Shown: positions 1 to 38,438 of the stretch, piece by piece | How positions within the stretch are numbered: position 1 is the stretch's first letter | Layout: the number at the start of each line of letters is the position of its first letter | From: Acidobacteriota bacterium | Lineage (GTDB): Bacteria; Acidobacteriota; Thermoanaerobaculia; UBA5066; Gp7-AA6 | Assembly (NCBI GenBank): GCA_027307335.1 | Contig: DAHUXD010000025.1 | Span: forward strand, 1-38,438 | DNA: 38,438 nt | Reading direction: 5' to 3' | The notes under the pieces: model-generated | Told to the model about the DNA's origin: nothing | The model's input: the letters and a program-made list of their open reading frames with translations, nothing else | Database searches by the model: none | Made by a program: the position numbers and the translations under genes

Positions 1-2
1 GA

Positions 3-155
3 GGAAAGCCTTTCAAGGTCGGTTGCAGCTTCGTGGGTCAGCAAGTCGCCGTGAGGCCTTCCGTTGAGGATGGCCACTTCGACATCTTCTTTGCTCACCA
101 GAAAATCGCCCACATCAACCTAAACCCCCACCCCCAGCCCCTCCCCCAACCATGA
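3..155 (+). CDS. IS481-like transposase, C-terminal fragment (5' end outside window)
   Basis: Fifty codons run open from the window edge to a TGA at 153-155. The peptide begins GKPFKVGCSFVGQQVAV and continues with an RPS..DGHFDIFFAHQKIAHINL pattern. This resembles the short beta-rich tail that follows the DDE integrase core in IS481-family transposases (family form: VG..V.LR....DG.F.V.F....IA.IDL). The catalytic DDE core would lie upstream, outside the window, so activity cannot be judged. The last ten residues are Pro/His/Gln-rich and look non-conserved. Confidence 0.7.
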   Translation, partial: GKPFKVGCSFVGQQVAVRPSVEDGHFDIFFAHQKIAHINLNPHPQPLPQP

Positions 156-166
156 CCAATAAACCG

Positions 167-207
167 TCCACTATGTCTCCGAACACCTGTCCACCATCTC
201 TCCGGTC
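167..207 (+). repeat. Subterminal direct repeats of the IS end
   Basis: Two 18-nt copies, TCCACTATGTCTCCGAAC (167-184) and TCCACCATCTCTCCGGTC (190-207), start 23 nt apart and match at 14 of 18 positions. They lie between the transposase stop and the point where the RHS frame breaks off. Such short repeats at an IS end are likely transposase-binding sites; this role is inferred from position. Confidence 0.6.
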
Positions 208-1055
208 TATACACCCAGCACCGTCCGGGTGTCGAAGTGGATCCTGCTACCGGAGGGCAGGGTGATGTCCTTCGGAATCCATGTTCCCGTTCCGGCCGGC
301 GTCCGCATCTCGAAGAGGTTCGGGGCCAGGCACGGAAACGGTCCCGGCGCGTACGTCCAGCGGGGCGTCGTGACCTCGGCCGTCGAGTAGTACGAGATCG
401 AGTAGGAGTTGCCGTAGGGATCCGTCACCGAGCTCAGATACCAGCCGTCCCGGCCGCGGCCGAAGTCGTGGGTGTACCCCTCCGGCAGGCCGACGTCGTC
501 GTACCCGCTCACGTGGTTGTTGAAGAAGTAGTGATTGCCGTCCCCGTCCCACATGTCGTACGGGCCCGTCGAACCGGTCGGAGACAGGTACAGCGGAGAG
601 GCGTCGCTCGCCTTCGGCCCCGTGGCGAACATGTGCTGGCTTCCGTCCGCGGCGAAGTAGCACACGCCCGTGATCGTGCCGTGCTTGCAGTTCTTGATGG
701 CGCCCGGCGTCAACTCCCAGCCGGAGCCGAGAGAGGGGTTGCCCACCAGCGGGCGATAGAAGAATTCCGGGCTCTGCGTCGTCGGCGCGCCGTAGTCGAT
801 CGAGCGGGAGTTGTAGGTCAGCACCACCTGGACCCGGAGCTTCGGCCCGACCGGGTACGACGGGCCGAGGGAGATGGGGACCGTCAGCTGGCCGTTGTAC
901 ATGTTCACCGAGTCCACCGGGCCGTGATGGAAGACGCTGTTCACGTATCCCGGCGCTCCGTCGGGGTCGTTGTCGGGTCCGTTCTGTCCGCGACCGACAG
1001 AAGCGCTTGTCACCAGAACGCAGAGGGCGAGCACCGGCACGATCCTTCTTCGCAT
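207..1055 (-). pseudogene. RHS/YD-repeat protein, N-terminal fragment cut by an IS
   Basis: The 282-aa product starts with a signal peptide (MRRR, then a hydrophobic run to about residue 23). It continues with the N-terminal region typical of secreted RHS/YD-repeat proteins: a SVNMYNGQLTVPI segment, a YPVGPKL..V..TYNSRS segment, GSGWELTPG, and a DGSQHMF segment. Full RHS proteins usually run to a thousand residues or more and carry many YD repeats and a toxin or other C-terminus. Here the frame stops inside the adjoining IS end, so only the head is left. The start ATG (1053-1055) follows an AAAGGGG ribosome-binding sequence. It is divergent from mutL. A truncated but secreted product may still be made. 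Confidence 0.75.
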
Positions 1056-1204
1056 TGTCGAACCCCTTTCGCGGAGTTCGCCGGCGCATCTCCGTTATCT
1101 GATTGTCGCGAGCGACCCGCGGCGAAGGAACGCCGCGTCGGTGTTCGGGCCGAGCGTCGCGAGGGCCGGGCGCCGAAGAGAAAGGAAGGGGAGCGACCAG
1201 GCGA

Positions 1205-1210
1205 TACACT
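1205..1210 (+). promoter_or_regulatory. Candidate -10 box of mutL (leaderless type)
   Basis: TACACT lies 8 nt before the mutL ATG with no Shine-Dalgarno sequence between them. Transcription would start at or next to the start codon. No convincing -35 box is seen. The same arrangement recurs in front of several genes in this window. Confidence 0.4.
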
Positions 1211-1218
1211 CTCGCGCG

Positions 1219-2949
1219 ATGCCGCGCGTGCACCGCCTCTCGAGCGAGGTCATCGATCGCATCGCCGCCGGAGAGGTCGTGGAACGTCCCGCGTCGGCGG
1301 TCAAGGAGCTCGTCGAGAACGCGCTCGACGCGGGCGCCTCGCGGATCGAGGTCGAGGTGGATGGCGGCGGCATCGACCGGATCCTCGTCCGCGACGACGG
1401 CGCCGGCATGTCGGCGGAGGACGCGCGGCTCGCGCTCGAGCGGCACGCGACGTCGAAGATCGCCTCCGACGACGACCTCGCGCGCGTCGCGACCTTCGGC
1501 TTCCGCGGCGAGGCCCTGCCGTCGATCGCCTCCGTCTCCCGCCTCACGCTGACGACGTCGGACGGAAGCTCGCCGGAGGCCGTGCGCCTGCGGATCGAGC
1601 ACGGCGGCTCCGCGACCGAGGAGCCGGCCGCGCGCCCGCGCGGCACGGACGTGCTGGTCGAAGGCCTGTTCTCGAAGACCCCGGCCCGGCGGAAGTTCCT
1701 CGCCTCGGCCGAGGCGGAAGCCAGGGCGGTCGCCGTCGCCGTCACGCGCGCCGCGCTGTCGAGCCCCGCCGTCGCCTTCACGCTGAGGTCCAACGGCCGC
1801 GAGACGCTCGATGCCCCCGCCGCGGTGGACCGGGGCGCGCGCATCCTCCAGGTGTTCGGACGCGCCACGCTGGGAGAGCTCGAGAGCTTCGAGGCGCGGG
1901 CCGGCGGTCTGCGGCTGGCGGGGTACGCGACGCGGGGCAGCGTGACGTTCCCGAGCCGCCGACACCAGTACCTCTTCGTCAACGGCCGCCCGATCGAGGA
2001 CCGCGGCCTCTCCCGGGCGATCGGGCAGGCGGCGCGCGACGCGATCCGGATCGACCGCCATCCCGGAGCCTTCCTCTTCCTGACCGCCGACGCGGGCGTC
2101 GTCGACGTCAACGTCTCACCGGCCAAGACGCAGGTGCGCTTCGCCGATTCGGCGACGGCGTTCCGCCTCGTGTACCACGCGCTCCACTCGGCGCTCCTCG
2201 CCGGCAAGGAGGAGCGCCGCCTGCGCCCGGTGCCGACGGGGACCGTGATCGCCGAGCCGGCGGCGACCTACCGCGACCCGTTCGCGGCGCCGCCCACGGT
2301 GCCCGTCATCGTGCCGCCGCCGTCTCCGCCCGAGGCCGGAGCCGAGGCGCCGTCGCCGGGGCCCGAGAGGCGCGTCCCCGAGCTCGTGCCGATCGGCCAG
2401 TACCGCGAGTCGTTCATCCTCGCGAGCGGGCCCGAGGGGCTCCTGGTCATCGATCAGCACGCCGCCCACGAGCGCACGCTGTACGAGCGCATCCGCGACC
2501 GCATCGCGTCGGGCCGCGTCCTCTCGCAGAAGCTGCTCCTGCGGGTCCTCTTCGAGGCGACGCCCGAAGAGGCCGTCACGCTCGCCGCGCGCTCCGGCGA
2601 CCTCGCCGCGTCGGGATTCGAGATCGAGCCCATGTCCGGCCGTTCGTACGCGATCGCCGCGCTACCGGCCGAATCGACCGAGCGCGCTCCCGTCGAGACG
2701 CTCCGCGCCGCGCTGGCCGCTCTGGCCGACGCGGGCGCCTCCGACGAGGCCCTGCGGCGCGACCGTCTCGCGGCGAGCCTCGCCTGCCGTTCCGCGGTCA
2801 CGATCCGCTACCACCTGGCCGGGGAAGAGATCCGCCACCTGCTCTCGGACTGGGCGAAGACGCGCGACCGGTTCACCTGCCCGCACGGACGGCCGGTCGT
2901 GCTGTCCCTGTCGGAGGTGGACCTCGAGAAGCACTTCAAGAGGCGCTAG
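1219..2949 (+). CDS. mutL: DNA mismatch repair protein MutL (endonuclease type)
   Basis: This 576-aa protein couples mismatch recognition by MutS to strand removal. The N-terminal GHKL ATPase is complete: KELVENALDAGA (catalytic E30, Mg-binding N34), DDGAGM (59-64), HATSKI and GFRGEAL. A Pro-rich linker follows near residues 360-385. The C-terminal dimerisation domain carries the latent endonuclease motif DQHA(x)2E(x)4E at 412-423, an ACR motif, and CPHGRP (C554), which together form the metal site. This points to a nicking MutL as in Bacillus and most bacteria lacking MutH, unlike E. coli MutL. The ATG at 1219 was chosen because MPRVHRLSSEVIDRIAAGEVVERP aligns with the usual MutL N-terminus; the frame is open further upstream without homology. 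No mutS lies in the window. Confidence 0.97.
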   Translation: MPRVHRLSSEVIDRIAAGEVVERPASAVKELVENALDAGASRIEVEVDGGGIDRILVRDDGAGMSAEDARLALERHATSKIASDDDLARVATFGFRGEALPSIASVSRLTLTTSDGSSPEAVRLRIEHGGSATEEPAARPRGTDVLVEGLFSKTPARRKFLASAEAEARAVAVAVTRAALSSPAVAFTLRSNGRETLDAPAAVDRGARILQVFGRATLGELESFEARAGGLRLAGYATRGSVTFPSRRHQYLFVNGRPIEDRGLSRAIGQAARDAIRIDRHPGAFLFLTADAGVVDVNVSPAKTQVRFADSATAFRLVYHALHSALLAGKEERRLRPVPTGTVIAEPAATYRDPFAAPPTVPVIVPPPSPPEAGAEAPSPGPERRVPELVPIGQYRESFILASGPEGLLVIDQHAAHERTLYERIRDRIASGRVLSQKLLLRVLFEATPEEAVTLAARSGDLAASGFEIEPMSGRSYAIAALPAESTERAPVETLRAALAALADAGASDEALRRDRLAASLACRSAVTIRYHLAGEEIRHLLSDWAKTRDRFTCPHGRPVVLSLSEVDLEKHFKRR

Positions 2950-2958
2950 AAAAAAAGA

Positions 2959-3016
2959 GCGCGGCTCTCGCCGCGCCCCTCACCCCTACCCCCTCTCCCG
3001 CGGGGAGAGGGGTTTT
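2959..3016 (+). terminator. Tandem hairpins after mutL
   Basis: A perfect 7-bp stem (2959-2965 with 2970-2976, loop TCTC) follows the mutL stop by 9 nt. A second 10-bp stem (2990-2999 with 3003-3012, loop GCG) is followed by TTTT. The convergent gene ends at 3025. The second hairpin is part of a dispersed repeat, so termination may be a by-product. Confidence 0.55.
2976..3012 (+). repeat. 37-bp dispersed palindromic repeat, copy 1
   Basis: The element begins CCCCTCACCCCTACC and ends in the self-complementary CCCTCTCCC-loop-GGGAGAGGG. A second copy, inverted, lies at 16390-16426 and matches at 35 of 37 positions; only the hairpin loop differs (GCG here, GGA there). Both sit at the 3' ends of convergent gene pairs. 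Repeats of this kind are widespread in high-GC genomes; mobility is unknown. Confidence 0.75.
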
Positions 3017-3024
3017 GCGATCTC

Positions 3025-3642
3025 TTAGTTGCTTCTCGGCGGCATCCCCACCTGCGCCTCGTTCTCGGCGCGGCGCTTGCGGACGTGGCTGATGATCAGG
3101 ACGAGGCCGAGCAGGATGAACGCCGCCGGGCCGCCCCATTCGGACATGAACGACCAGTCGATGTCGACGTAGCGGTCGATCAGGAGGAGCGCGCCGAGAC
3201 CGACGAGGATCACGCCCCAGGTCAGCCCGCCCGTTCCCGAGGCGGCGCGGCGCAGCTGCGGCTGTCCGGCAAAGCCCGCCTCGGCGAGCTCGCCGCGGTT
3301 GATCGCCTTCGCCTGGCGCACCGCGTCGATGATCGCGAAGAACCAGATGAACGCGACGACGGGGCCGAAGAACTCGCCGGGCCCGCGGTGCGACGTCATC
3401 ATGATGCCGAGGACGAACGCGCCGCCGACGGCGAAGGCGCGCGGGTAGAGGCCGAGGTACAGGTGTCCGAGTCCCGGGAAGACCGAGAGGAATCCGGCGA
3501 GCGCGGGCGACTTGCGCTCGACGATCACGGGGTAGGGAACCGGCCCCGTCGGGGCGGCCGGCGCCGGCGGCACCGCGGCGGAGGCGGGCGCGCCCGGAGG
3601 CGGAGTCGCTGTGGGCGGGTTGATGTTGCCGGTCTCGTTCAT
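3025..3642 (-). CDS. TM2/DUF5668-like multi-spanning membrane protein
   Basis: The product has 205 aa. A Pro/Ala-rich cytoplasmic N-terminus (about residues 1-45) precedes a TM2-like segment, PALAGFLSVFPGLGHLYLG, with the Gly/Pro-Gly pattern of that domain. Two to three hydrophobic segments follow, then a C-terminal pair (GVILVGLGALLLI and AAFILLGLVLII) separated by a DRYVDIDW loop, as in DUF5668 proteins near LiaF-type stress proteins. ATG at 3640-3642 has a good GAGGAG site 8 nt upstream. It lies 44 nt downstream of the anti-sigma gene and probably shares its transcript, with a possible own promoter at 3688-3716. A role in envelope-stress response is inferred from this context; the molecular function is unknown. 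Confidence 0.75.
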   Translation of the reverse strand: MNETGNINPPTATPPPGAPASAAVPPAPAAPTGPVPYPVIVERKSPALAGFLSVFPGLGHLYLGLYPRAFAVGGAFVLGIMMTSHRGPGEFFGPVVAFIWFFAIIDAVRQAKAINRGELAEAGFAGQPQLRRAASGTGGLTWGVILVGLGALLLIDRYVDIDWSFMSEWGGPAAFILLGLVLIISHVRKRRAENEAQVGMPPRSN

Positions 3643-3686
3643 GGCGATCACTCCTCGTCGAACTTCGTCTTCAGCGTTCGTCGCTC

Positions 3687-4517
3687 TTAGACACGCAAAA
3701 TCGGTGCGGAAAGTTCTTCGCGCTGCCCGGCGGCCACGTCGACGTCCACCGGAGTGGCCGCGGCGCCGCCGTCTTTGCCGAGGCGGGGCCGGTTCGGCGT
3801 CTTCTTCGGCTCGGGGCGCCACACGAGCGCGAACGCGTTCGAGACGGCCGCGCGCCCGTATCCGCCGATGCGGCCGCGCCACACGGCCAGAGTCCGGATC
3901 GCCTTCTCCTGGAGCGCGCCGAGACGATCGCCGATCGAGCTCTCGGCGACCGTCACCGCGTTGCGCGTGCTCTCGCCGAGTCCGGCGAAGCCGGCGCGGC
4001 GCACGACCGCGGTCGGATTCAGGCCGAGCAGCATGACGATGAGCGCGGCCGCATAGGCGTACGCGACGACCATGCGCCCCGAGAAGGCGGAGCGCCAGAA
4101 GGACCGCTTCTTCCTGTCGGGGCGCGCCGCCGCGAGGCGCGGCGCGAGCCAGGGCGGCGCTTCCGGCGCCGCGAGGGAGCGCATGGACTGCAGCGTGGCG
4201 GCCGCCTCCGCGCAAGCGCCGCAGCGCGAGAGATGGCTCCGCAGCCGCGCCTCGTCCTCCGGGGCGATCTCGCCCTCGACGAGCGTCGCGAGCAAGCCGT
4301 CGGCCGTCTCGCACGAGACCGTCGAGCGCGGGATGTCGAGCAGAGCGCGGCGCAGCGCCGGGCTCCAGGCGGGCGGCCGGAGCGCGGCCGAGAGCGAGAC
4401 CGTGCGGTCGAGCTCGGCGCCGAGGCGCTCGCATTCGTCACACGTCGCGCGGTGGCGCGCCGAGTCGGCCTCGGCGGCGCCGGAGACGAACAGGCGTTCG
4501 AGCTCCCGACAGCTCAT
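3687..4517 (-). CDS. Anti-sigma factor with two zinc-finger segments and one TM helix
   Basis: This 276-aa protein should sequester the ECF sigma factor encoded just upstream. Two ZAS-like motifs H-x3-C-x2-C are visible, at H22/C26/C29 and H95/C99/C102, with accompanying Cys at residues 3 and 69. One transmembrane segment covers about 149-166, leaving a C-terminal part of about 110 residues on the other side of the membrane. Most anti-sigma factors of this class have one ZAS motif; two in tandem are less common. The start ATG (4515-4517) overlaps the sigma stop as ATGA, so translation is probably coupled. The C-terminal part has no recognisable domain and may be the sensor. Confidence 0.85.
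   Translation of the reverse strand: MSCRELERLFVSGAAEADSARHRATCDECERLGAELDRTVSLSAALRPPAWSPALRRALLDIPRSTVSCETADGLLATLVEGEIAPEDEARLRSHLSRCGACAEAAATLQSMRSLAAPEAPPWLAPRLAAARPDRKKRSFWRSAFSGRMVVAYAYAAALIVMLLGLNPTAVVRRAGFAGLGESTRNAVTVAESSIGDRLGALQEKAIRTLAVWRGRIGGYGRAAVSNAFALVWRPEPKKTPNRPRLGKDGGAAATPVDVDVAAGQREELSAPILRV
3688..3716 (-). promoter_or_regulatory. Candidate ECF-type promoter for the TM2-like gene
   Basis: On the minus strand GAACTT (3711-3716) and GTCTA (3688-3692) are 18 nt apart, 45 nt before the membrane-protein start and overlapping the end of the anti-sigma gene. The two half-sites are identical to those in front of the sigma gene, but the spacer is 2 nt longer, which weakens the case. 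Confidence 0.35.
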
Positions 4518-5134
4518 ACGAGCCCCGCCGCCGCCATCGCGATCGAGGCGAGCGGCCCTCCGAGGGAATGCGACTCGTGGCGGGCGCGGATCCTCTTCGC
4601 GACCTCGGCGCGCGCCCGGAAGAGGCGCGACTTGACGGTGCCCTCGGGCAGCTCGAGCGCCTGGCCGATCTCGTCGTACGCGAGGCCGTTCAAGTCGCGG
4701 AGGATGAGGATCTCGGCGAGATCCTCCGGCACCTCCGCGAGCGCGGAGAACAGCATCCGGGTCCGCTCCTTCGTCAGCGCGAGCGTCGCCGGGTCGTCGT
4801 CGGACTTGAGCAGCGCGGTCACCGCCTCGTCGGAGACGAACCGGAACGAGTTCTCGCGCTTCCGTCGCCGGTAGCGGTCGATGCACAGGTTGCGCGAGAC
4901 CGAGAGCACCCACGCGACGAGCGGGAATCCGCCGTCGTAGCGGTCGAGGTTCTCGAAGATCTTGAGGAAGATCTCCTGCGACAGCTCGTCGGCGTCTTCG
5001 CGCTTCAGGGTGAAGTGGTACGCGATGGCGTACACCCGCTGACCGAACCGATCCACCAGGTCCCTCCAGGCATCGTCGTCGCCCCGGCGGCAGCGCGCGA
5101 CCAGTTCTTTTTCGTCGCCGTTGCCGGTGCTCAC
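4514..5134 (-). CDS. ECF (RpoE-like) RNA polymerase sigma factor
   Basis: The product has 206 aa. Region sigma-2 spans about residues 12-85 (DDDAWRDLVDRFGQRVYAIAYH, then DADELSQEIFLKIFENLDRYDGG and W..S..RNLCIDRYRRRK). Region sigma-4 spans about 125-180 (LPEGTVKSRLFRARAEV helix-turn-helix). A short Gly/Ala tail (about 185-206) follows. The start is GTG at 5132-5134 with GAGGG just upstream. The gene overlaps its anti-sigma partner by 4 nt. A GAACTT-N16-GTCTA promoter lies immediately before it, so it probably activates its own transcription. The signal sensed is not evident. Confidence 0.93.
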   Translation of the reverse strand: MSTGNGDEKELVARCRRGDDDAWRDLVDRFGQRVYAIAYHFTLKREDADELSQEIFLKIFENLDRYDGGFPLVAWVLSVSRNLCIDRYRRRKRENSFRFVSDEAVTALLKSDDDPATLALTKERTRMLFSALAEVPEDLAEILILRDLNGLAYDEIGQALELPEGTVKSRLFRARAEVAKRIRARHESHSLGGPLASIAMAAAGLV

Positions 5135-5150
5135 ACTGCCCTCATCGGAC

Positions 5151-5177
5151 TAGACGCAGGTCGGGAGCAAAAAGTTC
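5151..5177 (-). promoter_or_regulatory. ECF-type autoregulatory promoter of the sigma factor gene
   Basis: On the minus strand GAACTT (5172-5177) is followed after exactly 16 nt by GTCTA (5151-5155). This matches the GGAACTT/GTCTA pattern and spacing of RpoE-type promoters. The predicted transcript begins about 10 nt before the GTG start. Autoregulation is inferred. Confidence 0.65.
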
Positions 5178-5340
5178 GATGCGGCGGACCGCCTCGGGGT
5201 GCCGTTCCAAGCTTCTGACGCACGGCGACTTATCGGCCCCGGAGGAGCGCGTCCGCGTGTTCTCGGCCGGAGGAATGCCGGGGAACCCGTGTGAGAGAAG
5301 CACGGGCGGATTCTAGTCTCGGCCGCGGCAGGCGGGGCGG
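5178..5340. other. Intergenic region with no gene seen
   Basis: This stretch separates the 3' end of pcnB from the ECF promoter. No open frame with coding character, tRNA or clear terminator was found in it. Confidence 0.5.
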
Positions 5341-6702
5341 TTACGGTTGGCGTCGTCTTCCGCGGCCGCCCCTTCGGCGTTTCCGCGGCGGCACCGGCGC
5401 AGGGGCCGGCGGGATCTCGCCCGTTTCGCGCGCCCGCGCGACGCGCGCCTGGAGCTCGCGCCACTCGCCGACGAGCTCCTGGCCCCGGCCGGTCGCCATC
5501 GCGGTCAGGTCGAAGACGTCGAGCGCGGTCGGGAACGCGTCCCGGAACGCGAGGCGCCGCGTCGCGATCTTGCCGTCGGGCCGGTGCGAGAGCCGTCCGG
5601 CCATGGCGAGGCCGAGCTTGATGCGCTCGGCGACCGCGCGCGGCCACGCCATGCGGAGCGCGAGCGGCGCGACGACGTCCTCCATGATCGTCGAGAGGCG
5701 GTTCGGATCGGGCTCGCCGTCGGGAGCGATCTCGTGCACGCGGGCGCGCGCGATCGGCAGGCAGACGAGCCCGAAGAGCACCGCATCGTCGAAGGCCCGT
5801 CCGCGGCGCCGCTCGGCGTCGAGCACGTCGAGAAGGGCCCAGAAGAGGTGTCCGGTGCCGCCGGCGTGGTCGGGGTCGGGCTGCCGGAGCACCCCCGCGA
5901 GCTCGGGCAGGAGCACGTCGAGGAGCCCCACCTCCCGCATCAGGAGCCAGGTCGGCAGCGCGTGCCCGCCGCGCAGCGACTGGGCGAGCTCCTCGGTGAC
6001 CCGGGGCGCCGCCGACTTCACGATCTCCTTGCGGTGGCGCAGGATCGCCTCGTAGGAGTCCGGCGTGATCGCGAACCCGAGGCGGCTCGCGAACTCGACG
6101 GCGCGCATCATGCGCACGGGGTCCTCCTGGAAGCGGATGTCCGCATCGCCGATCGTCCGGACGAGGCCGGCCCCGAGGTCGTCCAGTCCGCCGACGTAGT
6201 CGATGATCGAGAAGTCGGCGATGTCGTAGAAGAGGCCGTTGATCGTGAAGTCGCGCCGGAGTGCGTCCTCGCGGGGAGTCCCGAACGTGTTGTCCGACGT
6301 CTGAAGCAGCTCTCTTCCCTCGCTGTCTAAGACCGGGTCGGGGCGCCGCCGGAACGTGGCCACCTCGACGACCTTGCCGTTGGCGAAGAGGATGTGGGCG
6401 AGCCGGAAACGGCGGCCGATCAGGCGGCAGTTGCGGAAGAGCTTGCGCAGGGCCGGCGGATGCGCGTCGGTGCCGATGTCGAAGTCCTTCGGCACGCGCG
6501 AGAGCAGCAGGTCGCGGACGCTGCCGCCGACGAGGTAACCCCTGTACCCCGCGCCGCGCAGCCGGTAGAGGACCTTGAGCGCGTCCGGATCGATCTTCGA
6601 TCTCGAAATGGGATGCTCGGAGCGGGGCCGGATGCGGGGAGCGGGCTCGGGGCTCGGAGCGGCGGGGACGGGCTCTTCCGGGGATGTTCGACTGTCGCTA
6701 AT
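5341..6702 (-). CDS. pcnB: Poly(A) polymerase I, apparent ATT start
   Basis: The enzyme adds 3' poly(A) tails that mark RNA for decay. With ATT at 6700-6702 as start the protein has 453 aa. The nucleotidyltransferase core shows LVGGSVRDLLL (57-67), KDFDIGTDA (catalytic D73 and D75), the PAP-distinguishing GRRFRLAHILF (96-106) and RRDFTINGLFYD. The C-terminus is a basic Arg/Lys tail, as in E. coli PcnB. The essential GGSVRD segment lies upstream of the first in-frame GTG (6493-6495). Between that GTG and the upstream stop (6745-6747) the frame has no ATG, GTG or TTG. ATT is preceded by GAGAGAGG with 8 nt spacing. E. coli pcnB is known to start at AUU, which supports the choice. A CCA-adding role is less likely given the RRFRLAH motif. 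Confidence 0.88.
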   Translation of the reverse strand: MSDSRTSPEEPVPAAPSPEPAPRIRPRSEHPISRSKIDPDALKVLYRLRGAGYRGYLVGGSVRDLLLSRVPKDFDIGTDAHPPALRKLFRNCRLIGRRFRLAHILFANGKVVEVATFRRRPDPVLDSEGRELLQTSDNTFGTPREDALRRDFTINGLFYDIADFSIIDYVGGLDDLGAGLVRTIGDADIRFQEDPVRMMRAVEFASRLGFAITPDSYEAILRHRKEIVKSAAPRVTEELAQSLRGGHALPTWLLMREVGLLDVLLPELAGVLRQPDPDHAGGTGHLFWALLDVLDAERRRGRAFDDAVLFGLVCLPIARARVHEIAPDGEPDPNRLSTIMEDVVAPLALRMAWPRAVAERIKLGLAMAGRLSHRPDGKIATRRLAFRDAFPTALDVFDLTAMATGRGQELVGEWRELQARVARARETGEIPPAPAPVPPRKRRRGGRGRRRQP

Positions 6703-6769
6703 GTGGAGCGCCTCTCTCTCGTCTCGACTCGGGGGGATTCTAGCCTAACGCATTGACCGCAAGGGTGTT

Positions 6770-6798
6770 TTGACTTCCGATCCGAGCTACGAAACAAT
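6770..6798 (+). promoter_or_regulatory. Candidate sigma-70-type promoter of the liv operon
   Basis: TTGACT (6770-6775) and AACAAT (6793-6798) are separated by 17 nt, in the 94-139-nt region between divergent pcnB and livK. The match is 5 of 6 and 4 of 6 to consensus. Confidence 0.45.
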
Positions 6799-6841
6799 AC
6801 GCCGTCTTTCCGCAATCCGGAGACGAGGAGGATCTTCCGAC

Positions 6842-7993
6842 ATGAGGTTCCGAGCGCTCGCGGTGGTCTGTCTATCGGCCATTCTGGCCGGGACCGTCTC
6901 CTGCGGTTCCAAGGGTTCCCAGAAGGAAATCGTGATCGGCGAGTACGGCTCGCTGACCGGCGGCATCGCGACCTTCGGCATCTCGACGAAGAACGGCTCG
7001 GAGCTCGCCTTCGACGAGATCAACAAGAAGGGGGGCGTCCTCGGCAAGCAGGTCAAGCTCCTCGTCGAGGACGACCAGTCGAAGCCGGAGGAGGCCGGAA
7101 CGGTCGTCACGAAGCTGATCAACCAGAACGGCGTGTGCGCGGTGCTCGGCCATGTGGCCTCGTCCCACTCGCTCGCGGCGGCGCCGATCTGCCAGTCGAA
7201 TCAGATCCCGATGATCTCGCCGTCCTCGACCAACCCGCGCGTGACGCAGGTCGGCAACTACATCTTCCGGGTGTGCTTCATCGATCCGTTCCAGGGCGCG
7301 GTCATGGCGAAGTTCGCGGCGGACACGCTGAAGCTGAAGAAGGTCGCGATCCTGGTGGACGTCCGCAGCGACTACTCGGTCGGGCTCCAGACGTTCTTCC
7401 GCCAGCAGTTCCGCCAGCTCGGGGGCGAGGTCGTGGTCGAGCAGTCGTACAGCCAGGGCGACTCGGACTTCCGGGCGCAGCTGACCGCGATCAAGGCCGC
7501 GAATCCCGAGGCCGTTTACCTGCCCGGCTACTACACGGAGGTCGGCACGATCGTGCACCAGGCGCGCGAGCTCGGCATCACCGTGCCGTTCCTCGGAGGC
7601 GATGGCTGGGACTCGCCGAAGCTGTGGGAGATCGGCGGCGCGGCGCTCAACGGCTGCTACTTCTCGGACCACTACTCGACGGACGACCCGAACCCGGCCG
7701 TCCAGAAGTTCGTGGCGGACTACAAGGCGAAGTACGGACAGACGCCCGACGCGCTCGCGGCCCTCGCCTACGACGCGGCCCGCATTCTCGCCGACGCGAT
7801 CCAGAAGGCGGGATCGACCGACGGTTCGAAGATTCGCGACGCGCTCGCCGCGACGAAAGACTTCCCGGGCGTGACCGGCTCGATCTCGATCAACGCCGAC
7901 CGCAACGCGGTCAAGCCGGCGGTGATCCTCAAGGTCGAGAACGGCAAGTTCCTGCTGACCGAGACGATCAAGCCCGAGGCGGTGAAGCTGTAG
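6842..7993 (+). CDS. livK: Branched-chain amino acid ABC transporter, substrate-binding lipoprotein
   Basis: This 383-aa periplasmic-binding protein (Peripla_BP_6, LivJ/LivK family) begins with a lipoprotein-like signal peptide ending near C21 (GTVSC). The mature part opens with IVIGEYGSLTGGIATFGIS, the family's ligand-site start, and contains VAILVDVRSDYSVGLQTFF and the LPGYYTEVGTIVHQARELG segment typical of the second lobe. The ATG at 6842 follows AGGAGGAT at a good distance. It is the first gene of a complete five-gene liv operon. The substrate may be Leu/Ile/Val or another amino acid or amide; the sequence does not decide this. Confidence 0.93.
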   Translation: MRFRALAVVCLSAILAGTVSCGSKGSQKEIVIGEYGSLTGGIATFGISTKNGSELAFDEINKKGGVLGKQVKLLVEDDQSKPEEAGTVVTKLINQNGVCAVLGHVASSHSLAAAPICQSNQIPMISPSSTNPRVTQVGNYIFRVCFIDPFQGAVMAKFAADTLKLKKVAILVDVRSDYSVGLQTFFRQQFRQLGGEVVVEQSYSQGDSDFRAQLTAIKAANPEAVYLPGYYTEVGTIVHQARELGITVPFLGGDGWDSPKLWEIGGAALNGCYFSDHYSTDDPNPAVQKFVADYKAKYGQTPDALAALAYDAARILADAIQKAGSTDGSKIRDALAATKDFPGVTGSISINADRNAVKPAVILKVENGKFLLTETIKPEAVKL

Positions 7994-8036
7994 GCACACC
8001 GGGGGCGGAGAGAGCGGGGACCAGAGGCTCCTCCGC

Positions 8037-8929
8037 ATGACGACCTTCCTCCAGCAACTGGTCAACGGACTGTCGCTCGGGTCGATTTATGCCCTGATCG
8101 CGCTCGGCTACACGATGGTGTACGGCGTGCTGCGGCTCATCAACTTCGCCCACGGGGACGTCTACATGGTGGGCGCCTACGTCGGCTACTACGTGTCGCG
8201 GCGGCTCCAGGGGCGCGAGCCGTCGATCGGCTCCGCCCTCCTCGTCATGCTGGTGGCCATGGTGGTCTGCGGGATTCTCGGGATCCTCATCGAGCGGCTC
8301 GCCTACCGGCCCGTGCGGCGGGAGGCGCGGCTGACCCTGCTCATCACGGCCATCGGGGTCTCGCTCTTCATCGAGAACGCCGCGCAGCTCGTCTTCGGAC
8401 CCGACCCCAAGTTCTTTCCCTCGCTGGCCCCCCGCGCCGACTTTCACTTCGCCGGCATGCGGCTGACGAGCGAGCAGATCACCGTGATCGCCGTGTCGGT
8501 GCTGCTGATGGTGCTCCTGCGCTTCTTCATCCTGAAGACCCGGACGGGCAAGGCGATGCGCGCGGTCTCCTTCAGCCTCGACGCCGCGAAGCTGATGGGG
8601 ATCTCGACCGACTGGATCATCTCGGTCACGTTCGCGCTCGGATCGGCGCTGGCGGCGGCGGCCGGCGTGCTGATCGCGATGCAGATCCCGAAGATCGACC
8701 CGCTGATGGGGATCCCGTACGGGCTGAAGGCGTTCGTTGCGGCCGTCCTCGGCGGCATCGGCTCGGTCCCGGGAGCGGTGCTCGGCGGGCTCCTCATCGG
8801 CACGTCCGAGGTGATGGTGGTCGGGTACCTCTCGTCGACCTACCGCGACGCGATCGCGTTCGGGATCCTGATCCTCGTTCTGATCCTGCGGCCGCAGGGA
8901 CTGCTCGGGCGAGTCCAGAAGGAGAAGGT

Positions 8930-8933
<4 letters not shown>
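8037..8933 (+). CDS. livH: Branched-chain amino acid ABC permease LivH
   Basis: The 298-aa inner-membrane permease starts FLQQLVNGLSLGSIYALIALGYTMVYGVLRLINFAHGD, the classic LivH opening with the conserved NFAHG. It contains about eight hydrophobic segments and the cytoplasmic EAA-like loop (ALGSALAAAAGVL followed by the GLKAFVAAVLGGIGS segment). It follows livK after 43 nt and overlaps livM by 4 nt (GTGA), which indicates translational coupling. Confidence 0.95.
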
Positions 8934-9946
<1,013 letters not shown>

Positions 9947-9960
9947 ACTCCCGTCCGGCG

Positions 9961-10718
<758 letters not shown>

Positions 10719-10722
<4 letters not shown>

Positions 10723-11429
10723 GCGCGATCCTCGAGGTCCGGGACCTGTCGGTCTCCTATGGGGCGATCGTCGCGCTCAAGGGCGTGTCGCTGTCGCTCG
10801 CCGAGGGCGAGATCGTCACCCTCATCGGCGCCAACGGCGCGGGCAAGACGACGACGCTCCGCGCGATCATGGGCCTCGTGCGGACGGCGGGAGGCGAGGT
10901 GCTGTACCGCGGCGCTCCGACGCGCTCGTCGAAGACCCACCAGCTCGTCCGCGACGGCCTCGTGCTCGTGCCGGAGGGACGCATCGTGTTCGCGAACCTC
11001 TCGGTGCAGGAGAACCTCGAGATGGGCGCCTACGCGCGCCGCGACGGGGGTGTCGCCGCGGATCTCGACCGAGTGTGCGCGCTCTTTCCGAGGTTGAAGG
11101 AGCGCCGGCGGCAGACGGCCGGGACGCTGTCCGGCGGCGAGCAGCAGATGCTCGCGATCGGGCGCGCCATGATGTCCGGCCCGAAGGTGCTCCTGCTCGA
11201 TGAGCCCTCGCTCGGCCTCGCGCCGATCGTCGTGCACGCGATCTTCGAGGCGATCCGCGAGATCCACCGATCGGGCGTGCCCGTTCTCCTGGTCGAGCAG
11301 AACGCCAACGCCGCGCTGCGGCACTCGGACCGCGCCTACGTGCTCGAGACGGGCCGGGTGGCCCTCGAGGGCCCGTCCGCGGAGGTCGCGGCCAACCCGA
11401 AGGTGAAAGAAGCCTACCTGGGCGAGTAG
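10719..11429 (+). CDS. livF: Branched-chain amino acid ABC ATPase LivF
   Basis: The 236-aa ATPase has Walker A GANGAGKTTT, the LivF-type LVPEGRIVFANLSVQENL segment, ABC signature LSGGEQQMLAIGRA, Walker B LLLDEPSLGLAP and LLVEQN. LivF should pair with LivG as a heterodimer under the LivH/LivM channel. It is the last gene of the operon. Its start GTG overlaps the livG stop. Confidence 0.95.
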
Positions 11430-11461
11430 CCGGCAGCCCGTCTCAACAGGATGCCGTGCTC

Positions 11462-11550
11462 GGGGTCAGGCGTGGAGTTTTCGGAGCGACGCCGCGAAAC
11501 TGGTATCACCGCACCGCCCGAGGAGCTCCGAAAACATCAGGCCTGACCCC
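11462..11550. repeat. Imperfect palindrome with 26-nt arms (REP/MITE-like)
   Basis: Arms 11462-11487 and 11525-11550 share GGGGTCAGGC at the outer end and TTTTCGGAGC at the inner end (as read on the left arm), with an unmatched middle. The loop is 37 nt. The GGGGTCAGGCCTGA-type terminus is a form often seen in REP-like elements of environmental bacteria that are mobilised by REP-associated tyrosine transposases. No transposase is nearby. Sitting between convergent livF and pckA, it could also act as a terminator. Confidence 0.7.
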
Positions 11551-11666
11551 ATCGAAGCGCTCGGCCCGACCCGCGGACTGCCGCTTTCCATCAGCGACTA
11601 ATTCGCCGCGGGACTGGCGGGCCGGTCCTCCTCCTGTGCCGACTTCAGCGCACTCTTCTCGAAACG

Positions 11667-11681
11667 CCCCGGGCCCCGGGG
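11667..11681 (-). terminator. GC hairpin after pckA, weak terminator candidate
   Basis: CCCCGG (11667-11672) pairs with CCGGGG (11676-11681) over a 3-nt loop, 12 nt beyond the pckA stop. On the minus strand it is followed only by CGTTTC, so the T tract is poor. Confidence 0.3.
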
Positions 11682-11693
11682 CCTTCAGCCGCG

Positions 11694-13232
11694 CTACTTC
11701 TCGATCGCCTTCGGAATCGCCGCGTCGAGCCCCGGGAACTTCGCGAGCCACTCGCGCCGCTCGCCGCGCAGCTTGTCCACGAGCCCGGCGTACTCCTCCT
11801 TCGAGTAGTGCCGCCGCGGGTCGTACTTCGCGAGGTCGACGCCCGGCACCTCGGCAGGCACCTCGTAGCCCCAGTCGGGGTCCCTCTCCCAGCGGATGCC
11901 CTCCTTGGCGATCTGCTTCATGATCTCCGTCGAGATCCTGATCGTGATCTTCTCGCCGGCGGAACCCGCCTTCGCCCCGATCGAGCCCGTGTTCAGGATG
12001 TAGGCCTGCATGTCCGGGTTCTCGCGGAGGATCTTCAGCAGCCGGTTGCCCTCCTCGGCCTCGGGTCCCACGATGAACGGATTCGTGCCGACCTCGCGCT
12101 TGGCCTGGCCGGCCTTCGTCGGATCGCCCGCCGAGGTCTCGATCGACTCGCCCAGCATGAAGTAGGCCGCGGCCTGCTCCGAGGTCAGCCGCGCGCAGAC
12201 CGGCACGACGTCGTTGCGCCGCGTGATGAACACGATCTTGTTCGCCTTGTCGAGGTCGATGCCGTCGCCCGTTCCGCGGATGTAGCGGCGCAGCACGACG
12301 CCCCGGCCGTTCGACGTCAACGACGTGTCGAGGAAGTCGACCTTCCCGCCGTCGGAGACCTTGATGTTCTCGTAGGCCGCCGTCGGATGCGTGGCGGCGC
12401 CCCAGAGCACCGTCTGCGACGGCTCGAGGCCCTCGGTCTTGATGTAGAAGCCGTCCTCGGTCCCGAACGCGCGGCCGTCGCGCGCGAGGAGCACGACGTC
12501 GTCCTGCTTGATGATCGCCTTCTCGGGCTCGTGCAGCCCGTGGTCGTGCAGCGTCAGCGTCGTCTTGCCCGTGCCCGAGAGACCGAAGAGCAGGAAGCCG
12601 ACGTCCCGCAGCTCGCCGTCGGGACCGACCACGCGCAGGATCTTCGACCCCGCGTGGAGGCCGAGGCCGCCGCGGCGCTTGATCCAGTACATCGCCTGGC
12701 GGAGCATCGACTTCTTCGCCTCGCCCGGGTAGTCGGTGCCCAGGATGTACGTGTAGCCCTGCTGGACGTCGCAGAAGATCATCGTCTCGGGCCAGTCGGG
12801 CACGTAGACGGAGATGAAGTCGGGCTCCTGGCTGGACTTCGACGGAAAGAGCATGTTGTGCCACATGTACGCGATCCGCGCGTACTCCTTGGGCACGAAC
12901 AGGCGGCAGTGGATCGGCACCTCGTGGCTCATGCCCATGCGCCGGTCGACCTGGATGAGGTCGAGCTTCGCGAGGGCGTCCTGGACCTCGCGGATCTTGT
13001 CGAGAGCCTTCGGCGGGTCGATCGGCTGCTGCATCACGCCGATCGAGACGTCCCCGACGATGTAGGTCTTCTTCGCCGAGCGGTTCTTGATCCGCGTCGC
13101 GTAGACGGGGGAGCCGTACTCGGTCGTCTTCTCGCCCGAGTGCGCGAGCGCGCGCAGCTCCTCGCCCGATAAGTCCTTCGCGATCGATCTCGCCCGGATC
13201 GTCCGGGGGGAAATTGTCTCGACGGTGGCCAT
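11694..13232 (-). CDS. pckA: Phosphoenolpyruvate carboxykinase (ATP)
   Basis: The 512-aa enzyme converts oxaloacetate and ATP to PEP, CO2 and ADP, the first step of gluconeogenesis. Visible motifs are the P-loop LLFGLSGTGKTTLTL, the metal/substrate segment IIKQDDVVLLARDGRAFGTEDGFYIKTEGL (kinase-1a and -2 regions) and VFITRRNDVVPV. The N-terminal substrate loop reads RIKNRSAKKTYIVGD, a variant of the more usual RSPKDK form. Length fits the ATP-dependent family. Start ATG follows AGGAAAGGA. It lies 58 nt downstream of the HD-domain gene, with an extended -10 promoter in between. Confidence 0.92.
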   Translation of the reverse strand: MATVETISPRTIRARSIAKDLSGEELRALAHSGEKTTEYGSPVYATRIKNRSAKKTYIVGDVSIGVMQQPIDPPKALDKIREVQDALAKLDLIQVDRRMGMSHEVPIHCRLFVPKEYARIAYMWHNMLFPSKSSQEPDFISVYVPDWPETMIFCDVQQGYTYILGTDYPGEAKKSMLRQAMYWIKRRGGLGLHAGSKILRVVGPDGELRDVGFLLFGLSGTGKTTLTLHDHGLHEPEKAIIKQDDVVLLARDGRAFGTEDGFYIKTEGLEPSQTVLWGAATHPTAAYENIKVSDGGKVDFLDTSLTSNGRGVVLRRYIRGTGDGIDLDKANKIVFITRRNDVVPVCARLTSEQAAAYFMLGESIETSAGDPTKAGQAKREVGTNPFIVGPEAEEGNRLLKILRENPDMQAYILNTGSIGAKAGSAGEKITIRISTEIMKQIAKEGIRWERDPDWGYEVPAEVPGVDLAKYDPRRHYSKEEYAGLVDKLRGERREWLAKFPGLDAAIPKAIEK

Positions 13233-13281
13233 AGCGGAAAGTCCTTTCCTCAGAGCGAGTTGATGTCGTCGGGGAGCAATA

Positions 13282-13290
13282 TTTATACCA
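13282..13290 (-). promoter_or_regulatory. Extended -10 promoter of pckA
   Basis: On the minus strand TGG followed by TATAAA (13282-13287) forms an extended -10 sequence about 50 nt before the pckA ATG. It directly follows the stop codon of the HD gene. No -35 is evident, which extended -10 promoters do not need. Confidence 0.5.
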
Positions 13291-13872
13291 CTAGAGGCCG
13301 ATCTCGTCCGCGATGGGTTTGAGCGATTCGATCAGAAAGGCGATGTGCTCCTCGAGCGGCACCCCGACGGCCTCCGCTCCGCCGTAGACGTAGGAGCGGT
13401 CGACGGAGCGCGCGAAGGCCTTGTCCTTCAGCCGCTTGACGACCGAGGAGGCCGGCAGATCGGCGATCTTCTTGGTGGGGCGGACCTTCACGCACGCGCC
13501 GATGAAGCCGACGAGCTCGTCGCAGGCGTAGATCGCCTTCTTCATCCCGGTGTCGCGGGGAATGTTCATGTAGTCGGCGTGCGACTGGATGGTCTCGACC
13601 ATCTCCTCGGCATAGCCGCGCTCGCGCAGGATGCGTCCGCCGACGTGCAGGTGCGTGTCCTCCGTCGGGTTCTGCTCGTAGTCGAAGTCGTGCAGGAGGC
13701 CGACGATGCCCCAGTGTTCGATCTCCTCCGGGTCCGTCACGCCGGCGCGCCGCGCGCACGCCCGCATCGCCTCCTCGACGGCGCGCCCGTGCTTGCGCAG
13801 TGCGTCCGACTGCGTGAACTCCCAGAGAAGGTCCCGGGCCTCGTCGCGCGTGGGCCAGCGTCCGGTCGTCAT
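13291..13872 (-). CDS. HD-domain metal-dependent hydrolase
   Basis: This 193-aa protein belongs to the HD superfamily. H28, the HD pair H61-D62 (GLLHDFDYE), H74 (THLHVGG) and D-rich later segments (HADYMNI, YACDELVGFI) fit the H..HD..H..D metal site. The pattern resembles the small HDIG-type proteins annotated as putative hydrolases that occur near metabolic genes. The substrate is unknown. The ATG at 13870-13872 has a TACAAT box 6 nt upstream and no Shine-Dalgarno site, so it may be leaderless. It is divergent from glnA. Confidence 0.75.
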   Translation of the reverse strand: MTTGRWPTRDEARDLLWEFTQSDALRKHGRAVEEAMRACARRAGVTDPEEIEHWGIVGLLHDFDYEQNPTEDTHLHVGGRILRERGYAEEMVETIQSHADYMNIPRDTGMKKAIYACDELVGFIGACVKVRPTKKIADLPASSVVKRLKDKAFARSVDRSYVYGGAEAVGVPLEEHIAFLIESLKPIADEIGL

Positions 13873-13878
13873 TCGCGA

Positions 13879-13884
13879 ATTGTA
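13879..13884 (-). promoter_or_regulatory. -10 box of the HD gene (leaderless type)
   Basis: TACAAT on the minus strand lies 6 nt upstream of the ATG. Transcription would begin at the start codon. Confidence 0.5.
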
Positions 13885-13929
13885 GCCGTGCGGGCGGCCC
13901 GGCCGTCCCAGCCGCCGAATCGTGCGGGG

Positions 13930-13947
13930 TGCACACGAAAGTGTGCA
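13930..13947. promoter_or_regulatory. Perfect palindrome TGCACAC-GAAA-GTGTGCA
   Basis: A 7-bp perfect inverted repeat with GAAA centre lies in the 173-nt divergent region between the HD gene and glnA. It is 41 nt upstream of the putative glnA -35. As DNA it looks like an operator for a dimeric regulator; as RNA it would be a hairpin with a GNRA tetraloop. Which applies is undecided. Confidence 0.5.
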
Positions 13948-13987
13948 TCCGGCGCATGATTTCGATGCCAGATAGTCAAATTGGACC

Positions 13988-14015
13988 TTGATTTTGACAG
14001 AAATGACCATAAAAT
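13988..14015 (+). promoter_or_regulatory. Candidate glnA promoter
   Basis: TTGATT (13988-13993) and TAAAAT (14010-14015) are separated by 16 nt, 31 nt before the glnA ATG. GTCAAA elements surround it (one at 13975-13980, an inverted one at 13993-13998), giving a possible operator. AGGGG precedes the ATG. Confidence 0.5.
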
Positions 14016-14045
14016 CCTGCCGCAACGTCAAAAAAAGGGGGCGGC

Positions 14046-15419
14046 ATGGCAAAAGGCAAGGTGCTGAAGTTCGACGCGGCGGGCCCGGGTCTCTCGAAAA
14101 CCGAAATCCTGAAGGTGTGCGAGGCGGAGAACGTCCGCTTCATGCGCCTGCAGTTCACCGACATCTTCGGCGTGATCAAGAACGTCGAGCTGCCGAGCTC
14201 GCAGTTTTCCAAGGCGCTCGACGGCGAGATCCAGTTCGACGGTTCCTCGATCGAGGGTTTCACCCGGATCGAGGAGTCCGACATGAACCTCGTGCCGGAC
14301 CTCAATTCGTTCGCGATCTATCCCTGGGCGCACTCGAACGGGGAGAAGGTCGGCCGCCTCATCTGCGACGTGTACGTTCCGGACGGCACCCCCTTCGCCG
14401 GCTGCCCGCGCATGAGCCTGCGCAAACAGATGGACAAGGCCTCGGCCCTCGGCTACACGATGGTCACGGGACCGGAGGCCGAGTTCTTCCTCTTCCGCCG
14501 CGACGCCCAGGGCATGCCGATCATCGACACGCACGACGAGGGCGCCTACTTCGACTTGACGCCCGTCGACCGCGGCGAGGAGGCGCGCCGCGACATCGTC
14601 ATCGCCCTCGAGCAGATGGGCTTCGAGGTGGAGGCCGCGCATCACGAGGTGGCCGCGGGCCAGCACGAGATCGACTTCAAGTATGCCGACGCGATCACGA
14701 CCGCCGACCGCGTCTCGACTTTCCGCTTCGTCGTCAAGAAGGTCGCCCTCGACCACGGCCTGCATGCGACGTTCATGCCGAAGCCGATCTACGGCATCAA
14801 CGGGTCGGGCATGCACGTCCACCAGTCCTTCCTCGACAAGAAGGGCAACAACGTCTTCTACGACGCGAAGGCGAAGTACCAGCTCTCGAAGACGGCGCTG
14901 AACTACACGGGCGGCATCCTGCGCCATGCCCGCGGCTTCTCGGCCATCACGAATCCGCTCGTGAACTCCTACAAGCGCCTGGTGCCCGGCTACGAGGCCC
15001 CCATCAACGTCGCCTGGTCCATGCGCAACCGCTCGCCGCTCGTCCGCGTGCCGGCCCGCCGCGGCATGGGCACCCGCATCGAGGTCCGCATGCCGGACCC
15101 GTCCTGCAACCCCTACCTCGCCTTCTCGGTGATGCTCGCGTCGGGTCTCGACGGCGTGAAGAACCGGATGGATCCGGGAGAGCCGGTCGACCGCAACATC
15201 TTCAAGATGAGCGAGCGCGAAAAGAGGCGCCTGAAGATCGACCAGCTGCCGGCGAACCTCTCGGAGGCCTGCGACAACCTCGAGAAGGACGAGGTCGTCA
15301 CGGACGCCCTCGGCGAGCACATCCTCACGCACTACCTCGAGGCCAAGCGCGGCGAGTGGGCCGAGTACATCTCGCGGGTGCAGCCGTGGGAGACGGAGAA
15401 GTACCTGGAAACTTACTAG
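14046..15419 (+). CDS. glnA: Glutamine synthetase, type I (short, Bacillus-like form)
   Basis: The 457-aa enzyme condenses glutamate and ammonia using ATP. Motifs include FDGSSIEGFTRIEESDM (the GS beta-Grasp/active-site junction), TGPEAEFFLF (metal-binding glutamates), NGSGMHVHQSF (ATP/metal), and the RNRSPLVRVPA segment. The length and C-terminus (LGEHILTHYLEAKRGEWAEYISRVQPWE) follow the GSI-alpha form of Bacillus. No adenylylation-tyrosine region of the long GSI-beta type is seen, so regulation by GlnE is unlikely. It is monocistronic with its own promoter and a strong terminator. Confidence 0.95.
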   Translation: MAKGKVLKFDAAGPGLSKTEILKVCEAENVRFMRLQFTDIFGVIKNVELPSSQFSKALDGEIQFDGSSIEGFTRIEESDMNLVPDLNSFAIYPWAHSNGEKVGRLICDVYVPDGTPFAGCPRMSLRKQMDKASALGYTMVTGPEAEFFLFRRDAQGMPIIDTHDEGAYFDLTPVDRGEEARRDIVIALEQMGFEVEAAHHEVAAGQHEIDFKYADAITTADRVSTFRFVVKKVALDHGLHATFMPKPIYGINGSGMHVHQSFLDKKGNNVFYDAKAKYQLSKTALNYTGGILRHARGFSAITNPLVNSYKRLVPGYEAPINVAWSMRNRSPLVRVPARRGMGTRIEVRMPDPSCNPYLAFSVMLASGLDGVKNRMDPGEPVDRNIFKMSEREKRRLKIDQLPANLSEACDNLEKDEVVTDALGEHILTHYLEAKRGEWAEYISRVQPWETEKYLETY

Positions 15420-15437
15420 ACCCGCCTTCCTAATTTC

Positions 15438-15470
15438 ATAAGGCCAGACAACTGTCTGGCCTTATTTTTT
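15438..15470 (+). terminator. Strong intrinsic terminator of glnA
   Basis: A perfect 12-bp stem (15438-15449 with 15454-15465) with loop AACT is followed by a run of six T (15465-15470), 18 nt after the glnA stop. Confidence 0.93.
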
Positions 15471-15489
15471 CAGGTTTTTAGAGCGGGGC

Positions 15490-15495
15490 TAAGCT
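15490..15495 (+). promoter_or_regulatory. -10 box of the methyltransferase gene (leaderless type)
   Basis: TAAGCT lies 6 nt upstream of the ATG at 15502. The -35 region would overlap the T tract of the glnA terminator (TTTTCA at about 15467-15472). Confidence 0.4.
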
Positions 15496-15501
15496 GTAGG
15501 T

Positions 15502-16416
15502 ATGGGCGTGCTGTCGGCCCGATTTCGAGAACGGCTGCGGGCCGGTCCTCCGCTCCTCCTCGACGCCGCGATGGGGACGGAGCTCCAGCGGCGCGAGACG
15601 AACACCGCGTTGCCGCTCTGGAGCGCCCGTCCGCTCGTCGAGGATCCGGAGATCGTCTGGACGATCCACGGGGACGAGGTCGCGGCCGGGGCCGACATCA
15701 TCACGGCGGACACGTTTCGCACGCACGCGCGCTCGCTCGCGAAGGCCGGGCTCGGCGAGCGCGCGGCGGAGCTCTCGGCCCTGGCGGTGCGCCTCGCCCA
15801 CCTGGCCGCGGCGACGCCAGGCCGCGAGGTCTTCGTCGCGGGGTCGCTCTCGCCGCTCGAGGACTGCTACCGGCCGGACCTCGTGCCCGACGACGGATCG
15901 CTCGCCCGCGAGCACGGCGCCCAGGCGCGGTTCCTCGCCGAGGCCGGCGTCGATCTCATCCTCTGCGAGACTCACAACACGATCCGCGAGGCCGCCGCCG
16001 CGGGACGCGCCGCGAAGGCGACGGGGCTGCCGGTCGTCGTGTCGCTCGTGACCGACGGCGCCGGACGGCTCCTCTCCGGCGAGCCGATCGAGGATGCGGC
16101 CGCCGCGCTCGCGCCGCTGGAGCTCGACGCCCTGGGCGTCAACTGCGTCCCCGCGGGGCGTCTCGCCGGCGACCTCGCGCGCCTCGCGGCCGCCTGGCCC
16201 GGCCGCCCGCTCGTCGCGTATGGAAACCTGGGACTGCCGGCGGATGGGCCGGGGTGGCGCTTCGCGGAGGAGCTCTCGCCCGAGGACTACGCCCGGGAGG
16301 CGCGGGGCTGGATCGACCTCGGCGCGCGGATCGTCGGGGGCTGCTGCGGCACGACGCCCGACCACACGCGGGCCATACGAGAATCGATACCCCTCTCCCT
16401 CCGGGAGAGGGGGTAG
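15502..16416 (+). CDS. Homocysteine S-methyltransferase-like protein
   Basis: The 304-aa TIM-barrel protein of the Pfam S-methyl_trans family transfers methyl groups to homocysteine or a related thiol. The Zn site is complete: GVNC (C215) and GGCCGTTP (C281, C282). The N-terminus LLLDAAMGTELQRR and the ADIITADTF segment (64-72) are family hallmarks. The length fits MmuM/BHMT or the stand-alone first domain of MetH. The methyl donor cannot be read from the sequence. The last residues (LSLRERG) and the stop codon come from dispersed repeat copy 2, so the C-terminus has been remodelled by the repeat. Confidence 0.87.
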   Translation: MGVLSARFRERLRAGPPLLLDAAMGTELQRRETNTALPLWSARPLVEDPEIVWTIHGDEVAAGADIITADTFRTHARSLAKAGLGERAAELSALAVRLAHLAAATPGREVFVAGSLSPLEDCYRPDLVPDDGSLAREHGAQARFLAEAGVDLILCETHNTIREAAAAGRAAKATGLPVVVSLVTDGAGRLLSGEPIEDAAAALAPLELDALGVNCVPAGRLAGDLARLAAAWPGRPLVAYGNLGLPADGPGWRFAEELSPEDYAREARGWIDLGARIVGGCCGTTPDHTRAIRESIPLSLRERG

Positions 16417-16426
16417 GGGTGAGGGG
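16390..16426 (-). repeat. 37-bp dispersed palindromic repeat, copy 2
   Basis: This is the inverted counterpart of 2976-3012, identical except for two loop bases. It supplies the last codons and the stop of the preceding methyltransferase and lies just before the convergent kdpD N-terminal gene. Confidence 0.75.
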
Positions 16427-16441
16427 AGCGATTCGGCGTCC

Positions 16442-17602
16442 CTATCCCCGCCCGGCCTCCGAGCGCCCCTCCGTCTCGATCTCGTACACGTCGATGCCGG
16501 TGCCCGCCTCGGTGAAGGCATGGATGGGGCTCGCGACGAACGGCGTCCGCCACCAGGTCCGGCGCGACTTGCCGAAGATCGCGAGCGTGATGCCGTGCTC
16601 TCGCGCGAAGCGCAGGAGCTCCGCCGCGACGTCCTCGGCCGAGAGCCACACGACCTTGGCGCCGAGCTCCATCGCGAGCGTGACGTTCTCGCCGAGGAGG
16701 CGGTGCTCCCGCGCCGACATCCGCTGCGGGCTGTCCCGGGCGGTCCGGACGTACACGGCGAACCAGTTCGTGTTCAGCTTGCCCGCGAGCGCCGAGGCCC
16801 GCCGCAGGAGCAGCCGCGTCGTCTCCGAGTTCGACGACATCGCGACCATCGCCTTGGTCCCGACGGGCTCGGTCGCCTCGGAGCGCGCCGGTCCGCGGCG
16901 GTCGGCTTCGAGCCGGTCGGCGATCTGCCGCAGGGCGAGCTCGCGGAGCGAGGCGAGGTTCTCCTCGGTGAAGAAGTTCTCGAGCGCGGGGCCGATGCGT
17001 TCGGTCGGGTAGATCTTGCCGGCGCGGAGCCGCTCGCGCAGCTCCTCGGAAGGCAGGTCGACGTTGATGAGCGCGTCGGCCTGGCGGAGCAGCCGGTCCG
17101 GCACGCGCTCCTTGACGTCGACGCCGGTCACGCGCGAGACGATGTCCTGCAGCGACTCGAAGTGCTGGATGTTGACGGCCGTCATCACCGAGATGCCGGC
17201 GTCGAGCAGGTTCTCGACGTCCTCGTACCGCTTGACGTTCTCGGTCCCGGGCACGTTCGTGTGGGCGAGCTCGTCCACGATCACGACCTCGGGCTTGCGC
17301 GCGAGGATCGCGGGGAGGTCCATCTCCTCGAGGTCCTTCCCCTTGTACGCGACCCGCCGTCGCGGGACGACTTCGAGGCCGGCGATGCGTTCGGCCGTCT
17401 CGGCGCGCCCGTGGGTCTCGACGATCCCGATGACGACGTCGACGCCCTCCTTCTTCAGGTGATGGGCGTCTTCCAGCATCTGGTACGTCTTGCCGACTCC
17501 GGCGGCGTGGCCGACGTAGATCTTGAGTTTGCCGCGGCGGGACTTCTCGATCAGCCGGAGGAAAACGTCCGGAGAGGTGCGTCGGGCCTCCTCCTGCGGC
17601 AT
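16442..17602 (-). CDS. kdpD: KdpD N-terminal domain plus UspA domain, stand-alone
   Basis: The 386-aa protein contains only the cytoplasmic sensor half of KdpD. The KdpD domain has Walker A GHAAGVGKTY (31-40), a DVVIGIVETHGR segment, and Walker B-like VVIVDELAHTNVPG. A UspA-like domain follows (about 250-370, ending in LAIFGKSRRTWW). There are no membrane segments, HisKA or HATPase. A kinase with the missing KdpD C-terminal architecture is encoded at 24369-25820, so KdpD is split into two proteins separated by the kdp structural genes. The stand-alone domain probably modulates the kinase; truncated KdpD proteins are known in cyanobacteria. It starts 10 nt after kdpC; a TAGAAT box 7 nt before the ATG may be an extra promoter. 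Confidence 0.9.
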   Translation of the reverse strand: MPQEEARRTSPDVFLRLIEKSRRGKLKIYVGHAAGVGKTYQMLEDAHHLKKEGVDVVIGIVETHGRAETAERIAGLEVVPRRRVAYKGKDLEEMDLPAILARKPEVVIVDELAHTNVPGTENVKRYEDVENLLDAGISVMTAVNIQHFESLQDIVSRVTGVDVKERVPDRLLRQADALINVDLPSEELRERLRAGKIYPTERIGPALENFFTEENLASLRELALRQIADRLEADRRGPARSEATEPVGTKAMVAMSSNSETTRLLLRRASALAGKLNTNWFAVYVRTARDSPQRMSAREHRLLGENVTLAMELGAKVVWLSAEDVAAELLRFAREHGITLAIFGKSRRTWWRTPFVASPIHAFTEAGTGIDVYEIETEGRSEAGRG

Positions 17603-17612
17603 CGCGGCAATT

Positions 17613-18197
17613 CTACCGGCCCGCCGGCAGCGAGCGGTCGAGGTCCAGGTTCGTCAGGAGGACGTTGACGCGCGGCTCGCCGAGGACCCAGAGCGTGCGC
17701 GGCTCGATGTGCCGGCGGATGACCTCGGCGACCTTCTCCTCCGGAACGCCGCGGGACTTCGCGATCCGCAGCGCCTGCCAGAGCGCGGCGTCGGGGGAGA
17801 GGTGGGGATCGAAGCCGGAGGCCGACGTCGTGACGAGGTCGGCGGGCACCGGCCTCGGATCGCCCGGACGATCGGCGCGCGCCGCGGCGACGGCGGCGGC
17901 GACCGCCTTCTCGAGGTCGGAGCTCGTCGGACCGAGATTCGTTCCCTGCGAGGCGGTGGCGTCGTAGCCCTGCTTGCCGGCCGCGGAAGGCCGCGAGTGG
18001 AGGTACTTCGGGCTCCGGAACCCCTGGCCGATCAGCTCGGAACCGACGACACGGCCGCCGTCGCCGGTCACGAAGGAGCCCTCGGCCTTCGCCTTCCAGA
18101 ACACGCGCGACACGCCCCAGACGACGGCGGGATAAACGCCGCCGAGGAGCACCGTCAGGACCACGACGTAGAGGGTCGAACGAACGATCAGTTTCAT
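17613..18197 (-). CDS. kdpC: Potassium-transporting ATPase subunit KdpC
   Basis: The 194-aa subunit has one N-terminal TM helix (about residues 8-30, LYVVVLTVLLGGVYPAVVWG). The periplasmic domain carries FRSPKYLHSRPSA, TNLGPTS, VPADLVTTSASGFDPHLSPDAA and the C-terminal PRVNVLLTNLDLD. All are conserved KdpC blocks. KdpC stabilises the complex and promotes ATP affinity. It lies 10 nt after kdpB. Confidence 0.96.
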   Translation of the reverse strand: MKLIVRSTLYVVVLTVLLGGVYPAVVWGVSRVFWKAKAEGSFVTGDGGRVVGSELIGQGFRSPKYLHSRPSAAGKQGYDATASQGTNLGPTSSDLEKAVAAAVAAARADRPGDPRPVPADLVTTSASGFDPHLSPDAALWQALRIAKSRGVPEEKVAEVIRRHIEPRTLWVLGEPRVNVLLTNLDLDRSLPAGR

Positions 18198-18207
18198 GGC
18201 TTCTTCC

Positions 18208-20238
18208 TCACGCGAGGTGAAGGGCGAGGACGATCCAGTCGATCAGCTTGATGCCGACGAACGGAACGATCACGCCGCCCACGCCGTAGATCCAGAGATT
18301 GCGCGCCAGGATGCGGGCGGCCCCGAGCGGCCGGTACCTGACGCCCCGGAGCGCCAGCGGGATCAGGGCGATGATGATCAGCGCGTTGAAGATGACGGCG
18401 GAGAGGATCGCCGACCTCGGGTTTCCGAGCCGCATGACGTTCAGCGCGGTCAGCGCGGGATAGGTCGCCGCGAACCTCGCCGGCAGGATCGCGAAGTACT
18501 TGGCGACGTCGTTGGCGATCGAGAAGGTCGTCAGCGATCCGCGCGTCATCAGCAGCTGCTTGCCGATCTCGACGACCTCGATCAGCTTCGTGGGATTCGA
18601 GTCGAGGTCCACCATGTTGCCGGCCTCGCGGGCGGCCTGGGTCCCGGTGTTCATCGCGACGCCGACGTCCGCCTGGGCGAGCGCCGGCGCGTCGTTCGTG
18701 CCGTCGCCGGTCATCGCCACGAGGTTGCCGCCCTCCTGCTCCTTGCGGATCAGCGCGAGCTTCTGCTCGGGCGTCGCCTGGGCGAGGAAGTCGTCGACGC
18801 CCGCCTCGCGGGCGATGGCGGCGGCGGTCAGCGGATTGTCGCCGGTGATCATGATCGTCTTGATTCCCATCGCGCGCAGCCGGTCGAAGCGGTCCCGCAT
18901 GCCGGGCTTGACCACGTCGCGCAGCGCGATGACCCCCAGGATCTTCGCGTCGTCCGAGACGAGCAGGGGTGTGGCGCCCTCCGCCGAGATCCTGTTGAGG
19001 AGGTCGGTCACCGCCGGATCGACGCGGCCGCCGAGGCCGCGGACCCACTCGATGACCGCCTCGCCCGCGCCCTTCCGGATCCGGCGCCCGTTCCAGTCGA
19101 CGCCGGACATGCGGGTGGTGGCGGAGAAGGGGATGAAGTGCATGCCCTCGACGTGTCGGCCGCGCAGGCCGAACTTCTCCTTGGCGAGGATGACGATCGA
19201 GCGGCCCTCCGGGGTCTCGTCCGCGAGAGACGACAGCTGGGCGGCCTCGGCGAGGTCGGAGGCGGCCAGCACGCCCGGAGCGGGGAAGAAGTCGGTCGCC
19301 TGGCGGTTGCCGAGGGTGATCGTGCCCGTCTTGTCGAGGAGCAGCACGTTGACGTCGCCGGCGGCCTCGACCGCGCGGCCGGACATCGCGAGGACGTTGT
19401 GCTGGAGCACGCGGTCCATGCCCGCGATCCCGATCGCCGACAGCAGGCCGCCGATCGTCGTGGGAATCAGGCAGACGAGCAGGGCGATCAGGACCGGCGT
19501 CGTGGCGACGCCCCTCGCGTAGAGGGCGAAGGGGCGCAGCGTCACCGTGGCGATCAGAAAGACGATCGTCAGGCCCGCGAGCAGGATCGAGAGCGCGATC
19601 TCGTTCGGCGTCTTCTGGCGGGAGGCGCCCTCGACGAGGGCGATCATCCGGTCGAGGAACGTCTCGCCGGGATTCGACGTGATCTCGACGACGATGCGGT
19701 CCGACAGGACGCGCGTGCCTCCGGTCACGGCCGAGCAGTCGCCGCCGGACTCGCGGATGACCGGCGCGGACTCGCCGGTGATCGCCGATTCGTCGACCGA
19801 GGCGATTCCCTCGACGACGGTGCCGTCGCCCGGGATCACCTGCCCGGCCTCGACGACGACGCAGTCGCCCTTCCGGAGCGTGGTCGCGGGCACCATCTCC
19901 TCGCCCTTGCGCGTCTGGAGGCGAGCCATCGTCTCGGTCCGCCCGCGCCGGAGCGCCGCGGCCTGCGCCTTCCCGCGTCCCTCCGCCATCGCCTCGGCGA
20001 AGTTGGCGAAGAGCAGCGTGAACCAGAGCCACAGCGCGATCTGCACGTTGAACAGCACGTCCTTGCCCCGCGCGACGTCGCGGACGAGCAGCACGCTGAC
20101 CAGGACCGCCCCGACGAGGACGACGAACATGACCGGGTTCTTCGCCTGGAGGCGCGGATCGAGCTTCCGGAAGGCGTCGCCGACGGCGGCGCGGACGATG
20201 GCGCGGTCGAAGAGGGAGGTGCGTTTCGGCGGAGCCAC
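18208..20238 (-). CDS. kdpB: Potassium-transporting P-type ATPase subunit KdpB
   Basis: The 676-aa catalytic subunit has the actuator loop TGES, phosphorylation motif DKTGT, the nucleotide-domain FSATTRMSG segment, and the hinge [11 protein letters not shown]. The short M-domain of type IA pumps is present, including the [20 protein letters not shown] segment. The inhibitory-phosphorylation serine of TGES is retained. The start is GTG (20236-20238), with GAGGA upstream. It follows kdpA by 13 nt. Confidence 0.97.
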
Positions 20239-20251
20239 TTTCGGTCCTCCT

Positions 20252-21979
20252 CTAGAAGAGCGTCCCGGCCTTCATCAGCAGCTGCTCCACGATCGGACCC
20301 AGCGAGAAGGCGGGGAAGAAGGTCAGCGCGCCCACGATGACGATCACGCTGACGAGCAGAAACGAGAAGATCGGTCCCGTGACCGGGAAGGTCCCCGCCG
20401 ACTCGGGCACCTTCTTCTTGGCGGCGAGCGAGCCGGCGATGCCGAGAATCGGAATCAGCATGAAGAAGCGGCCGAAGAACATGTCGAAGCCGAGCGTCGT
20501 GTTCCAGAAGGGCGTGTTGGCGTTCAGGCCCGCGAACGCGGAGCCGTTGTTCCCGGCGCCGGAGATGTAGGCGTAGAGGATCTCCGAGAGCCCGTGCGGG
20601 CCCCTGTTGTTCAGCGACGAGAGGCCCGCCGGCAGCACCGCCGCCGCCGCCGAGAAGCCCAGGATGCAGAGCGTCAGAATGAGCACCGAGAGCATCGCGA
20701 GCTTGACCTCGTGCGCCTCGATCTTCTTGCCGAGGTACTCCGGCGTGCGGCCGACCATGAGCCCGGCGATGAAGACCGCCAGGACGATGAAGAGGAACAT
20801 GCCGTAGAGGCCGGCGCCGACGCCGCCGACGATGACCTCGCCCGTCGCGATGTTGGCCATCGGCACCAGTCCCCCGATCGGCGTGAACGAGTCGTGCCAG
20901 GAGTTGATCGCGCCGCAGGAGGCGTCGGTCGTGATGGTGGCGAAGAGGGCCGAGTCGCCGATGCCGAAACGGACCTCCTTTCCCTCCATGTTGCCGCCCG
21001 TGCCGCCGTCGGTCGGCGCCGCGGCGACGCCGAGCTTCTGGTGGATGGGATTGCCCTTCTGCTCGGCCCACTCGCAGACGAAGACGCCGGCGAGGAACAT
21101 CAGCGCCATGGCTCCGAAGACCGCCCAGCCGTGCCGGACCGAACCCGTCATCCGGCCGAGCGTGTTCGTCAGCCCCGCGCCGACGGCGAAGATCAGGATC
21201 ATCTCGAGGAAGTTCGTTCCGGGCGTCGGGTTCTCGTACGGGTGCGCCGAGTTCGCGTTGAAAAAGCCGCCGCCGTTGGTCCCGAGCTCCTTGATCGCCT
21301 CCTGAGAGGCGACCGGTCCTTGCGCGATCTTCTGCTCGACGCCCTCGACGGTCTTCACGACGACGTCGGCGCGGAAATTCTGGACGACGCCCCGCGACAC
21401 GAGGAAGAGCGCGGCGACGAGCGAGATCGGCAGCAGCACCCAGAGAATCGAGCGCGTGCAGTCGAACCAGAAGTTGCCGATTCCCTTCGCCTTCTCGCGC
21501 GCCACGCCGCGGATGACGGCGACGGCGATGGCGATGCCGGTCGCCGCCGACAGGAAGTTGTGCAGGGCGAGGCCCGCCATCTGGGTGAGGTGCGACATCG
21601 TGCTCTCGCCCGAGTAGCCCTGCCAGTTGGTGTTCGTGGTGAAGGACACCGCGGTGTTCCAGGAGGAGTCCGGCGAGACGGGGCCGAACTTGTTCGGGTT
21701 GAACGGAAGCCACTGCTGGAGACGCTGCATCGCGTAGAGGATCACGAGCGAGGCTGCGTTGACGATGAGCATGGTCACCGTCCAGTCCACCCACCCCTGG
21801 TCTTGCGAGGCGTTCACGCCGCAGGCCCGGTAGATGGCGCGCTCGATCGGCCGCAGCACCGGATCGAGGAACGTGCGCTCCCCCGAGAACACCCGCTTCA
21901 TGTAGCCGCCCATGAGCGGTGTGAGCGCCACGATGATCGCGAGGTAGACCAGGATCTCGACGAAGTTGATGGTGGTCAT
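20252..21979 (-). CDS. kdpA: Potassium-transporting ATPase subunit KdpA
   Basis: The 575-aa channel-like subunit contains all four selectivity-filter loops of the K+ channel superfamily: [36 protein letters not shown] and [10 protein letters not shown]. About ten TM segments are visible. Length is close to the E. coli protein (557). ATG at 21977-21979 lies 4 nt after the kdpF stop. Confidence 0.97.
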
Positions 21980-21983
21980 GGCG

Positions 21984-22073
21984 TCAGACCTTCTCCGCCC
22001 GGACCATGGCCCAGAGCAGGTACCAGAGGAGCCCGACCGTCACGAGCAGACCCAGAACGTCTTCCCAGCCCAT
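21984..22073 (-). CDS. kdpF: KdpF small subunit
   Basis: This 29-aa peptide has one TM helix and the KdpF form: hydrophobic helix with YLLWAMVRAEKV at the end (family: YL.YALL.PEKF). It is too short for routine gene calling. ATG at 22071-22073 has GAGGGAGTT upstream. It lies 4 nt before kdpA, as kdpF does in E. coli. KdpF stabilises the Kdp complex. Confidence 0.88.
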   Translation of the reverse strand: MGWEDVLGLLVTVGLLWYLLWAMVRAEKV

Positions 22074-22083
22074 GCCAACTCCC

Positions 22084-22167
22084 TCAGATCCGGTCGCAGC
22101 GCCGGGTGTAAACGACCGACAGCCAGAAGAGGACGATCGTCACCGCGATGAAGATGATGTCGAGCAT
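22084..22167 (-). CDS. 27-aa membrane peptide preceding kdpF
   Basis: The frame encodes MLDIIFIAVTIVLFWLSVVY followed by a charged TRRCDRI end. It has a single TM helix with a basic C-terminus. The start is preceded by GAGGAGGAG at an ideal distance. It sits 10 nt from both the upstream barrel gene and kdpF. Similar tiny one-helix proteins with a Cys-Asp/Glu-(Arg/Lys)-Leu-like end occur before kdpF in other bacteria (from memory). It may be an additional small Kdp subunit; function unproven. Confidence 0.7.
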   Translation of the reverse strand: MLDIIFIAVTIVLFWLSVVYTRRCDRI

Positions 22168-22177
22168 GCGCTCCTCC

Positions 22178-23080
22178 TCAGAACGAGTAGCCGAGCTCGA
22201 TGAGCCCGCCGTGTCCCTTCGAGTCTCCGTTCTTCATGGTGTAGGCCGCGTAGGCCGTCCAGTGTCCGAAACCATAGATGAAGCCGGGCGAGAAGTAGCC
22301 GATCGAGTTCACGCCGCTGTACCAGTCCGCGGCGAGCGTCAGGCCCTTCACCCACGGCAGCGGCTGCTCGAACGACACGAGGGCACCGCCCGTCGACGTC
22401 GGCTTCGCGAAGCCGGCGGAGGAATACCAACCGCCGACGTCGATACGCGTATCGGGGCCGGCGATGCGATACGACGCGAACCCGTAGCCCATGCCGGCAG
22501 GATTCCCGTCCTCGCTGCCCCGAAGATAGAAGAGACCATAGCCGCCGGCGGTCAGCGAGAAGCCGCCGGCGTGAACGGGCTGGATCTTCACGGCGACGGT
22601 CGCGGTGGGAATCGAGGGACCGGGCGAAGAGAAGCCGCCGAAGTTGACGCCCGCCTCCATGCCGGGGACCACGCCAACCACGCCCCGGACCGTCGTCGCG
22701 GAGAACCTCGGGTCGGTGGGCCGAAAAAGCTCGTCCACCTCGGCATAGACCTTCCCCGGATCGAGGACATCGGCGGACGGGACGTTGAAGATCGTCTGCT
22801 GCGCGAGCACCGCAGCGGTCGATGCGGAGAGAAATATCGCGGCGGCGACGAGCTTCGCGCGGGGGGCCTTCGTCTCGAGAGGGCGGCGCCGCTGCTCGAA
22901 CACCCTCTCGTCCGCTTTCCAAAGAATCATCGCCCGCCTGCCGCAGGCAACGTATCCCACGAAGCCGGCCGCGACGAGAGGAGTTTGCATCTGGGGAGCC
23001 GCCAGGGCGGCGACGCAGCCCCCGACGAGGACGATGAATGCCATTGAGGCGTAGAGCGTCGCTTTCCGTTCGTCTCTCAT
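22178..23080 (-). CDS. Two-TM domain fused to a putative outer-membrane beta-barrel
   Basis: The product has 300 aa. Residues 1-62 are a two-TM domain (helices about 12-28 and 33-50) that is 33/62 identical to the next gene upstream. A basic linker follows (QRRRPLETKAPRAK). Then comes a signal-peptide-like stretch (77-93, ending AVLA before QQ). The rest (about 95-300) has alternating, aromatic-rich strands and a C-terminal Phe, as in outer-membrane barrels of kdp loci. An internal signal peptide in a fusion is odd. The barrel may be made separately from GTG codon 60 or ATG codon 51, or the two-TM part may anchor it. It leads the kdpFABC transcript, 10 nt before the 27-aa ORF. A role as a K+ porin is inference. 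Confidence 0.7.
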   Translation of the reverse strand: MRDERKATLYASMAFIVLVGGCVAALAAPQMQTPLVAAGFVGYVACGRRAMILWKADERVFEQRRRPLETKAPRAKLVAAAIFLSASTAAVLAQQTIFNVPSADVLDPGKVYAEVDELFRPTDPRFSATTVRGVVGVVPGMEAGVNFGGFSSPGPSIPTATVAVKIQPVHAGGFSLTAGGYGLFYLRGSEDGNPAGMGYGFASYRIAGPDTRIDVGGWYSSAGFAKPTSTGGALVSFEQPLPWVKGLTLAADWYSGVNSIGYFSPGFIYGFGHWTAYAAYTMKNGDSKGHGGLIELGYSF

Positions 23081-23086
23081 GCCGCG

Positions 23087-23141
23087 AGCATGATGGTCGA
23101 GGAGGGAAGAAGTCCGGAAGTTCGGCGAAGGAACCGCGGAA
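23087..23141 (-). promoter_or_regulatory. kdpE box: Four-repeat regulator box and -10 of the barrel-kdpFABC operon
   Basis: Read on the + strand, GGGAAG (23103), CGGAAG (23114), CGAAGG (23125) and CGGAAG (23136) start at an exact 11-bp period. On the transcribed strand they are CTTCCG-N5 repeats. A -10-like CATGCT (23087-23092) lies 10 nt downstream of the last repeat, and the ATG is 6 nt further. OmpR/PhoB-family regulators bind 11-bp direct repeats ending about 10 bp before -10. KdpE, encoded next door, is the likely binder. Confidence 0.65.
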
Positions 23142-23191
23142 GACACGATCGTTTCCTCTCGAGGCGCAGAAGCGGCGATCAGGGAGATCGG

Positions 23192-23560
23192 TCAGCGGGC
23201 TCGTTCGACGCCGCGCGGGAAGGCGGGTTGCGCGCGTTGTGCTGATCCGAAGGAGGCAGGACGAGAGGTCGCGTTCATCGCGTGGACGAAGGACAGCGCC
23301 CCCACCGAGCCGGAAGCCAGGCCGGCTCGGACGGCCTCCAGCGCCGCCTGCTCCTCGGACCCGAAGCGCTTCGACTCGAAGACGAGGTCGTCCACGCGGC
23401 AGAGCGCCAGAGCGCGTCGGGTGCAGGCGACGTACCCCACGAAGGAGGCGACCACGATCGCGACCTGCAGCCGAGGCGAGAAGAGCGCGATGAGGCAACC
23501 CCCGAACAGCACCGCGAGAGCCAGCCCGCCGAGTCCGGTCGCCTTTCGTTTGTCCGTCAT
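23192..23560 (-). CDS. Two-TM protein, paralogue of the barrel fusion's N-terminus
   Basis: This 122-aa protein has two TM helices (about 10-28 and 33-50: LALAVLFGGCLIALFS; AIVVASFVGYVACTRRALAL). The first 62 residues match the N-terminus of the neighbouring barrel fusion at 33 positions, sharing RKAT, GGC and FVGYVACxRRA. The C-terminal 60 residues are unrelated, Ala/Arg-rich and low in conserved pattern; they may be a decayed barrel fusion or simple tail. The upstream region is duplicated too. No known family is recognised. The cysteines in GGC and VAC are kept in both copies, hinting at function. Confidence 0.65.
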   Translation of the reverse strand: MTDKRKATGLGGLALAVLFGGCLIALFSPRLQVAIVVASFVGYVACTRRALALCRVDDLVFESKRFGSEEQAALEAVRAGLASGSVGALSFVHAMNATSRPASFGSAQRAQPAFPRGVERAR

Positions 23561-23566
23561 GCTGCG

Positions 23567-23622
23567 AGCATCCCGCCGGCCGGGAAAAGAAGTCCGGAAG
23601 AGGGGCGGAAGAATTGCGGAAG
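23567..23622 (-). promoter_or_regulatory. kdpE box: Four-repeat regulator box and -10 of the two-TM gene
   Basis: On the + strand GAAAAG (23584), CGGAAG (23595), CGGAAG (23606) and CGGAAG (23617) recur every 11 bp; three are perfect. A -10-like GATGCT lies at 23567-23572, 11 nt from the box and 6 nt from the ATG. The arrangement duplicates that at 23087-23141. Confidence 0.65.
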
Positions 23623-23694
23623 ACGATGAACCCTTTGGATTCAGCGGCTTGGGCGGAAAGGGATGCCTCACTCCTGCCGCCGCACCGGCCGCGA

Positions 23695-24372
23695 TCAGTC
23701 GGGCGAGAAGCGGTATCCCACCCAGGGCTCGGTGCGGAACCAGCTCGGCCGGTTGGGATCGTCCTCGAGCTTGCGCCGAAGACCGCCCATGTGGACGCGC
23801 AGCGTGTCGTTGGTGACGCCGGCCGTGGTTCCCCAGACCGCGGCCATGAGCTGCCGGTGGGTCCAGACGGCGCCGGGCTTCGTCAGCATCGTCGCGAGGA
23901 TCTCGAACTCGAGCGGCGTCAGGTGCACGGGACGGCCGGCCTTCCGCACCGTGCGGCTCTCCACGTCCACCTCGACGTCGCCGAAGCGCGAGAGCGCGGG
24001 CCCGCGCGCCGAGTCGCCGCGGCGGAGCAGCGCCCGCGCGCGCGCGACGAGCTCCGCCACGCCGAACGGCTTCGTCACGTAGTCGTCGGCGCCTTCGTCG
24101 AGGAGGCGCACCTTCTCGCGCTCCTCGTTCCGAACGGTGAGGACGAGGATCGGCAGCGGCGAGCGGCGCCGGATCTCCTTGACGAGCTCGAGGCCGTCGA
24201 CGCGGGGCATGGCGAGGTCGGTCACGACGAGATCGAAGCCTCCGTCGTCGAAGCGATCGAGCGCCTCGCGGCCGTCGATCGCGCTCACGACCTCGTGGCC
24301 CTCGCGCTCGAGCGCGTCGCGCACGACCTTGCGGATCGCCGGCTCGTCGTCGGCGAGGAGGATGCGGCTCAC
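23695..24372 (-). CDS. kdpE: Response regulator KdpE
   Basis: The 225-aa OmpR-family regulator has a receiver domain with acidic D8, D9, phospho-acceptor D52 (LVVTDLAMP), T79 (LTVRNEE) and K101-area TKPFG. A winged-helix DNA-binding domain follows (LTPLEFEILATMLTKPGAVWTHRQL, then TLRVHMGGLRRKLE, ending WVGYRF). The start GTG overlaps the kinase stop (GTGA at 24369-24372), so kinase and regulator are co-translated. It should activate kdp expression under K+ limitation. Confidence 0.93.
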   Translation of the reverse strand: MSRILLADDEPAIRKVVRDALEREGHEVVSAIDGREALDRFDDGGFDLVVTDLAMPRVDGLELVKEIRRRSPLPILVLTVRNEEREKVRLLDEGADDYVTKPFGVAELVARARALLRRGDSARGPALSRFGDVEVDVESRTVRKAGRPVHLTPLEFEILATMLTKPGAVWTHRQLMAAVWGTTAGVTNDTLRVHMGGLRRKLEDDPNRPSWFRTEPWVGYRFSPD

Positions 24373-25820
24373 GCGGCGGCCCGCGGGAGGGCGATCTCGA
24401 AGAGGGCGCCTCCCGACTCGGCGTCGCCGATCCGCAGGGTGCCCCCGTTCAACTCGACGAGGCTCCGGGCGATCGAGAGCCCGAGGCCGATGCCGGGGAG
24501 GTGCGCCGCGTCCTCGAGACGCACGAAGCGCTCGAAGATGCGATCCCGCTCGCCGGCGGGGACTCCCTTGCCGCGGTCGGCGACGCGGAAGAAGACCTGG
24601 TCGTCGACGGCGGCGACCGAGACCTGGATCGTCGAGCCGGGCGGCGAATAGCGCGCGGCGTTCTCGAGGCCGTGCCCGAGTGCCTCGGTCATCTGCGCGG
24701 GGTCGACCTCGACGGCGAGATTCGCCGGCGGCGGCTCGATGTACAGCGAATGGCCGGCCAGCGCCTCCCCGAATCGGGCCACGGCCGCCTCGACGATCTC
24801 GGCGCAGGTCACGCGTTCCACGCGGGGACGGGCGGCGCCGGAGTCGAGCCGCACCAGGTCCATCAGCTCGGCGACGCGGCGGCCGAGCGCATCGAGCTGG
24901 GCCGCCGCCGCGCGCGAGGCCTCGGAGCCGCCGCTGTCCGCCTCCCAGTTTTCGATCGCGCCGCGGGCCGCCGCGACCGGCGTCTTGAGGTCGTGGGCGA
25001 GCTGCGCCAGGAGCGTCGACTTCATCTGATCGCTCGTCCGCGTCTCCTCGGCGGCGCGCGCGAGGCCCAGGAAGCGCTCGCGCTCGACGGCGAGGCCGAG
25101 CAGCAGCGCGCACGCCTCCGCCATCCGCTCGCTCGACTGCAGGCCGCGGGCGACGAGCGTGCCCGCGCGCTGGAGGCCGACGGGGATCGGCAGGTAGATG
25201 TCGGTGCCGCCGAGCTCCGACGGCAGCGCGGCCGAGTTGCCCTGCCGGTAGGCGAGCTCGGCGAGCTCCTCGCGGAACGCGATCCCGCCGGTCTCGACGC
25301 GTCGGGCGAGCTCGCCCTTCTCGTTCGGGAGCAGGATCGCGACCTCCCGGCACTGCAGCGCCTGGCGCAGCCGGTCGGCCGCGACGCCGAGGAGCGACTC
25401 CCGATTGGTGTCGGCGAGGAAACCCTGCGAGAGCTGGGTGAGCGCAATCAGGTCGCGCCGCTCCGCTTCGAGGAGCTCGAGCCGGCGCCGCGAGATGGCG
25501 GAGAGCCGGCCGATGAGCAGCCCGGAGACGAGGAAGACGAAGAGGGCGGCGACGTTGCGCGGGTCCTGGACCGTGAACGTGTAGAGCGGCGGGAGGAAGA
25601 AGAAGTTGAAGCCGAGCGTCGCGAGGAGCGCCGCTACGACGCCGGGCCCGCTCTGCCAGATCGAGGCACAGAAGAAGACCGCGAGGAGCAGCAGCAGCGC
25701 GACCGAAGACTCGTTGAGCTGCGGGAAGAGTCTCAGGAGGCCGATCGTCGCGCCGACGGCGACGACCGCAGCGGGGTATCCCACCCACCGCGGGCCCGAG
25801 CCCTTGATCACGCGGGACAT
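24369..25820 (-). CDS. KdpD-type histidine kinase lacking the KdpD N-terminal domain
   Basis: The 483-aa protein has four TM helices of the DUF4118 type (about 13-105, with GFNFFFLPPLYTFTVQDP as in KdpD). A GAF-like region (about 125-250) and a HisKA domain with phospho-acceptor H276 (AHDLKTPV) follow. The HATPase has N-box NAARYSPPG, DRGKGVP and GIGLGLSIAR. This is the C-terminal two thirds of a classical KdpD. The missing N-terminal domain is encoded separately at 16442-17602. It follows queA by only 18 nt, so the kinase-kdpE pair may be transcribed with queA. Confidence 0.92.
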   Translation of the reverse strand: MSRVIKGSGPRWVGYPAAVVAVGATIGLLRLFPQLNESSVALLLLLAVFFCASIWQSGPGVVAALLATLGFNFFFLPPLYTFTVQDPRNVAALFVFLVSGLLIGRLSAISRRRLELLEAERRDLIALTQLSQGFLADTNRESLLGVAADRLRQALQCREVAILLPNEKGELARRVETGGIAFREELAELAYRQGNSAALPSELGGTDIYLPIPVGLQRAGTLVARGLQSSERMAEACALLLGLAVERERFLGLARAAEETRTSDQMKSTLLAQLAHDLKTPVAAARGAIENWEADSGGSEASRAAAAQLDALGRRVAELMDLVRLDSGAARPRVERVTCAEIVEAAVARFGEALAGHSLYIEPPPANLAVEVDPAQMTEALGHGLENAARYSPPGSTIQVSVAAVDDQVFFRVADRGKGVPAGERDRIFERFVRLEDAAHLPGIGLGLSIARSLVELNGGTLRIGDAESGGALFEIALPRAAA

Positions 25821-25838
25821 CTTACCGGCGCCCCCGAG

Positions 25839-26882
25839 TCATTCGACGAGCATGGCGTCGCCGAAGGAGTAGAAGAGGTAGCCCTCCCGGATCGCCGCGG
25901 CGTAGGCGGCCAGCACGTTCTCGCGGCCGGCGAAGGCCGAGACCAGCATGAGGAGCGTCGAGCGGGGGAGGTGGAAGTTCGTCAGCAGCGCGTCGAGCGC
26001 GCGGAACTCGAACCCGGGCGTGATGAACAGGTCGGTCTCGAACCGGCGGTCTACGGGGCCGCCGGCGTCGGGGCGCCGCGCCGCGGCCTCGAGCGAGCGC
26101 GCCACCGTGGTCCCCACCGCGATGACGCGGCGGCCCTCCGCCTTCGCCCGGGCGACGGATTCCCTCGTCGCGGCGGGCAGGAGGACTTCCTCCGCGGGCA
26201 GCGTGTGCGCGTTCGTGTCCTCGACCGTGACCGGCTTGAACGTTCCCGCGCCCACCGCGAGCGTCAGGTCGGCGATCTCGACGCCGCGCTCGCGCAGACG
26301 CTCGAGGATCTCCTCCGTGAAGTGGAGTCCCGCCGTCGGCGCGGCGACCGCGAGCGGGTCCCGCGCGAAGACCGTCTGGTACGCCGCCCGGTCCTCGGGG
26401 CGATCGGGGGCGCCGGGCTCGCGCCGGATGTAGGGCGGCAGCGGCGTATGGCCGAACCGCGAGATCCACGCGTCCTCGAGCGCGCGATCGAAGAGGATCT
26501 CGCGGGCGCCGTCGTCGCGCACCGCCGCCACCTCCGCCTCGACGCCTCCGTCGAAACGCACGCGGCGCCCGGCGCGGGCGCGTCGCCCCGGACGGGCGAG
26601 CGCGAGCCATCGCCGTCCGCTCTCTTCCCGGCGGGCGAGCAGGAAGATCTCGACGAGACGCCCCTCCGCGTCGCGGCCGTACAGGCGAGCGGGCCTCACG
26701 CGGACGTCGTTGCGGACCAGCAGGTCGCCCGGCCGCAGACGCTCGGGGAAGTCCGCAAAGCGCCGGTGGGCGATCGCCCCGTTGCGGCGGTCGAGCAGCA
26801 GGAGCCGGCTCGTGCCGCGCGGACGCGCCGTCTGCGCGATACGGTCGGTGGGCAGGTGGTAGTCGAAGAGCGCGACGCGCAC
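25839..26882 (-). CDS. queA: tRNA preQ1(34) S-adenosylmethionine ribosyltransferase-isomerase
   Basis: The 347-aa enzyme makes epoxyqueuosine in tRNA from preQ1. Characteristic blocks are FDYHLPTDRIAQ, GDLLVRNDVRVRPARL, YQTVFARDPLAVAAPTAGLHFT, VGAGTFKPV, VIAVGTTVARSLE and LLTNFHLPRSTLLMLVSAF. The start is GTG (26880-26882). It is divergent from the small ORF at 27048. tgt and queC-F are not in the window. Confidence 0.95.
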   Translation of the reverse strand: MRVALFDYHLPTDRIAQTARPRGTSRLLLLDRRNGAIAHRRFADFPERLRPGDLLVRNDVRVRPARLYGRDAEGRLVEIFLLARREESGRRWLALARPGRRARAGRRVRFDGGVEAEVAAVRDDGAREILFDRALEDAWISRFGHTPLPPYIRREPGAPDRPEDRAAYQTVFARDPLAVAAPTAGLHFTEEILERLRERGVEIADLTLAVGAGTFKPVTVEDTNAHTLPAEEVLLPAATRESVARAKAEGRRVIAVGTTVARSLEAAARRPDAGGPVDRRFETDLFITPGFEFRALDALLTNFHLPRSTLLMLVSAFAGRENVLAAYAAAIREGYLFYSFGDAMLVE

Positions 26883-27047
26883 GGACGCAGAGCCTATGTC
26901 ACCGCCGGTAACGGGCGAGCCCGTCCCTGTCGGGCGAGGGCCCCGACCGGGTCTCTCAGCGCTCGACGCCTCAGCGATTTACCGGGGCGCCTCCGGCTGG
27001 TATGGACCCTGCAGTGTCAGGACGGCGTGAACGAAAGGACGTGCCTC

Positions 27048-27152
27048 ATGCCGCGCCGCCGCTCGCCCCTCGTGCTCTTTCTCGCGCTGGTCGCCGGCCT
27101 CTGCGGCGGCGCGCTGCTGTCGCTCGTCACATCGGGGATGCTCGCGCACTGA
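27048..27152 (+). CDS. Small single-TM protein
   Basis: The 34-codon frame encodes MPRRRSPLVLFLALVAGLCG and a short hydrophobic remainder ending SGMLAH. It has an Arg-rich start and one TM helix or uncleaved signal. AAAGGA lies 10 nt upstream of the ATG. A weak promoter (TTTACC-N17-TATGGA) can be placed about 40-70 nt upstream. No family is recognised. It ends 15 nt before the metallo-beta-lactamase gene. Confidence 0.45.
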   Translation: MPRRRSPLVLFLALVAGLCGGALLSLVTSGMLAH

Positions 27153-27154
27153 AG

Positions 27155-27160
27155 TAGATT
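27155..27160 (+). promoter_or_regulatory. -10 box of the MBL gene (leaderless type)
   Basis: TAGATT lies 7 nt upstream of the ATG at 27168 without a Shine-Dalgarno sequence between. Confidence 0.35.
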
Positions 27161-27167
27161 GCGGCGG

Positions 27168-28016
27168 ATGTCGCACGACTATCCGCCGGGGCGCGGCCGG
27201 GTGAGCCTCGAGGCCGCCGGCATCCCGATCGAAGGCGTGTCGATCGCCGGCCACGAGTCCTTCTACAAGCTGCCCGGATTCCGGACGCTGCTCGAGTTCG
27301 GCCGCGCGCCCGAGGACGTCCTCGGATTCTCCACCGTCTGCGTTTCGCACGGCCACCTCGACCACATTGCCGGGCTCGCGCACTTCGCCTCGCGCCGGCG
27401 TCTTCAGGGGCTCCCGACGGCGCGGATCCTCGTGCCGGCCGAGGCCGCGCCCGACGCGACCGAGTGGCTCCGGGCCTGCGAGCGCCTCGAGCGGATCGAG
27501 TACGACGTCGAGATCGTGCCGGTCTCGCCCGGCGACCGCGTCCGGCTCCGCAACGACCTCGAGCTCGCGATCCTTCCCGGCCGTCACCGCGTGCCGACGG
27601 TGGGGTTCCTGTTCTCCGAGGTGCGGCAGAAGCTCCTGCCGGAGCTCGCCGGGAAGGGTGGCCGCGAGATCGCGGCTCTCCGGGAGAGCGGCGCGCCCGT
27701 CACCCGCCGCGAGGAGATTCCGCTGCTCGCGTACCCCGGCGACTGCGGCGATGAGATCTTCGACGCGTGCCCCGAGCTCTTCCGCGCGCGCGTGCTGCTC
27801 CTCGAGTGCTCGTTCCTGCTGCCGGAGGACCGCGATCGCGCGCGCGAGTACGCGCACATCCACCTCGACGACGTCCTCGCCCGCGCCGACCGGTTCGAGA
27901 ACGAGGCGGTCGTGCTCACGCATTTCTCGCAGCGCTACGATCCCGACGAGATCCGGCGAGCGCTCCGCGCGATTCCCGAGCCGCTCGCGGAACGCATCAT
28001 GCCGTTCCTGCCGTGA
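27168..28016 (+). CDS. RNase Z-like metallo-beta-lactamase-fold hydrolase
   Basis: The 282-aa protein has the metal motif HGHLDH (61-66, HxHxDH) in VCVSHGHLDHIAGLAHF. Further sites are PGRHRVPTVGFLF (about 132-144), a YPGDCGDEIF segment, and VVLTHFSQRYDPDEI with the last His. The order matches the RNase Z/ElaC group. An RNA-processing role is suggested by family and by the tRNA gene that follows in the same direction 26 nt later. That tRNA encodes its own CCA, so RNase Z would not be strictly needed. Other MBL hydrolase roles are possible. Confidence 0.75.
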   Translation: MSHDYPPGRGRVSLEAAGIPIEGVSIAGHESFYKLPGFRTLLEFGRAPEDVLGFSTVCVSHGHLDHIAGLAHFASRRRLQGLPTARILVPAEAAPDATEWLRACERLERIEYDVEIVPVSPGDRVRLRNDLELAILPGRHRVPTVGFLFSEVRQKLLPELAGKGGREIAALRESGAPVTRREEIPLLAYPGDCGDEIFDACPELFRARVLLLECSFLLPEDRDRAREYAHIHLDDVLARADRFENEAVVLTHFSQRYDPDEIRRALRAIPEPLAERIMPFLP

Positions 28017-28042
28017 CCCTCTATGATGGAACCACCGGCCGC

Positions 28043-28118
28043 TGTGGGGTAGTTGAGCTGGTACAACGTCCGGCTGTTAACCGGAAGGTCGGTGGTTCGA
28101 GTCCACCCCCCACAGCCA
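28043..28118 (+). tRNA. tRNA-Asn (anticodon GTT)
   Basis: The 76-nt gene folds fully. The acceptor is TGTGGGG with CCCCACA, the D stem GTTG/CAAC, the anticodon stem TCCGG/CCGGA with loop CTGTTAA (anticodon GTT at loop positions 3-5), a 5-nt variable loop, and the T stem GGTGG/CCACC with loop TTCGAGT. The discriminator is G and the 3' CCA is encoded (28116-28118). Confidence 0.97.
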
Positions 28119-28181
28119 GTGAGCCCTGATGCCATCGCATCAGTCCGATCCGGCGAACTTCCTCTTACAGTGGCTCCAGCG

Positions 28182-29267
28182 GTGAAGCACACGCGCGTCG
28201 TCGTCACGCGTTACGGCGGCCCGGAAGTTGTCGAAGTCATCGAGGAGGAGATCCCGGAGCCGAAGCCAGGCGAGGTGCGCGTGCGGGTGCTCGCCGCCGG
28301 CGTCTCGCTGCCGGACGTAATGGCGCGCGAGGGCATACATCCCGAGACGCCCCGCGTGCCGTATACGCCTGGCTGGGACCTCGTCGGCGTCGTGGACCGC
28401 CTCGGCGAGGGCGTCACGAACGCGGCGGTCGGCGAGCTCGTCGCGGCGATGCCGATCCACGGCGCCTCCGCGGAGTACGTCTGCCTGCCCGGCGCCGCGC
28501 TCGTGCCGGTGCCGGCGGGGCTCGATCCCGCGAGCGCGGTCAGTCTCATCCTCAACTACGTCACGGCCTACCAGATGCTGCACCGCTCGGCGAAGGTCCG
28601 GCCGGGTCAGCGCGCCCTGGTCCACGGCGCGTCCGGAGGTGTCGGCACGGCGCTCCTGGAGCTCGGCCGTCTCGCGGGACTCGAGACGTACGGCACCTGC
28701 TCGGCGCGCGGAGCGACGGCCGTCTCCGCTCTCGGCGGTGCTCCGATCGACTACCGGAACGAGGACTTCGTGGAAGTGATCCATCGGCGCACCGGCGAAG
28801 GCGTGGACGTCGTCTTCGACGGCATCGGCGGCGCGCACATCTGGCGCTCGCGGAGGGCGCTGCGCCGCGGCGGACGGGTGGTAGCGTACGGACTCACTGG
28901 TTCTCTCCAGGGCGGACGGCTCGCGTCCGGCCGTTCGGGAGGCCGTCACCGCTTCCGCGCCCTCGCGATCTTCGGCGTCTACATCGCGGGCGGCTGGCTC
29001 CTTCCGGGCAGGAAACGCGTGGTGCCTTACAGCATCCAGACGCTCATGCGAGTGAAGCCGGAGTGGTTCCGGCAGGACCTGATCGCCCTGTTCGAGCTCC
29101 TGAGGCAGCGGAAGATCGAGCCCATGATCGCGCTCCGGCTCCCGCTCGCCCAGGCGCGGCGCGCGCACGAGCTCCTCGGCGAGGGCGGTGTGGTCGGGAA
29201 GATCGTGCTGACGGCCGCGCCGGAGCCGTCCCGGCAACCGGCGCGTCCGCCCGGCCTCAGCGGCTGA
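28182..29267 (+). CDS. Zinc-type alcohol dehydrogenase / quinone oxidoreductase-like protein (MDR)
   Basis: With GTG at 28182 the protein has 361 aa and begins KHTRVVVTRYGGPEVVEV, the usual MDR opening. The cofactor loop LVHGASGGVGTALLEL (GASGGVG at 149-155) indicates NADPH binding. GWDLVGVVDRLGEGV and GVDVVFDGIGG are further family blocks. The catalytic and structural Zn cysteines of true alcohol dehydrogenases are not seen, so it fits the zeta-crystallin/QOR group. GTG at 28170 is an alternative start. The frame is open back into the tRNA gene, which cannot be coding. The 3' end overlaps the convergent lipoprotein gene by 11 nt. Confidence 0.85.
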   Translation: MKHTRVVVTRYGGPEVVEVIEEEIPEPKPGEVRVRVLAAGVSLPDVMAREGIHPETPRVPYTPGWDLVGVVDRLGEGVTNAAVGELVAAMPIHGASAEYVCLPGAALVPVPAGLDPASAVSLILNYVTAYQMLHRSAKVRPGQRALVHGASGGVGTALLELGRLAGLETYGTCSARGATAVSALGGAPIDYRNEDFVEVIHRRTGEGVDVVFDGIGGAHIWRSRRALRRGGRVVAYGLTGSLQGGRLASGRSGGRHRFRALAIFGVYIAGGWLLPGRKRVVPYSIQTLMRVKPEWFRQDLIALFELLRQRKIEPMIALRLPLAQARRAHELLGEGGVVGKIVLTAAPEPSRQPARPPGLSG

Positions 29268-29694
29268 GTGCGGCCTGCCCGCCTTCCATCAGCACCTGGT
29301 TCGCCGTCACAATCGGGCGGTAGAAGTCGCCGATCGAGATCGAGAGGGCGTTCCCGGTGACCTGGCCGTTGACGGCGCCGCCCGTGCAACCGAGCATGTC
29401 GATCTTGCCCGTCAGCGTGTTTCCCGCCATGGTGGCGGTGAACGACCCGTGCGGACCGCAGGCACTGGTGGACCAGGCGCCGGTCACCGCCGTCCCGTTC
29501 TGCGAGAGCGTGACGGTCATCGGCGTCGCCGGGCACGAGGGGTCGTTCGAGGCGTAGCTGCCCGACCACGTGCCCGCCACGCTCGCCATCGGCACGGCGC
29601 TCGCTGGACCGGTCATGGTGTTGGAGTCCTTCCCGCAAAACGCGGTTCCGAACAGGACGAGGACGGTCGCGATTGCCTTGCCCTTGGCGGTCAT
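29257..29694 (-). CDS. Small putative lipoprotein, beta-rich
   Basis: The 145-aa protein starts with a lipoprotein-like signal peptide (KGKAIATVLVLFGTAFC). The mature part has a GTWSGSYAS opening, T..LSQNGTAVTGAWS and NTLTGKIDMLGCTGGAVNGQV, a repeated Gly/Thr strand pattern of about 8-strand beta-barrel or beta-sandwich type. Such proteins are common in Acidobacteriota-like genomes, function unknown. ATG at 29692-29694 has a perfect AGGAGG upstream. Confidence 0.7.
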   Translation of the reverse strand: MTAKGKAIATVLVLFGTAFCGKDSNTMTGPASAVPMASVAGTWSGSYASNDPSCPATPMTVTLSQNGTAVTGAWSTSACGPHGSFTATMAGNTLTGKIDMLGCTGGAVNGQVTGNALSISIGDFYRPIVTANQVLMEGGQAALSR

Positions 29695-29805
29695 GAGACC
29701 TCCTGATAGTCGCTCATATGTAGCACGAGGGTTGCCACGGGTCACGTCTCTTAGAGAACAGAAGGCGACCGGCGTCCTCATGAAGAACCGGCGGCCGCCC
29801 GAAGG

Positions 29806-30279
29806 TCACCGGCGCCCGGGGGTCACGACGTCGATCGCCGCTCGCCGCTCCTCGACCGCCCACAGCCCGAGGTGGCTGCGCCACGCCGAGGCCGACGCTC
29901 GTTCGAGCACGAACTCGATCTCCTCGCCACCGGAGGCCGTCAACCGCAGCACCTCCCGGTGGAGCAGGCGCCGCCCGCTCGACAGGACGCTGCCGGTGAC
30001 GATTTTCTGGATCCGGGACGTGGCGAGCGTCTCCGTCTCTCCGAAGAGACCGTGGAAGACGAGCGCGTCCTCCGTGAGCCCCAGCACTCCCGGCAGGCGC
30101 CGGTACGCGGCCGCCGTCGCCCGCTCGGCCCGGGTCAGCAGGCGGAAGGACGCCCCGGGGCCGTCGAGCATCCGCCGGGCGAGCCGGTCCTGCGCCTTTC
30201 GCAGGAGCCGGCGCGGGACGACCGCGAGAAGGACCACGACCGCCCCCGCCCCGAGCAGGACCAGTTCGAGAACGCTCAC
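29806..30279 (-). CDS. Membrane-anchored protein with a PH-like C-terminal region
   Basis: The product has 157 aa. One N-terminal TM helix (about 3-20) precedes a basic stretch (RRLLRKAQDRLARR). A beta-rich portion follows (VLGLTEDALVFHGLF, then SRIQKIVTG, REVLRLTASGGEEIEFVLE) and ends in a helix (SAWRSHLGLWAVEERR). This strand-then-helix order resembles bacterial PH/GRAM-like domains, but I do not recognise a named family. The start is GTG at 30277-30279. It lies 38 nt downstream of the SLH protein gene and may share its transcript. Confidence 0.6.
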   Translation of the reverse strand: MSVLELVLLGAGAVVVLLAVVPRRLLRKAQDRLARRMLDGPGASFRLLTRAERATAAAYRRLPGVLGLTEDALVFHGLFGETETLATSRIQKIVTGSVLSSGRRLLHREVLRLTASGGEEIEFVLERASASAWRSHLGLWAVEERRAAIDVVTPGRR

Positions 30280-30317
30280 CCACCCGCAAAGATACCTCCG
30301 GGCGGCCTTCTCCCTGG

Positions 30318-31967
30318 CTACGGCCCGTAGAGGACGAGGCCGAAGGTCTTGACCAGGAACACGGCCATCTGTCCGCGGGTGTTCGGGTTGTCCGGACAGT
30401 AGAGGAGCGGCGACGCCTGGCAGCCTCCCGTGATCTGGCGGTTGTAGAGGTCCTCGATCCACGGGGCGAAGTTGTCGCTCACGGGCACGTCGCCGAAGAT
30501 GCCCACGGCCGGCGGCGGCGTGTACGCGGAGGTCAGATGCGCCTTCAGGAGGAAGACCGCCATCTGCCGCCGGGTCACCGAGTTGTCGGGACAGTAGTTT
30601 CCGCCGCCGCAGCCGCTCGTGATCCCCTCCGTCGCGAGCTGCTCGATCCAGTCGGCGAAGAGGCTCGGGCAAGCGACGTCCGGGAAGGTGCCCGAGCACG
30701 CGGGCGGCACGTACGTCGCTCCGTGCTCGGCCTTCAGCAGGAAGACCGCCATCTGCGCGCGGGTGACCGAGTTGCCGGGACAGTAGTTGCCGCCCGCGCA
30801 GCCTCCGGTGACGCCGTTATGGAAGAGGTTTTCGATGAACGAATAGAAGTTCAACGTGTCCGGCACGTCGGGGAAGCTCGCGCCGACGTGCACCGTCCAG
30901 ACGTGGAACGCCGTGTCGGAGAGCACCTCGGTCAGGGTGGCGTCCCAGTGCGGCGCCGGACGCACGGCCGGAGCCGACACGGTCACCGAGTAGCAGTCGG
31001 CGCCCGTGGCGCACGAGACGGTCGCTCCCGCCGCGATCGTGCCGTAGTTCGCCGACGCGTCGCCGATCGTGTACGTCGCGCCGCTCGGGCCGGCGAAGGC
31101 CGCGGCCGTTCCAGTCAGAGGCAGGTCGCTCGTGCCGAGGTTCTGCCACGACGGCGAGATCTTGGCGGACTCGCCCGGCTCGAGGATGCCGTCGTTGCCC
31201 GGGGGAGCGCTCGCGGAGTCGTCGAGCACCAGGGCCGCCGGCGCGGCGCCGGTCGGCTCCCACCGGCAGATGGCGGAGCAGCCGTCGCCGTCGGCCGTGT
31301 TCCCGTCGTCGCAGGACTCGAGTCCCTCGACGACGTGGTTGCCGCAGGTCGAGGGCGGCAGGGTGCCGAGCGTTCCTGCGTCGTTCTTCGGGGCCGGGGT
31401 GGCGAAGATGAAGTCGTTCGCGCTGTCGTTCGTGTCGTCGCACGCTTCGAGGGTCGTCAAGCCCATGCAGATGTCGAGCCGCCGCTGCATCGCCTGTCCC
31501 TGCACGAGCCCGACCGGCGCGTTGAACGGCGTGCCGGTCGGCGAGGGGAGCGTGGCCGAGCCGTGGTAGCTGCCCCAGGCCACGCAGTCGATCGCCTCGT
31601 AGCAGACCATCCCGCCGGTCAGCGGCAGGACCGCCGTCATCGGGAGATCGGCCGTGATGTTGAAGAGGCTCGCGGCCTCCGGCGTCGCGACGAGCACCTC
31701 CATCTGGTTCGGTCCGTTCGCGACCGTCCCGGGGAAAGTGAAGGGTGAGCCCGCGACCTCGGTGCCGGCGGCGTTGTAGACGTGGATCTTGTGCGACCCG
31801 AGAAAGTTCTGACCCGCCGCGAAGGACTGGATCATCACGTACTGCGCGTCCGGGGAATTCGCCGTCCCGGGGAACACCTCCTTGACCTTCATCAGGTGAA
31901 AGGAGGCCAGGGCGGGCGTCGCGGCCCCGGCGGCCGCGAGAACGAGCGCCGCGATTCTCGAACGCAT
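30318..31967 (-). CDS. Secreted protein with DUF4215-type Cys cluster and three SLH repeats
   Basis: The 549-aa protein has a signal peptide (1-21, cleavage after ALA). An N-terminal beta domain resembles lamin-tail-like surface modules (about 25-200, VFPGTANSPDAQYVMIQSF). A Cys cluster CGNHVVEGLESCDDGNTADG, then DGCSAIC, covers 208-234, as in DUF4215. A beta region (240-360) and three C-terminal SLH-type repeats follow, starting near 365, 428 and 491. Each SLH repeat has F.DV......W/FIE.L...GIT.GC....YCP.N..TR.QMAVFL. The Cys-bearing SLH form (GGC..G..YCP) is typical of a lineage-specific variant. SLH repeats anchor proteins to the cell surface. ATG follows GGAGG. Confidence 0.85.
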   Translation of the reverse strand: MRSRIAALVLAAAGAATPALASFHLMKVKEVFPGTANSPDAQYVMIQSFAAGQNFLGSHKIHVYNAAGTEVAGSPFTFPGTVANGPNQMEVLVATPEAASLFNITADLPMTAVLPLTGGMVCYEAIDCVAWGSYHGSATLPSPTGTPFNAPVGLVQGQAMQRRLDICMGLTTLEACDDTNDSANDFIFATPAPKNDAGTLGTLPPSTCGNHVVEGLESCDDGNTADGDGCSAICRWEPTGAAPAALVLDDSASAPPGNDGILEPGESAKISPSWQNLGTSDLPLTGTAAAFAGPSGATYTIGDASANYGTIAAGATVSCATGADCYSVTVSAPAVRPAPHWDATLTEVLSDTAFHVWTVHVGASFPDVPDTLNFYSFIENLFHNGVTGGCAGGNYCPGNSVTRAQMAVFLLKAEHGATYVPPACSGTFPDVACPSLFADWIEQLATEGITSGCGGGNYCPDNSVTRRQMAVFLLKAHLTSAYTPPPAVGIFGDVPVSDNFAPWIEDLYNRQITGGCQASPLLYCPDNPNTRGQMAVFLVKTFGLVLYGP

Positions 31968-32074
31968 CGGGATCCTCCGAGGACGTTCTGCCGGCGCATC
32001 CGACAGAGGTGCTGTCCGGATCCTAGCCGGCGTGGGGGATCGCCGGGGGACTTAAGGTTTTCCTAATCTTCGAA

Positions 32075-33160
32075 TCAGTGGAGCAGCTTCTTCCGGTTCC
32101 GGATGTAGTCGGTGAACAGGAACTCGGCGAGGTTGTAGGGCGAGGCGTAGTAGGCCCGGCCGCGGTTGATCCGCGTCAGCTTGTCGACGAACTCGACCAG
32201 GTAGGTGTCGGTCGCGATCATGAACGTCGTGATGGTGATCCCGTCGCGGCGGCAGGCGTCGGCCTCCTCGAGCGTGCGGTTGACGATCTTCAGGTCGAGG
32301 CCGAAGGGGTTCTTGTAGAGCCGGCCGTGGTCCCAGATCGCGGACGGCTTTCCGTCCGTGATGAGGAAGATCTGCTTGTTCGGATTCTTGCGGTGGACGA
32401 GGAGCTTGCGGGCGAGCGCGAGGCCCGCCTTCGTGTTCGTGTGGAACGGGCCGACCTGCGTCTTCGAGATCTCCGAGATCGGCACCCGTTTCGCGTCGTC
32501 GCCGAAGAGCAGGACGTCGATCGAGTCCTTCGGGTATTTCGACTGGATCAGCTCGACCATCGCGAGCGCGACCTTCTTCGCCGGCGTGAACCGGTCCTCT
32601 CCGTAGAGGATCATCGAGTGCGAGATGTCGATGGCGAGGACCGTCGCGCAGGAGGTCAGGTGCTCCTCCTCGTGGACCTCGAAGTCCTCCGGCTTGAGCG
32701 AGATCTCCTCGGCGTCCCGCCGCACGGCGTTGCCGATCGAGCGCACGCCGTCGATCGCGCTGGGGCTGTCGCCGAATTCGTACTCCCGCGTCTCGGGCAG
32801 GAGCTCGCCGCCGGCGCCGGAGCGCGGCACCGCATGATAACCGGCGCCCGCCTTCGTCAGCGACGAGAAGATCTCCTCGAGCGCGGAGCGGCGGATGCGC
32901 CGCTCGCCCGCGGCGGAGAGCTGGAGTTGTCCGTTCCGGTCCTCGACGATCTCGCTCTTCTGGAGCTCCCTGCGAAACTGCTCGAGGTCGATGCCCGGGT
33001 CGATCATGCCGCGCTCCTGCAGGTACTTCATCCAGCGGAGCGCCTCCTCGACGTCCCCGCCCGACTGGAGCACGAGTTGCAGGAAGAGCTTGACGAGCTC
33101 CTGCATCGTCAGGAGCTGGCGGAGGAGGTCGACGGGAAATTCGGCGTACCGGTAGCGCAC
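32075..33160 (-). CDS. VWA-domain protein, partner of the AAA+ ATPase
   Basis: The 361-aa protein has an alpha-helical N-terminal region (1-165) and a C-terminal von Willebrand factor A domain. The MIDAS motif is DISHS (D178, S180, S182), with downstream FHTNTKAG and LITDGKPSA. Such VWA proteins work with MoxR/ChlI-type AAA+ ATPases as chaperone-like or metal-insertion systems. The start is GTG (33158-33160), only 3 nt after the aldolase stop, so translation is likely coupled. The ATPase partner is one gene further upstream. Confidence 0.85.
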   Translation of the reverse strand: MRYRYAEFPVDLLRQLLTMQELVKLFLQLVLQSGGDVEEALRWMKYLQERGMIDPGIDLEQFRRELQKSEIVEDRNGQLQLSAAGERRIRRSALEEIFSSLTKAGAGYHAVPRSGAGGELLPETREYEFGDSPSAIDGVRSIGNAVRRDAEEISLKPEDFEVHEEEHLTSCATVLAIDISHSMILYGEDRFTPAKKVALAMVELIQSKYPKDSIDVLLFGDDAKRVPISEISKTQVGPFHTNTKAGLALARKLLVHRKNPNKQIFLITDGKPSAIWDHGRLYKNPFGLDLKIVNRTLEEADACRRDGITITTFMIATDTYLVEFVDKLTRINRGRAYYASPYNLAEFLFTDYIRNRKKLLH

Positions 33161-33163
33161 GGC

Positions 33164-33925
33164 TCAGGCTCCCTCGAGCGCTGCGCGCCAGGAAGCGGCC
33201 GACTGCGCGAGCAGGCCGCGATCGCTCGTCGTGAAGACGGTGTAGCCCTGGCGCCGCAGGGCGGGGATCTGGCTGGCCTCGCGCAGCATGATGCCCGCCG
33301 CCTTCCCGCGCGACCGGGCGGCGGCGCCGACGCGCTCGATCGCCGCGCGGTAGCGATCGTCCGCGTAGTTTCCCGGGATCCCGAGCGCCTGCGAGAGATC
33401 GTTCGGCCCGACGAAGACGACGTCCACCCACTTCTCGGCGGCGACCGCATCGACCGCCTCGAGCGCGGCGGCCGTCTCGATCTGCACGATCACGATGGAT
33501 CCCTCGTTCGCGTCCACGACCCAGCGATCGAACGGGATCGTTCCGTACCGATTGGCGCGCACGCCGGCGAGGCCGCGCTTGCCGGCCGGGGCGTACTTGG
33601 CCGACTCGACCGCGGCGCGCACCGCGGGAATCCCGTCCGCCCGCGGGAAGAGGATGCCGCAGGCTCCGGCATCGAGGGCTCGCCCGACGTCGGCGGAGGC
33701 GTGGCAATTCGGGACACGAACGACGACCGGAATCGGCGCTCCCTCCGCCGCGCGCGCCATCCGCTCGACCGACTCCGGGTTGAAGTAGCCGTGCTCGGTG
33801 TCGAGAACGGAGAAGTCGAAGCCGGCCAGTCCGAGAATCTCGAGCGCGCCCTCGACCGGCCAGGTCAGGAACGCGCCGAGCTGGGGTTCGCCGGAGAGGA
33901 TGCGGGAGCGGAAGGTGTCAGGCAC
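33164..33925 (-). CDS. HpcH/HpaI-family aldolase
   Basis: The 253-aa class II aldolase contains the catalytic/metal sites LDTEHGYFNPE, VVVRVPN (Arg), IVQIET (metal Glu) and GPNDLS (metal Asp). These are in the order of 2-keto-3-deoxy-sugar and 4-hydroxy-2-oxo acid aldolases. The substrate cannot be read off. GTG at 33923-33925 is preceded by GGGGGAG and gives an N-terminus (PDTFRSRIL.G.P.LGAFL) in register with homologues. That GTG lies inside a palindrome (33911-33929). The gene is inserted between a functionally linked AAA+/VWA pair, which is unusual. Confidence 0.88.
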   Translation of the reverse strand: MPDTFRSRILSGEPQLGAFLTWPVEGALEILGLAGFDFSVLDTEHGYFNPESVERMARAAEGAPIPVVVRVPNCHASADVGRALDAGACGILFPRADGIPAVRAAVESAKYAPAGKRGLAGVRANRYGTIPFDRWVVDANEGSIVIVQIETAAALEAVDAVAAEKWVDVVFVGPNDLSQALGIPGNYADDRYRAAIERVGAAARSRGKAAGIMLREASQIPALRRQGYTVFTTSDRGLLAQSAASWRAALEGA

Positions 33926-33929
33926 CTTC
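33911..33929. repeat. Palindrome GAAGGTG-TCAGG-CACCTTC overlapping the aldolase start
   Basis: A perfect 7-bp inverted repeat with 5-nt centre contains the GTG start codon. The GGTGCCTGACACC core is a form common as a dispersed repeat in environmental bacterial genomes (recalled, not searched). It encodes the start residues VPDTF and could form a hairpin over the initiation region. Confidence 0.55.
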
Positions 33930-33978
33930 TCCCCCGTCCGCCTTCGAGGAAGCGTTCGCTCCGCGACCGCGACGCACC

Positions 33979-35529
33979 TCAGTGGGTCCTGTTCTTCACC
34001 AGGTTGAACTTGAGCATCTCCGTGTAGGAGACGCGCGAGTCGAGGTCCTCGCGGGCGATCTTCAGGTGCTGGGTCAGACCCTCGAGCACGAGCTCCATGC
34101 CGATCGCGAGCTCCTCCTTCGACGCGGGGGAGAAGTGCTCCTCGACCGCCTTCTTCAGGCCCGGCACGGACTCGAGCGCCTTCACGTGCTCGGAAAACGG
34201 CGCCTCGTCCGAGATCGTCACGCGGTTGCCGGCGGAGAACCACGCCGCGATGGGCTCGTACAGCGGGTGGATCTTCTCGGCGGGCGGCGGCGTGCGGACG
34301 CGGCGGACCGGTCCCGCCGTCTCGTCGTCCTCCTCGATCTCCTGGCGGCGCCGCTCGGTCGGCCGCCCGGCGTCGGGCGCCGGGAACTTCGCGTCGAAGA
34401 GCTTCTTGACCGCCGTGCCGATCAGCTTCTTCGCGATGACCTCCGCTCCCTGCTGCTCGCCCTCGTAGACCATCTCGACCTTGCCGGTGATCGCGGGCAG
34501 CGTCGCCGGCAGGTCGCAGAGCCTCGGCGAGACACGGGACTCTCCGTGGACGAAGGCGCGACGCTCCAGGTTCGACACGAGGATCTCGAGCGCCGAGATC
34601 GGCATGCGGGCGGACACGCCCGAGGACTGGTCCACGAACTCGGAGCCGCGCGCCGCGAACGCGATCTCCTCGACGAGCTCGCGGAAGAGCTGCGGCACCT
34701 CGACCGAGGGGCCGCCCGAGCGCTCGACCCACGCCTCCTGCGCCGTGATCTTCGCCGCGATCTTCACGTCCTCGGGGTAGTGCGTGAAGATCTGCGAGGA
34801 GATGCGGTCCTTCAGCGGCGTGATGATGTTGCCGCGGTTCGTGTAGTCCTCGGGGTTCGCCGAGAAGACGAGGAGGATGTCGAGCGGGATGCGGACCGGA
34901 AATCCCCGGATCTGCAGGTCGCGCTCCTCGAGGATGTTCAAGAGGCCCACCTGGATGCGGGGCTGGAGATCCGGCAGCTCGTTGATCGCGAAGATGCCGC
35001 GGTTCGTGCGCGGCACGATGCCGAAGTGGATGACCTCCTCGTCCGAGTACGAGCGGCGCTCGGTGGCGGCCTTGATCGGGTCGATGTCGCCGATCAGGTC
35101 GGCGATCGTCACGTCGGGGGTCGCGAGCTTCTCGCGGTAGCGCTCGGCGCGAGGGATCCATGCGATCGGCGCGGCGTCGCCCCGCTCCGCGATGATCCGC
35201 CGGCCGTACTTCGTGATCGGCGCGAAGGGATCCTCGTTCAGCTCGCTGCCGGCGATCGCGGGGATCTCGGGGTCGAGCAGGTTGACGAGGAGGCGCAGGA
35301 GGCGCGTCTTCGCCTGGCCGCGGAGGCCGAGCAGCAGGAAATCGTGGCGCGACAGGACCGCGTTCGAGAGCGCCGGGAGCACGGTGCGCTCGTATCCGTG
35401 GATGCCCGGAAACGGGTTCTCGCCGCGCGACAGGGCGCGGCGCAGGTTCTCGCGCAGCTCGTCCTTGACGGGGCGCGGACGGTATCCGGCCTCCTTCAGG
35501 GCGCCGAGCGTGGTCGGTTTGTTGGTCAC
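33979..35529 (-). CDS. AAA+ ATPase of the magnesium-chelatase/MoxR type
   Basis: The 516-aa protein has the P-loop LLLGLRGQAKTRLLR (Walker A variant GLRGQAKTR, 68-76). The Walker B region GIFAINELPDLQPRIQVGLLNILEERD carries NE in place of the usual DE, a form I associate with this ChlI-like subfamily. Sensor LLVFSANPEDYTNRG and the lid PRLCDLPATLPAITGK follow. A C-terminal extension (about 370-516) is charged and poorly conserved. It should act with the VWA protein two genes downstream. The start is GTG at 35527-35529. It lies 40 nt after the thioredoxin-like gene. Confidence 0.88.
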   Translation of the reverse strand: MTNKPTTLGALKEAGYRPRPVKDELRENLRRALSRGENPFPGIHGYERTVLPALSNAVLSRHDFLLLGLRGQAKTRLLRLLVNLLDPEIPAIAGSELNEDPFAPITKYGRRIIAERGDAAPIAWIPRAERYREKLATPDVTIADLIGDIDPIKAATERRSYSDEEVIHFGIVPRTNRGIFAINELPDLQPRIQVGLLNILEERDLQIRGFPVRIPLDILLVFSANPEDYTNRGNIITPLKDRISSQIFTHYPEDVKIAAKITAQEAWVERSGGPSVEVPQLFRELVEEIAFAARGSEFVDQSSGVSARMPISALEILVSNLERRAFVHGESRVSPRLCDLPATLPAITGKVEMVYEGEQQGAEVIAKKLIGTAVKKLFDAKFPAPDAGRPTERRRQEIEEDDETAGPVRRVRTPPPAEKIHPLYEPIAAWFSAGNRVTISDEAPFSEHVKALESVPGLKKAVEEHFSPASKEELAIGMELVLEGLTQHLKIAREDLDSRVSYTEMLKFNLVKNRTH

Positions 35530-35569
35530 GAGGGGCTTTCTCCGGCTACCTGCCGGCGTTGCGGGAGTC

Positions 35570-36052
35570 TCATCCCGGTTTGATCGCGGGGACCTTGTCG
35601 TCCGGCCCGAAGAGGGGAGCGGGAGGGCGCCCCGCGAGGTCCGCGGCGCGCCGCGCGAGTGATTCGAGCCGCGCCCGGTCGAACCCGATCACGGTCTCGG
35701 CGACCGTGCCGTCGCCGGCGACGCGCAGGAAGGTCGGCACGGTGGACACGCCGAGGGCGTCGGAGGCGGGATACGGGGGCGGGTCGTACGCCGCCGGCAC
35801 GCGCGCGCCGACGCGCCGCTCGAAGTCGCGGGTCTGTCCCGGGTCGTCCTGCGAGATCCCGAGGACGCGCATCTTCCCGCCCTCGGCCGCGCGGCCGATC
35901 CGCTCGAGGTACGGCCACGTGAGCGCGCAGGTCGGGCACGTCGTCTTGAACACGACGTAGAGAGTTTCCCCCTCGGGCGGGGCGACGGGAGCGCCGCGCT
36001 CGTCGGAGAGCGCCAGCGCGGGGAGCTTCGCTCCCGGCTCCAGAACGGGCAC
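35570..36052 (-). CDS. Thioredoxin-like (TlpA/AhpC-TSA fold) protein
   Basis: The 160-aa protein has the redox motif CPTC (C39, C42) in LYVVFKTTCPTCALTWPYLERI. MRVLGISQDDPGQTRDF and STVPTFLRVAGDG (cis-Pro loop) complete the TlpA-like fold. There is no signal peptide from the chosen start, so it is probably cytoplasmic; the frame is open upstream with non-homologous residues. The start is GTG at 36050-36052, 7 nt downstream of a perfect TATAAT. It is the first gene of the probable operon with the AAA+, aldolase and VWA genes. Confidence 0.85.
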   Translation of the reverse strand: MPVLEPGAKLPALALSDERGAPVAPPEGETLYVVFKTTCPTCALTWPYLERIGRAAEGGKMRVLGISQDDPGQTRDFERRVGARVPAAYDPPPYPASDALGVSTVPTFLRVAGDGTVAETVIGFDRARLESLARRAADLAGRPPAPLFGPDDKVPAIKPG

Positions 36053-36059
36053 GCGGCCG

Positions 36060-36065
36060 ATTATA
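36060..36065 (-). promoter_or_regulatory. -10 box of the thioredoxin-like operon (leaderless type)
   Basis: TATAAT on the minus strand matches consensus at all six positions and lies 7 nt before the GTG start. The plus strand of the same site reads TAGACT (36064-36069), which could be the -10 of the divergent binding-protein gene with a leader of about 45 nt. Confidence 0.55.
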
Positions 36066-36119
36066 GACTTGCGCCCCTCGGATGGGGGCGCGCATCCAGA
36101 CGTCCGCGAGACTCGCCGC

Positions 36120-37460
36120 GTGAAGCGCACGCGACGCGGACTCTCGCGGCGAGAGCTCGTGAAGTGGGCGGGCGCGACGCTCGCCGCGGCGGCGCTTCCG
36201 GCCGCGGCCTGCGCGAGGAAGGCGAGCCCCCGGGCGGCGAGGAAGTCGCTGCGCATCCTCCAGTGGAGCCACTTCGTTCCGAGATACGACCGCTGGTTCG
36301 ACTCCGTCTACACGAAGGAGTGGGGCGAGAAGAATGCGACCGACGTCGTCGTCGACCACATCACGGCGACCGAGGTGGCCGCGCGCGGCGCGTCGGAGGC
36401 GGCGGCGGGGAAGGGGCACGACCTCTTTCTCTTCCAGGCGCCGCCCGCCGCGTACGCGGAGCGATGCGTCGACCTGCGCGACGTCGTCGAGAAAGTCGAG
36501 CATAAGCACGGCCGGATGATCGGTCTCTCGGAGAAGTCGACGCGCGATCCGTCGACCGGCAAGTACTTCGCCTTCTCGGAGTCCTACGTCCCCGACCCGG
36601 GCAACTACCGCATCGACCTGTGGAGCGAGGTCGGCCTGCCGAAGGGACCCGACTCCTGGGACGACCTGCGCGCCGGCGGCCGGAAGATCAAGGAGAAGTT
36701 CGGCAACGGCGTCGGCCTCGGCCTCTCGCAGGAGACGGATTCGAACATGGCCCTGCGCGCGTTGCTGTGGTCCTTCGGCGGCGCCGAGCAGGACGCGGAG
36801 GGCCGGACCGTGACGCTGAACTCGCGGGAAACCGTCGCCGCGCTCGAGTTCGTCCGCGCGCTCTACCGGGAGACCGAGACGGCGGAGGTCTTCACCTGGG
36901 ACCCCTCCTCGAACAACCGCGCGATGCTCGCCGGGCGGGCCTCGTTCATCCAGAACGCGATCTCCGTGACCCGCACGGCCGAGAAGGAGAACCCCGACAT
37001 CGCCCGGAAGATCGGCCTCTGCCCGGCGCTGCGCGGCCCGGTCCGGCGCATCGCCTCCGAGCACCTCATGAACTGCTACGTGGTCTGGAAGTTCGCGGAG
37101 AACGTGGACGGCGCGAAGCAGTTCCTCGTGGACCTCGTGGACCGGTTCGGCGACGTGTTCCGGGAGAGCGAGTTCTACAACTTCCCGTGCTATCCCTCGA
37201 CCGTTCCGGACCTGCCCGCGCTTCTCGCGAAGGACCCCCACGAGCCGGCGGGCAAGTACTCGGTACTCGCGAACGTTCTCGACTGGACGACCAACGTCGG
37301 CTACCCCGCATACGCGACGCCGGCGACCGACGAGGTCTTCAACACCTACGTGATCCCGACGATGTTCGCGCGCGTGGCGCGCGGCGACGCGACGGCGCAG
37401 GACGCGGCCGAGGCGGGTCAGCGCGAGGTGGAGCGGATCTTCAAGAAGTGGCGGCGATGA
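36120..37460 (+). CDS. Tat-exported lipoprotein, ABC-type sugar-binding protein
   Basis: The 446-aa protein has a twin-arginine signal (SRRELVK, R10-R11) followed by a hydrophobic stretch and a lipobox ending in C31 (PAAAC). The mature part is a family-1 extracellular solute-binding protein: LRILQWSHFVPRYDRWFD at the start, GLPKGPDSWDDLRAG, WSFGGAEQDAEG, and an FIQNAISV segment. No permease or ATPase genes are adjacent in the window, so it is an orphan here. The start GTG (36120) was preferred over an upstream TTG because it places the Tat motif near the N-terminus. Confidence 0.85.
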   Translation: MKRTRRGLSRRELVKWAGATLAAAALPAAACARKASPRAARKSLRILQWSHFVPRYDRWFDSVYTKEWGEKNATDVVVDHITATEVAARGASEAAAGKGHDLFLFQAPPAAYAERCVDLRDVVEKVEHKHGRMIGLSEKSTRDPSTGKYFAFSESYVPDPGNYRIDLWSEVGLPKGPDSWDDLRAGGRKIKEKFGNGVGLGLSQETDSNMALRALLWSFGGAEQDAEGRTVTLNSRETVAALEFVRALYRETETAEVFTWDPSSNNRAMLAGRASFIQNAISVTRTAEKENPDIARKIGLCPALRGPVRRIASEHLMNCYVVWKFAENVDGAKQFLVDLVDRFGDVFRESEFYNFPCYPSTVPDLPALLAKDPHEPAGKYSVLANVLDWTTNVGYPAYATPATDEVFNTYVIPTMFARVARGDATAQDAAEAGQREVERIFKKWRR

Positions 37461-37586
37461 CCCGCCCGCGAAGAATCCGCCGACGCGGCCATCCAGCGGG
37501 CCGCATGACGCCGGCCACCGGGTTGCGTTTTCCTCCGACCCGGACGAGAACGGAATCCGGATGCGAAGATCCTGCCAGGAGGTCTC

Positions 37587-37997
37587 ATGTCTGAACCGCA
37601 AGTCGGCGCCACCGCTGCGGCCGAGCTCGTCGTCCGGCGCGCCGACCTCGCGAGCGCGCTGCGCTTCGAGCCGGGCGACGCCTTTCCGCCGGTGTTCGCC
37701 ACGGCGCGGATGGTCGCGCTCATGGAGGTCGCGGCGGCGCGGATCCTCGCGCCCCACCTCGCTCCGGGCGAATTCTCGGTGGGCGTGTCCGTCGACGCGA
37801 CGCACACCGCGGCCACTCCCGAGGGCGCGGCCGTCCGCGCCGAGGCGCGCTACCTCGGCCGCGAGGGCAGGGTTCACCTGTTCGAGGTGATCGCCTCCGA
37901 CGCGGGCGGGGAGGTCGGACGCGCCACGCATCGCCGCGCCGTGGTCTCGGGGGAACGGCTCGTCGCGGGCGCCCGCCGGCGCGTCTCGACCGGCTGA
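37587..37997 (+). CDS. FlK-like hotdog thioesterase
   Basis: The 136-aa protein has the pattern of fluoroacetyl-CoA-specific thioesterase-like proteins: FATARMVALMEVAA, a VGVSVDATHTAATPEG segment, and V.AEARYLG. T39, E47 and H73 fall at a uniform offset of three from the FlK triad T42/E50/H76, so the catalytic set is present. Housekeeping members probably hydrolyse other acyl-CoA esters; specificity for fluoroacetyl-CoA is not implied. ATG has AGGAGG 6 nt upstream. Confidence 0.8.
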   Translation: MSEPQVGATAAAELVVRRADLASALRFEPGDAFPPVFATARMVALMEVAAARILAPHLAPGEFSVGVSVDATHTAATPEGAAVRAEARYLGREGRVHLFEVIASDAGGEVGRATHRRAVVSGERLVAGARRRVSTG

Positions 37998-37999
37998 TA

Positions 38000-38005
38000 T
38001 AGGCT
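38000..38005 (+). promoter_or_regulatory. -10 box of the last gene (leaderless type)
   Basis: TAGGCT (or overlapping TATAGG at 37998) lies 8 nt before the GTG at 38014. Confidence 0.35.
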
Positions 38006-38013
38006 TGCGCGCA

Positions 38014-38438
38014 GTGTCTTCTGCCCGGCGAGCCCGCATCGTCCGCGTTGCCTTGACCGGTGCGCTCGCCGCCGGCTGCTCGAACTACAAGGCCGACACC
38101 GAGGCGACGAGCGCCATCTGGACGGTACGGGTGACGACCAACATCGCCGATGTCCGGGACTGCCGGGTCATCCGCCACGTGGACTCGCGCGACGCCTCGC
38201 TCGGGTGCGGCCTGACGGTCCAGCCGACGCCGGAGGAGTGCCTCCGCTACCAGGTCAAGCGCGCGGGCGGCGACACCCTGCTGATGCGTGGCCCGGCGGG
38301 CGAGGCCTACGACTGCGGGACGGGCCAGGCGCCGGCCGAGGCCGAGGCGACTCCGGCGACGACGGCGCGGCCCGCTGCGGCGACGGCCGTCGCGGCGGCA
38401 CCCGCCCCGACGAACCCGCCGGCCGCCGTTGTGCCGCC
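38014..38438 (+). CDS. Putative lipoprotein, C-terminus beyond window
   Basis: The frame from GTG 38014 stays open to the end (141 codons). The N-terminus has Arg residues, a hydrophobic stretch and a good lipobox LAAGC (Cys at 22). The mature part has four or more Cys (RDCRVI, LGCGL, EECLRY, YDCGTG), suggesting disulfides. An Ala/Pro/Thr-rich tail follows. No family is recognised. Confidence 0.6.
   Translation, partial: MSSARRARIVRVALTGALAAGCSNYKADTEATSAIWTVRVTTNIADVRDCRVIRHVDSRDASLGCGLTVQPTPEECLRYQVKRAGGDTLLMRGPAGEAYDCGTGQAPAEAEATPATTARPAAATAVAAAPAPTNPPAAVVP

Follow-up and report, generated by a model that had tools for sequence, protein, structure and literature searches.

A candidate KdpE operator of three GC-rich 11-bp repeats in Thermoanaerobaculia (Acidobacteriota)

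KdpE binding sites are known experimentally in a handful of species, four of which are given in a single study (PMC5401905). In E. coli, the site consists of two 6-bp direct repeats 5 bp apart (TTTATA-N5-TTTACA) with an invariant TT at their start, and the residues R193, R200 and T215 of KdpE are needed for DNA binding (PMC3264566). The M. smegmatis site is a 22-bp sequence, CCGTAAAGAAACCATCAAGGCC, in which its authors see no similarity to other KdpE sites (PMC5401905); by our reading, which is not theirs, the other strand, GGCCTTGATGGTTTCTTTACGG, resolves into CTTGATGG and CTTTACGG 11 bp apart, giving two units that share the spacing but not the bases of those described below. The same geometry extends to the PHO boxes of PhoB and of Streptomyces PhoP, in which 11-nt direct repeat units are bound head to tail and, in Streptomyces, operators vary in the number and organisation of their units (PMC4415409), but these boxes differ in regulator, unit sequence and signal, which is phosphate. 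A literature search on KdpE operators in Acidobacteria or Thermoanaerobaculia returned nothing relevant.

The window analysed here is a 38,438-nt stretch of an acidobacterial genome in which a kdp operon occupies the minus strand, running from the C-terminal half of KdpD (24369..25820; DUF4118, HisKA and HATPase domains) through kdpE, an OmpR/PhoB-family response regulator (23695..24372), tm1 (23192..23560), tm2 (22178..23080), kdpA (20252..21979; TIGR00680, E=2.8e-222), kdpB (18208..20238) and kdpC (17613..18197) to the N-terminal half of KdpD (16442..17602; KdpD sensor domain PF02702 and a weak Usp match). Both kdpB and kdpC were named by position and translation, and the order of kdpB homologues is kept in relatives, as is the splitting of KdpD into a kinase half before kdpE and a sensor/Usp half after kdpC. 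The product of tm1 is a small two-TM-type protein of 122 aa without a Pfam match. That of tm2 (300 aa) has a tm1-like N-terminus, for which we found no Pfam family and no sequence homologue elsewhere in the class, followed by a segment resembling a signal peptide and, at the C-terminus, an outer-membrane-like part; it looks as if a small membrane protein had been joined in frame to a signal-peptide-bearing outer-membrane-like protein, and a comparable layout occurs in one relative (G132).

Each tm gene is preceded by an array of boxes that reads, on the operon strand, as CTTCCG-N5 in 11-bp phase. An earlier note on this DNA had reported four CGGAAG-related elements per array on the plus strand. 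Its positions for the first array are right (perfect CGGAAG at 23595, 23606 and 23617, and GAAAAG at 23584), as is its count of five perfect boxes among the eight, whereas its starts for the second array, whose boxes and phase are real, lie one base too low and should read 23104 (GGGAAG), 23115 (CGGAAG), 23126 (CGAAGG) and 23137 (CGGAAG). In both arrays the weakest box is the fourth, operon-downstream one. On the minus strand, operator 1 (23590..23622) thus comprises the 11-bp units CTTCCGCAATT CTTCCGCCCCT CTTCCGGACTT, the third of which overlaps the -35 region, and is followed by a weak fourth element, CTTTTC (23584..23589), of which CYT alone is conserved in relatives, a -10-like GATGCT (23567..23572) and tm1. 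Operator 2 (23110..23142), likewise on the minus strand, reads CTTCCGCGGTT CCTTCGCCGAA CTTCCGGACTT and leads through a weak fourth element, CTTCCC (23104..23109), and a -10-like CATGCT (23087..23092) to tm2. The two hexamers, already recognised as xATGCT in the earlier note, begin 11 nt beyond the last array element and exactly 17 nt past unit 3, and in both cases the ATG follows 6 nt after the hexamer, predicting a leaderless start for tm1.

We propose, with a probability of roughly 0.85, that each array joins a promoter to an operator for phosphorylated KdpE, and that low K+ would act through it to switch on tm1, tm2 and kdpFABC. KdpE monomers would bind head to tail on the three direct repeats (CTTYMG-N5), on approximately the same face of the helix. 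As the third unit lies over the -35 region, bound KdpE would take the place of a good -35 and keep RNA polymerase on a weak -10 ([CGT]A-N3-T) that starts exactly 17 nt downstream. With the start codon 5-8 nt beyond this -10, and transcription initiating on it or beside it, the message would be leaderless. When K+ is low, KdpD would phosphorylate KdpE and thereby turn on tm1, tm2 and the kdpFABC genes behind them.

The best reading of these sites, judged by their sequence, is a GC-rich, three-unit KdpE operator that overlaps the -35 region and is a variant of the E. coli 11-bp direct repeat. Like the operator of E. coli kdpFABC, they consist of 6-bp half-sites repeated directly every 11 bp (that is, 5 bp apart), begin with TT (shifted by one in unit 2 of operator 2, CCTTCG), lie on the operon strand and stand upstream of kdp genes, or of other K+ uptake genes beside kdpDE. 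The earlier note had called the site unlike that of E. coli, which holds for the base content and unit number, since A/T positions of the E. coli site are C/G in the window arrays and three units plus a weak fourth replace two, but not for the TT and the 11-bp step, which are shared. Because TTTA is the core of the E. coli form and the window units carry TTCC, we class the window site as a variant of the KdpE operator rather than as an E. coli site; many relatives carry TTTA in unit 1 (CTTTAG). The 11-bp geometry is thus already known, and what differs, besides unit number and bases, is the overlap with the -35 region, with the last unit 17 nt from the -10 (in MG1655, by our own count, TTTATACTTTTTTTACACC stands ~38 nt before TACCCT), the predicted leaderless starts and the presence of operators at several places per operon.

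Relatives were examined as loci around kdpA from the class and by a class-wide search in 149 genomes. The three-unit element, with consensus CTTTAGNNNTT CTTTCGCNNNC CTTCCGGACTT, occurs in at least 22 Thermoanaerobaculia genomes, nearly always beside kdpDE, and a gapless alignment of 20 operators (A1) reads CTTTAGNNNTT CTTTCGCNNNC CTTCCGGACTT CYT, with T14 and T25 invariant and T2, T3 and T15 in at least 90% of sequences. The earlier note had held that a lack of arrays upstream of kdp in close relatives would speak against a KdpE operator: Arrays adjoin kdpDE, on the operon strand, in most class genomes with KdpE, and boxes in the same 11-bp phase, differing in bases, follow kdpE in the nearest relatives. 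When CTTYMG was scored in four 11-bp steps, most kdpE-linked loci reached 20-24 of 24 on the operon strand, as against 15-19 for other periods. The comparison of related genomes with randomised sequence, also suggested in that note, gave 38 sites on the operon strand near kdpE versus 1 on the opposite strand in 197 kb of class DNA, and 25 scrambled boxes gave none in the same 197 kb. A search of the 149 genomes for exact matches to three degenerate boxes returned kdp loci repeatedly, whereas the reversed control produced scattered single matches; matches away from kdpE (in G060, G062, G087 and G146:C69) were set aside, on brief inspection, as apparently unrelated tandem repeats. In G060, in which no kdpA was found, tandem 11-bp repeats (CTTCCGGACAT/CTTTCGGACAT) are dispersed over several contigs (L163, L218, L219, L220) with no full-length KdpE nearby, possibly as sites of another regulator or as a repeat family.

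An operator model (R1) was built from 20 sequences, including both window arrays. Its matches at E<=1e-6 in the 149 genomes lie nearly all beside kdpE or kdpD homologues, many of them 17-86 nt past the kdpE stop. Most of the 19 sites outside the model-building set also adjoin such homologues (in G137, G140, G089, G012, G133, G030, G013, G028, G029 and G142). Two kdpE-linked kdp loci (G010 and G018) have no clear array. Beyond the class, a sample of 396 genomes from the phylum yielded no operator at E<=1e-4, and the GC-rich form therefore seems restricted to Thermoanaerobaculia. The strongest period across 73 kdp loci from other phyla was a lag of 11 (30/73 with at least 7/8 identities, as against 16% of shuffles), and with lags 9, 12, 15 and 18 also raised, this lends moderate support to an 11-bp repeat. 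The longest array, of about ten consecutive 11-bp units (TTCGAAC-N4), stands after kdpE in G142 (L003, 5670-5790).

Among kdpA loci with enough flanking sequence, the operator is present at 15/17 with an R193-type KdpE and at 0/7 without one (Fisher p=1e-4, a value that ignores shared ancestry and is inflated because the sequences are related by descent). It does not occur where no regulator is nearby or where the one nearby is without R193. The operator tracks KdpE rather than kdpFABC. The regulator encoded in the window combines a receiver with a Trans_reg_C domain and has KdpE as its top match, at 207.8 bits, below the NCBIfam equivalog cut-off of 325 bits. Like its E. coli counterpart it has R193, R200 and T215, but it carries T191, G198 and P217 in place of Y191, H198 and T217, a combination that fits an altered base preference.

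The 11-bp direct repeat is generic to the OmpR/PhoB family (PMC4415409), and the genome encodes several other full-length regulators of this type, so that a real operator bound by one of these instead is the strongest alternative, albeit an improbable one: The sites accompany kdpE across genomes, even where kdpFABC was not found, they are missing along with an R193-type regulator, and the window's own genome has none outside the kdp operon. In its 4.37 Mb, the exact pair CTTCCG-N5-CTTCCG occurs in array 1 and nowhere else; a degenerate three-box pattern with up to 2 mismatches has 11 matches, 4 of them in these arrays, compared with 8 for the reversed control; and the R1 model returns the two arrays at E=4.2e-12 (operator 1) and 3.6e-8 (operator 2), with the next site at 0.02. 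Neither the pattern search nor the model scan revealed a regulon beyond kdp above noise in this genome. Assignment as a PHO box was rejected, as the unit is CTTYMG rather than CTGTCAT-like and the neighbours are kdp rather than pho regulon genes.

The layout downstream of the boxes is equally constrained. Among 37 distinct sites selected on boxes alone, 34 have [CGT]A-N3-T (scored as A and T at hexamer positions 2 and 6) exactly 17 nt downstream of unit 3, whereas other offsets from 5 to 44 account for 0-6 sites each and the chance expectation is ~1/37; both G012 sites lack a -10 at this offset. The first position of the hexamer is mostly C or G, not T. The R1 search itself partly rewards A52/T56, which makes the held-out count of 17/19 not wholly independent, unlike the count based on boxes only. 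The PhoB-like arrangement suggested by the earlier note, in which a box replaces the -35, is therefore borne out in 34/37 sites, where the last box overlaps the -35 region at a fixed spacing to the -10. Of these 34 sites, 27 have a start codon 5-8 nt past the -10, its distance from the array start peaking at 62 and 63 nt, so the messages are probably leaderless, with their 5' end probably on the start codon or beside it.

Since conservation is highest in the third unit, which stands 17 nt from the -10, the boxes might alternatively be read as the promoter of an alternative sigma factor, with CCGGACTT as its -35, CANNNT as its -10 and the upstream units as accessories. This we consider less probable still: Conservation of units 1 and 2, in phase with the third at exactly 11 bp, is nothing that a sigma factor by itself would require, about ten consecutive units occur in one relative, and the strong sites lie nearly all at KdpDE loci. 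How the two arrays have diverged also speaks for the KdpE operator. As the earlier note had stated, the genes behind them are paralogous, with 52% identity across 65 aa, which implies that array and gene were duplicated together and that the two arrays are not independent. Between the duplicates, the three boxes are identical at 26/33 positions and the stretch from the -10 to the ATG at 13/15, compared with 7/17 in the 17-nt spacer and 16/60 in the 60 nt upstream, a pattern that fits selection on the boxes and the -10. That the arrays are a functionless local tandem duplication or low-complexity tract, copied once along with a tm gene, has in its favour only this shared origin, and with strand, phase and spacing to the -10 and start codon conserved across families, and a spacer that drifted while the boxes did not, it appears already contradicted and is the least probable reading by far.

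The candidate KdpE operator is not restricted to kdpFABC. In three genomes (G002, G012 and G133) no kdpA was found, but the operator, KdpD/KdpE and a KimA-type K+ transporter are present, and in a fourth (G013) kdpA is on another contig and the operator lies before or beside such a transporter. The sole PDB match of the transporter that the operator precedes or adjoins in these four genomes is the K+ importer KimA (6s3k, E=1.2e-59). KimA-type transporters stand beside KdpDE and behind the same operator at L225 (G002), L215 (G013), L226 (G014), L212 (G012), L213 (G133) and L217 (G029), preceded in several of these loci by a Usp-domain protein. On balance, we favour the view that KdpE of Thermoanaerobaculia uses a portable 62-bp cassette of three 11-bp boxes, 17 nt, a weak -10 and a predicted leaderless start codon, which has undergone repeated copying, on its own or together with genes for small membrane proteins, and has brought different K+ importers, KdpFABC or KimA, under one sensor. 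The earlier note had the second array drive kdpFABC; its role as a KdpE operator is supported, but as several modules of operator and gene per operon are common in the order, neither array need be the sole driver.

These sites provide a candidate KdpE operator at base resolution for an entire class of Acidobacteriota that is mostly uncultured, link KimA to KdpDE as an alternative target, and suggest that the 11-bp direct-repeat geometry survives changes of base content and unit number. The changes at Y191, H198 and T217, set against that from TTTA to TTCC, offer a natural series of regulators and operators for probing base choice by the KdpE recognition helix, and the leaderless, exactly spaced layout would make start sites predictable to the base.

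In several relatives the operator occurs two to five times per operon, often directly before the gene of a small two-TM protein, as at L004 (G138, 3312-4490), L209 (G137, 1465-3842), L210 (G140, 2274-5150) and L122 (G132, 1568-1989). These two-TM proteins, which possibly form an unnamed family of Kdp accessory proteins, differ in sequence, and some of them share the short motif F-x-G-Y within their second hydrophobic stretch.
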